DNA of 37,566 bases from Candidatus Blastococcus massiliensis AP3. GTDB taxonomy: Bacteria; Actinomycetota; Actinomycetes; Mycobacteriales; Geodermatophilaceae. The position numbers and the translations under genes are program-made. Within the stretch, counting starts at the first letter, position 1, and every line of letters starts with the position of its first letter. The stretch is taken from contig NZ_HG931175.1 in the NCBI RefSeq assembly GCF_000582785.1, forward strand, positions 394,985 through 432,550, read 5' to 3'. The notes beneath the pieces are model-generated. The model did not search any database. It saw nothing but the letters and a program-made list of their open reading frames with translations, and was not told where the DNA came from. Shown here one piece after another: positions 1-37,566 of the stretch.

Positions 1-245
1 GTGCGCGCCACCTCCGCCCGCAGCCGCTCGCCCAGCGAGCGCGGCGGCTCGGCGGCCGGCGCGGCGCCGGCCATGGCCGCCATGACCTCCGTGGTGTCCT
101 CGACGACCTGCCGGCAGTGCGGGCAGCCGTCGAGGTGCGTGCGGAACAGCTCGGCGTCCTCGGGCTCCAGGGCGTGCAACGCCCAGCCGACCGCGAGTTC
201 CTCGAAGGCCTCGTCGTGGCCGGGACCCGGCCGGGGGGCGGTCAT
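1..245 (-). CDS. Anti-sigma factor, zinc-finger (zf-HC2) N-terminal part, truncated by window edge
   Basis: Only the first 81 residues are in the window. They contain H37-x3-C41-x2-C44, the zinc-binding signature of ZAS/zf-HC2 anti-sigma factors, which normally lies in the N-terminal cytoplasmic domain that holds the sigma factor inactive. The expected membrane segment and C-terminal sensor region (RskA type) would lie beyond position 1. The ATG at 245 overlaps the TGA of the sigma gene (ATGA), so the two are translationally coupled. That coupling and the zinc motif together make the assignment strong, although the inducing signal cannot be inferred. Confidence 0.85.
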   Translation of the reverse strand, partial: MTAPRPGPGHDEAFEELAVGWALHALEPEDAELFRTHLDGCPHCRQVVEDTTEVMAAMAGAAPAAEPPRSLGERLRAEVAR

Positions 246-877
246 CGCGGGCTCCCGTCCGACGGCGCGGCGGCGCCGCGGCCCTCGCCGGCCGGCCCGG
301 AACTGCCGGCCAGCTGCCCCTTCAGCTTGCGCATCCCCGAGAGCATGCGCGTCTTCACCGTGCCCAGCGGCACGCCGGTCAGCGTGGCCACCTCCCGCTG
401 CGTGTAGCCGCCGTAGTACGCCAGGGCCAGCGCCTCGCGCTGGGTCGGGGGGAGCTCGCCGAGGGCGGTGCGGACCTGCTGGGAGACCATCCGGTCGACG
501 GCCTGCTCCTCGGTGTCCCGCGTCGCGGTCGGTGCGCTCAGCGCCATGTCGTCCTCCGCCCGGCGGCCGCGCCGCCGGTGCCCTTCCTCGCGCCGCACGG
601 CGTCGACCGCCTTGTGGTGCACCATCGCCAGCAGCCAGGAGGAGACGCTCGCGCGCCGCTCGTCGAAGGCCGCCGGGTTGCGCCACACGGACAGGAAGAC
701 CTCCTGGACGACGTCCTCGGCGAGCCCGTCGTCGAGCAGGATGCGGCGGGCGAGCGCGAACGCCGGCCGGCCCAGGAGCTCGTAGAGCTCGGCGACGGCC
801 AGCTGGTCCCCCGTGCGGATGCGGGCGAACAGCACCGCGGCGGCCGGGTTGTCCGGCCGGCGTGCCGGTTCGTCCAT
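242..877 (-). CDS. ECF (sigma-70 family) RNA polymerase sigma factor, SigK-like
   Basis: This 211-residue protein has region 2 at about residues 25-98 (AEDVVQEVFLSVWR, then SSWLLAMVHHKAVDAVRRE) and region 4 at about 130-190, with a helix-turn-helix (YTQREVATLTGVPLGTVKTR) and the LPPTQREALALAYYGGYT segment typical of the SigK/ECF19 group. It would direct RNA polymerase to a small regulon and be held by the overlapping anti-sigma gene. I chose the ATG at 877 because the domain starts soon after it and a TACCGT -10-like box ends 7 nt upstream, suggesting a leaderless mRNA. A much longer reading frame upstream is low-complexity and unlikely to be coding. The exact regulon is unknown. Confidence 0.9.
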   Translation of the reverse strand: MDEPARRPDNPAAAVLFARIRTGDQLAVAELYELLGRPAFALARRILLDDGLAEDVVQEVFLSVWRNPAAFDERRASVSSWLLAMVHHKAVDAVRREEGHRRRGRRAEDDMALSAPTATRDTEEQAVDRMVSQQVRTALGELPPTQREALALAYYGGYTQREVATLTGVPLGTVKTRMLSGMRKLKGQLAGSSGPAGEGRGAAAPSDGSPR

Positions 878-884
878 GATCGCC

Positions 885-890
885 ACGGTA
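885..890 (-). promoter_or_regulatory. Candidate -10 box (TACCGT) for the sigma factor, leaderless
   Basis: On the minus strand TACCGT is followed by 7 nt and then the ATG at 877. This fits the actinobacterial TAnnnT -10 element, with transcription starting at the start codon. No Shine-Dalgarno sequence is visible. No convincing -35 was found. Confidence 0.5.
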
Positions 891-1073
891 TCCGGCGGGC
901 GCCCCTGGCCGGCGGTCGGAGCGCGCACCGGCAGCACACCAGTCCCTGCGGGGGGTCGCACGGCTTCTCCTCGTCGTCGGTGGGCACGCCGTCGACAGCA
1001 TTCGCGCGCGGCCCCCGATCGGTTCAGCCCTGCCCACCCCGTCCCCCCGGCGAAGCCCTGGCCCGGGGCGCCG

Positions 1074-1937
1074 TCAGGCCTGGCGCTCCAGCACGAAGTC
1101 GTAGCGCGCCTCGACCCACGGCACGTCGCTGCGCCCACCGTCCGGGGTGGGCCCGGGCTGCCGCTCGTCGAAGCGGACGACCAGCTCCTGCTTGGTCCCG
1201 AAGACGACGTCGCTGTCGAGGTACTCGGCTCCCTCCTGGAACAGGTGGGTGATCAGCGGCGTGTACCCGGGGACGGCGAGCAGGAAGTGGATGTGCGCCG
1301 GGCGGAAGTGGCTGATCGCGGTGCGCGAGATCAGCTCCCCCACCGGGCCGTCCATGGGGATCGTGTAGCCCTTCGGGGCGATGGAGCGCACGCAGTAGCC
1401 GCCGTCCTCGCGGGTCGTGTACTTGCCCCGCAGCCGCGCCTCGTCGACCTCCCCGAGCTGGGCCTCGTAGACGCCCTCGTCGTCGGCCTGCCAGACGTCG
1501 AACGTCGCCCCGGCCACCGGTGCGCCGTCGAGGTCGCGGACGGTGCCGTGCACGTACAGGGGGACGCCGTCGAGCCCGTCGGACATGTCGCCGCCGTGAG
1601 GCAGCTGCGGTGAGTTCTCGATGAAGAAGGGGCCGAGCACCGTCGCGGGCGTCGCCCGCGGGTCGAGCCGGTGGTTCATCTGCACGACCAGCATCGACAG
1701 GCCGAGGACGTCCGAGGCGAGGATGAACTCCTCCCGCTTCTCGTCGCTGATCTGCCCGGTGCGGGTCAGCCACTGCATGGCGGTCATCCACTCGGCCTCG
1801 GTGAGCCGGACCTCGCGGGCGAAGTCGTGCAGGTGGCGGACGAGCACCGTCATGACCTCGGCGAGCCGCGGATCGCCGGCCGTCGCCCAGCGCTCGACCG
1901 CCAGGTCGGTGATGTTGTCCTCGGTGACCAGCTGCAC
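1074..1937 (-). CDS. Intradiol ring-cleavage dioxygenase (catechol/hydroxyquinol 1,2-dioxygenase family)
   Basis: A non-haem Fe(III) enzyme that opens a catecholic ring between the two hydroxyls. The 287-residue length fits the catechol/hydroxyquinol 1,2-dioxygenase group, with an N-terminal helical dimerisation region (about 1-100) and a C-terminal beta-sandwich. The four iron ligands are recognisable: Tyr157 (GVYEAQ), Tyr191 (KGYTIPMDGPVG), His215 and His217 (FRPAHIHF), with spacing close to that of characterised catechol 1,2-dioxygenases. The GTG start at 1937 follows a good AGGAGG at 6-nt spacing. It is the last gene of a four-gene minus-strand operon with a CoA-transferase, a lyase-like protein and an MDR oxidoreductase. 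Hydroxyquinol is a plausible substrate, but substrate choice cannot be read from sequence. Confidence 0.9.
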   Translation of the reverse strand: MQLVTEDNITDLAVERWATAGDPRLAEVMTVLVRHLHDFAREVRLTEAEWMTAMQWLTRTGQISDEKREEFILASDVLGLSMLVVQMNHRLDPRATPATVLGPFFIENSPQLPHGGDMSDGLDGVPLYVHGTVRDLDGAPVAGATFDVWQADDEGVYEAQLGEVDEARLRGKYTTREDGGYCVRSIAPKGYTIPMDGPVGELISRTAISHFRPAHIHFLLAVPGYTPLITHLFQEGAEYLDSDVVFGTKQELVVRFDERQPGPTPDGGRSDVPWVEARYDFVLERQA

Positions 1938-2011
1938 GGTGTCCTCCTGCTGTCCTCGCGGCCGGATCCCGGTCGCTGCCTGTCCCCGCGGTCCGGCGGG
2001 GGTCGTGCGGG

Positions 2012-2983
2012 CTAGGGCGTGAGCACCAGCCGGATGCCGGGGTCGCCGGTGGCCTGGCGGTGCCAGGCGGCGGCGACGTCGGCCAGCGGCACCTCCTCGT
2101 GCGCGACGGCCAGCCGGCCGGCGGCCGCGTGCCCGGCGACCGTGGTCAGTGCGTTCCGGCGCTGCGCGGGGGTCAGCGCGTTGTTCGTGTAGCCCAGCAC
2201 CGAGGCCGACCGGGACCGCAGGGCGGCCGAGGAGAACTCCGCGGTGTCGCCGGACGCGCCGCCCAGGTTCACCAGCCGCCCGCCGTCGGAGAGCACCTGG
2301 GCGGCCGCCGTCGCCGCGACGCCGAACACCGGGTCGACGACGAGGTCCAGCCGGCCGCCGAGCGCCTCGCGGAACCGGTCGGCCAGCGTCGCGGTGTCCT
2401 GGTCGAGCGCCACCACCTCGTCGGCGCCGGCGGCCAGCGCCCGGTCCCGCGCGGCCCGCGACCGCGCGGCCGCGACCACCCGTCCGGCACCGAGCACCCG
2501 GGCCGCGCCCACGGCGACCTGGCCGACGGCCCCGCCGGCGCCGAGCACGAGCACGTGCTCCCCCGCCTGCAGCCCGCCCCGCCAGGTCAGCGACATCCAG
2601 GCCGCCACCGCGGACAGGCCCAGGGCCGCCAGCGCGGGGTCGGCGAGCTCGGCGTCGACCGGCACGAGGTCGTCGGGGGCGACGATGCAGCGCTCGGCCA
2701 GGCTGCCGTCACCCGGGGCCATCCCCGCGCTGGTGGCGAACCAGACCCGCGTCCCGGGAGCCAGGTGCGGGGAGTTCTCGACCAGCCCGACCCCCTGCAC
2801 CCCGGGCACGTACGGGACAGCGGGCCGGCCGAAGTAGGAGGTCCCCGAGGCGCACAGCAGGTCCAGCGGCACCAGCGGGGCGGCGGTCACCCGGACCGCG
2901 GTCGATCCGGCGACGGGTGCCGGGTCCGGGTGCTCGGCCAGCTCGGGGACCTCTCCCGGGGTGGTCACGACGGCGGCGCGCAT
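2012..2983 (-). CDS. Zinc-independent MDR-family oxidoreductase (quinone reductase-like)
   Basis: 323 residues with the medium-chain dehydrogenase/reductase layout: an N-terminal GroES-like domain (about 1-120) and a central Rossmann domain beginning at a glycine-rich LGAGGAVGQVAV segment. The catalytic-zinc Cys/His set of alcohol dehydrogenases is not evident, so a NAD(P)H-dependent quinone or enone reductase is more likely than a true alcohol dehydrogenase. It starts 11 nt after the lyase-like gene and precedes the dioxygenase by 74 nt, so it is probably in the same operon. In the pathway it could reduce a ring-cleavage product such as maleylacetate or an enoyl intermediate; that role is inference from position only. 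Confidence 0.8.
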   Translation of the reverse strand: MRAAVVTTPGEVPELAEHPDPAPVAGSTAVRVTAAPLVPLDLLCASGTSYFGRPAVPYVPGVQGVGLVENSPHLAPGTRVWFATSAGMAPGDGSLAERCIVAPDDLVPVDAELADPALAALGLSAVAAWMSLTWRGGLQAGEHVLVLGAGGAVGQVAVGAARVLGAGRVVAAARSRAARDRALAAGADEVVALDQDTATLADRFREALGGRLDLVVDPVFGVAATAAAQVLSDGGRLVNLGGASGDTAEFSSAALRSRSASVLGYTNNALTPAQRRNALTTVAGHAAAGRLAVAHEEVPLADVAAAWHRQATGDPGIRLVLTP

Positions 2984-2994
2984 CCCCGGCGTCC

Positions 2995-3843
2995 TCAGGC
3001 TCCGGAGCCGGCCGGCGGCAGCGACGGCGGCACGTAGGGGTCGGGGTCGACCGGCCGGTTGTTGAGGTCCACCGACAGGAAGACGTCGTTCGCGACAGGC
3101 CGGCGCAGCTCCTCGGCCAGCTGGCCGATCAGGCCGGCGGTACGGGCCAGCAGCGCGAAGCCGCGGAGCAGCTCGCGCGGCAGGCCGAGGTCGGCCAGGG
3201 CCGCGCCGCAGACACCGGCGCCGTTGAGCGGCAGCCGCTTGCCCAGGACCTGCTCGTGCACCCGGCCGATCGCCGAGAACAGCGCCAGGTGCGGGCCGAC
3301 CAGCCCCTCCTCGGTGGCGATCTCGATCAGCCGGGGGGTGCGCGGGTCGCCCTGCTTGTGCACGTGGTGCCCGAGGCCGGGCACGAACCGGCCGGCCGCC
3401 CGCTGGGCGGTCACCGTCTCCAGCGCGAGGGCGTCCCAGCCCGTGTCGTCGGTGGGCAGGGCACCGTCCACACCGGTGAGGACGTCGTGCAGGAACCGGC
3501 CGCAGTCCTCGGTCACCCCGAGGAAGCGCGAACCACCGCCGAGCAGGCCGGCGGCCAGCGCGCCCTGGATGGAGTCCGGCGCCGACAGGTAGGTCAGCCG
3601 GGTCACGATCGCCGTCGGCGTGAAGCCGTGGTCGGCCAGCGCGGCCAGCACCGCCTCGAAGACCCGGGTCTCGCCGGGGCTCGGGCGGCGCTGGGTGGCC
3701 AGCCAGAACGAGAGCTCGCCGAAGCCGACGCTGCCCATGACGTCCCGGGCGAGGTCGCTGCCGAGCAGCGTGATCGAGTCCAGGCTCGAGGCACCGAGCG
3801 CCGTCGCGTACTCCGCGGTCGGGCGATGGGGTCGGTCGCTCAC
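2995..3843 (-). CDS. Citrate synthase / citryl-CoA lyase superfamily protein with altered active site
   Basis: 282 residues, the size of stand-alone citryl-CoA lyase domains. Two expected catalytic histidines are visible: H72 in LADHGFTPT and H159 in GLGHHVHKQGDPR. The segment that normally carries the catalytic Asp (LNVDG in ATP-citrate lyase) reads LNGAG, placing Ala209 at that position. The family cleaves or forms 3-hydroxy-3-carboxyacyl-CoA thioesters. The GTG start at 3843 overlaps the TGA of the CoA-transferase (GTGA), so the two are coupled, suggesting the transferase makes the CoA thioester that this protein acts on. The missing Asp means a changed mechanism, altered substrate or non-catalytic role is possible. 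Confidence 0.8.
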   Translation of the reverse strand: MSDRPHRPTAEYATALGASSLDSITLLGSDLARDVMGSVGFGELSFWLATQRRPSPGETRVFEAVLAALADHGFTPTAIVTRLTYLSAPDSIQGALAAGLLGGGSRFLGVTEDCGRFLHDVLTGVDGALPTDDTGWDALALETVTAQRAAGRFVPGLGHHVHKQGDPRTPRLIEIATEEGLVGPHLALFSAIGRVHEQVLGKRLPLNGAGVCGAALADLGLPRELLRGFALLARTAGLIGQLAEELRRPVANDVFLSVDLNNRPVDPDPYVPPSLPPAGSGA

Positions 3844-5039
3844 GCGCTCTCCTCCTCGGCGGCGCTCAGCCAGCTGCGCAACTCGGCGCCGTGCTCGTCG
3901 AGCCCCGGCGGTGGCAGCCGGTACTGCGCCTCGGTGGCCGAGAACGTGATGGGGTTGCGGACCGACGGGACCGCGGCCGCGCCCTCCCCGACGCTGACCA
4001 CGGGGTCCAGGCCGATCTCCTCCGCGAAGGCCACGCCCTGGTCGATGGTGTTGATCGGCCCGCACGGCACGCCGGCACCGATGATGGCGCGGAACCACTC
4101 CATCTTGGTACGGGTGCGCAGCCGCTCCACCAGCAGCGGCCGCAGTGCCTCCCGGTTGGCTGTGCGGTCCTCGTTGCGACGGAACCGCGGGTCCTCGACC
4201 AGCTCGGGTACGCCGAGGACCTGGCACAGCTTGCGGAACTGCCCGTCGTTCCCCGCGGTGATGATCAGCTCGCCGTCGGCGCACGGCAGCGGCTCGTACG
4301 GGAACAGGCTCGGGTGGCTGTTGCCCATCCGGAAGGGCACCACCCCGCCGGCGACATAGGCGCTGGTCTGGTTCACCAGGCCCGACAGCGCCGAGGAGAG
4401 CAGGTTGACCTCGACGTGCTGCCCGGTGCCCGTCTCGTGCCGGTGGTTGACCGCGGCGAGGATGCCGATGGTGGCGTGCAGGCCGGCCATCACGTCGAAC
4501 AGCGCGACTCCGCCGCGGTACGGCTCGCCGTCGGGGTCGCCGGTGAGGCTCATGAAGCCGGAGATCGCCTGCACGATGAGGTCGTAGCCGGGCAGCGCCG
4601 CACCGCCGGGGCCGCTGCCGAACCCGCTGATCGACGCGTAGACGATCCGCGGGTTCACCGCCGCGACCGAGTCGTAGTCCAGACCGAAGCGGGCCAGGCC
4701 ACCGGGCTTGAAGTTCTCGACGAGGACGTCGGCGCGGCGGGAGAGCTCCCGGGCCAGCTCCACGTCGTCGGGGTCCTTGAGGTCCAGCGCGATCGACCGC
4801 TTGTTGCGGTTCGCGCCCAGGTAGTAGGTCGAGACCCCCTTGCGCACCGGAGGCTGCCAGGTGCGGGTGTCGTCGCCGCCCGGGCCCTCGACCTTGACCA
4901 CTTCGGCGCCGAGGTCGGCGAGCAGCATCGTGCTGTACGGACCGGCGAGGATCCGGGAGAAGTCGGCCACCAGCAGCCCGGAGAGTGGCCCCCGGGGTGC
5001 CGGAACCTGCCCGGCGGGTCCTGCCACGTCGGCGCTCAT
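3840..5039 (-). CDS. CaiB/BaiF (family III) CoA-transferase
   Basis: 399 residues, the normal length for the family. The N-terminus has VADFSRILAGPYSTMLLADLG and VVKVEGPGGDDTR, and the catalytic Asp that forms the acyl anhydride is D153 in PGYDLIVQAISG. These enzymes move CoA from one carboxylic acid to another without free intermediates. The ATG at 5039 is the first start matching the family N-terminus; the longer frame upstream runs into the divergent promoter region. It is the first gene of the minus-strand operon and overlaps the lyase-like gene by 4 nt. The acyl donor and acceptor are unknown. An inverted repeat 33 nt upstream may be its operator. Confidence 0.92.
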   Translation of the reverse strand: MSADVAGPAGQVPAPRGPLSGLLVADFSRILAGPYSTMLLADLGAEVVKVEGPGGDDTRTWQPPVRKGVSTYYLGANRNKRSIALDLKDPDDVELARELSRRADVLVENFKPGGLARFGLDYDSVAAVNPRIVYASISGFGSGPGGAALPGYDLIVQAISGFMSLTGDPDGEPYRGGVALFDVMAGLHATIGILAAVNHRHETGTGQHVEVNLLSSALSGLVNQTSAYVAGGVVPFRMGNSHPSLFPYEPLPCADGELIITAGNDGQFRKLCQVLGVPELVEDPRFRRNEDRTANREALRPLLVERLRTRTKMEWFRAIIGAGVPCGPINTIDQGVAFAEEIGLDPVVSVGEGAAAVPSVRNPITFSATEAQYRLPPPGLDEHGAELRSWLSAAEEESA

Positions 5040-5071
5040 CAGCGGTCGGTGCCTCCTCGAACGGCAGGGCG

Positions 5072-5085
5072 CGGACGGTTGTCCG
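5072..5085. promoter_or_regulatory. Inverted repeat CGGAC-N4-GTCCG, candidate operator (CoA-transferase side)
   Basis: A 14-bp site with perfect 5-bp arms, 33 nt upstream of the CoA-transferase start. A second site with the same arms and spacer length lies 30 nt upstream of the divergent amidohydrolase. The IclR regulator gene of this locus is the obvious candidate to bind both; this is inference. Confidence 0.45.
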
Positions 5086-5226
5086 TCCGGACGGGTGGAG
5101 TCTCGACCGCGCTCCGCTGACCTGTCAACCGGAGCCTCGGAGCCTCTCGGACGGCGCGCGGCGATCTGTTGACAGCGCCGACCGGGCGAGCCAGGGTGAC
5201 CCACATCGCACCGCCTGTCCGGCCGA

Positions 5227-5240
5227 CGGACGTTCGTCCG
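5227..5240. promoter_or_regulatory. Inverted repeat CGGAC-N4-GTCCG, candidate operator (amidohydrolase side)
   Basis: The sequence is CGGACG-TT-CGTCCG. It shares the CGGAC-N4-GTCCG framework with the site at 5072-5085 and lies 30 nt before the amidohydrolase ATG, a near mirror image of the other site. Confidence 0.45.
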
Positions 5241-5269
5241 CAGGTGCGGCCCGACGCCTGGAGGAGACC

Positions 5270-6760
5270 ATGAGCAACCCCGAGCCCACCCCGGAGCACG
5301 GCCGCCCGGTGGTCCCGCGGAACGGCACCGTGCTGACGATGGACGCCGCCTGCACCGTGCTGGAAGGCGCCGACGTGCTCGTGGTCGGCGACCGCATCAC
5401 CGCCGTCGGCCCGGCCCTCGAGGTGCCCGAGGGCACCCAGGAGATCGACGCCGGCGGCGGGATCGTCATGCCCGGGATGATCGACACCCACCGGCACATG
5501 TGGCAGACCGCGATGCGCGGCTACGGCGCGGACTGGACCCTCACGCAGTACTTCGTCTGGTACTACCTCGAGCACGGCCGCACCTTCCGCCCCGAGGACG
5601 TCGCCGCCGGCAACCGGCTCGCCGCGCTGGAGGCTCTCGAGGCCGGCGTGACCACCACCGTCGACTGGTCACACGGCCTGCAGAGCGTCGACCACGCCGA
5701 GGCCGCCGTCGAGGCGCTGCGCTCGGTGCCCGGCCGCTTCGTGCTCGCCTACGGCAACATCCAGGCCGGGCCGTGGGAGTGGACCGCCGACCCGGCCGTG
5801 CGTGCCTTCCTCGAGCGGCACCGCGCCGCGGCCGACGACATGCTCGGCCTCCAGCTGGCCTTCGACGTCACCGGCGATCCGGCGTTCCCCGAGAAGGCCG
5901 CGTTCGAGGTGGCCCGCGAGCTGGACCTCCCGGTCACCACGCACGCCGGCGTCTGGGGCGCCACCAACGACGACGGCATCCGGCTGATGCACGAGCACGG
6001 CTTCATGACCCCCGAGACCGTCTACGTCCACGCCGCCACGCTGACGCCCGACTCCTACCACCGGATCGCGGCCACCGGCGGGTCGATCTCGGTGTCCACC
6101 GAGTCCGAGCAGAGCGCCGGGCAGGGCTACCCGCCCACCTGGCAGGTCCGGCGACACGGCATCCCCGTGTCGCTGTCGATGGACACCAGCGTGTGGTGGA
6201 GCGCCGACCTGTTCTCCGCGATGCGCAGCACGCTGGGCGCCGACCGGTCCCGCGAGCACTTCGAGGCCCACCTGTCCGGCGAGACGGTCACCCACGTCGC
6301 GCTGCGAGCCCGCGACGTCGTGCAGTGGGCCACCCGCGGCGGTGCGACGGCCCTCGGCCGCGACGACCTCGGCTCGCTGCAGCCGGGGATGAAGGCCGAC
6401 GTCGTCCTGCTGCGCAACGACGACTCCCCGGTGTCCTTCCCGCTGCTCAACCCCCTCGGCCACGTGGCCTTCCAGGCACAGCGCGCCGACGTGCACACCG
6501 TGCTCGTCGACGGCCGGGTCGTGAAGCACGCGCACAAGCTGGTCGGTGTCGACGTGACCGCCGTGCGCCGCGAGGTCGAGGCCAGCGTGGAGCACCTGCG
6601 GTCCTCGCTCGGGGAGGAGACGTGGGCACAGGGCATGAACCCCGACCTCCCCGACGCCCAGATGCTGGACAACCCGTACCAGTACACCGAGTACAAGTCC
6701 GACAGCACGCGGGCCGCTCGCGAGGACGTCTTCGAGGAGCACCTGGCGACCGAGCGTTAG
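5270..6760 (+). CDS. Amidohydrolase / aminohydrolase (TrzA/AtzB/SsnA-like)
   Basis: 496 residues of the metal-dependent amidohydrolase superfamily, which hydrolyses C-N bonds in purine, pyrimidine, triazine or related compounds. Visible metal and catalytic positions are H74 and H76 (DTHRHMWQ), H225 (TTHAGVWG), H254 (VYVHAAT) and D305 (SMDTSVWW). The N-terminal beta-sandwich (about 1-65) and the C-terminal segment with LQPGMKADVVLL are also typical. The ATG at 5270 follows GGAGGAG at 3-4 nt. It is transcribed away from the CoA-transferase operon and precedes the IclR gene. The substrate is not determinable; its neighbours suggest a nitrogen-bearing compound that feeds an aromatic or CoA-linked pathway. 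The family call is strong, the function open. Confidence 0.88.
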   Translation: MSNPEPTPEHGRPVVPRNGTVLTMDAACTVLEGADVLVVGDRITAVGPALEVPEGTQEIDAGGGIVMPGMIDTHRHMWQTAMRGYGADWTLTQYFVWYYLEHGRTFRPEDVAAGNRLAALEALEAGVTTTVDWSHGLQSVDHAEAAVEALRSVPGRFVLAYGNIQAGPWEWTADPAVRAFLERHRAAADDMLGLQLAFDVTGDPAFPEKAAFEVARELDLPVTTHAGVWGATNDDGIRLMHEHGFMTPETVYVHAATLTPDSYHRIAATGGSISVSTESEQSAGQGYPPTWQVRRHGIPVSLSMDTSVWWSADLFSAMRSTLGADRSREHFEAHLSGETVTHVALRARDVVQWATRGGATALGRDDLGSLQPGMKADVVLLRNDDSPVSFPLLNPLGHVAFQAQRADVHTVLVDGRVVKHAHKLVGVDVTAVRREVEASVEHLRSSLGEETWAQGMNPDLPDAQMLDNPYQYTEYKSDSTRAAREDVFEEHLATER

Positions 6761-6790
6761 CCACCCGTCCGGAGGAGGGCACGCAGCGCC

Positions 6791-6838
6791 GGGATCGCGC
6801 GATCTCGCACACTGCACCGTGCGGGATCGCGTGATCCC
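6791..6838. repeat. Tandem palindromes forming a 20-bp stem-loop between amidohydrolase and IclR genes
   Basis: Arms 6791-6810 and 6819-6838 pair over 20 positions (18 Watson-Crick, 2 G-U) around the loop ACTGCACC. The right arm is also part of a perfect 24-nt palindrome at 6819-6842 with 10-bp arms and a 4-nt centre. There is no T tract. It could be a terminator for the amidohydrolase, an operator of the downstream IclR gene, or a dispersed extragenic palindrome. Confidence 0.6.
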
Positions 6839-6868
6839 GCACGGCGAGGCGACGAGGGAAGGACCGAC

Positions 6869-7696
6869 ATGGCAGGCCGCGGTACCGGCCCCGACTTCGT
6901 CGAGGCGCTAGCCCGAGGGCTCGACGTCCTCGCCTGCTTCGACCGCGATGCCCCCACGATGACCCTCTCCGAGGTGGCCGGCGCGGCGGGGCTGGCGCGA
7001 CCCACCGCCCGGCGGCTGCTGCTCACCCTCGAGGAGCTCGGGTACGTGCGGGCCACCGCCGGCGCCTTCGCGCTCACCCCCAAGGTGCTCACGCTCGGCA
7101 TGGCCTACGTCAGCGCGCTGGGGCTCTGGGACATCGCGCGGCCGCACCTGGAGTCCCTGGTGGCGCGCACCGGCGAGTCCTCGTCCATGGCGCAACTGGA
7201 CGGGTCGGACATCGTGTACGTCGCCCGGGTGTCGGTCCCGAAGATCATCGCGCTGCGCGTCGAGGTGGGCACGCGGTTCCCCGCCGTCCAGACGTCGCAG
7301 GGCAAGGTCCTCCTGGCGGCCCTCTCCCCCGACGACCTGACCGCGGCGCTCGCCGAGACCAGCCGGGCCGGCCTGCCGCCCTTCATCGGGCGCAGCCCGG
7401 AGCGACTGCGCGACGAGCTGACCGAGGTGCGCGCCCGCGGCTGGGCGCTGGCCGACGAGGAACTGGCCCCCGGGGTCCGTTCGGTGGCGGTCCCGGTGCG
7501 CGACGGCACCGGCACGGTGCGGGCCGCCATGAACGTGACCGTGCACGCCGCGGAGACCAGCACCGAGCGGCTCCTGCAGGATCACCTGCCCCTGCTGCAG
7601 CGCACCGCAGGCGACGTCAGCGCGGAGTGGGCGCTGTGGCAGTCGCGCCCGCACGTGGAGCTGCCCCGCCCGGACAGCGGGTCGGCCAGCGCCTGA
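6869..7696 (+). CDS. IclR-family transcriptional regulator (PcaR/PobR-like)
   Basis: 275 residues: a winged helix-turn-helix at about 10-75 (opening with ALARGLDVLACF, then TLSEVAGAAGLARPTARRLL) and an IclR effector-binding domain at about 85-255 (RFPAVQTSQGKVLLAAL). The ARGLDVL opening and overall length match the PcaR/PobR/CatR branch that controls beta-ketoadipate and related aromatic pathways. It follows the amidohydrolase by about 110 nt, a gap that holds a large stem-loop. The ATG at 6869 follows GAGGGAAGG. It probably controls the divergent catabolic genes through the paired inverted repeats at 5072 and 5227; the effector is unknown. Confidence 0.9.
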   Translation: MAGRGTGPDFVEALARGLDVLACFDRDAPTMTLSEVAGAAGLARPTARRLLLTLEELGYVRATAGAFALTPKVLTLGMAYVSALGLWDIARPHLESLVARTGESSSMAQLDGSDIVYVARVSVPKIIALRVEVGTRFPAVQTSQGKVLLAALSPDDLTAALAETSRAGLPPFIGRSPERLRDELTEVRARGWALADEELAPGVRSVAVPVRDGTGTVRAAMNVTVHAAETSTERLLQDHLPLLQRTAGDVSAEWALWQSRPHVELPRPDSGSASA

Positions 7697-7705
7697 GCCG
7701 GCGTC

Positions 7706-7711
7706 TACGTT
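7706..7711 (+). promoter_or_regulatory. Candidate -10 box (TACGTT) for pdxY, leaderless
   Basis: TACGTT ends 7 nt before the GTG at 7719 and no Shine-Dalgarno sequence is visible, consistent with a leaderless transcript. Confidence 0.45.
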
Positions 7712-7718
7712 CTCCCCT

Positions 7719-8570
7719 GTGCTGAACGTCCTCTCCATCCAGTCCCACGTCGCCTACGGGCACGTGGGCAACGCGGCCGCGGTGTTCCCCCTCCAGCGCC
7801 TGGGGGTCGAGGTCTGGCCGGTGCACACCGTGCAGTTCTCCAACCACACCGGCTACGGCCAGTGGACCGGCCGGGTCTTCGACGGCCAGGCCGTCGAGGA
7901 GGTGGTGGACGGGATCGCCGACCGCGACGTCCTCGGCCGCTGCGACGCGGTGCTGTCGGGCTACCTGGGCTCGGCGGACATCGGCCACGCCGTCGTCCAG
8001 ACAGTGTCCCGGGTCCGGGCCGCGAACCCGGACGCCGTCTACTGCTGCGACCCGGTCATCGGCGACGTCGGCCGCGGGGTGTTCGTCCGCCCCGGCATCG
8101 AGGACCTCATGCGCGAGGTCGCCGTGCCGGCCGCGGACCTGGTCACCCCCAACCACTACGAGCTCGACCTGCTCGCCGGGGCCACGACCCGGTCCCTGGA
8201 GTCGGTGAAGGACGCCGTCGCCGCCGTCCAGGCGCTGGGACCGCGCGTGGTGCTCACGACGTCGCTGGACGCCGAGGACACCCCCGCCGACTCCGTGGAC
8301 CTGCTGGCCTCGGAGGGCGGGCGGCACCACCGGGTCCGCACGCCGAAGCTGGACGTCTCGGTCAACGGCGCCGGCGACGCCATCGCCGCCCTCTTCCTCG
8401 CGCACTGGCTGGAGACCCGCTCCTCGGCCCAGGCGCTGGGTGCGGCTGCCGCGTCGGTGTTCGGGCTTCTGGCCCGGACGGAGGCGGCGGGCTCGCGGGA
8501 GATCCTGCTCGTCGAGGCCCAGGACGAGTTCGTCTCCCCGACGCGCACGTTCCCCGTCGAGGAGGTCTGA
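7719..8570 (+). CDS. pdxY: Pyridoxal kinase PdxY
   Basis: 283 residues of the ribokinase-like pyridoxal kinase family, which phosphorylates pyridoxal/pyridoxine with ATP in vitamin B6 salvage. Signatures are the N-terminal [20 protein letters not shown], the substrate-lid segment [18 protein letters not shown] at about 110, and the anion-hole/catalytic motif NGAGD with D220. The GTG at 7719 is used because the family N-terminus begins immediately after it; a -10-like TACGTT 7 nt upstream suggests leaderless translation. It lies 22 nt after the IclR gene and ends 6 nt from the convergent methyltransferase. No specific link to the catabolic locus is evident. Confidence 0.93.
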
Positions 8571-8576
8571 CCGCTC

Positions 8577-9233
8577 TCAGCCGTCGCGCAGGGCGGTGCC
8601 GAGGATCTGCGGGGCGGTGGGTGAGGGCACCCGGCCGGCGGGGAACCGGAAGCGCTCGACGCGCTCGAGGGTGAAACCGGCGGCGGTGATGGCGGCCGCC
8701 GTGTCGCGGGAGGTGTGGCAGCCGCCGCCGAGCCTGGGCCACACCGTCCGGTCGAGCAGCGCCTGCACGCGCGCGAACCCGGCCCCGTCGGCCCGGACGT
8801 GCTCCCAGAAGTGCAGCCGCCCTCCGGGCCGGAGCACCCGTCGCAGCTCGGCGAGGGCCGGGGCCTGGTCGGGGACGCTGCACAGCACCAGGGAGGCGAC
8901 GGCGGCGTCGAAGGCGCCGTCCTCGGCCGGGATCCGCTCGGCGACCCCGTCGGCCACGACCACGCGCACTGTGGCCCGCTCCGCTGCCCGGGCCGCCAGT
9001 CCCCGCAGGAGCGGCTCCGGCTCGACGGCGAGCACGTCGTCGACCGTCGCCGGGTAGTGCGCGAAGTTGACCCCGGTGCCGGCCCCGATCTCGACGACCC
9101 GTCCCGCGATCCCGGTCAGCAGCCGCGCGCGGTGCTCGGCCGCACCGTGCTCCTCCGCCGCCGCGGCGATCCGCACCCACAGCCGCGCGAACCAGGGGTG
9201 GTGCACCGCTCCGCCGACCGCGCTCCGGGTCAT
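8577..9233 (-). CDS. Class I SAM-dependent methyltransferase (Methyltransf_11 type)
   Basis: 218 residues. Motif I (VVEIGAGTGVNFAHY, about 46-60) binds SAM, the acidic end of strand beta-2 is seen in VLAVEPEPLLR, and FDAAVASLVLCSVPD followed by LRRVLRPGGRLHFWEH are the later motifs of the fold. The N-terminus HHPWFARLWVRIA and the HFWEHV segment resemble METTL7/phospholipid-methyltransferase-like bacterial proteins. The substrate is unknown. It is convergent with pdxY, and a weak AGGGTGG precedes the ATG at 9233. No partner gene lies in the same orientation nearby. Confidence 0.85.
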   Translation of the reverse strand: MTRSAVGGAVHHPWFARLWVRIAAAAEEHGAAEHRARLLTGIAGRVVEIGAGTGVNFAHYPATVDDVLAVEPEPLLRGLAARAAERATVRVVVADGVAERIPAEDGAFDAAVASLVLCSVPDQAPALAELRRVLRPGGRLHFWEHVRADGAGFARVQALLDRTVWPRLGGGCHTSRDTAAAITAAGFTLERVERFRFPAGRVPSPTAPQILGTALRDG

Positions 9234-9547
9234 GGGCCCACCCTGGCCCCGGGCGACCCGCGCGGCAAGGGCCCCTGCGGCGCCCTCTGCCCCTGCTCAT
9301 GCGCCTGCGCGTTGCCTCGCGGGCAGCCACACAACGGTCTCTCGTACGGCGGCTCGGTTCTGCCGGACACCAGCGCACGTCGCACCGGGGTCCCCCGGGA
9401 ACTCCGGCGGCCGGCGGCGCGTCCCCCGGTGGGCCGCTCGAGGACACGTGCCGGTGAGACCGCGCGACATCGACGGGCCGAGGACATGCGCTGGGCGGCG
9501 ACGGCGGAGGGGGTGCAAGCCCCTTCTCGCAGACCTCTGCCGGAGCG
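9234..9547. other. Intergenic region of 314 bp
   Basis: It lies upstream of the methyltransferase and downstream of the lipoprotein gene, both on the minus strand. Apart from a short GC hairpin near 9508-9524 I see nothing: no convincing small gene, RNA or repeat. Short open frames here are arginine/proline-rich antisense-type sequence with no start signal. Confidence 0.5.
9508..9524 (-). terminator. Weak GC hairpin downstream of the lipoprotein gene
   Basis: A 5-bp stem (AGGGG/CCCCT) with a 7-nt loop, 24 nt beyond the stop of the minus-strand lipoprotein gene. There is no U tract, so it is a low-confidence terminator. Confidence 0.3.
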
Positions 9548-10405
9548 TCAGTCGACTCGGACGAGGATCGCGTGGGCCCGCACCAGGCCCTCGGGGTCGA
9601 TGGCCGCGATCCCCTGGACGATCTCGTCGTCGACGACCGGCACCCACACCTCGACCACTCCCCGGATGCCATCGGCGCTGATGGTGAGTGCGGAGCCCGG
9701 AAGTGCGTCGCGCACGGCTGCCTGCAGCATCTGGAGCTTCGCGGCCGTCTGCGGTGCCGCCACCACGCAGATAGGCCCGCCGTAGCGCTGCCGGAGTTGT
9801 GCTTCGTGCCGGTCGAGATCGCCGGTGAAGCTGAACGTCAGCACCCCCGCGTCGACGTCGTCCGGTCCGGCGCCGGTCCACGCGGCATCCTGGTCGAGCC
9901 AGATGGCGCCGAGATCCGGTTGCTCATCGGCATAGGTCGTAGCTGCGCTCCAGGCCTCCGTCGACATCAGGCGCTCGTCGACCGGCGCCCAGCCACCCTC
10001 GGGCGGGTCACAGGGCGTGGAGAAGTCGGAGTCCGGCAATCCGTCCGGCCGGGGCACCGAGTCCGGATCGCCGGGTGGCTCGGTCAGCGTGAACCGGTCC
10101 CCGTCCCACGTGCCGACGAGCCCGTAGTCGCCCCAGATGGTGCCGTTCGCCGACTCCTCGTCGTCCACATCGGCCCACTCGAACCCGACGACGTCCGGGC
10201 CGCCGCACTGCGGTGGCAGTGACTGCTCGACCCCGCCCAGGCACAGCTGCGGCCCGTGGCCCGGAGACTCCAGGACCGTCGTGCTGACGGCGTACCGCTC
10301 GGCTTCCACGGGTTCCGGCGCCGGCGCGCTGCCGGCCGCTTCGGCGCATCCGGCGAGCAGGAGGCCACCGAGGAACAGCGCCGCAGGCCGCCCGGTCCGG
10401 GTCAT
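9548..10405 (-). CDS. Predicted lipoprotein of unknown function
   Basis: 285 residues. The N-terminus has two arginines, a hydrophobic core and the lipobox LAGC with Cys20, so it should be a lipid-anchored cell-surface protein. The mature part is acidic, contains three further Cys, and has a segment GTIWGDYGLVGTWDGDRFT that I recall as recurring in uncharacterised actinobacterial lipoproteins. No enzymatic motif is seen. The ATG at 10405 is chosen over an upstream in-frame start because it gives a proper signal peptide and because TACCGT ends 7 nt before it, suggesting a leaderless mRNA. The function is unknown. Confidence 0.8.
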   Translation of the reverse strand: MTRTGRPAALFLGGLLLAGCAEAAGSAPAPEPVEAERYAVSTTVLESPGHGPQLCLGGVEQSLPPQCGGPDVVGFEWADVDDEESANGTIWGDYGLVGTWDGDRFTLTEPPGDPDSVPRPDGLPDSDFSTPCDPPEGGWAPVDERLMSTEAWSAATTYADEQPDLGAIWLDQDAAWTGAGPDDVDAGVLTFSFTGDLDRHEAQLRQRYGGPICVVAAPQTAAKLQMLQAAVRDALPGSALTISADGIRGVVEVWVPVVDDEIVQGIAAIDPEGLVRAHAILVRVD

Positions 10406-10412
10406 GGCGGCA

Positions 10413-10418
10413 ACGGTA
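10413..10418 (-). promoter_or_regulatory. Candidate -10 box (TACCGT) for the lipoprotein gene, leaderless
   Basis: The minus strand reads TACCGT, 7 nt, then ATG at 10405. This is the same arrangement and hexamer as at the sigma factor gene. Confidence 0.45.
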
Positions 10419-10537
10419 GGGGAGACACCGCCCCCGGAGGCCGTCTGCGGACGACGGGCGCTGGATCGTGATCTCGGGACCATGTCCGGATGCACCTCGG
10501 GCCGCCACGTCCGCGGAGAAGGACCGAGCTCATCCCC

Positions 10538-10789
10538 TCAGGTGCCGCGCTCAGGGTCGGCTGCTGCCGTCCTGCGGGCGCGATCGAGGCGCTGCTCGAA
10601 GGCAGCGCGGTGCTCCCGGTCGCGCCTCCGGGCGTCGCGCCAGGCGATGGTGAGCGAGATGACCGTCGCCACCATGGCAGCGGCCGACCACCAGTTGCCC
10701 ACGACGACGTCGGCGACGAGGAGGGCCCCGGCCGGTACGCCCAGCAGGGCGGCCATCCGGGCTCGCCGGTGCCAGTCGACATCCACCAC
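10538..10789 (-). CDS. Small two-helix membrane protein, unknown
   Basis: About 83 residues from a GTG at 10789 (an adjacent GTG at 10786 is equally possible). Two hydrophobic segments are visible (about residues 12-31 and 34-49), followed by a strongly basic and charged tail (RDARRRDREHRAAFEQRLDR) that may be a short helical extension in the cytoplasm. There is no family assignment. The reading frame is favoured over the overlapping ones because of this membrane-then-charged pattern. It lies between the lipoprotein and prfC, on the opposite strand from prfC. The start is uncertain because no ribosome binding site is seen. Confidence 0.5.
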   Translation of the reverse strand: MVDVDWHRRARMAALLGVPAGALLVADVVVGNWWSAAAMVATVISLTIAWRDARRRDREHRAAFEQRLDRARRTAAADPERGT

Positions 10790-10860
10790 GCCATGATCAT
10801 GCGGCAGGGACGCCGTCGCGCGTGACCGACGACGCAGCCGGGACCGCCGCCGAGCGCGGA

Positions 10861-10866
10861 TACTGT
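10861..10866 (+). promoter_or_regulatory. Candidate -10 box (TACTGT) for the prfC leader transcript
   Basis: TACTGT ends 6 nt before the GTG at 10873, which opens a 17-codon frame. This would start transcription at, or one base from, that GTG. Confidence 0.45.
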
Positions 10867-10872
10867 CGACTC

Positions 10873-10926
10873 GTGCCCACTGCTGATCCCGCCCTGTTCC
10901 GCGCCGCCCGGACGGCGCCGCGATGA
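10873..10926 (+). CDS. Putative 17-residue leader peptide upstream of and overlapping prfC
   Basis: GTG at 10873 opens 17 codons (VPTADPALFRAARTAPR) and ends in TGA at 10924-10926, which overlaps the prfC start codon at 10923 in the arrangement ATGA. A TACTGT box lies 6 nt upstream, so the peptide could be translated from a leaderless mRNA. prfC itself has no visible Shine-Dalgarno sequence, so ribosomes finishing this peptide could re-initiate on prfC. It may be fortuitous; the frame, overlap and promoter box are directly seen, the role is inference. Confidence 0.45.
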   Translation: MPTADPALFRAARTAPR

Positions 10927-12539
10927 GCGCGGTCGACGAGCGGGCCGCCGGCGCGTCGGCGAAGGCGGCCCTCGCCGAGGCCGGGCGCCGCCGCACGTTC
11001 GCCGTCATCAGCCACCCCGATGCCGGCAAGTCCACGCTCACCGAGGCCCTCGCCCTGCACGCCCGGGTCATCGGGCAGGCCGGCGCGGTGCACGGCAAGG
11101 CGGGCCGGCGCGGCACGGTGTCGGACTGGATGGACATCGAGAAGCAGCGCGGCATCTCCATCACCTCGGCCGCGCTGCAGTTCGAGTACCGCGACGCGGT
11201 GGTGAACCTGCTCGACACCCCCGGCCACTCGGACTTCTCCGAGGACACCTACCGCGTGCTGACCGCCGTGGACGCCGCGGTGATGCTCGTCGACGCCGCC
11301 AAGGGCCTCGAGGCGCAGACGATGAAGCTGTTCGCCGTCTGCCGGCACCGCGGCATCCCGGTGCTCACCGTCATCAACAAGTGGGACCGCCCGGGCAAGG
11401 ACGCCCTGGAGCTCATGGACGAGATTCACGAGCGCACCGGCCTGACGCCGACGCCGCTGACCTGGCCGGTGGGCACTGCCGGCGACTTCCGCGGGGTGCT
11501 GGACCGCGCCGACGGCTCCTACCGCCGGTTCACCCGGACGGCCGGCGGTGCGACGATCGCCCCCGAGGAGACGCTGCCGGCCGAGGCCGCCCTGGCCCGC
11601 GAGGGCGACGCCTGGCAGCAGGCGGTGGAGGAGGTCGAGCTCCTGGAGGCCAGCGGCCAGGACCACGAGCAGTCGCTCTTCCTGGACGGCGTGACGACGC
11701 CGGTGCTGTTCGCCTCCGCGGTCTCCAACTTCGGCGTCGGCGCGCTGCTGGACACCCTCGTCGACCTCGCCCCCGCGCCGACCGGCATGCCGACGGCCGA
11801 CGGCGCGGTCCGCGAGCTCACCGATCCGTTCAGCGCGTTCGTGTTCAAGGTGCAGGCCGGCATGGACACCGCCCACCGCGACCGGCTGGCCTTCATCCGG
11901 ATCTGCTCCGGCGTCTTCGAGCGCGGCATGGTCGTGACCCACGCCCGCACCGGCCGCCCCTTCGCGACGAAGTACGCCCAGCACGTGTTCGGCCGCGACC
12001 GGGAGAGCATCGACGTCGCCTACCCCGGCGACGTCGTCGGTCTGGTGAACGCGAACGCGCTCGGCGTCGGCGACACCCTGTACGGCGAGCAGCCGGTGCA
12101 GTTCCCCCCGCTGACCACCTTCGCGCCCGAGCACTTCGCGGTGTGCCGGGGCCGGGACGCCGCCAAGCACAAGCAGTTCCGCAAGGGCATCGCGCAGCTC
12201 GACAGCGAGGGCGTGGTGCAGGTGCTGACGTCCGACCGACGGGGCGACGGGGCGCCGGTCCTCGCTGTCGTCGGGCCCATGCAGTTCGAGGTGGCCACCC
12301 ACCGGATGGAGCACGAGTTCGGCGCTCCGGTCGACCTCGACCGGCTGCCGTACAGCCTCGCGCTGCGCACCGACGAGGCGTCCGCGCCCGGCATCCTCGC
12401 CGCGGCGCGCAACGCCGAGATCCTGCGCCGCGGCGACGGCGAGCTGCTGGCGGTGTTCCCCGACAAGTGGGGGCTGCGGGTGCTCCAGCAGAACAAGCCC
12501 GAGCTGCTGCTCGAGCCACTGGTCGCCGCCCAGCTGTGA
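10923..12539 (+). CDS. prfC: Peptide chain release factor 3 (RF3)
   Basis: 538 residues, the usual RF3 length. This translational GTPase removes RF1/RF2 from the ribosome after peptide release. GTP-binding motifs are clear: G1 HPDAGKST (31-38), switch I with QRGISITS (about 75-82), G3 DTPGHSDF (98-105) and G4 NKWD (152-155). RF3-specific features include KAGRRGTVSDWMDIEKQRG and the C-terminal RRGDGAPVLAVVGPMQFEV segment. The ATG at 10923 gives a normal N-terminus, but no ribosome binding site precedes it; instead it overlaps the stop of a short upstream frame. A phosphoribosyltransferase gene follows after 59 nt. Confidence 0.95.
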   Translation: MSAVDERAAGASAKAALAEAGRRRTFAVISHPDAGKSTLTEALALHARVIGQAGAVHGKAGRRGTVSDWMDIEKQRGISITSAALQFEYRDAVVNLLDTPGHSDFSEDTYRVLTAVDAAVMLVDAAKGLEAQTMKLFAVCRHRGIPVLTVINKWDRPGKDALELMDEIHERTGLTPTPLTWPVGTAGDFRGVLDRADGSYRRFTRTAGGATIAPEETLPAEAALAREGDAWQQAVEEVELLEASGQDHEQSLFLDGVTTPVLFASAVSNFGVGALLDTLVDLAPAPTGMPTADGAVRELTDPFSAFVFKVQAGMDTAHRDRLAFIRICSGVFERGMVVTHARTGRPFATKYAQHVFGRDRESIDVAYPGDVVGLVNANALGVGDTLYGEQPVQFPPLTTFAPEHFAVCRGRDAAKHKQFRKGIAQLDSEGVVQVLTSDRRGDGAPVLAVVGPMQFEVATHRMEHEFGAPVDLDRLPYSLALRTDEASAPGILAAARNAEILRRGDGELLAVFPDKWGLRVLQQNKPELLLEPLVAAQL

Positions 12540-12598
12540 GGACCGCCGCCGAGGGGTAGGACAGGGGACGCCGCGCCCGCCGTCCAACCGGAGGAGTC

Positions 12599-13252
12599 AT
12601 GGCCGGCACACCGTTCCGCGACCGCGTCGACGCCGGGCGTGCGCTCGCCGCGCGCCTCGCGGAGCTGGCCGGTCCGGACCTCGTGGTGCTGGGCCTGCCC
12701 CGCGGCGGGGTGGTCGTCGCCGCCGAGGTCGCCCGCGCGCTGGGCGGCGTCCTGGACGTCGTCGTCGTCCGGAAGGTGGGCGTGCCCTGGCAGCCGGAGC
12801 TGGCCATGGGGGCCGTCGCCGCCGTGGGGGACGACGTCGAGACGGTGCGCGACGAGCGCGTCCTGGCCGCGCTGCACGTCGACGACGGCACCTTCGACCG
12901 CGTGCGTGCCCGAGAGCTCGGGGAGCTGCGCCGCCGTGAGGCCGCCTACCAGCAGGGCCGGCCGCCCCCCGCGCTGTCCGGACGGCCGGTCGTGGTGGTC
13001 GACGACGGACTGGCGACCGGTTCGACCATGCGGGCAGCGGTGGCGGCGGTCCGCCGGCAGGCTCCGGCTCGGCTGGTCGTGGCCGTACCCGTGGGCTCCC
13101 CCGCCGCGTGCGCGTCCTTCACCGGAGAGGTCGACGAGGTCGTGTGCCTGTGGGCACCCGGGTCGTTCTCCGCGGTCGGCCGGGGCTACGCGAAGTTCCG
13201 GGCCACGACCGATGACGAGGTCCGGGCAGCGCTCGCCCGGCCGGCGGGGTGA
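12599..13252 (+). CDS. Phosphoribosyltransferase-domain protein
   Basis: 217 residues. The PRPP-binding loop is VVVVDDGLATGSTM (about 131-144, with D135 and D136), and the fold begins with VVLGLPRGGVVVAAEVARAL. This matches the stand-alone PRTase group common in actinobacteria and often found near stress proteins. The particular base or substrate is unknown, and some members may be regulatory or hydrolase-like rather than nucleotide-salvage enzymes. The ATG at 12599 follows GGAGGAGTC. It may be cotranscribed with prfC (59-nt gap), with no obvious functional link. Confidence 0.85.
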   Translation: MAGTPFRDRVDAGRALAARLAELAGPDLVVLGLPRGGVVVAAEVARALGGVLDVVVVRKVGVPWQPELAMGAVAAVGDDVETVRDERVLAALHVDDGTFDRVRARELGELRRREAAYQQGRPPPALSGRPVVVVDDGLATGSTMRAAVAAVRRQAPARLVVAVPVGSPAACASFTGEVDEVVCLWAPGSFSAVGRGYAKFRATTDDEVRAALARPAG

Positions 13253-13262
13253 CCGGCGCGGG

Positions 13263-13670
13263 TCAGCCCAGGGCGTCGATCAGCGCACGGCAGGCCTGCT
13301 CGCAGCGGCGGCACGCCTCGGCGCAGATCCGGCAGTGCTCGTGCATCTCGGCGTGCCGGCCGCACTCGTCGCCGCAGGCCCTGCACGCGGCGGCGCAGGC
13401 CTCGAGCACGGCCCGCGTGAGGTTCGCGTCGTAGCCGGTGTGCCGGGACAGCACCCGGCCGGTGGCCTCGCAGACGTCCGCGCAGTCGAGGTTGGTGCGG
13501 ATGCAGGTCCTCAGCTCGGCCACCATGTCCTCGCTGAGGCACGCGTCGGCGCAGGCGGTGCACGCCTGGGCGCACTCGACGCACGCCTCGATGCACGCGG
13601 TCAGCGCATCCCGGTCGACACCTCCGAGGTCCTTCGGGTAGGTGGCCAGCATCTGGGCTGCGACGGTCAC
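13263..13670 (-). CDS. Cys-rich four-helix-bundle copper-storage-like protein (Csp/DUF326)
   Basis: 135 residues with 18 cysteines, most in CxxxC or CxxC spacing on predicted helices (C26, C30, C33, C37, C40, C44, C56, C63, C67, C92, C96, C99, C103, C113, C116, C120, C123, C127), plus His at 77, 106, 110 and 112. This is the pattern of Csp proteins, which store many Cu(I) ions inside a four-helix bundle. There is no signal peptide, so it resembles cytosolic Csp3 rather than exported Csp1. The GTG at 13670 is supported by GGAGG 5 nt upstream. No copper exporter or CsoR gene is next to it. Copper binding is family knowledge, not shown here. Confidence 0.88.
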   Translation of the reverse strand: MTVAAQMLATYPKDLGGVDRDALTACIEACVECAQACTACADACLSEDMVAELRTCIRTNLDCADVCEATGRVLSRHTGYDANLTRAVLEACAAACRACGDECGRHAEMHEHCRICAEACRRCEQACRALIDALG

Positions 13671-13694
13671 GGCTTCCTCCAGGGATCGGTCCGG

Positions 13695-13719
13695 CCCGGC
13701 GGCGGTTCCGCCCGCCGGG
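13695..13719. repeat. Inverted repeat upstream of the Csp-like gene
   Basis: 8-bp arms (CCCGGCGG/CCGCCGGG) around a 9-nt loop, about 25 nt before the GTG of the Cys-rich gene. It could be an operator or 5'-UTR hairpin, or a terminator for the upstream minus-strand gene ending at 13799. It does not match a clear CsoR box. Confidence 0.3.
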
Positions 13720-13798
13720 GGCTCGCGCCGTCGCAGGTCCTACCCGCGGGACGTGCGCCGGCACATGACGATCGCGTGGAGTGCCCGGTCGCCGGAGT

Positions 13799-14620
13799 TC
13801 AGCCGTCGGACAGGGTCGCGGTGATCCGCGTGATGGTGCTCTCCTCCACCGGCAGGTGCGGCAGGACCGTGGGCAGCTCGTCCGGTTCCAGCCCCGTGTC
13901 GGCCAGGGCCGCGAGCAGCAGGTCGGCCTCGGTCGGCGGCACCGGGACGGTGCAGCCGGACGCCTCGAGCGCCGCGCGGGCCAGGAACAGCGCGCCGGCG
14001 AGGCCGTCGTCGGGCGCGGGCACCTCCGGCACCGGCACGGCGGCGCGGGTGGCGGTCTCGGCCGCACGCACCAGCGAGAGCGGCAACCCCTCGGTCTCCA
14101 CCTCCAGCAGCGGCTGGGCCCCGAGCGCGGCGAGGACGAGGTGCTCGGCGGCGATCCGGAGCGGCGCCTCCCACTCCCCCGCGCGCACGACCGCGGCCAG
14201 GTCGCCGGCGTCCTCACCGACGTCGTCGGCGAGCTCGGCCCACGCCGCCGGGCGGTCGGTGCGGGCGCGCTCGGCCGCCGTCACGCAGGTGGCGTGCACG
14301 AACGGCACGAGCACCTCGTCGTCGAACCGCTCGGCGTGCACCGTCCCGTCGGGGGCCAGGGCGTTGAGCGCGTCCTGGAAGCTCCCCGGCACCGCGTCGC
14401 CGAGGTCGAGCCGGCCGTCGTCGTCGCTGCTCAGGGGCAGCCCGCCGGCTGCCCGCTCCCCCAGCGTCGGCCCGCTGGGCTGCGGCACGCCGGCCCGCAG
14501 CCGCAGGTGCGGTCGGTCGGAGAGCCCCACCGCCCAGGCACAGGCCTCGGCGATCAGCGCCGGGGTCCGCTCGCGCAGGACCTCCCGGGTCAGGAGCCCC
14601 ATCCAGTCGACGTCGAACAC
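13799..14620 (-). CDS. Unknown helical protein coupled to the RNase III-like gene
   Basis: 273 residues from a GTG at 14620 (an ATG at 14602 is an alternative start). I do not recognise the family. The protein is acidic, rich in Ala/Leu/Glu and predicted mostly helical, with no signal peptide, membrane segment or nucleotide-binding motif. Its start lies 31 nt inside the 3' end of the double-RNase III-like gene in another frame, so translation of the two is likely linked, which suggests a shared process or complex. GGAGG is present but only 1 nt before the GTG, so the exact start is uncertain. The function is unknown. Confidence 0.7.
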   Translation of the reverse strand: MFDVDWMGLLTREVLRERTPALIAEACAWAVGLSDRPHLRLRAGVPQPSGPTLGERAAGGLPLSSDDDGRLDLGDAVPGSFQDALNALAPDGTVHAERFDDEVLVPFVHATCVTAAERARTDRPAAWAELADDVGEDAGDLAAVVRAGEWEAPLRIAAEHLVLAALGAQPLLEVETEGLPLSLVRAAETATRAAVPVPEVPAPDDGLAGALFLARAALEASGCTVPVPPTEADLLLAALADTGLEPDELPTVLPHLPVEESTITRITATLSDG

Positions 14621-15435
14621 GCCTCCACTGTCCCCGACGCCGTCGACCCGAGCCCGAGCACACCGGAAGCGGTGGCGACGGCGGCCACGGCACCGTCGCG
14701 CAGCTGTGCCATCCCGACGAGGGCCTGGACGTGGTCGAGGTGATGGCCGGAGGAGGTGGGGCCGCACGGGGGCCGGACGCCGGCCTCGCGCACGAGCCGC
14801 CGTCCGGCGAGCAGCGGGTGCCGCCGGGCGGAGAGCTCCCCCTCGTCGCCCGCGTCGACGGCCACGAGGTGCACGCTGGCCGCCGCCTCCAGGGTGAAGC
14901 TCCCCAGGGTCGCGGCGCGCCGGAAGTCGTCCGACGAGCACGGCGGTTCCGGGCGGTGCGGCGCGCCGCCCCGCAGCAGGCGGTCCCGGTCCCGGGCGAA
15001 CGCCGCGTGGACCAGCGTGGCCGCGGCGGCCAGCGCATCCGCCCACCCGCCGGCCAGCCACGCCGCGGCGACGCAGGCCTCGACGAGGTCGGCCCGGCGA
15101 CGCACGCCGGGCCGCCAGTCGAGCAGGTGCAGCACCCCGGCGTCCTCGACGGAGGCCGCCAGATCGCGGTCGGAGACGAGGCCGGCGTGGCTGCGCCCGG
15201 CGCAGCACTCCCCGCCGTCCTCGACGACGAGCACCCGGTGGTGGGCGGTGACGTGGTCGAGCAGCGAGTCGCCGAGCCACTCGAGTCGCTGGAAACGGTG
15301 CCCGCGGGGGTCGAGGAGCGCGGCGACGTCGGAGCGGCGCAGTGGCGCCGTCGTGCCGAGAGCACGGGCCAGCGCCAGGGCCTCGTCGGGGGACGCGGCC
15401 CGTCGACGGTGCGGCGGCGGCACGGTGGACGGCAC
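14590..15435 (-). CDS. Tandem RNase III-like domain protein (no dsRBD)
   Basis: 281 residues from a GTG at 15435 preceded by GAGGA at 6-7 nt. Domain 1 (about 16-150) contains QRLEWLGDS (49-57), which fits the RNase III signature, then RSHAGLVSDRDLAASVEDAG and ADLVEACVAAAWLAGG (115-130). Aligned with E. coli RNase III, E41, D45, D114 and E117 correspond to E52, D56, D116 and E119; the E38 position is Gln49. Domain 2 (about 168-265) repeats the fold: FRRAATLGSFTLEAA, DEGELSARRHPLL, then HLDHVQALVGMAQLRDG. There the acidic residues are mostly lost (A175, S179, Q237; D234 kept). No dsRNA-binding domain follows. It could act as an intramolecular pseudo-dimer. RNA cleavage is inference; the target is unknown. 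Confidence 0.7.
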   Translation of the reverse strand: MPSTVPPPHRRRAASPDEALALARALGTTAPLRRSDVAALLDPRGHRFQRLEWLGDSLLDHVTAHHRVLVVEDGGECCAGRSHAGLVSDRDLAASVEDAGVLHLLDWRPGVRRRADLVEACVAAAWLAGGWADALAAAATLVHAAFARDRDRLLRGGAPHRPEPPCSSDDFRRAATLGSFTLEAAASVHLVAVDAGDEGELSARRHPLLAGRRLVREAGVRPPCGPTSSGHHLDHVQALVGMAQLRDGAVAAVATASGVLGLGSTASGTVEACSTSTGWGS

Positions 15436-15488
15436 CCCGATTCCTCGGCGTCCGGGACCCTCCGGTGAACGGTTCCGGGCCGCCGTCT

Positions 15489-15505
15489 CCCCCCTCGGTG
15501 GGGGG
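15489..15505. promoter_or_regulatory. C6/G6 hairpin in the divergent promoter region
   Basis: CCCCCC-TCGGT-GGGGGG lies between the RNase III-like gene (minus) and the large membrane protein gene (plus). It is a strong potential stem-loop of unknown role, possibly a shared operator. Confidence 0.3.
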
Positions 15506-15577
15506 TGGTCAGACCCACGCCGCGGACTGCCGATGGACGCACTGGTTCCCGAACTCCGGGGGCCAGGAGGGACGTCC

Positions 15578-18472
15578 ATGACCCGGGGGATCGCACCCGA
15601 GCACGCGGCAGCCGACACCGACGACGAGGAATCGCGCGCCGAGGCCCTCGAGGCCCCGCCGGAGATCACCGTCGAGGACGTCCGCGTCGACGCCCGGCTC
15701 TTCACCGAGCACGAGGTCCGGCACGTGGCTCGGCGCATCAGCCCGTCCGCCGCCCTGTTCATCGCCGTCGCCGTCCTCGCCGGCGCGACGACCGGGCTCG
15801 TCGTCTGGGCCTTCCCGAGTCAGGCACCGCCGGACTACCACGGCGTCTCCGCCGGCGGGCTGATGGCGCTGGCCGGCATCGTCCCCGCGGTCCTGGCGGC
15901 GGTGGCGACCGGCCGACCGGTCACCCGCCTCGACGGCGGGCAGATCATGCTGCGCGGCCTCAGCCGGTGGGTCGTCGGCTGCTACGCCGTGGCGTGGCTG
16001 GCCGCCTTCCTGGTGCCGCTGTTCAGCCTCGTCACCCCGTGGGGCTGGCTGGGCAGTCCGGCCGGCCTCGGCGCGGGCCTCGGCCTCCTCGTGCTGACGA
16101 CGCTCATGACGCCCGCGCTGTTCATGGTGCTGGCCGGCCGCCTCCACCCGAGGGAGAGCACGCTGCTCGCCGTCGCCCGGGCCAGCCGGCCGGCGCGGCG
16201 CGACCCCTCGCCCGAGGACCTGCGCAGCCGGTGCGCCCTGGTGAAGGACCTCCGGGACCTGGCCCGCAGCGAGTTCCAGTCCGGCGACCGGCGGGCCGTC
16301 CGCTACCGCATGGCCGGGCTCGCCACGATCGCCGCCCGCACGGACGTCCACGACGTCGTCGAGCTGGCCCTGGACGAGCTGGGGCTGGTCTGCCAGGAGG
16401 TGGTCCTCGACCGCGACCTCGCGCGCGAGGGCGTCGCCGTCCTCTCGGAGGCGGCGCGGTCCCTGCCGCCGGCCGAGTTCTCCCTGCACCGCCGCGCCGT
16501 GCACGAGCTCATCCGCGTGTGGAGCGCGGTCGTGCGCGGGGGCAGCTCCGACACGCTCCGGGACGAGACGGTCGACGGCATCGTCGCGATCGCCGGGCTG
16601 CGCGGCGACGAGGAGCTGCCGCTGCTGGCGATGCTCCTGGCGGAGTTCGCCGAGGACGCCGAGGTTCCCCAGGACCGGCTGGCCGCCGCCATGCGGAGCA
16701 TCGAGCGGCGCGTCGACTTCGTCCACCTGCCCACCGGCCCGGCCGCCACCGCCTGGGCGAGGGCGCGCGGCCGCCTCGACCCCGGCGGCTTCACCCTCCT
16801 GCTGGCCCGGTACACCGCCCTCACCGCGTCCGGCCGCGTCACCGACTCGGCGCGGACCATCGCCGAGGCGGCGGCCGCCCTGGCGCTCTCGGACGCCGAG
16901 GAGCACCGGCTGCGCAGCAAGCCCCTCGTCACCGCCGTCGCCGCCGCGGTCGGTTCCGAGCACAGCAAGGCCCTGCTGCGGGCGGCGGTCCTGGCGGTGT
17001 GGATCGGCCACCCGGCGGCCGACGAGGCCCGGGGCGTGCTGCTCGCCGAGACGGTCCGCAACCTGCCGCGGATGGACGCCGACGACCTCGACGACCTGGT
17101 CGACCGCGTCACGCAACTGCCGGACGACCTGCTGCTCGACCGGTGTGCTCCGGCCCTCATCCCGGCGCTGGACGCCGCTGTCGCTCCGCTCCTCAAACCA
17201 CCGGGTGAGGACGACGCCGCGCTGCACGACGCCCGCCAGCGCGCGCTCGTGCTGCTGGTGACCGAGATCCGCACGGCCGCCGTGATGCGCGATCCGCGCC
17301 TGGCCGATCCCCTGGACGGCAGGATCGAGGAGCTCTTCGCCCGCCTCGTGGACGGCGCGCGCACGGGCGCCCTCGTGAGCGAGCCCAGCGAGATCCTGCG
17401 GCGGCGCACCGCGTTCCTCATCCACCGCGTGGAGGCGCTGGACGCCGCGGCCGCGCGCACGGTCGCGGCTCCCGCGGTGCCCCTGCTGCTCACCGCCGGC
17501 GGTGTGTTCGGGCCCGCCTGGTTGCTGTGGTCCCAGGAGGCCGGCAACCGACCGCTGCGGGAGCAGATCCCCCCGGAGTGGGTGGCGGGCATCGTTCCCG
17601 CACTCGTCACCGTGCGCGCCTCCATGGCCGCCGCAGGAGAGGACACCCCGCTGGGACTGCCCACCGCCGACCCCCACACCGTGCACGGATGGACGTGGGG
17701 CGCCGCGGCGGAGACGGCGACCGACGCCCTGCCCGGCCTGCTGTCCCTCCTGCCCGCTCCGGCGCTCGACCAGGCCATGGCCGCGCTGCACCGGTGGGTC
17801 AACCAGGGGCCGCCGGCCGACTCCGGCCAGGACGGCGTCGCGGCCCGCGCCGCGGAGGCGCTCGGCATGCTGCCCGAGGTGGCCGCTGACGACGCCCGCG
17901 CCACCCTGCTGGCCTACCACCGGACCGCGCTGGAGCTCTCCCTGCACGGCCTGTGGTGGCTCCCCGGCACGGTGGCCGAGCCCGACCCCGCCCGGACGAC
18001 GATCGCCGGCGAGATCCTGAGCACCGCGACGCCGCGGCTGCTGCGCGCGAGCCACAACCTGGCGCTCCAGGTGCTCGAGGCGCTCGTGCGCACCTGGTGG
18101 TCGGGGATCACGGCGGGCCACCGGGTGGACCCGGCCGCGCTCGCCGCCGTGCGCAGGGCCGCGCTCGCGCGCCCGCCCGTGCGGAGTTTCGTGGAGGCGA
18201 ACCTCAGGGCTCCCGGCGTGCCCGGCGAGGTGCTGCAGCGGCTGCTCGGCCTCGGCGGTCGGAGCCGGCCCGGGGGCGGCCAGCCGCACGGCGGTCGTGG
18301 TTCCGCCCAGCAGCGCCCGGGAGGCACGACCGCTGGTCGGCGGCGGCAGGACCGCCCGGCGTCCCCCGAGCTGCCGCGCCAGCGACGTCCCCGTCCTGCC
18401 GAGCCCGCGGACGACGGAGGCGCACCTCCGACGCCCGATCCCGGCGGCACCCGTCCGGCGGTCGAGAGCTGA
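15578..18472 (+). CDS. Large membrane protein with helical-repeat cytoplasmic region, unknown
   Basis: 964 residues from an ATG at 15578 with AGGAGGG 6 nt upstream. After about 65 acidic residues there are four hydrophobic segments (roughly 66-88, 98-118, 133-159, 166-190). The remaining ~700 residues are alpha-helical, Ala/Leu/Arg-rich and look like an irregular HEAT/ARM-type solenoid. The last ~60 residues are Pro/Gly/Arg-rich and probably disordered. I recognise no family. Such a layout fits a membrane-anchored scaffold with a large cytosolic binding surface. It is divergent from the RNase III-like gene with a 142-bp shared upstream region, so a functional link is possible but unproven. 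Confidence 0.75.
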   Translation: MTRGIAPEHAAADTDDEESRAEALEAPPEITVEDVRVDARLFTEHEVRHVARRISPSAALFIAVAVLAGATTGLVVWAFPSQAPPDYHGVSAGGLMALAGIVPAVLAAVATGRPVTRLDGGQIMLRGLSRWVVGCYAVAWLAAFLVPLFSLVTPWGWLGSPAGLGAGLGLLVLTTLMTPALFMVLAGRLHPRESTLLAVARASRPARRDPSPEDLRSRCALVKDLRDLARSEFQSGDRRAVRYRMAGLATIAARTDVHDVVELALDELGLVCQEVVLDRDLAREGVAVLSEAARSLPPAEFSLHRRAVHELIRVWSAVVRGGSSDTLRDETVDGIVAIAGLRGDEELPLLAMLLAEFAEDAEVPQDRLAAAMRSIERRVDFVHLPTGPAATAWARARGRLDPGGFTLLLARYTALTASGRVTDSARTIAEAAAALALSDAEEHRLRSKPLVTAVAAAVGSEHSKALLRAAVLAVWIGHPAADEARGVLLAETVRNLPRMDADDLDDLVDRVTQLPDDLLLDRCAPALIPALDAAVAPLLKPPGEDDAALHDARQRALVLLVTEIRTAAVMRDPRLADPLDGRIEELFARLVDGARTGALVSEPSEILRRRTAFLIHRVEALDAAAARTVAAPAVPLLLTAGGVFGPAWLLWSQEAGNRPLREQIPPEWVAGIVPALVTVRASMAAAGEDTPLGLPTADPHTVHGWTWGAAAETATDALPGLLSLLPAPALDQAMAALHRWVNQGPPADSGQDGVAARAAEALGMLPEVAADDARATLLAYHRTALELSLHGLWWLPGTVAEPDPARTTIAGEILSTATPRLLRASHNLALQVLEALVRTWWSGITAGHRVDPAALAAVRRAALARPPVRSFVEANLRAPGVPGEVLQRLLGLGGRSRPGGGQPHGGRGSAQQRPGGTTAGRRRQDRPASPELPRQRRPRPAEPADDGGAPPTPDPGGTRPAVES

Positions 18473-18484
18473 CCGCCGGACGGG

Positions 18485-19909
18485 TCACTCCGCCGCGGCC
18501 TCCGCGGTCCTGCCCTCGCCCTGCTCGCTGCCCGGGGGCCCGATCCACACGGTCTTGGCGTTCATGAACTCGCGCATGCCGAGCTCGGTGAGCTCGCGGC
18601 CGTAGCCGCTCTGCTTGACCCCGCCGAAGGGCAGTTCCGGGTAGCTGGTGGTCATGCCGTTGATGAACGCCATGCCGGAGGCGATGTCGCGGACGAACTG
18701 CGCGCGCTCGTCCTCGTCCTCGCTCCAGAGGTTGCTGCCCAGGCCGTAGGGGTGGCTGTTGGCGATCTCGATGGCCTCCTCGAGCGAGTCGACCTGGAAC
18801 AGCGCGGCGACCGGGCCGAACACCTCCTCGGCGTAGAGGTCCATCTCCGGGGTGATCCCGGTCAGCAGCGTGGGCTCGTAGAACCAACCGGGCCGGTCGA
18901 CCCGCTGTCCGCCGACGACGACGGTGCCGCCCTTGGCGACGGCGTCCTGCACGTACTCCTCGACGTCCTCGAGCCCGGACTCGGTGGCCAGCGGCCCCAC
19001 CTGGGTGGCGTCGTCCATCGGGTCGCCCACCGTGAGCGCGGCGATCTTCTCGGCGAACAGCCGGGTGAACTCGTCGGCGACGTCGCGGTGGACGAAGAAG
19101 CGCTTGGCGGCGATGCAGCTCTGCCCGTTGTTCTGGTTCCTCGACGTGACCGCGACCTCCGCGGCCCGGTCCAGGTGCGCCGAGGGCATCACGATGAACG
19201 GGTCGCTGCCACCGAGTTCGAGCACGGTCGGCTTCAGGGCGTCTCCGGCGATCGAGGCGACCGACTGCCCCGCGGGGGCGCTGCCGGTGAGCGTGGCCGC
19301 GGCCACCCGGTCGTCGCGCAGCACCCGCTCGATGGCCGACGAGCCGATGAGCAGGGTCTGGAAGACGTCGCCGGGGAAACCGGCCCGGCGGAACAGCTCC
19401 TCCATGTACAGCGCGGTCTGCGGCACGTTGCTGGCGTGCTTGAGCAGCCCGACGTTGCCGGCCATGAGCGCGGGGGCGGCGAACCGCATGGCCTGCCAGA
19501 GCGGGAAGTTCCACGGCATGATCGCCAGCACGACGCCGAGGGGCTGGTGGACGACGTACGCACGGGTCGCGCCGACGGCCTCGGCGTCCCGCGGCTGCGG
19601 CTCCAGGAGCGCCGGCCCGTGCTCGGCGTACCAGCGCAGCGCCGCGGCGCACTTGCCCACCTCCGCCTTCGCCGAGGCGAGGGTCTTGCCCATCTCCGTG
19701 GTCATCAGCTCGGCGACCTCGTCGGTGTCCTCGTCGAGGAGGTCCGCGGCGGCGCGGAGCCAGCCGACCCGCTGCTCGGGCGACGTGCGCCGGTAGCGGG
19801 CCGCCGCCACGGCGGCGCGCGCGAGCTTCTCCTCGAGAGCGGTGTCCGAGAGCGGCTCGAAGGTCCGGAGCGTCTCTCCGGTGGTGGGGTTGATGGTGGC
19901 GATGGCCAT
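18485..19909 (-). CDS. NAD(P)-dependent succinate-semialdehyde-type aldehyde dehydrogenase
   Basis: 474 residues of the ALDH superfamily, oxidising an aldehyde to its acid. The active site is intact: N134 (MPWNFP), K157 (LLKHAS), E231 (LELGGSDPF) and catalytic C265 (NNGQSC). The N-terminus TINPTTGETLRTFEPL and the short substrate region resemble the GabD1/YneI (Sad) succinate-semialdehyde dehydrogenase group. The ATG at 19909 is preceded by GGAGGGA at 6 nt. It is a single gene convergent with the large membrane protein gene, whose stop is 12 nt away. The exact aldehyde is not certain from sequence. Confidence 0.9.
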   Translation of the reverse strand: MAIATINPTTGETLRTFEPLSDTALEEKLARAAVAAARYRRTSPEQRVGWLRAAADLLDEDTDEVAELMTTEMGKTLASAKAEVGKCAAALRWYAEHGPALLEPQPRDAEAVGATRAYVVHQPLGVVLAIMPWNFPLWQAMRFAAPALMAGNVGLLKHASNVPQTALYMEELFRRAGFPGDVFQTLLIGSSAIERVLRDDRVAAATLTGSAPAGQSVASIAGDALKPTVLELGGSDPFIVMPSAHLDRAAEVAVTSRNQNNGQSCIAAKRFFVHRDVADEFTRLFAEKIAALTVGDPMDDATQVGPLATESGLEDVEEYVQDAVAKGGTVVVGGQRVDRPGWFYEPTLLTGITPEMDLYAEEVFGPVAALFQVDSLEEAIEIANSHPYGLGSNLWSEDEDERAQFVRDIASGMAFINGMTTSYPELPFGGVKQSGYGRELTELGMREFMNAKTVWIGPPGSEQGEGRTAEAAAE

Positions 19910-20080
19910 GCTGGATCCCTCCGTCGGTCGCGTTGCTCCCCTGCCCGGGGCATCGCCGGCGAAACGGCGACCGAACGGCCCCGGAAGCCGGTGCATGACC
20001 CGGGGTCGCTCGGGTAAGGACGCCCACGGGACACGGGTGCAGCAGGGCGCTCGTGCCCCTCGTGTGCGGGGGTTCCATCC

Positions 20081-21038
20081 GTGAGTGTGTCGAGCCTGGC
20101 GGGCTGTCTCCAGTCCACCGGCCGCGAGTTCCCGCACGATGCGCTCCTCTACCGGGACGACGACCATCTGCGGCACGTCGTGGCACCGTTCCTCCGCGAG
20201 GGTCTGGCCGGCGGCGACGCCGCCGTCGTCGCGACGACGCCGCGCGTCGCGGGGCTGGTGCGGGAGGCGGTGGGCGAGCACCCGTTGCTGCACGTGCTGG
20301 ACCGGCACACCGCCTACCGGTCCCGCACCCCGACGGCCATCACCACGTTCCGCCGGCTCGCCGAGCAGTACTCCGGCGAGGGCGTCCAGCGGGTCCGCGT
20401 GGTCGGCGAGGTCGACTTCGGCGCCACGGAGCGGGACTGGCTGGAGTGGCAGCGCTACGAGTCGGTGATCAACGAGGCGCTGGCGGACTGGCCGCTGTGG
20501 GGAGTGTGCGTCTTCGACACCCAGCGCCTCCCGCCGCCGCTGCTCGACTCCGCCGTCGCCACCCACTCGTGCCTGCTGGGCCCCGGCGGGCGGGCCGCCA
20601 ACCCGGCCTTCGTCGAACCCGCCGAGTACCTGCGCAACCTGCCGGTGCCGGACGAGCCGCTCGAGGCCACTCCGCCCCGGCTCGCCGCACCGGACGTCTC
20701 CGACTTCGTGGGCCTCCGGCATGCCGTCGCCGGCGAGCTGTCCAGCACCGGCGCCGACGGCGACCTCGTCGAGGACTTCCTGCTGGCCGTGGACGAGATG
20801 GTGTCCAACGCCGTGCGGCACGGCCTGCCCCCCGTGAGCCTGCGGTTGTGGACGGCCGAGGACCGCATCGTCTGCACCATCGGCGACGGCGGCCCCGGCT
20901 GGGACGACCCGTTCGCCGGGTACGGCCCGGCGCACGGCGACGACCTCTCCCGAGGCGGCATGGGCCTGTGGCTCGCCCGGCAGCTGTGCGACCACGTCGA
21001 CATCTACACCGCCGGCGACTCCGGCGTCCGGGTGCGCC

Positions 21039-21058
<20 letters not shown>
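20081..21058 (+). CDS. MEDS-domain sensor with RsbW-like HATPase (anti-sigma kinase type)
   Basis: 325 residues. The N-terminal ~185 residues resemble the MEDS (DcmR-type sensory) domain: HDALLYRDDDHLRHVVAPFL, then GDAAVVATTP. The C-terminal ~115 residues form a GHKL ATPase: N box with E239 and N243 (LAVDEMVSNAVRHG), G1 DGGPG from D269, G2 RGGMGLWLA from R291. There is no phospho-acceptor His domain, so it fits the RsbW/SpoIIAB-like anti-sigma serine kinases rather than a classical histidine kinase. The GTG at 20081 has no clear Shine-Dalgarno sequence. Its stop overlaps the convergent mannitol dehydrogenase gene by 20 bp. A MEDS-STAS protein about 11 kb downstream is its possible counterpart. 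Confidence 0.85.
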
Positions 21059-22523
<1,465 letters not shown>

Positions 22524-22614
22524 CCCGCGAGCTTGCCCCGTGGAGCAGGTCCGTAACGGGAGGGGCGAACCGAATGCCGTTCGAGGATGTGGGATCGTCG
22601 CACCTACACGTCGA

Positions 22615-22635
22615 GACCGCAGCGCGACTGCGGTC
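22615..22635. promoter_or_regulatory. Inverted repeat upstream of the acyl-CoA dehydrogenase operon
   Basis: GACCGCA-N7-TGCGGTC, perfect 7-bp arms, ending 14 nt before the ATG at 22650 and just upstream of the ribosome binding site. It could be a repressor operator or a 5'-UTR hairpin. It is not a match to the KstR consensus as I know it. Confidence 0.4.
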
Positions 22636-22649
22636 AGGAATGAGGACCG

Positions 22650-23825
22650 ATGCAGCTGCAGCTGTCCCCGGAGATGCAGGCATTCCGGGAGGAGATGCGG
22701 ACCTTCTTCACCACCCAGGTGCCGCAGGAGATCCGTGACAAGGTGGCCGCGCGCCGCCACGCCGGCAAGGACGACTTCGTCACCACCCAGCAGATCCTGA
22801 ACGCTGCCGGGCTGGCCGTGCCGCACTGGCCGGTCGAGTACGGCGGCCGCGACTGGACGCCGCTGCAGCGCCACATCTGGCGCGAGGAGATGCAGCTGGC
22901 CCACGTGCCCGAGCCGCTGGCGTTCAACACCAGCATGATCGGCCCGGTGCTGGCCCAGTTCGGCAGCCAGGAGCAGAAGGACCGCTTCCTGGCGAAGACG
23001 GCCAACCTCGACATCTGGTGGTGCCAGGGCTTCTCCGAGCCCGACGCCGGCTCCGACCTGGCCTCGCTGCGCACCACCGCCGTCCAGGACGGCGACGAGT
23101 GGGTCGTCAACGGCCAGAAGACCTGGACGACCATGGGGCAGTACGCCGACTGGATCTTCTGCCTGTGCCGCACGGACCCGACGGCGGAGAAGAAGCAGCG
23201 CGGCATCTCGATGCTGGTCTTCCCGATGGACACCCCGGGCGTGACCCTGCGCCCGATCGAGCTGCTCGACGGCGGCTTCGAGGTCAACGAGGTCTTCTTC
23301 GAGGACGTCCGCGTCCCGTCGGAGAACCTCATCGGCGAGGTCAACAAGGGCTGGGACCAGGCCAAGTTCCTGCTCGGCAACGAGCGCGTCGGCATCGCCC
23401 GCGTCGGCGGTACCAAGGGCATGCTCGCGCTGGCCAAGGAGCTCGCTCGCGAGACCACCTACAACGGCCGGCCGCTGCTGGAGGACCCGCGCTACTCCTC
23501 CCGCATCGCCGAGATCGAGAACGAGCTCGTCGCCCTGGAGCTGACCGCGCTGCGCGTGGTCGCGAACTCGGCCGACGGCAAGCCGCACCCCGCGTCCTCG
23601 GTGCTCAAGCTCAAGGGCTCGGTCCTGCAGCAGGAGGTGACCGAGCTGATCGTCGACATCGCCGGCCCGCTGTCGGTGGCCTCGTTCGGCGAGGAGGGTT
23701 CCGACGTGCCCGACTGGGCCCGGGTCGCAGCCCCCGAGTACCTCAACTACCGGAAGGTCTCCATCTACGGAGGCTCCAACGAGGTGCAGCGCGTCATCAT
23801 CAGCGGCACGATCCTGGGGTTGTGA
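22650..23825 (+). CDS. Acyl-CoA dehydrogenase large subunit, PimC-like
   Basis: 391 residues of a flavin acyl-CoA dehydrogenase of the heteromeric PimC/PimD or ChsE type found in actinobacteria. The FAD/substrate segment is WWCQGFSEPDAGSDLASL (about 123-140). The usual C-terminal catalytic Glu (IYEGT) is Gly here (IYGGSNEVQR), but E245 in GNERVGIARV fits the helix-G glutamate used by isovaleryl-CoA dehydrogenase-type enzymes, so the subunit should be active. The ATG at 22650 follows GAGGACC. The small-subunit gene starts 7 nt after the stop. It likely oxidises a dicarboxyl-, branched- or sterol/terpenoid-derived acyl-CoA. Confidence 0.9.
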   Translation: MQLQLSPEMQAFREEMRTFFTTQVPQEIRDKVAARRHAGKDDFVTTQQILNAAGLAVPHWPVEYGGRDWTPLQRHIWREEMQLAHVPEPLAFNTSMIGPVLAQFGSQEQKDRFLAKTANLDIWWCQGFSEPDAGSDLASLRTTAVQDGDEWVVNGQKTWTTMGQYADWIFCLCRTDPTAEKKQRGISMLVFPMDTPGVTLRPIELLDGGFEVNEVFFEDVRVPSENLIGEVNKGWDQAKFLLGNERVGIARVGGTKGMLALAKELARETTYNGRPLLEDPRYSSRIAEIENELVALELTALRVVANSADGKPHPASSVLKLKGSVLQQEVTELIVDIAGPLSVASFGEEGSDVPDWARVAAPEYLNYRKVSIYGGSNEVQRVIISGTILGL

Positions 23826-23832
23826 GATAGCC

Positions 23833-24981
23833 ATGGACTTCACCTACGACAGCGAGCAGAACGACCTGCGCGAGGCCGTCGCGGCGCTGCTGGCGCGCGC
23901 CTACGGCGACAGCGAGGTGCGCCGCAAGGTCACCAAGAACGACCCGGGCTTCGACGAGAAGGTCTGGACGCAGCTTGCCGAGATGGGCCTGCTGGGTCTG
24001 CCCTTCGCCGAGGAGCACGGCGGCATGGACGCGGGTCCGGTCGAGGTGGCGATCGTCGCCGAGGAGATCGGGCGGGTCCTGGCACCCGAGCCGTTCATCG
24101 AGGCGGTCGTCCTGGCCGGCGGGCTGATCGACGCCGTCGGCACCGACGAGCAGAAGGGCGAGCTCCTCGGGGCCATCGCCGGCGGCACCTCGGTGCCGAC
24201 CTTCGCGCACGCCGAGATCGGCGCGCGCTGGGTGCCCACCGCCTCGGCGGTCACCGCCACCGAGAACGGCGGCAGCTGGACGCTGAGCGGCGTCAAGGAG
24301 CCGGTGCCGCACGGCGCCCGCGCCGACGTCCTCGTCGTCTCGGCCGCGCTCCCCGGCGGCGGCACCGGGCTGTTCGTCGTGACCGGCGACGCGTCCGGCC
24401 TCAGCCGCACCGGCTACCGCAACCACGACGGCACCCGCTCGGCGAACGTCCGCTTCGACGGCACCCCGGCCACCCAGCTGGGCACCGGCGGCGACCGGAC
24501 CGAGGCCATCGAGCGTGCGCTGGCCGTGACCCGGATCGCCTACAGCCACGAGGCCGTCGGCGCCATGGACACGGCACTCCGCACCACCGTCGAGTACCTG
24601 AAGACGCGCAAGCAGTTCGGCGTCACGCTCAACAAGTTCCAGGCGCTCAACTTCCGCGCCGCGGACATGTACGTGTCCCTGGAGCTGGCCCGCAGCATCG
24701 CGCTGTGGGCGTCGGTGGTGCAGCTCTCCGACGGCGACGTCGTCACCGCCGCCGACCGGGCCCGGCTGCTCACCAGCCGCACCGGCCGGCACATCGGCAA
24801 GGACGCCATCCAGCTGCACGGTGGCATCGGCGTGACCGCCGAGTACAAGGTCGGTCACTACACCAGCCGGCTCACCGCCATCGACCACCTGCTGGGCGAC
24901 GGCGACTTCGCCGCCGACCGGCTGGCGGCGAAGGTCGGCAGCTACCCGACGGTGGACCCGCTGGGCGCCCCGTACGCCTGA
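23833..24981 (+). CDS. Acyl-CoA dehydrogenase small subunit, PimD-like
   Basis: 382 residues of the same superfamily. It has the FAD-contacting RKQFGVTLNKFQALNFRAAD and LHGGIGVTAEYKVGHY segments that the large subunit lacks, but neither catalytic-Glu position is occupied by Glu as far as I can align it. This division is the hallmark of alpha2-beta2 acyl-CoA dehydrogenases (PimC/PimD, ChsE4/ChsE5): one subunit supplies the base, the other much of the flavin site. It is 7 nt downstream of the large subunit and followed by a strong hairpin, so the two form a bicistronic operon. The substrate is unknown. Confidence 0.9.
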   Translation: MDFTYDSEQNDLREAVAALLARAYGDSEVRRKVTKNDPGFDEKVWTQLAEMGLLGLPFAEEHGGMDAGPVEVAIVAEEIGRVLAPEPFIEAVVLAGGLIDAVGTDEQKGELLGAIAGGTSVPTFAHAEIGARWVPTASAVTATENGGSWTLSGVKEPVPHGARADVLVVSAALPGGGTGLFVVTGDASGLSRTGYRNHDGTRSANVRFDGTPATQLGTGGDRTEAIERALAVTRIAYSHEAVGAMDTALRTTVEYLKTRKQFGVTLNKFQALNFRAADMYVSLELARSIALWASVVQLSDGDVVTAADRARLLTSRTGRHIGKDAIQLHGGIGVTAEYKVGHYTSRLTAIDHLLGDGDFAADRLAAKVGSYPTVDPLGAPYA

Positions 24982-24994
24982 ACGAGGTACGACG

Positions 24995-25028
24995 GAGCCC
25001 CGCTCCCCTTCCGGGGGGGGCGGGGCTC
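24995..25028. terminator. Strong hairpin terminator between convergent operons
   Basis: A 14-bp stem (outer arms GAGCCCCG/CGGGGCTC, inner CTCCCC/GGGGGG with one G-T) and a 6-nt loop, 14 nt after the PimD-like stop. The minus-strand HDOD gene ends at 25067, so it can serve both. There is no long T tract, as is common in actinobacteria. Confidence 0.75.
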
Positions 25029-25066
25029 TGCCGCGTCCGGTCCGGACGTCCGGTGCAGGAAGTCCC

Positions 25067-25909
25067 CTACTCGGTGCCGAGCATGGCCCGGCGCAGTTCG
25101 GCTGCGTCGGCGCGGACGACGTCGAGCACCGGCACCACGTCGTCCTCGCGGAGCTGCCCGCAGCTGACGCGGACGATGGGCTCCGTCTCGTACTCCTCGG
25201 TGGTGAGCCGCCCCGCGATCTCGAAGCAGGACCTCAGCAGCGCCCCCTCCATCGCGCGGAGGTCGTCGACGTACTTCAGCGGCAGGGTCATGGGCTGCGG
25301 GAACGCCCACTGCTCCAGCGCGACCGCGGTCAGCCGCAGGCTGTCGATCCCGTAGCGCCGGGTCTCGGCCGCCCTGCGCCCGCGGAAGGTCGGCTCGGCC
25401 GTCACGAGCTCGGTGTAGCCCTCGTGGTCGTTGTGGAACAGCAGCGCGGCACCCAGTTGGGCCAGCAGCCCCAGGCACAGCGCGTCCTGCGGCCGCTCGC
25501 CGAAGCGCGGTGCCAGCGCCGAGGCCGACAGCGCCAGGTGGGTGGTGAAGTCCCAGAAGTCCTCGGGCAGCCGCGACTCGTCGTCGAGGTCGGTGAGGGC
25601 GACCGTGGCCATCGTGCGCACCGTGGTGAAGCCGACGACGGTCACCGCGAACTGGAGCGAGGTCACCCGCCCGCGCATGCCGAAGTAGGCCGAGTTGGCC
25701 AGCTTCATCACCCGGCCGGCGAGGGCGACGTCGGAGGCGAGGATGCGCGAGAGCTCCTTGGCACTGGTGTCCTCGGAGTTCGCGACGGAGACCAGCTGCG
25801 CGGCGACCGGCTTCTGCACGGCCATGTGGTCGATGCTGGCGAGGATCGTCTCCACGTCGAAGTGCGGCACCGTGGCGAGCTCGGTGCCAGGGAACGGTGT
25901 GACGGTCAC
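25067..25909 (-). CDS. HDOD-domain signalling protein
   Basis: 280 residues, nearly all a HDOD domain (about 20-215), a degenerate HD-GYP-like regulatory fold: SEDTSAKELSRILASDVALAGRVMKLANSAYF and AVTVVGFTTVRTMATVAL are typical. It lacks the full HD phosphohydrolase residues, so a scaffold or signal-integration role is expected. The GTG at 25909 overlaps the TGA of the upstream GGDEF-EAL gene (GTGA), so both proteins are made together and may act in one c-di-GMP-linked response. The C-terminal ~60 residues are helical and unassigned. Confidence 0.88.
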   Translation of the reverse strand: MTVTPFPGTELATVPHFDVETILASIDHMAVQKPVAAQLVSVANSEDTSAKELSRILASDVALAGRVMKLANSAYFGMRGRVTSLQFAVTVVGFTTVRTMATVALTDLDDESRLPEDFWDFTTHLALSASALAPRFGERPQDALCLGLLAQLGAALLFHNDHEGYTELVTAEPTFRGRRAAETRRYGIDSLRLTAVALEQWAFPQPMTLPLKYVDDLRAMEGALLRSCFEIAGRLTTEEYETEPIVRVSCGQLREDDVVPVLDVVRADAAELRRAMLGTE

Positions 25910-27975
25910 GGTGCGGTCTCCCCGTGGGCGGCGAACCAGGCGGCCGTGTGCCCCCCGGTCATGGGTTCGGCGAGGCTGAAGCCCTGCAGGTAGGTGGCAC
26001 CGAGCCGGCCGAGCTCCTCGGCCTGCTCCACGGTCTCGACCCCCTCGGCGACGGTGCTGAGGTTGAGGTTGCGGGCCAGGGCGATGACCGCGGAGGCGAT
26101 CTCGCTGTGCCCGGCGCTGAGCTCGGCCACGAACGACCGGTCGACCTTGAGGCAGTCGACCGGCAGGTGCCGGAGGTAGGCCAGCGACGAGTAGCCGGTG
26201 CCGAAGTCGTCGATGGCCAGGTCGACCCCCACGTCGCGCAGCTGCTGCAGCACCTCGCGGGCCATGGCGGGGTCCTTCATCAGCGCGGACTCCGTGATCT
26301 CGATGGAGATCCGGGCCGGCTCGAGTCCGTGGCGCTGCAGCGCGGCGGCCACCTGCTCGGGGAGGTTGCCGTCGAGCTGGAGAGCAGAGACGTTGACGTT
26401 CGCCCGCGGCGGCGCGGCGTAGCCCATCAGCCGGTCCCAGTCGGCCAGCTGACGGCACGTCTCGTCCAGCACGAACAGGCCGAGGCCGGCGATCAGGCCG
26501 CTCTCCTCGGCCAGCGGCACGAAGACCGTGGGGCTGATCGGGCCACGCTCGGGGTGCTCCCACCGGGCCAGCGACTCGACGGCGACCGGGGTCCCGTCCG
26601 CGGTGCTGAAGATGGGCTGGTAGAGCAGGCTGATCTCGCGGTTGTCGATGGCGTCGCGCAGCTCGGCGACCAGCCGGAGCTTGTCGCGGGCCTGGGCGCG
26701 CGCCTCCTGGTCGAGGACGGTGATCCGGCCCTTGCCGCTGGCCTTGGCCTGGTACATGGCGATGTCGCAGTCGCGGATCAGCTCCTCCGCGGCCTCGTGC
26801 TCGGCGGTCTGCACCGTGACGCCGACGCTGGCGTGGGGACGCACGTCCACCCCACCCAGGCGCATCGGGCGGGCCAGCGCCGCCGTGATGCGCTCGGCGA
26901 GGGCGACTGCGGCCTCCTCGTCGACCTGCTCGCAGACGACGACGAACTCGTCGCCGCCGAAGCGGGCCACCAGGTCACCGGGGCGGACCGTCGCCCGCAG
27001 GCGGGCCGCGACCTCGACGAGCAGCTCGTCGCCGGCGGTGTGCCCGAGGGAGTCGTTGACGACCTTGAAGTTGTCCAGGTCGAGAAAGAGGCAGGCCAGC
27101 CCCCCGGTGCCGGGACGGAACCGCTCGGCCACGTACTGGGCCAGCAGCGTCCGGTTCGGCAGCTCGGTGAGCGGGTCGTGGTTGGCCTGGTGGGCCAGCT
27201 GCGCCTCGAACGCGAGCCGGTCGGTGATGTCCTCGATGGTGGCGACGAAGCCGGCGCCCACGCCGGGGGTGAACAGGTGGGCGAAGCGGATCACCGTCGT
27301 CCGGACCGAGGCGTCGTCGCGGACCAGGCGCGCCTGGACCTCCACCTCGCCGCCGTCCAGCGCCTCCGACACCTGCTCGATCACCGCGTCGAGGTCGTCG
27401 CCGTGCACCGTGTCGATCCAGCCGGTACCGAGCAGTTGCTCGGCCCGCCGGCCGACGAGGGTGCAGAAGGCGTCGTTGACGTGCGCCAGGCGCATGCCCT
27501 GCTCCGAGAGCAGGGTGGGGACCGGGGAGCGCTCGGTCAGCGCCGAGAAGCGGCGCTCGTGCGCGTCCGCGGTCGCGCGCAGGGCACGCTCCTGCTCGCT
27601 GTCGGCAGCGCGCAGCGACAAAGTCCAGCGCCGGCCGCCGGGCGACGGCGTGGTGAGGACGGAGGTCTCGAGCATCGCGCCGCTGGCCGTGCGGACCGCC
27701 AGCGTCCGGCGGGCGGCGCGCTCGCGGCGGAGCAGGAGCTTCAGCTCTCCCCCGCCCAGGCTCGGGAACAGCTGCTCCACCGGCATCGCGCGCAGGTCCT
27801 CGAGGCCGTAGCCCAGCAGCTGGACCGCGCCCTCGTTGCCCCAGGAGAAGCGCTGGGTGCGGCCCTGCGTCTCGGCGACGAGCAACGCCATCGAATCGCT
27901 GACCGAGGCGGTGTAGAAGATCGAGGAGACGATCTCCGGTGGGACGTGGTCGTCCGACAGCTTCGCGGCGGTCAC
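25906..27975 (-). CDS. PAS-PAS-GGDEF-EAL c-di-GMP turnover protein
   Basis: 689 residues: a divergent PAS at about 20-125, PAS with PAC at 140-260, GGDEF at 262-425 and EAL at 438-680. The cyclase site is intact (RFGGDEF, G340-F344) with an RxxD inhibitory site (R331-P-G-D334). The EAL domain has ESL at 467-469 and keeps E560 or E562 in EITES, D589/D590 (DDFGTGYSS), K610 and E644, so phosphodiesterase activity is also possible. There is no membrane segment, so it is cytosolic. The GTG at 27975 has GGAGG about 5 nt upstream; the longer upstream frame is antisense-like. It is coupled to the HDOD gene. The net direction of c-di-GMP change cannot be told. Confidence 0.93.
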   Translation of the reverse strand: MTAAKLSDDHVPPEIVSSIFYTASVSDSMALLVAETQGRTQRFSWGNEGAVQLLGYGLEDLRAMPVEQLFPSLGGGELKLLLRRERAARRTLAVRTASGAMLETSVLTTPSPGGRRWTLSLRAADSEQERALRATADAHERRFSALTERSPVPTLLSEQGMRLAHVNDAFCTLVGRRAEQLLGTGWIDTVHGDDLDAVIEQVSEALDGGEVEVQARLVRDDASVRTTVIRFAHLFTPGVGAGFVATIEDITDRLAFEAQLAHQANHDPLTELPNRTLLAQYVAERFRPGTGGLACLFLDLDNFKVVNDSLGHTAGDELLVEVAARLRATVRPGDLVARFGGDEFVVVCEQVDEEAAVALAERITAALARPMRLGGVDVRPHASVGVTVQTAEHEAAEELIRDCDIAMYQAKASGKGRITVLDQEARAQARDKLRLVAELRDAIDNREISLLYQPIFSTADGTPVAVESLARWEHPERGPISPTVFVPLAEESGLIAGLGLFVLDETCRQLADWDRLMGYAAPPRANVNVSALQLDGNLPEQVAAALQRHGLEPARISIEITESALMKDPAMAREVLQQLRDVGVDLAIDDFGTGYSSLAYLRHLPVDCLKVDRSFVAELSAGHSEIASAVIALARNLNLSTVAEGVETVEQAEELGRLGATYLQGFSLAEPMTGGHTAAWFAAHGETAP

Positions 27976-28133
27976 ACCGACCTCCCTCCTCCAGCACGGC
28001 ACAGCGCCGGTCGGCGCGTCACCGACTGTTTCGGCGTCCCGGAGCCCGCTCTTTGAGCCGAACCGGCTGCCGTCCCCCCTTGGAGTGAGCGGCCCGCGCC
28101 AGCTCGCGGGACGTCCGGCCGGGGCCCGCTGAC

Positions 28134-28139
28134 TAGCCT
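28134..28139 (+). promoter_or_regulatory. Candidate -10 box (TAGCCT) for the LRR protein gene
   Basis: TAGCCT lies 7 nt before AGGAGG (28147-28152), leaving only a very short 5' UTR. No clear -35 is visible. Confidence 0.3.
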
Positions 28140-28159
28140 GCGGGCGAGGAGGTGCCGAC

Positions 28160-29065
28160 ATCGCCCCGTCCCGATCCCCGTCCCGGCCCGCGGCCCCCGT
28201 CGTGGCCCTGGCCCTGCTCGCCCTGGCCGTCGGCGTCCCGGCCTGCGCCGGCGCGGACGCCGAGCCGGTGCACTCCTTCCCCGACGACACGCTCGCCGCC
28301 TGCGTGGCGGCCACCGCCGGCCTGCCCCGGACGACCGAGCGCTTCGCCGACCGCGACCTCGCCGCGATCGAGCAGCTGCACTGCGACGGCGCCGACTCCG
28401 CCGAGCCGATCCGCTCGCTGGACGGCGTGCAGCGGCTGACCGGCATGTTCGAGCTGGGGCTCCCCCGCAACGAGATCACCGACCTCTCGCCGCTGGCGGA
28501 GCTGCCCCGGCTCGGGACCCTGACCCTGACCGACAACGCGGTCAGCGACCTCGCCCCGCTCGAGGGGCTCGAGCTGTTCGACCTCGGGCTGTCCCAGAAC
28601 CCGATCGCCGACCTCTCGCCGCTCGAGGGCACCACGACGCTCCGGGCTCTCGGAGTGGCCGCCGCGCAGGTCACGGACATCTCCGCGCTGGCCGGGCTCG
28701 ACGGGCTGAGCCGGCTGGATCTGAGCAGCAACGCGATCACCGACGTCACGCCCCTGTCCGGGCTGCGCAGCCTCGACACGCTCGACCTGGGCCGGAACCG
28801 GATCGTCGACCCGTCGCCACTGGGCACGATCCCGACCCTGCTGATCCTCGACCTGTTCGGCAACCAGGTGGCCGGGATCGGCGGGCTGGCCGACGCGCCC
28901 CTGCTGCAGCAGCTCCAGCTCGGCGCGAACCCCGTTACCGATCTCACGCCGCTGCTGCGGGTGAGCACGCTGGTGAACCTCGGCCTGGACGAGTCCGACA
29001 CCACCGCGATGACCGGGATCGAGGAGCTGCAGGCCGCGGGAGTCTCGGTGAACGGGCTGGCCTGA
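28160..29065 (+). CDS. Secreted leucine-rich-repeat (internalin-like) protein, possible AUC start
   Basis: An exported protein with about eight 22-residue leucine-rich repeats of the internalin type (consensus L..L.LS.N.I.DLSPL.G, roughly residues 75-290), a protein-interaction surface. From a GTG at 28202 the signal sequence lacks its basic n-region. Extending in frame to ATC at 28160 adds 14 residues with Arg5 and Arg9, giving a normal signal peptide ending in VPAC (a weak lipobox), and ATC sits exactly 7 nt after AGGAGG. I list that start; initiation at ATC would be rare, and an ATG-to-ATC base change or sequencing error is an alternative. The partner is unknown; it is divergent from the c-di-GMP gene. 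Confidence 0.75.
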   Translation: MAPSRSPSRPAAPVVALALLALAVGVPACAGADAEPVHSFPDDTLAACVAATAGLPRTTERFADRDLAAIEQLHCDGADSAEPIRSLDGVQRLTGMFELGLPRNEITDLSPLAELPRLGTLTLTDNAVSDLAPLEGLELFDLGLSQNPIADLSPLEGTTTLRALGVAAAQVTDISALAGLDGLSRLDLSSNAITDVTPLSGLRSLDTLDLGRNRIVDPSPLGTIPTLLILDLFGNQVAGIGGLADAPLLQQLQLGANPVTDLTPLLRVSTLVNLGLDESDTTAMTGIEELQAAGVSVNGLA

Positions 29066-29073
29066 CGTTCACC

Positions 29074-29089
29074 CTCCCGGACGTGGGAG
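29074..29089 (+). terminator. Weak hairpin after the LRR gene
   Basis: CTCCC-N6-GGGAG begins 9 nt after the LRR stop. The short stem without a T tract makes this low confidence. Confidence 0.3.
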
Positions 29090-29221
29090 TCATCACATCG
29101 GCGGGCCCCGGGAAGGCACTCCGTCGTTGCCCAGGCATGATCCTCCCGGATCACCGAGCACGCGTTCGACCCCACACCTGGTGACCGGCGCCCGCCGCCG
29201 GTCCCGATGATCGGAGCCACG

Positions 29222-30808
29222 TTGCACATCGGAGTGCCGCGCGAGACACGTCCCCGCGAGACGCGGGTGGCCGCGACCCCGAAGACGGTGGAGCAGCTGG
29301 TCGCCCTCGGCTACGACGTCGTCGTCGAGACCGGGGCCGGCGAGGCCAGCAGCTTCCCGGACGACGCCTACGCCACCGCGGGCGCCCGGATCGGCAGCGC
29401 CGACGAGGCGTGGCAGTCCGACGTGGTGATCCGCGTCAACGCCCCCGCCACCGACGAGATCGGCCGGCTCCGGGACGGCGCCACGCTGATCAGCCTGCTC
29501 AGCCCGGCGCTCAACCCCGAGCTCGTGGACGCCCTCGCGGCCCGCCCGATCACGGTGCTCGCGATGGACGCCGTCCCGCGCATCTCCCGCGCGCAGTCGC
29601 TCGACGTGCTCAGCTCCATGGCGAACATCGCCGGGTACCGGGCCGTCGTCGAGGCCGCGCACGTCTTCGGTCGCTTCTTCACCGGTCAGGTCACCGCCGC
29701 CGGCAAGGTGCCCCCGGCCAAGGTGCTGGTCGCCGGCGCCGGGGTCGCCGGCCTCGCGGCCATCGGGGCGGCCAGCAGCCTCGGCGCGATCGTGCGCGCG
29801 ACCGACGTCCGCCCCGAGGTCGCCGAGCAGGTGCGCTCCCTCGGCGGCGAGTACGTCGCCGTGAAGGCCGGTGATGAGGAGGGGGGCCAGTCAGCGAAGA
29901 GCACGGACGGCTACGCCCGCGAGATGGGCGAGGACTTCAACCGCCGCGCGGCCGAGATGTACGCGGAGCAGGCGAAGGACGTCGACATCATCATCACCAC
30001 CGCGCTGATCCCCGGCCGCCCCGCGCCGCGGCTGATCACCGAGGAGATGGTGGCCTCGATGCGCTCGGGCAGCGTGATCGTGGACATGGCCGCCGCCCAG
30101 GGCGGCAACGTGGCGGGCTCGGTGCCCGACGAGATCGTGGTGACCGGCAACGGCGTCTCGATCATCGGCTACACCGACCTGCCCGCCCGGCTGCCGGCCC
30201 AGGCCTCGCAGCTCTACGGCACCAACCTGGTCAACCTGCTCAAGCTGCTCACGCCGGAGAAGGACGGCCGGCTGGTCCTGGACTTCGAGGACGTCGTCCA
30301 GCGGTCGATGACGGTCGTGCGCGAGGGCGAGAAGACCTGGCCACCACCACCGGTGCAGGTCTCCGCCGCGGCACCGGCGCCGTCCGGTCCGCCCGCGGGG
30401 GCGACGGCCGCCGCCCCCGCGGTACCGGAGAAGACCCCCGCTCCCGGCCGACGGTTCGCCCTCGTGGGCGCGGCCGCGGCCGCGCTGTTCATGCTCACCG
30501 CCTTCTCCCCCAGCGAGCTGGTGCAGCACTTCACCGTGTTCGCGCTCGCCGTGGTCGTCGGCTTCTACGTCATCAGCGGGGTGCACCACGCGCTGCACAC
30601 GCCGCTGATGAGCGTCACCAACGCGATCTCCGGGATCATCGTCGTCGGCGCCCTGCTGCAGATCGGGCACGACGACGCCCTGGTGACCGCGCTGGCGTTC
30701 GTGGCGGTCCTCGTCGCGAGCATCAACGTCTTCGGCGGCTTCGCCGTCACCCGCCGCATGCTGAGCATGTTCTCGCGCGGCCCGAGCGTGAAGGGCGCCG
30801 CCCGATGA
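29222..30808 (+). CDS. pntA: NAD(P) transhydrogenase subunit alpha
   Basis: About 528 residues. Domain I (about 1-370) binds NAD(H): [22 protein letters not shown] at the start, [18 protein letters not shown] as the Rossmann loop, then [14 protein letters not shown]. After a Pro/Ala linker there are about four C-terminal membrane helices, so this is the fused E. coli-type PntA rather than the split PntAA/PntAB. With PntB it couples hydride transfer between NADH and NADP+ to proton movement. I chose TTG at 29222 because GGAG lies 5 nt upstream and the family N-terminus begins there; ATG at 29207 is in frame but lacks a ribosome binding site. Its TGA overlaps the pntB ATG. Confidence 0.93.
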
Positions 30809-32217
30809 CCGCCACCGGTGCCGCCTCCGCGGCCTACATCGTCGCCGCGCTGCTGTTCATCCTCAGCCTCGCGGGACTCTCCAAGCACGAGACCGCCAAG
30901 GCGGGCAACAGCTACGGGATCGCCGGCATGGCCATCGCGCTGGCCGCCACGATCGCCCTCGCCGTCGACCACGGCATCTCCTCCACCGGCGCGATCCTGC
31001 TGGTCGTCGCGGTGGTCATCGGTGCCGTGATCGGCCTGTGGCGGGCGGCCAGGGTCGAGATGACCGGCATGCCCGAGCTCATCGCGCTGCTGCACAGCTT
31101 CGTCGGCCTGGCCGCCGTGCTCGTCGGCTGGAACGGCTACCTGACGGTCGAGGCCGACCTGGAGAACCAGACCGAGGTCGCCGCAGACCTGCTGGGCATC
31201 CACTCCGGCGAGGTGGCGATCGGCGTCTTCATCGGCGCGGTCACCTTCACCGGCTCGATCGTCGCGTTCCTCAAGCTGTCGGCCCGGATCAAGAGCAACC
31301 CTCTGGTGCTGCCGGGCAAGAACTGGCTCAACCTCGGGGCGCTCGCGGCGTTCGCCGCCCTGACGGTGGTCTTCGTGGTCGAGCCCAACCTGCCCGTCCT
31401 CGCGGTGCTCACCGTGCTCGCCCTGGCCCTGGGCTGGCACCTGGTCGCGTCGATCGGCGGCGGCGACATGCCGGTCGTCGTCTCTATGCTCAACAGCTAC
31501 TCGGGCTGGGCCGCGGCCGCCGCCGGGTTCCTGCTCGGCAACGACCTGCTGATCATCACCGGTGCGCTGGTCGGCGCCTCGGGTGCGTACCTCTCCTACA
31601 TCATGTGCAAGGCCATGAACCGGTCCTTCATCTCGGTCATCGCCGGCGGCTTCGGCAACGAGGGCAGCGCCGCGGCCTCCGATGTCGACTACGGCGAGCA
31701 CACCGAGATCAGCGCCGAGGAGACCGCGGAGCTGCTGCGCGACGCGAAGTCCGTCGTCATCACGCCCGGGTACGGCATGGCGGTGGCGCAGGCCCAGGGC
31801 ACGGTGGCCGAGCTCACCCGCAAGCTCACCGAGCGCGGAGTCGAGGTGCGCTTCGGCATCCACCCGGTCGCCGGGCGGCTGCCCGGCCACATGAACGTGC
31901 TCCTGGCCGAGGCCAAGGTGCCCTACGACGTGGTCCTGGAGATGGACGAGATCAACGACGACCTGGCGGACACCTCCGTCGTCCTCGTGATCGGCGCCAA
32001 CGACACCGTCAACCCGGCCGCCTCGGAGGACCCCGCCAGCCCGATCGCCGGGATGCCGGTGCTGCGGGTGTGGGAGGCCGAGCGCGTCGTGGTCTTCAAG
32101 CGGTCGATGAACACCGGTTACGCGGGCGTGCAGAACCCGCTGTTCTTCCGCGAGAACAGCCGCATGCTGTTCGGGGACGCGCGGGAGAGGGTCGAGGACA
32201 TCCTCCGGGCACTCTGA
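30805..32217 (+). CDS. pntB: NAD(P) transhydrogenase subunit beta
   Basis: 470 residues. The first ~270 hold about eight or nine membrane helices (domain II), including the conserved [26 protein letters not shown] region. The C-terminal ~190 residues form the NADP(H)-binding domain III, with [41 protein letters not shown] and NDTVNPAA. The ATG overlaps the pntA stop (ATGA), giving a coupled two-gene operon. No terminator is evident after it, and the next gene starts 62 nt downstream from its own putative promoter. Confidence 0.96.
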
Positions 32218-32267
32218 GGTCGCGCGGAGTTCTTCCCGTGCCCCTGTTCCGGACGGCCGGTTCGGCT

Positions 32268-32273
32268 TACGCT
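32268..32273 (+). promoter_or_regulatory. Candidate -10 box (TACGCT) for the MEDS-STAS gene, leaderless
   Basis: TACGCT ends 6 nt before the GTG at 32280. Immediately upstream (32256-32267) is GCCGGTTCGGCT, a 12-mer also present on the minus strand at 28056-28067 upstream of the GGDEF-EAL gene. Confidence 0.4.
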
Positions 32274-32279
32274 CCGGAG

Positions 32280-33149
32280 GTGCGATCGCATGGTTCGGTG
32301 ACGGAGCCCCCCGGGGCGGGCTCCGCCGACCACCTGTGCTGGGTGCACGACGACGACGAGGCGTTCGACGCCGCCGTCCGGGAGTTCCTGGCCGGTGGGC
32401 TGGCCCACGGGGAACGCCTGCTGTGCGTGGGCGCGCGCGCCATCGCCACCCTCGACGGCGCGGACGCCCATCTCGGGGACGTGGCCGGGCTGCGGGCCGG
32501 CGGGGTCCTGGAGACCATGACCGTCGCCGAGGCCTACGCGGCTGCCGGGCCGCTCGCCGCGGACCGCCAGCGCGCGTTCTACGACGCGGCCACGAACCGG
32601 GCGCTGGCCGACGGCTACCGGGGTCTGCGCGTCGTCGCGGACCTCTCCGAGCTGGCCGCCGCGCCGGAGCACCGGGACGAGCTGGTGCGCTGGGAGCAGG
32701 TCGCCGACGAGCTCATGGCGTCGGGTTCGGGCATGTCGGCGATGTGTGCCTACCGGGGTGACCTGCCCGCGGCGGTCCTCGGGAACGTCCTCGCCGTCCA
32801 CCCGCTGGTGCACGGCCCCTCCCACCTGACCCCGTTCCAGCTGTTCTTCGACGACGACCGCCTCGCCCTGGCCGGGAGCGTCGACACCTTCAGCGCCGAC
32901 AGGCTCGCCGCACTCCTGGCGAGCACCCCGCGCGGCTCCGTGGCCGTGCTCGACCTGACCGATCTGGAGTTCGTCGACGTGGCGGGCTGCCGGGCACTGG
33001 CCGGCTGGGCGGCGGCGCACCCGGCCGGCGGGGCGCCGCTGGAGTTCCGGGGTGCCTCGGCCCTGCTCCGGCGGGCGTGGCGACTCCTCGGGCTCGACGA
33101 GGTCGCACCGGTCACGTTCGCCGAGCCGCTCGTCGTCGCCGAGGCCTGA
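32280..33149 (+). CDS. MEDS-STAS domain regulator
   Basis: 289 residues. An N-terminal MEDS-type sensory domain (about 15-180; DHLCWVHDDDEAFDAAVREFL, GERLLCVGA) is followed by a STAS domain (about 185-289; SVAVLDLTDLEFVDVAGCRAL). STAS proteins act as anti-anti-sigma factors in partner switching, and the Ser that RsbW-type kinases phosphorylate follows the conserved Asp. Here the segment after D233 is V-A-G, with no Ser or Thr, so control by phosphorylation looks impossible. The GTG at 32280 is preferred because a -10-like box lies 6 nt upstream; GGAG is directly adjacent. It is followed by a GAF-ANTAR gene. Confidence 0.82.
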   Translation: MRSHGSVTEPPGAGSADHLCWVHDDDEAFDAAVREFLAGGLAHGERLLCVGARAIATLDGADAHLGDVAGLRAGGVLETMTVAEAYAAAGPLAADRQRAFYDAATNRALADGYRGLRVVADLSELAAAPEHRDELVRWEQVADELMASGSGMSAMCAYRGDLPAAVLGNVLAVHPLVHGPSHLTPFQLFFDDDRLALAGSVDTFSADRLAALLASTPRGSVAVLDLTDLEFVDVAGCRALAGWAAAHPAGGAPLEFRGASALLRRAWRLLGLDEVAPVTFAEPLVVAEA

Positions 33150-33244
33150 CCCGGTCCTCGACGACCCGCTGGGTGGCCGACGCCACGACCGGCGCACGAG
33201 CCCTCCCCGGCCGGTCCTACTATGCTGATCCACAGCGTCAGACA

Positions 33245-33308
33245 GCCGGCGCACGGAGGAATCCCCTCCATCGGAGGCCTCGATTTCCCGGTGCCTACCA
33301 CCGCCGGC
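33245..33308 (+). promoter_or_regulatory. Potentially structured leader upstream of GAF-ANTAR gene
   Basis: Three perfect helices can form: GCCGGCG (33245-33251) with CGCCGGC (33302-33308); GGAGG-N5-CCTCC (33255-33269); and CGGTG-N5-CACCG (33289-33303). The first and third share 33302-33303 and so compete. It ends 37 nt before the GTG at 33345. If translation instead starts at ATG 33222, this stretch would be coding. Confidence 0.35.
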
Positions 33309-33344
33309 AGGTGTTCAGCGGTGCGAGCCGACACGGAGCAGCAC

Positions 33345-34073
33345 GTGACTTCCTCCGACGCCGACGCGCAGCGCGCCGTCGCCGTCCAGTCGGCCTTCGA
33401 CGAGCTGGGTCGGCTGTCCTTCGCCGAGCACTCGCTCGAGTCGGTCGTCCACACGGTCACCCGACTGGCCGCCCGGGTCCTCCCCGGTGAGCCGATCACC
33501 TCGGTGACGATCGTCCTCGGCGACCGGCCCAGCACCGTTGCCTCCAGCGGCGACCTGGCGTTCGACCTGGACCAGGTGCAGTACCGGCTGGGCTCCGGAC
33601 CGTGCCTGAGCGCGGCCACCACCGGGCGGCCCTCGGAGATCCGCGACACCCGCAGCGACCGCCAGTGGCCGGAGTTCTCCGCCGAGGCCGCCCGTGCCGG
33701 CTGCGACACCGTGCTGTCCTTCCCCCTGCCGGTCCAGGAGCGCGTCGCCGGCGCGATGAACGTGTATGCCCCGGAACTCACCGCCGCCGACGACGGGATC
33801 CGCGACCTGCTGACGCGGTTCGCCTCCTACGCCGTCGTGCCCGTCTCCAACATGTACCTGTACGAAGCGGCGGTGGAACGCGCCGAGCACCTGTCCGCCG
33901 CCCTCGACTCGCGGGCTGTCATCGACCAGGCCAAGGGCGTCCTCATGGAGCGCTTCAAGCTGACGCCCGACCAGGCCTTCCAGGCGCTGACCCGCGTGTC
34001 GATGGAGACCAACACGAAGGTGCGCGACGTCGCCGCGCGGTTCGTGGCCACCGGGGAGATGCGTCCCGAGTGA
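33345..34073 (+). CDS. GAF-ANTAR regulator
   Basis: 242 residues. A GAF sensory domain (about 30-170) is followed by an ANTAR RNA-binding domain (about 180-236; RAVIDQAKGVLMERFKLTPDQAFQALTRVS). ANTAR proteins commonly bind paired RNA hairpins and prevent transcription termination. The GTG at 33345 has GGAG 6-7 nt upstream and begins just before recognisable sequence; an ATG at 33222 in the same frame would add 41 residues of unclear nature. A TACTAT/TATGCT box near 33218-33226 could be its promoter. It lies 195 nt after the MEDS-STAS gene. The signal bound by GAF is unknown. Confidence 0.88.
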   Translation: MTSSDADAQRAVAVQSAFDELGRLSFAEHSLESVVHTVTRLAARVLPGEPITSVTIVLGDRPSTVASSGDLAFDLDQVQYRLGSGPCLSAATTGRPSEIRDTRSDRQWPEFSAEAARAGCDTVLSFPLPVQERVAGAMNVYAPELTAADDGIRDLLTRFASYAVVPVSNMYLYEAAVERAEHLSAALDSRAVIDQAKGVLMERFKLTPDQAFQALTRVSMETNTKVRDVAARFVATGEMRPE

Positions 34074-34119
34074 CCCCGGCCGGGCGCCCCGGTTGCGCGA
34101 CCGATCCCGCTCGCGGACG

Positions 34120-34566
34120 GTGACGGGCGTGGATCCCTTCCGCGGTCTCGGCCTGCCGCGCATCCCTGGCTTCGGCGAGCTGCTGGCCCTGCTCCAGACC
34201 CAGACCGAGGCGCTCGCCCAGCTGCCCCGCACCCTGAGCGAGCTCAACGGCACCGTCCGGGAACTGACCGAGGCCACGACGATGGCCCACGCGACCATCG
34301 CCTCGGCGCAGCGGATCGCCGGCCGTCTGGAGGTCCTCCTCGACGAGCTGGAGGAGCCGGTCCGGGCACTCAAGCCGGGTATCGAGCGGGTCGGCCGGGT
34401 GCTCGACGACCCGGCCGTCGACACCGTGCCGGACACGCTGCGGCGGATCCAGGAGGACCTCGTCCCGCTGGTCCACGGACTCCGGGTCGCGCAGAACCGG
34501 GTCGGCTCCGTCACCGGGATCCTGCGCCGCCGTCCGCGGGACGACGACGAGGACGACGGCTACTGA
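34120..34566 (+). CDS. Helical coiled-coil protein, unknown
   Basis: 148 residues from a GTG at 34120 (GTG 34129 and TTG 34093 are alternatives; no ribosome binding site decides). The protein is almost entirely helical and heptad-like (ALLQTQTEALAQLPRTLSEL, SAQRIAGRLEVLLDELEEPV), ending in an acidic tail. It resembles small uncharacterised actinobacterial proteins that are sometimes labelled incorrectly as RuBisCO large subunit; no RuBisCO motif is present. No signal peptide or membrane segment is seen. Its stop overlaps the convergent helical-protein gene by 7 bp. The function is unknown. Confidence 0.65.
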   Translation: MTGVDPFRGLGLPRIPGFGELLALLQTQTEALAQLPRTLSELNGTVRELTEATTMAHATIASAQRIAGRLEVLLDELEEPVRALKPGIERVGRVLDDPAVDTVPDTLRRIQEDLVPLVHGLRVAQNRVGSVTGILRRRPRDDDEDDGY

Positions 34567-34958
34567 GCCGGCTGCTCGCCGGCCGGACCGTCGCGCCGGA
34601 CGAAGTCCCCGACGGCCTCCTCCAGTCGCGCCCACGTGGAGCTCCACTCGACCAGCGGGTCGATGATCCGCTCGAAGACGGCCAGCTGCTGGTCGAAGGC
34701 GTCCAGCTGCGCGCGCATGGCCGCGATCGAGGCCCGCTGTGCGGCGACCATCTCGGCGACGGCACGCAGCTGGGCCGCGGACATGGCGCCGGGCGGACTC
34801 GGCAGGGCGGGCAGGGACAGCTTGGACGGCACGGAGCCGGCCAGGGACCGGGCGCGGTCGGTGAACCCGCGGAGCTGCTGCACGAACTCGTCGATCGACC
34901 GGCCCACGATGCCGCCGCCCTGCGCGGCCGGGTCCGGTGGAGGCTGCTCGTCGCTCAT
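34560..34958 (-). CDS. Helical protein, unknown (phasin-like appearance)
   Basis: 132 residues: a Pro-rich N-terminus, a helix (DEFVQQLRGFTDRARSLAG), a short Pro-rich break and a long amphipathic helix with repeated Gln/Ala (about 60-120). The composition resembles phasins or other surface-coating helical proteins, but no synthase or granule gene is near, so I do not assign it. The ATG at 34958 has TAGCGT ending 7 nt upstream and GGAG almost adjacent, so it may be leaderless. It overlaps the convergent coiled-coil gene end by 7 bp. Confidence 0.65.
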   Translation of the reverse strand: MSDEQPPPDPAAQGGGIVGRSIDEFVQQLRGFTDRARSLAGSVPSKLSLPALPSPPGAMSAAQLRAVAEMVAAQRASIAAMRAQLDAFDQQLAVFERIIDPLVEWSSTWARLEEAVGDFVRRDGPAGEQPAQ

Positions 34959-34965
34959 GCTCCGG

Positions 34966-34971
34966 ACGCTA
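34966..34971 (-). promoter_or_regulatory. Candidate -10 box (TAGCGT), leaderless
   Basis: The minus strand reads TAGCGT, 7 nt, then ATG at 34958. It belongs to the same class of start-proximal TAnnnT boxes seen elsewhere in the window. Confidence 0.4.
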
Positions 34972-35141
34972 TGCCGGGGCCGGTCGCGGGGCGAGGCGGC
35001 GCGGCCGGTCGTAGGGGGGACCGGCCGCGACACCACGCCGGAGGCCGACGCCACGGCGACCGGGACGGCAGACTGGCTCCCGGCCCCGCCTGCGGGCCGC
35101 ACGTCCAGCGATCTCCTGCGGGAGGTGTCCCGAGGAGAGCC

Positions 35142-36347
35142 ATGCGTCTGACCGCCGTCCGCGCGACCGCCGCCCTGGCGATGCTCGCCTGCGGTCTGGC
35201 GGCGTGCGGCAGCGAGTCGGGATCGCGCCCGGGCGCCGCCCCGGACTCGACCGCCACCTCATCCGCTCCGGCGCCGACCGGCGGCCCCGAGGCCCCCACA
35301 CCTCCGTCGGACGCCGACGCCCGCGTCACGGCGGCCCTGGCGGAACTCGACCGACGCGCTCAGATCGCGCAGTTGTTCGTGGTGGGGGTGCCCGCGGACG
35401 AGCTCGATGCCGGAGCCGGCCTGGTCGCCGACGGCGTCGGCGGAGTGTTCCTGGCCGGGCGGCCCACCGACTCGGCGGCCGAACTGGCCCGGCTCACGGC
35501 GGGCTGGCAGGACCAGCAGGACGGCCCCGGCCTGTGGATCGCCGCGGACCAGGAGGGCGGCAGCGTGCAGACCCTCAAGGGCGAGGGTTTCGAGCGCTTT
35601 CCCCCCGCCACGGAGCAGGGCGACCTGCCGCCCGGGCAGCTGGCCGGCCTCGCCGGCAGGCTGGGGAGCCAACTGCGGGACGCCGGCGTCAACCTGAACC
35701 TGGCCCCGGTGGTGGACGTCGTCCCGGCCGGGACCGAGAGCACCAACGGCCCGATCGGTCACTACGACCGGCAGTACGGCAGCACCGGCGCGGAGGTCGT
35801 GCCGGCCGCCGCCGCGGTCGTCGATGCGCTGGCCGCAGCGCAGGTGACGTCCACGCTCAAGCACTTCCCGGGTCTCGGGAGGGTGCGCGGCAATACCGAC
35901 GACACCGCGGACGTCGTCGATCCGGTGACCGTGGTCGGGGACGACCAGGTCACCGCCTTCGCGGAGACCTTGTCCCAGGTCTCGGCGCACCCGATGGTCA
36001 TGATGTCGTCGGCCACGTACCCGCTGATCGACCCGGCCGAGCAGGCGGCCTTCTCGTCGGTGGTCATCCGCGACGTGCTGCGCGACCGGCTGGGCTTCGC
36101 CGGGCCGGTCATCTCCGACGACCTCGGCAACGCCGCCGCGGTGCAGCGGGTGCCGGGGGGCGAGCGGGCGGTGCGGTTCCTGGAGGCCGGCGGCACCCTG
36201 GTCCTCACCGTCGCCCCGCCGACCTTCCCGGGCATGCTCGAGGCCGTGGTCGCGCGCGACGCCTCCGACCCGGCGTTCGCCGCCGTGGTGGACGCCGCCG
36301 TCCGGACCGCTCTGACGGCCAAGGCGCAGGCGGGCCTGCTCGGCTGA
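35142..36347 (+). CDS. Glycoside hydrolase family 3 lipoprotein (LpqI/NagZ-like)
   Basis: 401 residues with a signal peptide and lipobox LAAC (Cys22), then a Ser/Pro/Ala-rich spacer and a GH3 N-terminal barrel. The substrate-binding KHFPGLGRV segment and the nucleophile Asp in VISDDLGN identify the beta-N-acetylglucosaminidase group involved in peptidoglycan turnover. The Asp-His dyad that follows KHFPGHG in typical NagZ (DSH) is not visible; the equivalent stretch reads NTDDT, which I believe is common in actinobacterial LpqI-like proteins. The ATG at 35142 follows GAGGAGAGCC. It is a surface-anchored cell-wall enzyme; the true substrate is not proven. Confidence 0.88.
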   Translation: MRLTAVRATAALAMLACGLAACGSESGSRPGAAPDSTATSSAPAPTGGPEAPTPPSDADARVTAALAELDRRAQIAQLFVVGVPADELDAGAGLVADGVGGVFLAGRPTDSAAELARLTAGWQDQQDGPGLWIAADQEGGSVQTLKGEGFERFPPATEQGDLPPGQLAGLAGRLGSQLRDAGVNLNLAPVVDVVPAGTESTNGPIGHYDRQYGSTGAEVVPAAAAVVDALAAAQVTSTLKHFPGLGRVRGNTDDTADVVDPVTVVGDDQVTAFAETLSQVSAHPMVMMSSATYPLIDPAEQAAFSSVVIRDVLRDRLGFAGPVISDDLGNAAAVQRVPGGERAVRFLEAGGTLVLTVAPPTFPGMLEAVVARDASDPAFAAVVDAAVRTALTAKAQAGLLG

Positions 36348-36386
36348 ACCCCGCCGTCGGCCCGCGACGTCCGAGGGGTGCGGTCA

Positions 36387-36405
36387 CGGCCGCCCCTACC
36401 GGCCG
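36387..36405. terminator. Hairpin between convergent GH3 and methyltransferase genes
   Basis: CGGCCG-CCCCTAC-CGGCCG, a 6-bp stem with a 7-nt loop, located between the stops at 36347 and 36432. It may stop transcription from both sides. Confidence 0.4.
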
Positions 36406-36431
36406 AGGGGAGCCGGTGCGGTCGATGGTCG

Positions 36432-37021
36432 TCAGCGGGTCGCGAGCACCAGGTAGCGCTCGTCCGTGACGGCGCCGCCCCACAGCGCGGCGTCGTCCAG
36501 GACCCGCACGTTCGTGCGTGCGCCGTGCTGCTCCACGAGTGCGGTCACCTCCCCCGCGGCCAGCCCTCCGCCGGTGTGCCAGCGCCCTTCGACGAGGACG
36601 AGTCGCCCGCGTGGCTCACCAGGTCGAACCAGCGGGCGAGGGCGGCCCGGGGGTCCGGGAGGGCCCACAGCAGGTGCCGGGTCAGCACGACGTCGAAAGT
36701 GCCCTCCACCGGCGGGTGCGCTGCGTCCCCGATGCGCAGGTCGATCTCGACCGAGTGGCGCCGAGCCTTGGCGGTCGCCCGCTCGACCATGCGCGGCGAC
36801 AGGTCGACGCCGGTGACGCGGTGTCCCAGCTCGGCCAGGAGCACCGATACCGAGCCGGTACCGCAACCGAGGTCGAGGATCCGCGCGGGTGGAGGAGGCA
36901 GGACCCCGACGAGCACCTGCTGCCAGGCCGCCCGGACCGGCGGGTCGAGGAGTCCGTGGTCCGGCTCGTCGTCGAACGTGGCGGCCTCGGCATCCCAGGT
37001 GGCGCGCAGGTCACCGGACAT
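36432..37021 (-). pseudogene. Class I SAM-dependent methyltransferase split by a single-base frameshift
   Basis: From ATG 37021, the first frame gives motif I (ILDLGCGTGSVSVLLAELG), an acidic beta-2 (VTGVDLSPRM) and FDVVLTRHLLWALPDP, then loses homology after RWFDLV. A second frame continues the family sequence (GEPRGRLVLVEGRW to ERYLVLATR) to the stop at 36432. The total of 590 nt is one short of a whole number of codons; one added G near 36613-36620 on the coding strand restores RWFDLVEPRGRLVLVEGRW and a 196-residue enzyme. It may be a recent pseudogene, a sequencing error or, less likely, programmed frameshifting. TACGGT ends 6 nt before the ATG. The substrate is unknown. Confidence 0.8.
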
Positions 37022-37027
37022 GCCTGG

Positions 37028-37033
37028 ACCGTA
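37028..37033 (-). promoter_or_regulatory. Candidate -10 box (TACGGT) for the methyltransferase gene, leaderless
   Basis: The minus strand reads TACGGT, 6 nt, then ATG at 37021. No Shine-Dalgarno sequence of good strength is seen. Confidence 0.4.
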
Positions 37034-37076
37034 CGTCCTGGCTCGGCACCCTCGTCCTGGCATCGACCGTCCGGGG

Positions 37077-37119
37077 CACGAGTGAGGCCCCGCCCGGATC
37101 GGGCGGGGCCTCACTCGTG
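37077..37119 (-). terminator. Perfect 20-bp stem-loop terminator
   Basis: Arms 37077-37096 and 37100-37119 are perfectly complementary (20 bp, 3-nt centre). It lies 41 nt downstream of the minus-strand transglycosylase stop. It lacks a U tract, like many actinobacterial terminators. Confidence 0.85.
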
Positions 37120-37159
37120 TCGCGGTCCGGTCAGCCGGGCTGTCGCCCGGACGATCGGC

Positions 37160-37566
37160 TCAGTACCAGCCCTTGGCCTGCGAGTGCGCCCAGGCGCCGC
37201 AGGGCGAGCCGAAGCGCTTCTCGATGTAGGTCAGGCCGGCGTCGATCTGCCGGTAGCCGTCCGACGTCTTGGCGATCCCGGTGCCGGCCCAGGTGCTGTC
37301 GAGGAACTGCGCGATGCCGTACGCGGTGCTGCTGGGGTTCTGCGCGTTGGGGTTCCAGCCACTCTCCTTGCCCCAGAGCTTCTCGAGGCAGGAGAACTGG
37401 GAGCTGTCGCCGCCCAGCTTCTGCAGCGCGTAGCTCTGGTAGGAGCCCTTCGGCGCGGTGGGGGCCGCCGTGCCGCGGCCGGGACGGGCGGCGGCCGCCT
37501 CCGCCTGACGCGCGGCCTCTGCCTGACGCGCGGCCTCGGCGCGGGCGGCCTCCTCGGCGGCACGCC
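37160..37566 (-). CDS. Secreted lytic transglycosylase, C-terminal part (truncated by window edge)
   Basis: The last ~134 residues are visible. An Ala/Glu/Arg/Gln repeat stretch (EAARAEAARQAEAARQAEAA), likely a helical linker, is followed by a lysozyme-like domain: LEKLWGKESGWNPNAQNP with a candidate catalytic Glu (KESGWN), AYGIAQFLDSTW and GYRQIDAGLTYIEKRFG. This is the actinobacterial SLT/transglycosylase type that cleaves peptidoglycan glycan strands. It has two Cys that may pair outside the cell. The N-terminus with the expected signal peptide lies beyond 37566. A strong terminator follows the stop. Confidence 0.9.
   Translation of the reverse strand, partial: RAAEEAARAEAARQAEAARQAEAAAARPGRGTAAPTAPKGSYQSYALQKLGGDSSQFSCLEKLWGKESGWNPNAQNPSSTAYGIAQFLDSTWAGTGIAKTSDGYRQIDAGLTYIEKRFGSPCGAWAHSQAKGWY

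Follow-up and report, generated by a model that had tools for sequence, protein, structure and literature searches.

In the accessible text of two reviews, proteins with two RNase III domains per chain are eukaryotic only, and bacterial enzymes are classed with a single RNase III domain (PMC8708148, PMC5141509). Similarly, a Dicer ortholog is absent from bacteria and archaea according to the available part of PMC5303251. Pairs of a catalytic and a non-catalytic RNase III domain are, in the sections of PMC9508840 at hand, apparently unique so far to kinetoplastid RECCs, where the combination of one active and one inactive domain in KREN/KREPB pairs may restrict cutting to one strand.

Here, we analyzed a 37,566-nt stretch of DNA from Candidatus Blastococcus massiliensis AP3 (hereafter, the window), which encodes a 281-aa protein with two RNase III domains and no dsRBD. 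An earlier note, made from the DNA sequence alone, had proposed this layout and was aware of no prior characterization. In line with the latter, no bacterial tandem RNase III protein was reported in the literature searched (titles and beginnings of abstracts, with most subscription journals outside its scope). The family itself is already in sequence databases, with members labeled "dsRNA-specific ribonuclease," "ribonuclease III domain-containing protein," or "hypothetical protein," but its two-domain nature is described nowhere in that literature.

Results

Identification of the two-domain gene

The gene spans positions 14590 to 15435 of the window on the minus strand, from a GTG start codon to a TGA stop, as assigned by translation and family matches. 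The codon-position GC contrast climbs at ∼15400 to 15460, near the GTG at 15435, and close homologues begin no more than ∼10 residues from this codon. The minus-strand translation contains QRLEWLGDS (residues 49 to 57), ADLVEACVAAAWLAGG (with D116 and E119), FRRAATLGSF, DEGELSARRHPLL, and LDHVQALVGMAQLRDG, exactly as the earlier note had quoted them for the RNase III signature, the second acidic motif, and the second domain copy; these motifs are absent from the plus-strand frame of the same interval. At a Pfam threshold of E ≤ 0.1, the protein matched RNase III families only, and no zinc-finger, PAZ, helicase, or dsRBD family. PF00636 (E ≤ 10) found two places in the genome, canonical rnc (80.6 bits) and the window gene (18.9 bits, below the Pfam cut-off, which relatives of the window protein exceed). 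The dsRBD profile PF00035 had a single match, within canonical rnc (C2:74116-74313). The genome thus has an ordinary RNase III alongside the window protein, and the claimed lack of a dsRBD in the latter holds.

Domain 1 keeps a complete catalytic set

Domain 1 (residues ∼16 to 155; 14971 to 15390, minus strand) was placed by PF00636, hhalign, and the helices of a predicted model. It has the fold, the signature, and the equivalents of Escherichia coli E41, D45, D114, and E117 that define the RNase III superfamily. Alignment to canonical RNase III equates E52, D56, and Q49 of the signature Q49-RLE52-WLGD56-S57 (15265 to 15291, minus strand) with E. coli E41, D45, and E38, respectively, and the second acidic motif D116-LV-E119 (15079 to 15090, minus strand) with D114 and E117. 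The first half of the window protein gave a weak, correctly placed match to PF00636 (22.7 bits; cut-off, 27) and 20.7 bits against TIGR02191 (E = 2.3e-4; cut-off, 166). The resemblance is not due to chance, since PF00636 and PF14622 are both matched (E ≤ 0.1) by each of the 23 sequences in the first alignment, namely the window protein plus 22 homologues.

Residues were counted in 167 distinct members, i.e., 165 from the protein searches and loci (4 duplicates removed) plus L056 and L057; the 100 lower-ranked proteins of the third search and some genome copies (e.g., G061, G863, G864, and G865) were left out. E52 and D56 are invariant in ungapped rows (165/165 and 166/166), D116 occurs in 166 of 167 members, and E119 in all 167. 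The four acids, which the earlier note had picked out in the window protein and whose conservation it had proposed to follow in homologues, are intact together there and in 164/167 members overall. The three exceptions are P0018 (D116A) and P0115 and P0116, whose N-terminal part is missing. The E38 place holds Q in 164/165 ungapped rows. Domain 1 has a degenerate EGxLSxxR stretch and varies at the E65 place (E in 9 and D in 37 of 167; E76 in the window protein); therefore, the activity of domain 1 could be weak.

Domain 2 retains the fold with a degraded site

Domain 2 (residues ∼168 to 265; 14641 to 14934, minus strand) has an RNase III fold without the complete catalytic set. The window protein carries A175, S179, D234, and Q237 at the E41, D45, D114, and E117 places, so that its second acidic motif is degenerate (D234-HV-Q237; 14725 to 14736, minus strand), and it retains the EGxLSxxR stretch (D197-E198-G-E-L-S202; 14830 to 14847, minus strand), with E198 aligned to E. 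coli E65. Across the 167 members, the residues are A (118), R (46), E (2), and V (1) at the E41 place; S (60), N (52), D (37), A (15), T (2), and I (1) at the D45 place; D (119), S (46), T (1), and R (1) at the D114 place (234); and Q (118), E (48), and L (1) at the E117 place (237). No member has four acids in domain 2; three occur in 2 members (L056 and L057), two in 37, one in 126, and none in 2. The loss of most acidic residues noticed in the window protein is thus a trait of the family. However, E183 and E198 (both 167/167), R205 (164/167), and R172 (155/167) are conserved in domain 2, which argues against decay.

The available text of PMC9291653 assigns one catalytic Mg2+ to E41 and E117 and the other to D45 and E117; by this assignment, the window domain 2 would lack both Mg2+ sites. 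Replacement of E. coli E117 by K, A, or Q abolishes cleavage and leaves dsRNA binding intact (Table 1 of PMC8708148, as far as accessible), and Q, one of these non-cleaving substitutions, occupies the E117 place in most domain 2 copies. Completion of the domain 1 metal site in trans by E198 was considered and rejected, because E38 and E65 sit at the ends of the RNA valley in E. coli RNase III, with E38 remote from the cleavage site (PMC9291653, available part).

Although the second half of the window protein alone had no Pfam match at E ≤ 1, domain 2 of the L007 homologue alone reached 40.9 bits against PF00636 (cut-off, 27). In hhalign, family profiles of 121 rows were compared with 23 actinobacterial RNase III domains (22 class-sample loci and the genome's own rnc). 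Domain 1 scored 98.9% (E = 1e-17) and domain 2 97.6% (E = 4.7e-12) against this canonical set, with E-values that are those of single comparisons, and the two domains scored 97.3% against each other, whereas none of seven controls (two reversed, five column-shuffled) exceeded 0.4%. These results bear out two RNase III domains in one chain. Chance resemblance to RNase III was rejected on the 23/23 Pfam matches, the hhalign controls, and the L007 domain 2 score.

A set of four cysteines (C77, C78, C166, and C224/225) spans both domains of the window protein and is possibly a metal or disulfide staple. Sixteen of the 121 rows have at least two cysteines at 66 to 87 and one at 160 to 171, and 15 of these (all except P0011) have another at 212 to 232; four further rows have at least two at 66 to 87 without the other two, and the remaining 101 are without the set, which is at most confined to the window's branch.

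Predicted pairing of the two halves

Structures were predicted for the window protein (pLDDT, 91.9; pTM, 0.89) and for a family member sharing 33% identity with it (pLDDT, 93.9; pTM, 0.92); each of the two models aligns along its full length with individual Dicer and Drosha chains. VIA-align superposed the window model on most of these chains at 3.0 to 4.4 Å. Foldseek on the model of residues 1 to 281, a check suggested in the earlier note, also matched these Dicer and Drosha chains, albeit superposed at only 6.4 to 10.6 Å and with 6 of 146 matches at E ≤ 0.001; this poor superposition counts against paired halves, and AlphaFold could be biased toward the known dimer arrangement. Against PDB sequences, a 29-member profile ranked Drosha at the top, with one alignment crossing the boundary between successive Drosha RNase III domains.

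Mitoribosome chains were also among the fold matches of both models. Mitoribosomal mL44 is one example of a non-cleaving RNase III-type protein. The window protein might likewise be an RNA-binding or chaperone protein in which the domain 1 acids serve folding or metal-dependent binding, as the mitoribosome matches and the degenerate EGxLSxxR of domain 1 would allow, and as in RNC1, whose two RNase III domains are both inactive in the accessible account of PMC8708148. Nevertheless, the domain 1 acids remain intact in 164/167 members, down to ∼30% identity to the window protein, while the complete set is gone from domain 2 in every member, a pattern expected from selection for catalysis in one half. 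We therefore regard a protein that does not cleave as unlikely.

We favor as likely a single-chain pseudo-dimer with domain 1 as the sole complete metal site, domain 2 as the partner and binding half, and a cut in one strand only. This reading builds on sequence, homology, predicted fold, and conservation. The single cleavage centre that the earlier note had offered as one option agrees with the models, the alignment to Dicer and Drosha, and an asymmetry that is uniform across the family (complete set in domain 1 of 164/167 members versus domain 2 of 0/167). We infer the remaining steps as follows. The chain would act as a monomer, with its halves paired as an intramolecular RNase III pseudo-dimer that holds duplex RNA, the presumed substrate, in one valley. 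Domain 1 (E52, D56, D116, and E119) would cut one strand, and domain 2 would be the dimer partner and the nucleic-acid-binding half through its conserved E183, E198, R205, and R172. With cutting residues in one half and not in the other, the outcome would probably be a nick, one single-strand cut per binding event with no staggered double cut. Because there is no dsRBD, substrates might be chosen via a partner or via the valley itself.

RNase III domains are made for dimerization, and the window chain could additionally homodimerize. Association of two chains, bringing together two domain 1 sites, would create a two-cut enzyme like ordinary RNase III or Mini-III, an outcome that we hold to be highly improbable. 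An RNAi-like pathway with Argonaute was also considered and rejected, because no Piwi match (E ≤ 0.1) was found in 15 holder genomes, 4 of them less than 90% complete; 1 of 14 control genomes, Methanocaldococcus, did match.

Distribution and origin of the family

The first protein search retrieved 23 proteins, the window's own included, a search with the alignment 114, and a third search 220, with the top 120 listed. Database names of the homologues include Frankiales bacterium, Candidatus Nanopelagicales bacterium, and Actinomycetia bacterium; two holder genomes are Geodermatophilus pulveris (L003) and Blastococcus sp. TF02A-26. The copy in the latter (L004, L043, and L044) is split over two reading frames by a frameshift or an assembly fault.

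Genome counts are lower bounds because few candidates per genome were scored, at most 6 in the class and phylum samples, 23 in the window's own taxonomic family, and 15 in the order of G105. Strong family matches (E of 6.3e-37 or better) occurred in at least 8/394 genomes of the class sample. At an E limit of 0.001, 231/394 pass, and almost all of the weaker matches listed cover profile positions ∼10 to 190, as canonical rnc does, with one at 167 to 219. The gene was found in at least 3/112 genomes of the window's own family (E ≤ 1e-10; one copy split over two frames), in at least 1/396 genomes of the phylum sample, this being its own genome (E ≤ 1e-14), in at least 8/166 genomes of the order of G105 (E ≤ 1e-15; one in two pieces), and in 4/4 genomes of the order of G024 (one copy cut by a contig end). 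This patchy pattern is that of an accessory gene, one often gained or lost. A phage or plasmid gene is unsupported: tblastn with the window protein against 50,697 phage and 72,556 plasmid records gave no match at E ≤ 1e-3, and the sole match on a viral contig (L064, 107 kb; 2899 to 3432, plus strand) is a single-domain RNase III, a 177-aa open frame with no dsRBD match.

In a tree of 20 domain 1, 20 domain 2, and 16 canonical sequences, each group was set apart by a branch (support, 98/90, 99/89, and 99/99, respectively). Within both domains, an identical set of 8 Nanopelagicales-type rows split from the remaining 12, with support of only 88/50 for that set in domain 2. The tree is unrooted, and it drew a program warning about its long branches and small number of columns; therefore, we only state that it is consistent with one origin for each domain, with a two-domain chain that arose once, and with both domains having been inherited together.

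Gene neighborhood

Downstream of the window gene lies a gene for a 267-aa protein of unassigned family (13799 to 14602, minus strand; no Pfam or PADLOC match). Its ATG is 13 bases inside the 3′ end of the two-domain gene, an overlap that makes co-translation of both genes probable. The divergent upstream gene (15578 to 18472, plus strand) encodes a 964-aa protein with membrane segments near the N terminus, as judged by eye, and no family above the cut-off. A counterpart 46% identical over 848 columns is likewise the divergent neighbor in G. pulveris (L003), the only one shared when three window neighbors were compared with ten loci by tblastn. PADLOC (E ≤ 0.01) found no match for five proteins, including the window protein and two relatives, and the window has no Rfam RNA at gathering score and no tRNA.

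Elsewhere in the window, a Cys-rich 135-aa DUF326 protein (13263 to 13670, minus strand; PF03860, 51 bits) presumably resembles four-helix metal-storage proteins, and a peptide chain release factor RF3-like GTPase gene (10923 to 12538, plus strand; PF16658 and PF00009) adjoins a phosphoribosyltransferase-like gene (12599 to 13251).

No neighbor is common to all lineages among the loci listed. In L038 to L041 (4/4 genomes of one genus), the two-domain gene comes directly after sbcC, its start codon sharing 4 bp with the sbcC stop (GTGA in three, ATGA in one), and sbcD lies upstream of sbcC; sbcD is partial in L041, where the opposite end of the contig truncates the two-domain gene. In L038 and L040, the loci chosen for family tests, SbcD exceeded the TIGR00619 cut-off and SbcC was the best NCBIfam match, below the cut-offs. 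In L056 (∼9266 to 10612) and L057 (∼9563 to 11152), an SSB gene comes after the two-domain gene in the same orientation; in L057, the one tested, SSB matched PF00436, with its ATG at 10616, ∼100 bases past the stop of the two-domain gene. In L035 to L037 and L058, the gene comes after that of an NlpC/P60 protein and before that of an SDR oxidoreductase, with a photolyase-like gene nearby (assigned by the NlpC/P60 Pfam in L035, the best NCBIfam match for SDR in L036, and the photolyase-like gene in L037).

In two branches only, this context suggests nucleic-acid repair. The protein might accordingly act with DNA repair proteins on DNA or RNA-DNA structures, as a nuclease that would nick hairpins or flaps alongside SbcCD and SSB. 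Both the sbcD-sbcC arrangement with its 4-bp overlap (4/4 genomes of one order) and the SSB gene next on the same strand in two genomes of another genus would fit, and a truncated Caenorhabditis elegans Dicer that retains one intact RNase III domain functions as a DNase, as the accessible part of PMC7144382 has it. However, four plus two genomes are a small sample, neighbors vary by lineage, and the adjoining genes in the window, G. pulveris, L035 to L037, and L058 are no known repair genes. RNase III enzymes, moreover, normally need RNA. We deem such a DNA or hybrid nuclease distinctly unlikely.

Discussion

As a pseudo-dimer with one cleavage centre, the window family would be a bacterial case of both tandem RNase III domains and a catalytic/non-catalytic pair, in ∼230 to 300 residues. 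Being natural and compact, it would lend itself to testing whether a fixed pseudo-dimer with a single RNase III site nicks one particular strand. It would suggest the step from homodimer to single-chain dimer for bacteria too and could serve as a useful dsRNA-nicking reagent. That a minimal Dicer/Drosha-type core, with one active and one pseudo-active half, was built independently in bacteria as a dedicated strand-selective nickase of structured nucleic acids, coupled in translation to the SbcCD hairpin nuclease and placed beside SSB in some lineages, is an improbable extension; if true, it would tie an RNase III to the processing of hairpins or DNA ends, e.g., the clearance of RNA-DNA structures.

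Among known systems, the family is placed between RNC1 and the Dicer/Drosha core, which have the closest layouts. Like the window protein, in which the pairing is predicted, Dicer and Drosha pair two RNase III domains in one chain. Unlike it, with its one complete site, both of their sites are competent and make a staggered double cut. They also carry a dsRBD along with PAZ, helicase, or proline/RS-rich parts, whereas the 281-aa bacterial protein matches none of these, and the 15 holder genomes searched had no Piwi match. Chloroplast RNC1, which is not known to carry a dsRBD, likewise has two RNase III domains in one chain. By its description in the available text of PMC8708148, both RNC1 domains are inactive, which sets it apart from the window protein, whose domain 1 keeps the full set. 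Canonical rnc products (class I) share fold and catalytic residues with domain 1 but combine one RNase III domain with a C-terminal dsRBD, in contrast to two domains and no dsRBD here. Mini-III (class 4) is, like the window protein, bacterial and without a dsRBD but has a single catalytic domain and functions as a homodimer (PMC5141509, accessible part), whereas the window protein holds a second RNase III domain in its chain. Finally, KREN1-3 with KREPB6-8 pair a catalytic and a non-catalytic RNase III domain as the window protein does (PMC9508840, sections at hand), though there the two domains lie on different zinc-finger-bearing chains of a large editing complex rather than on one bacterial chain; this likeness is one of mode of working, not of descent.
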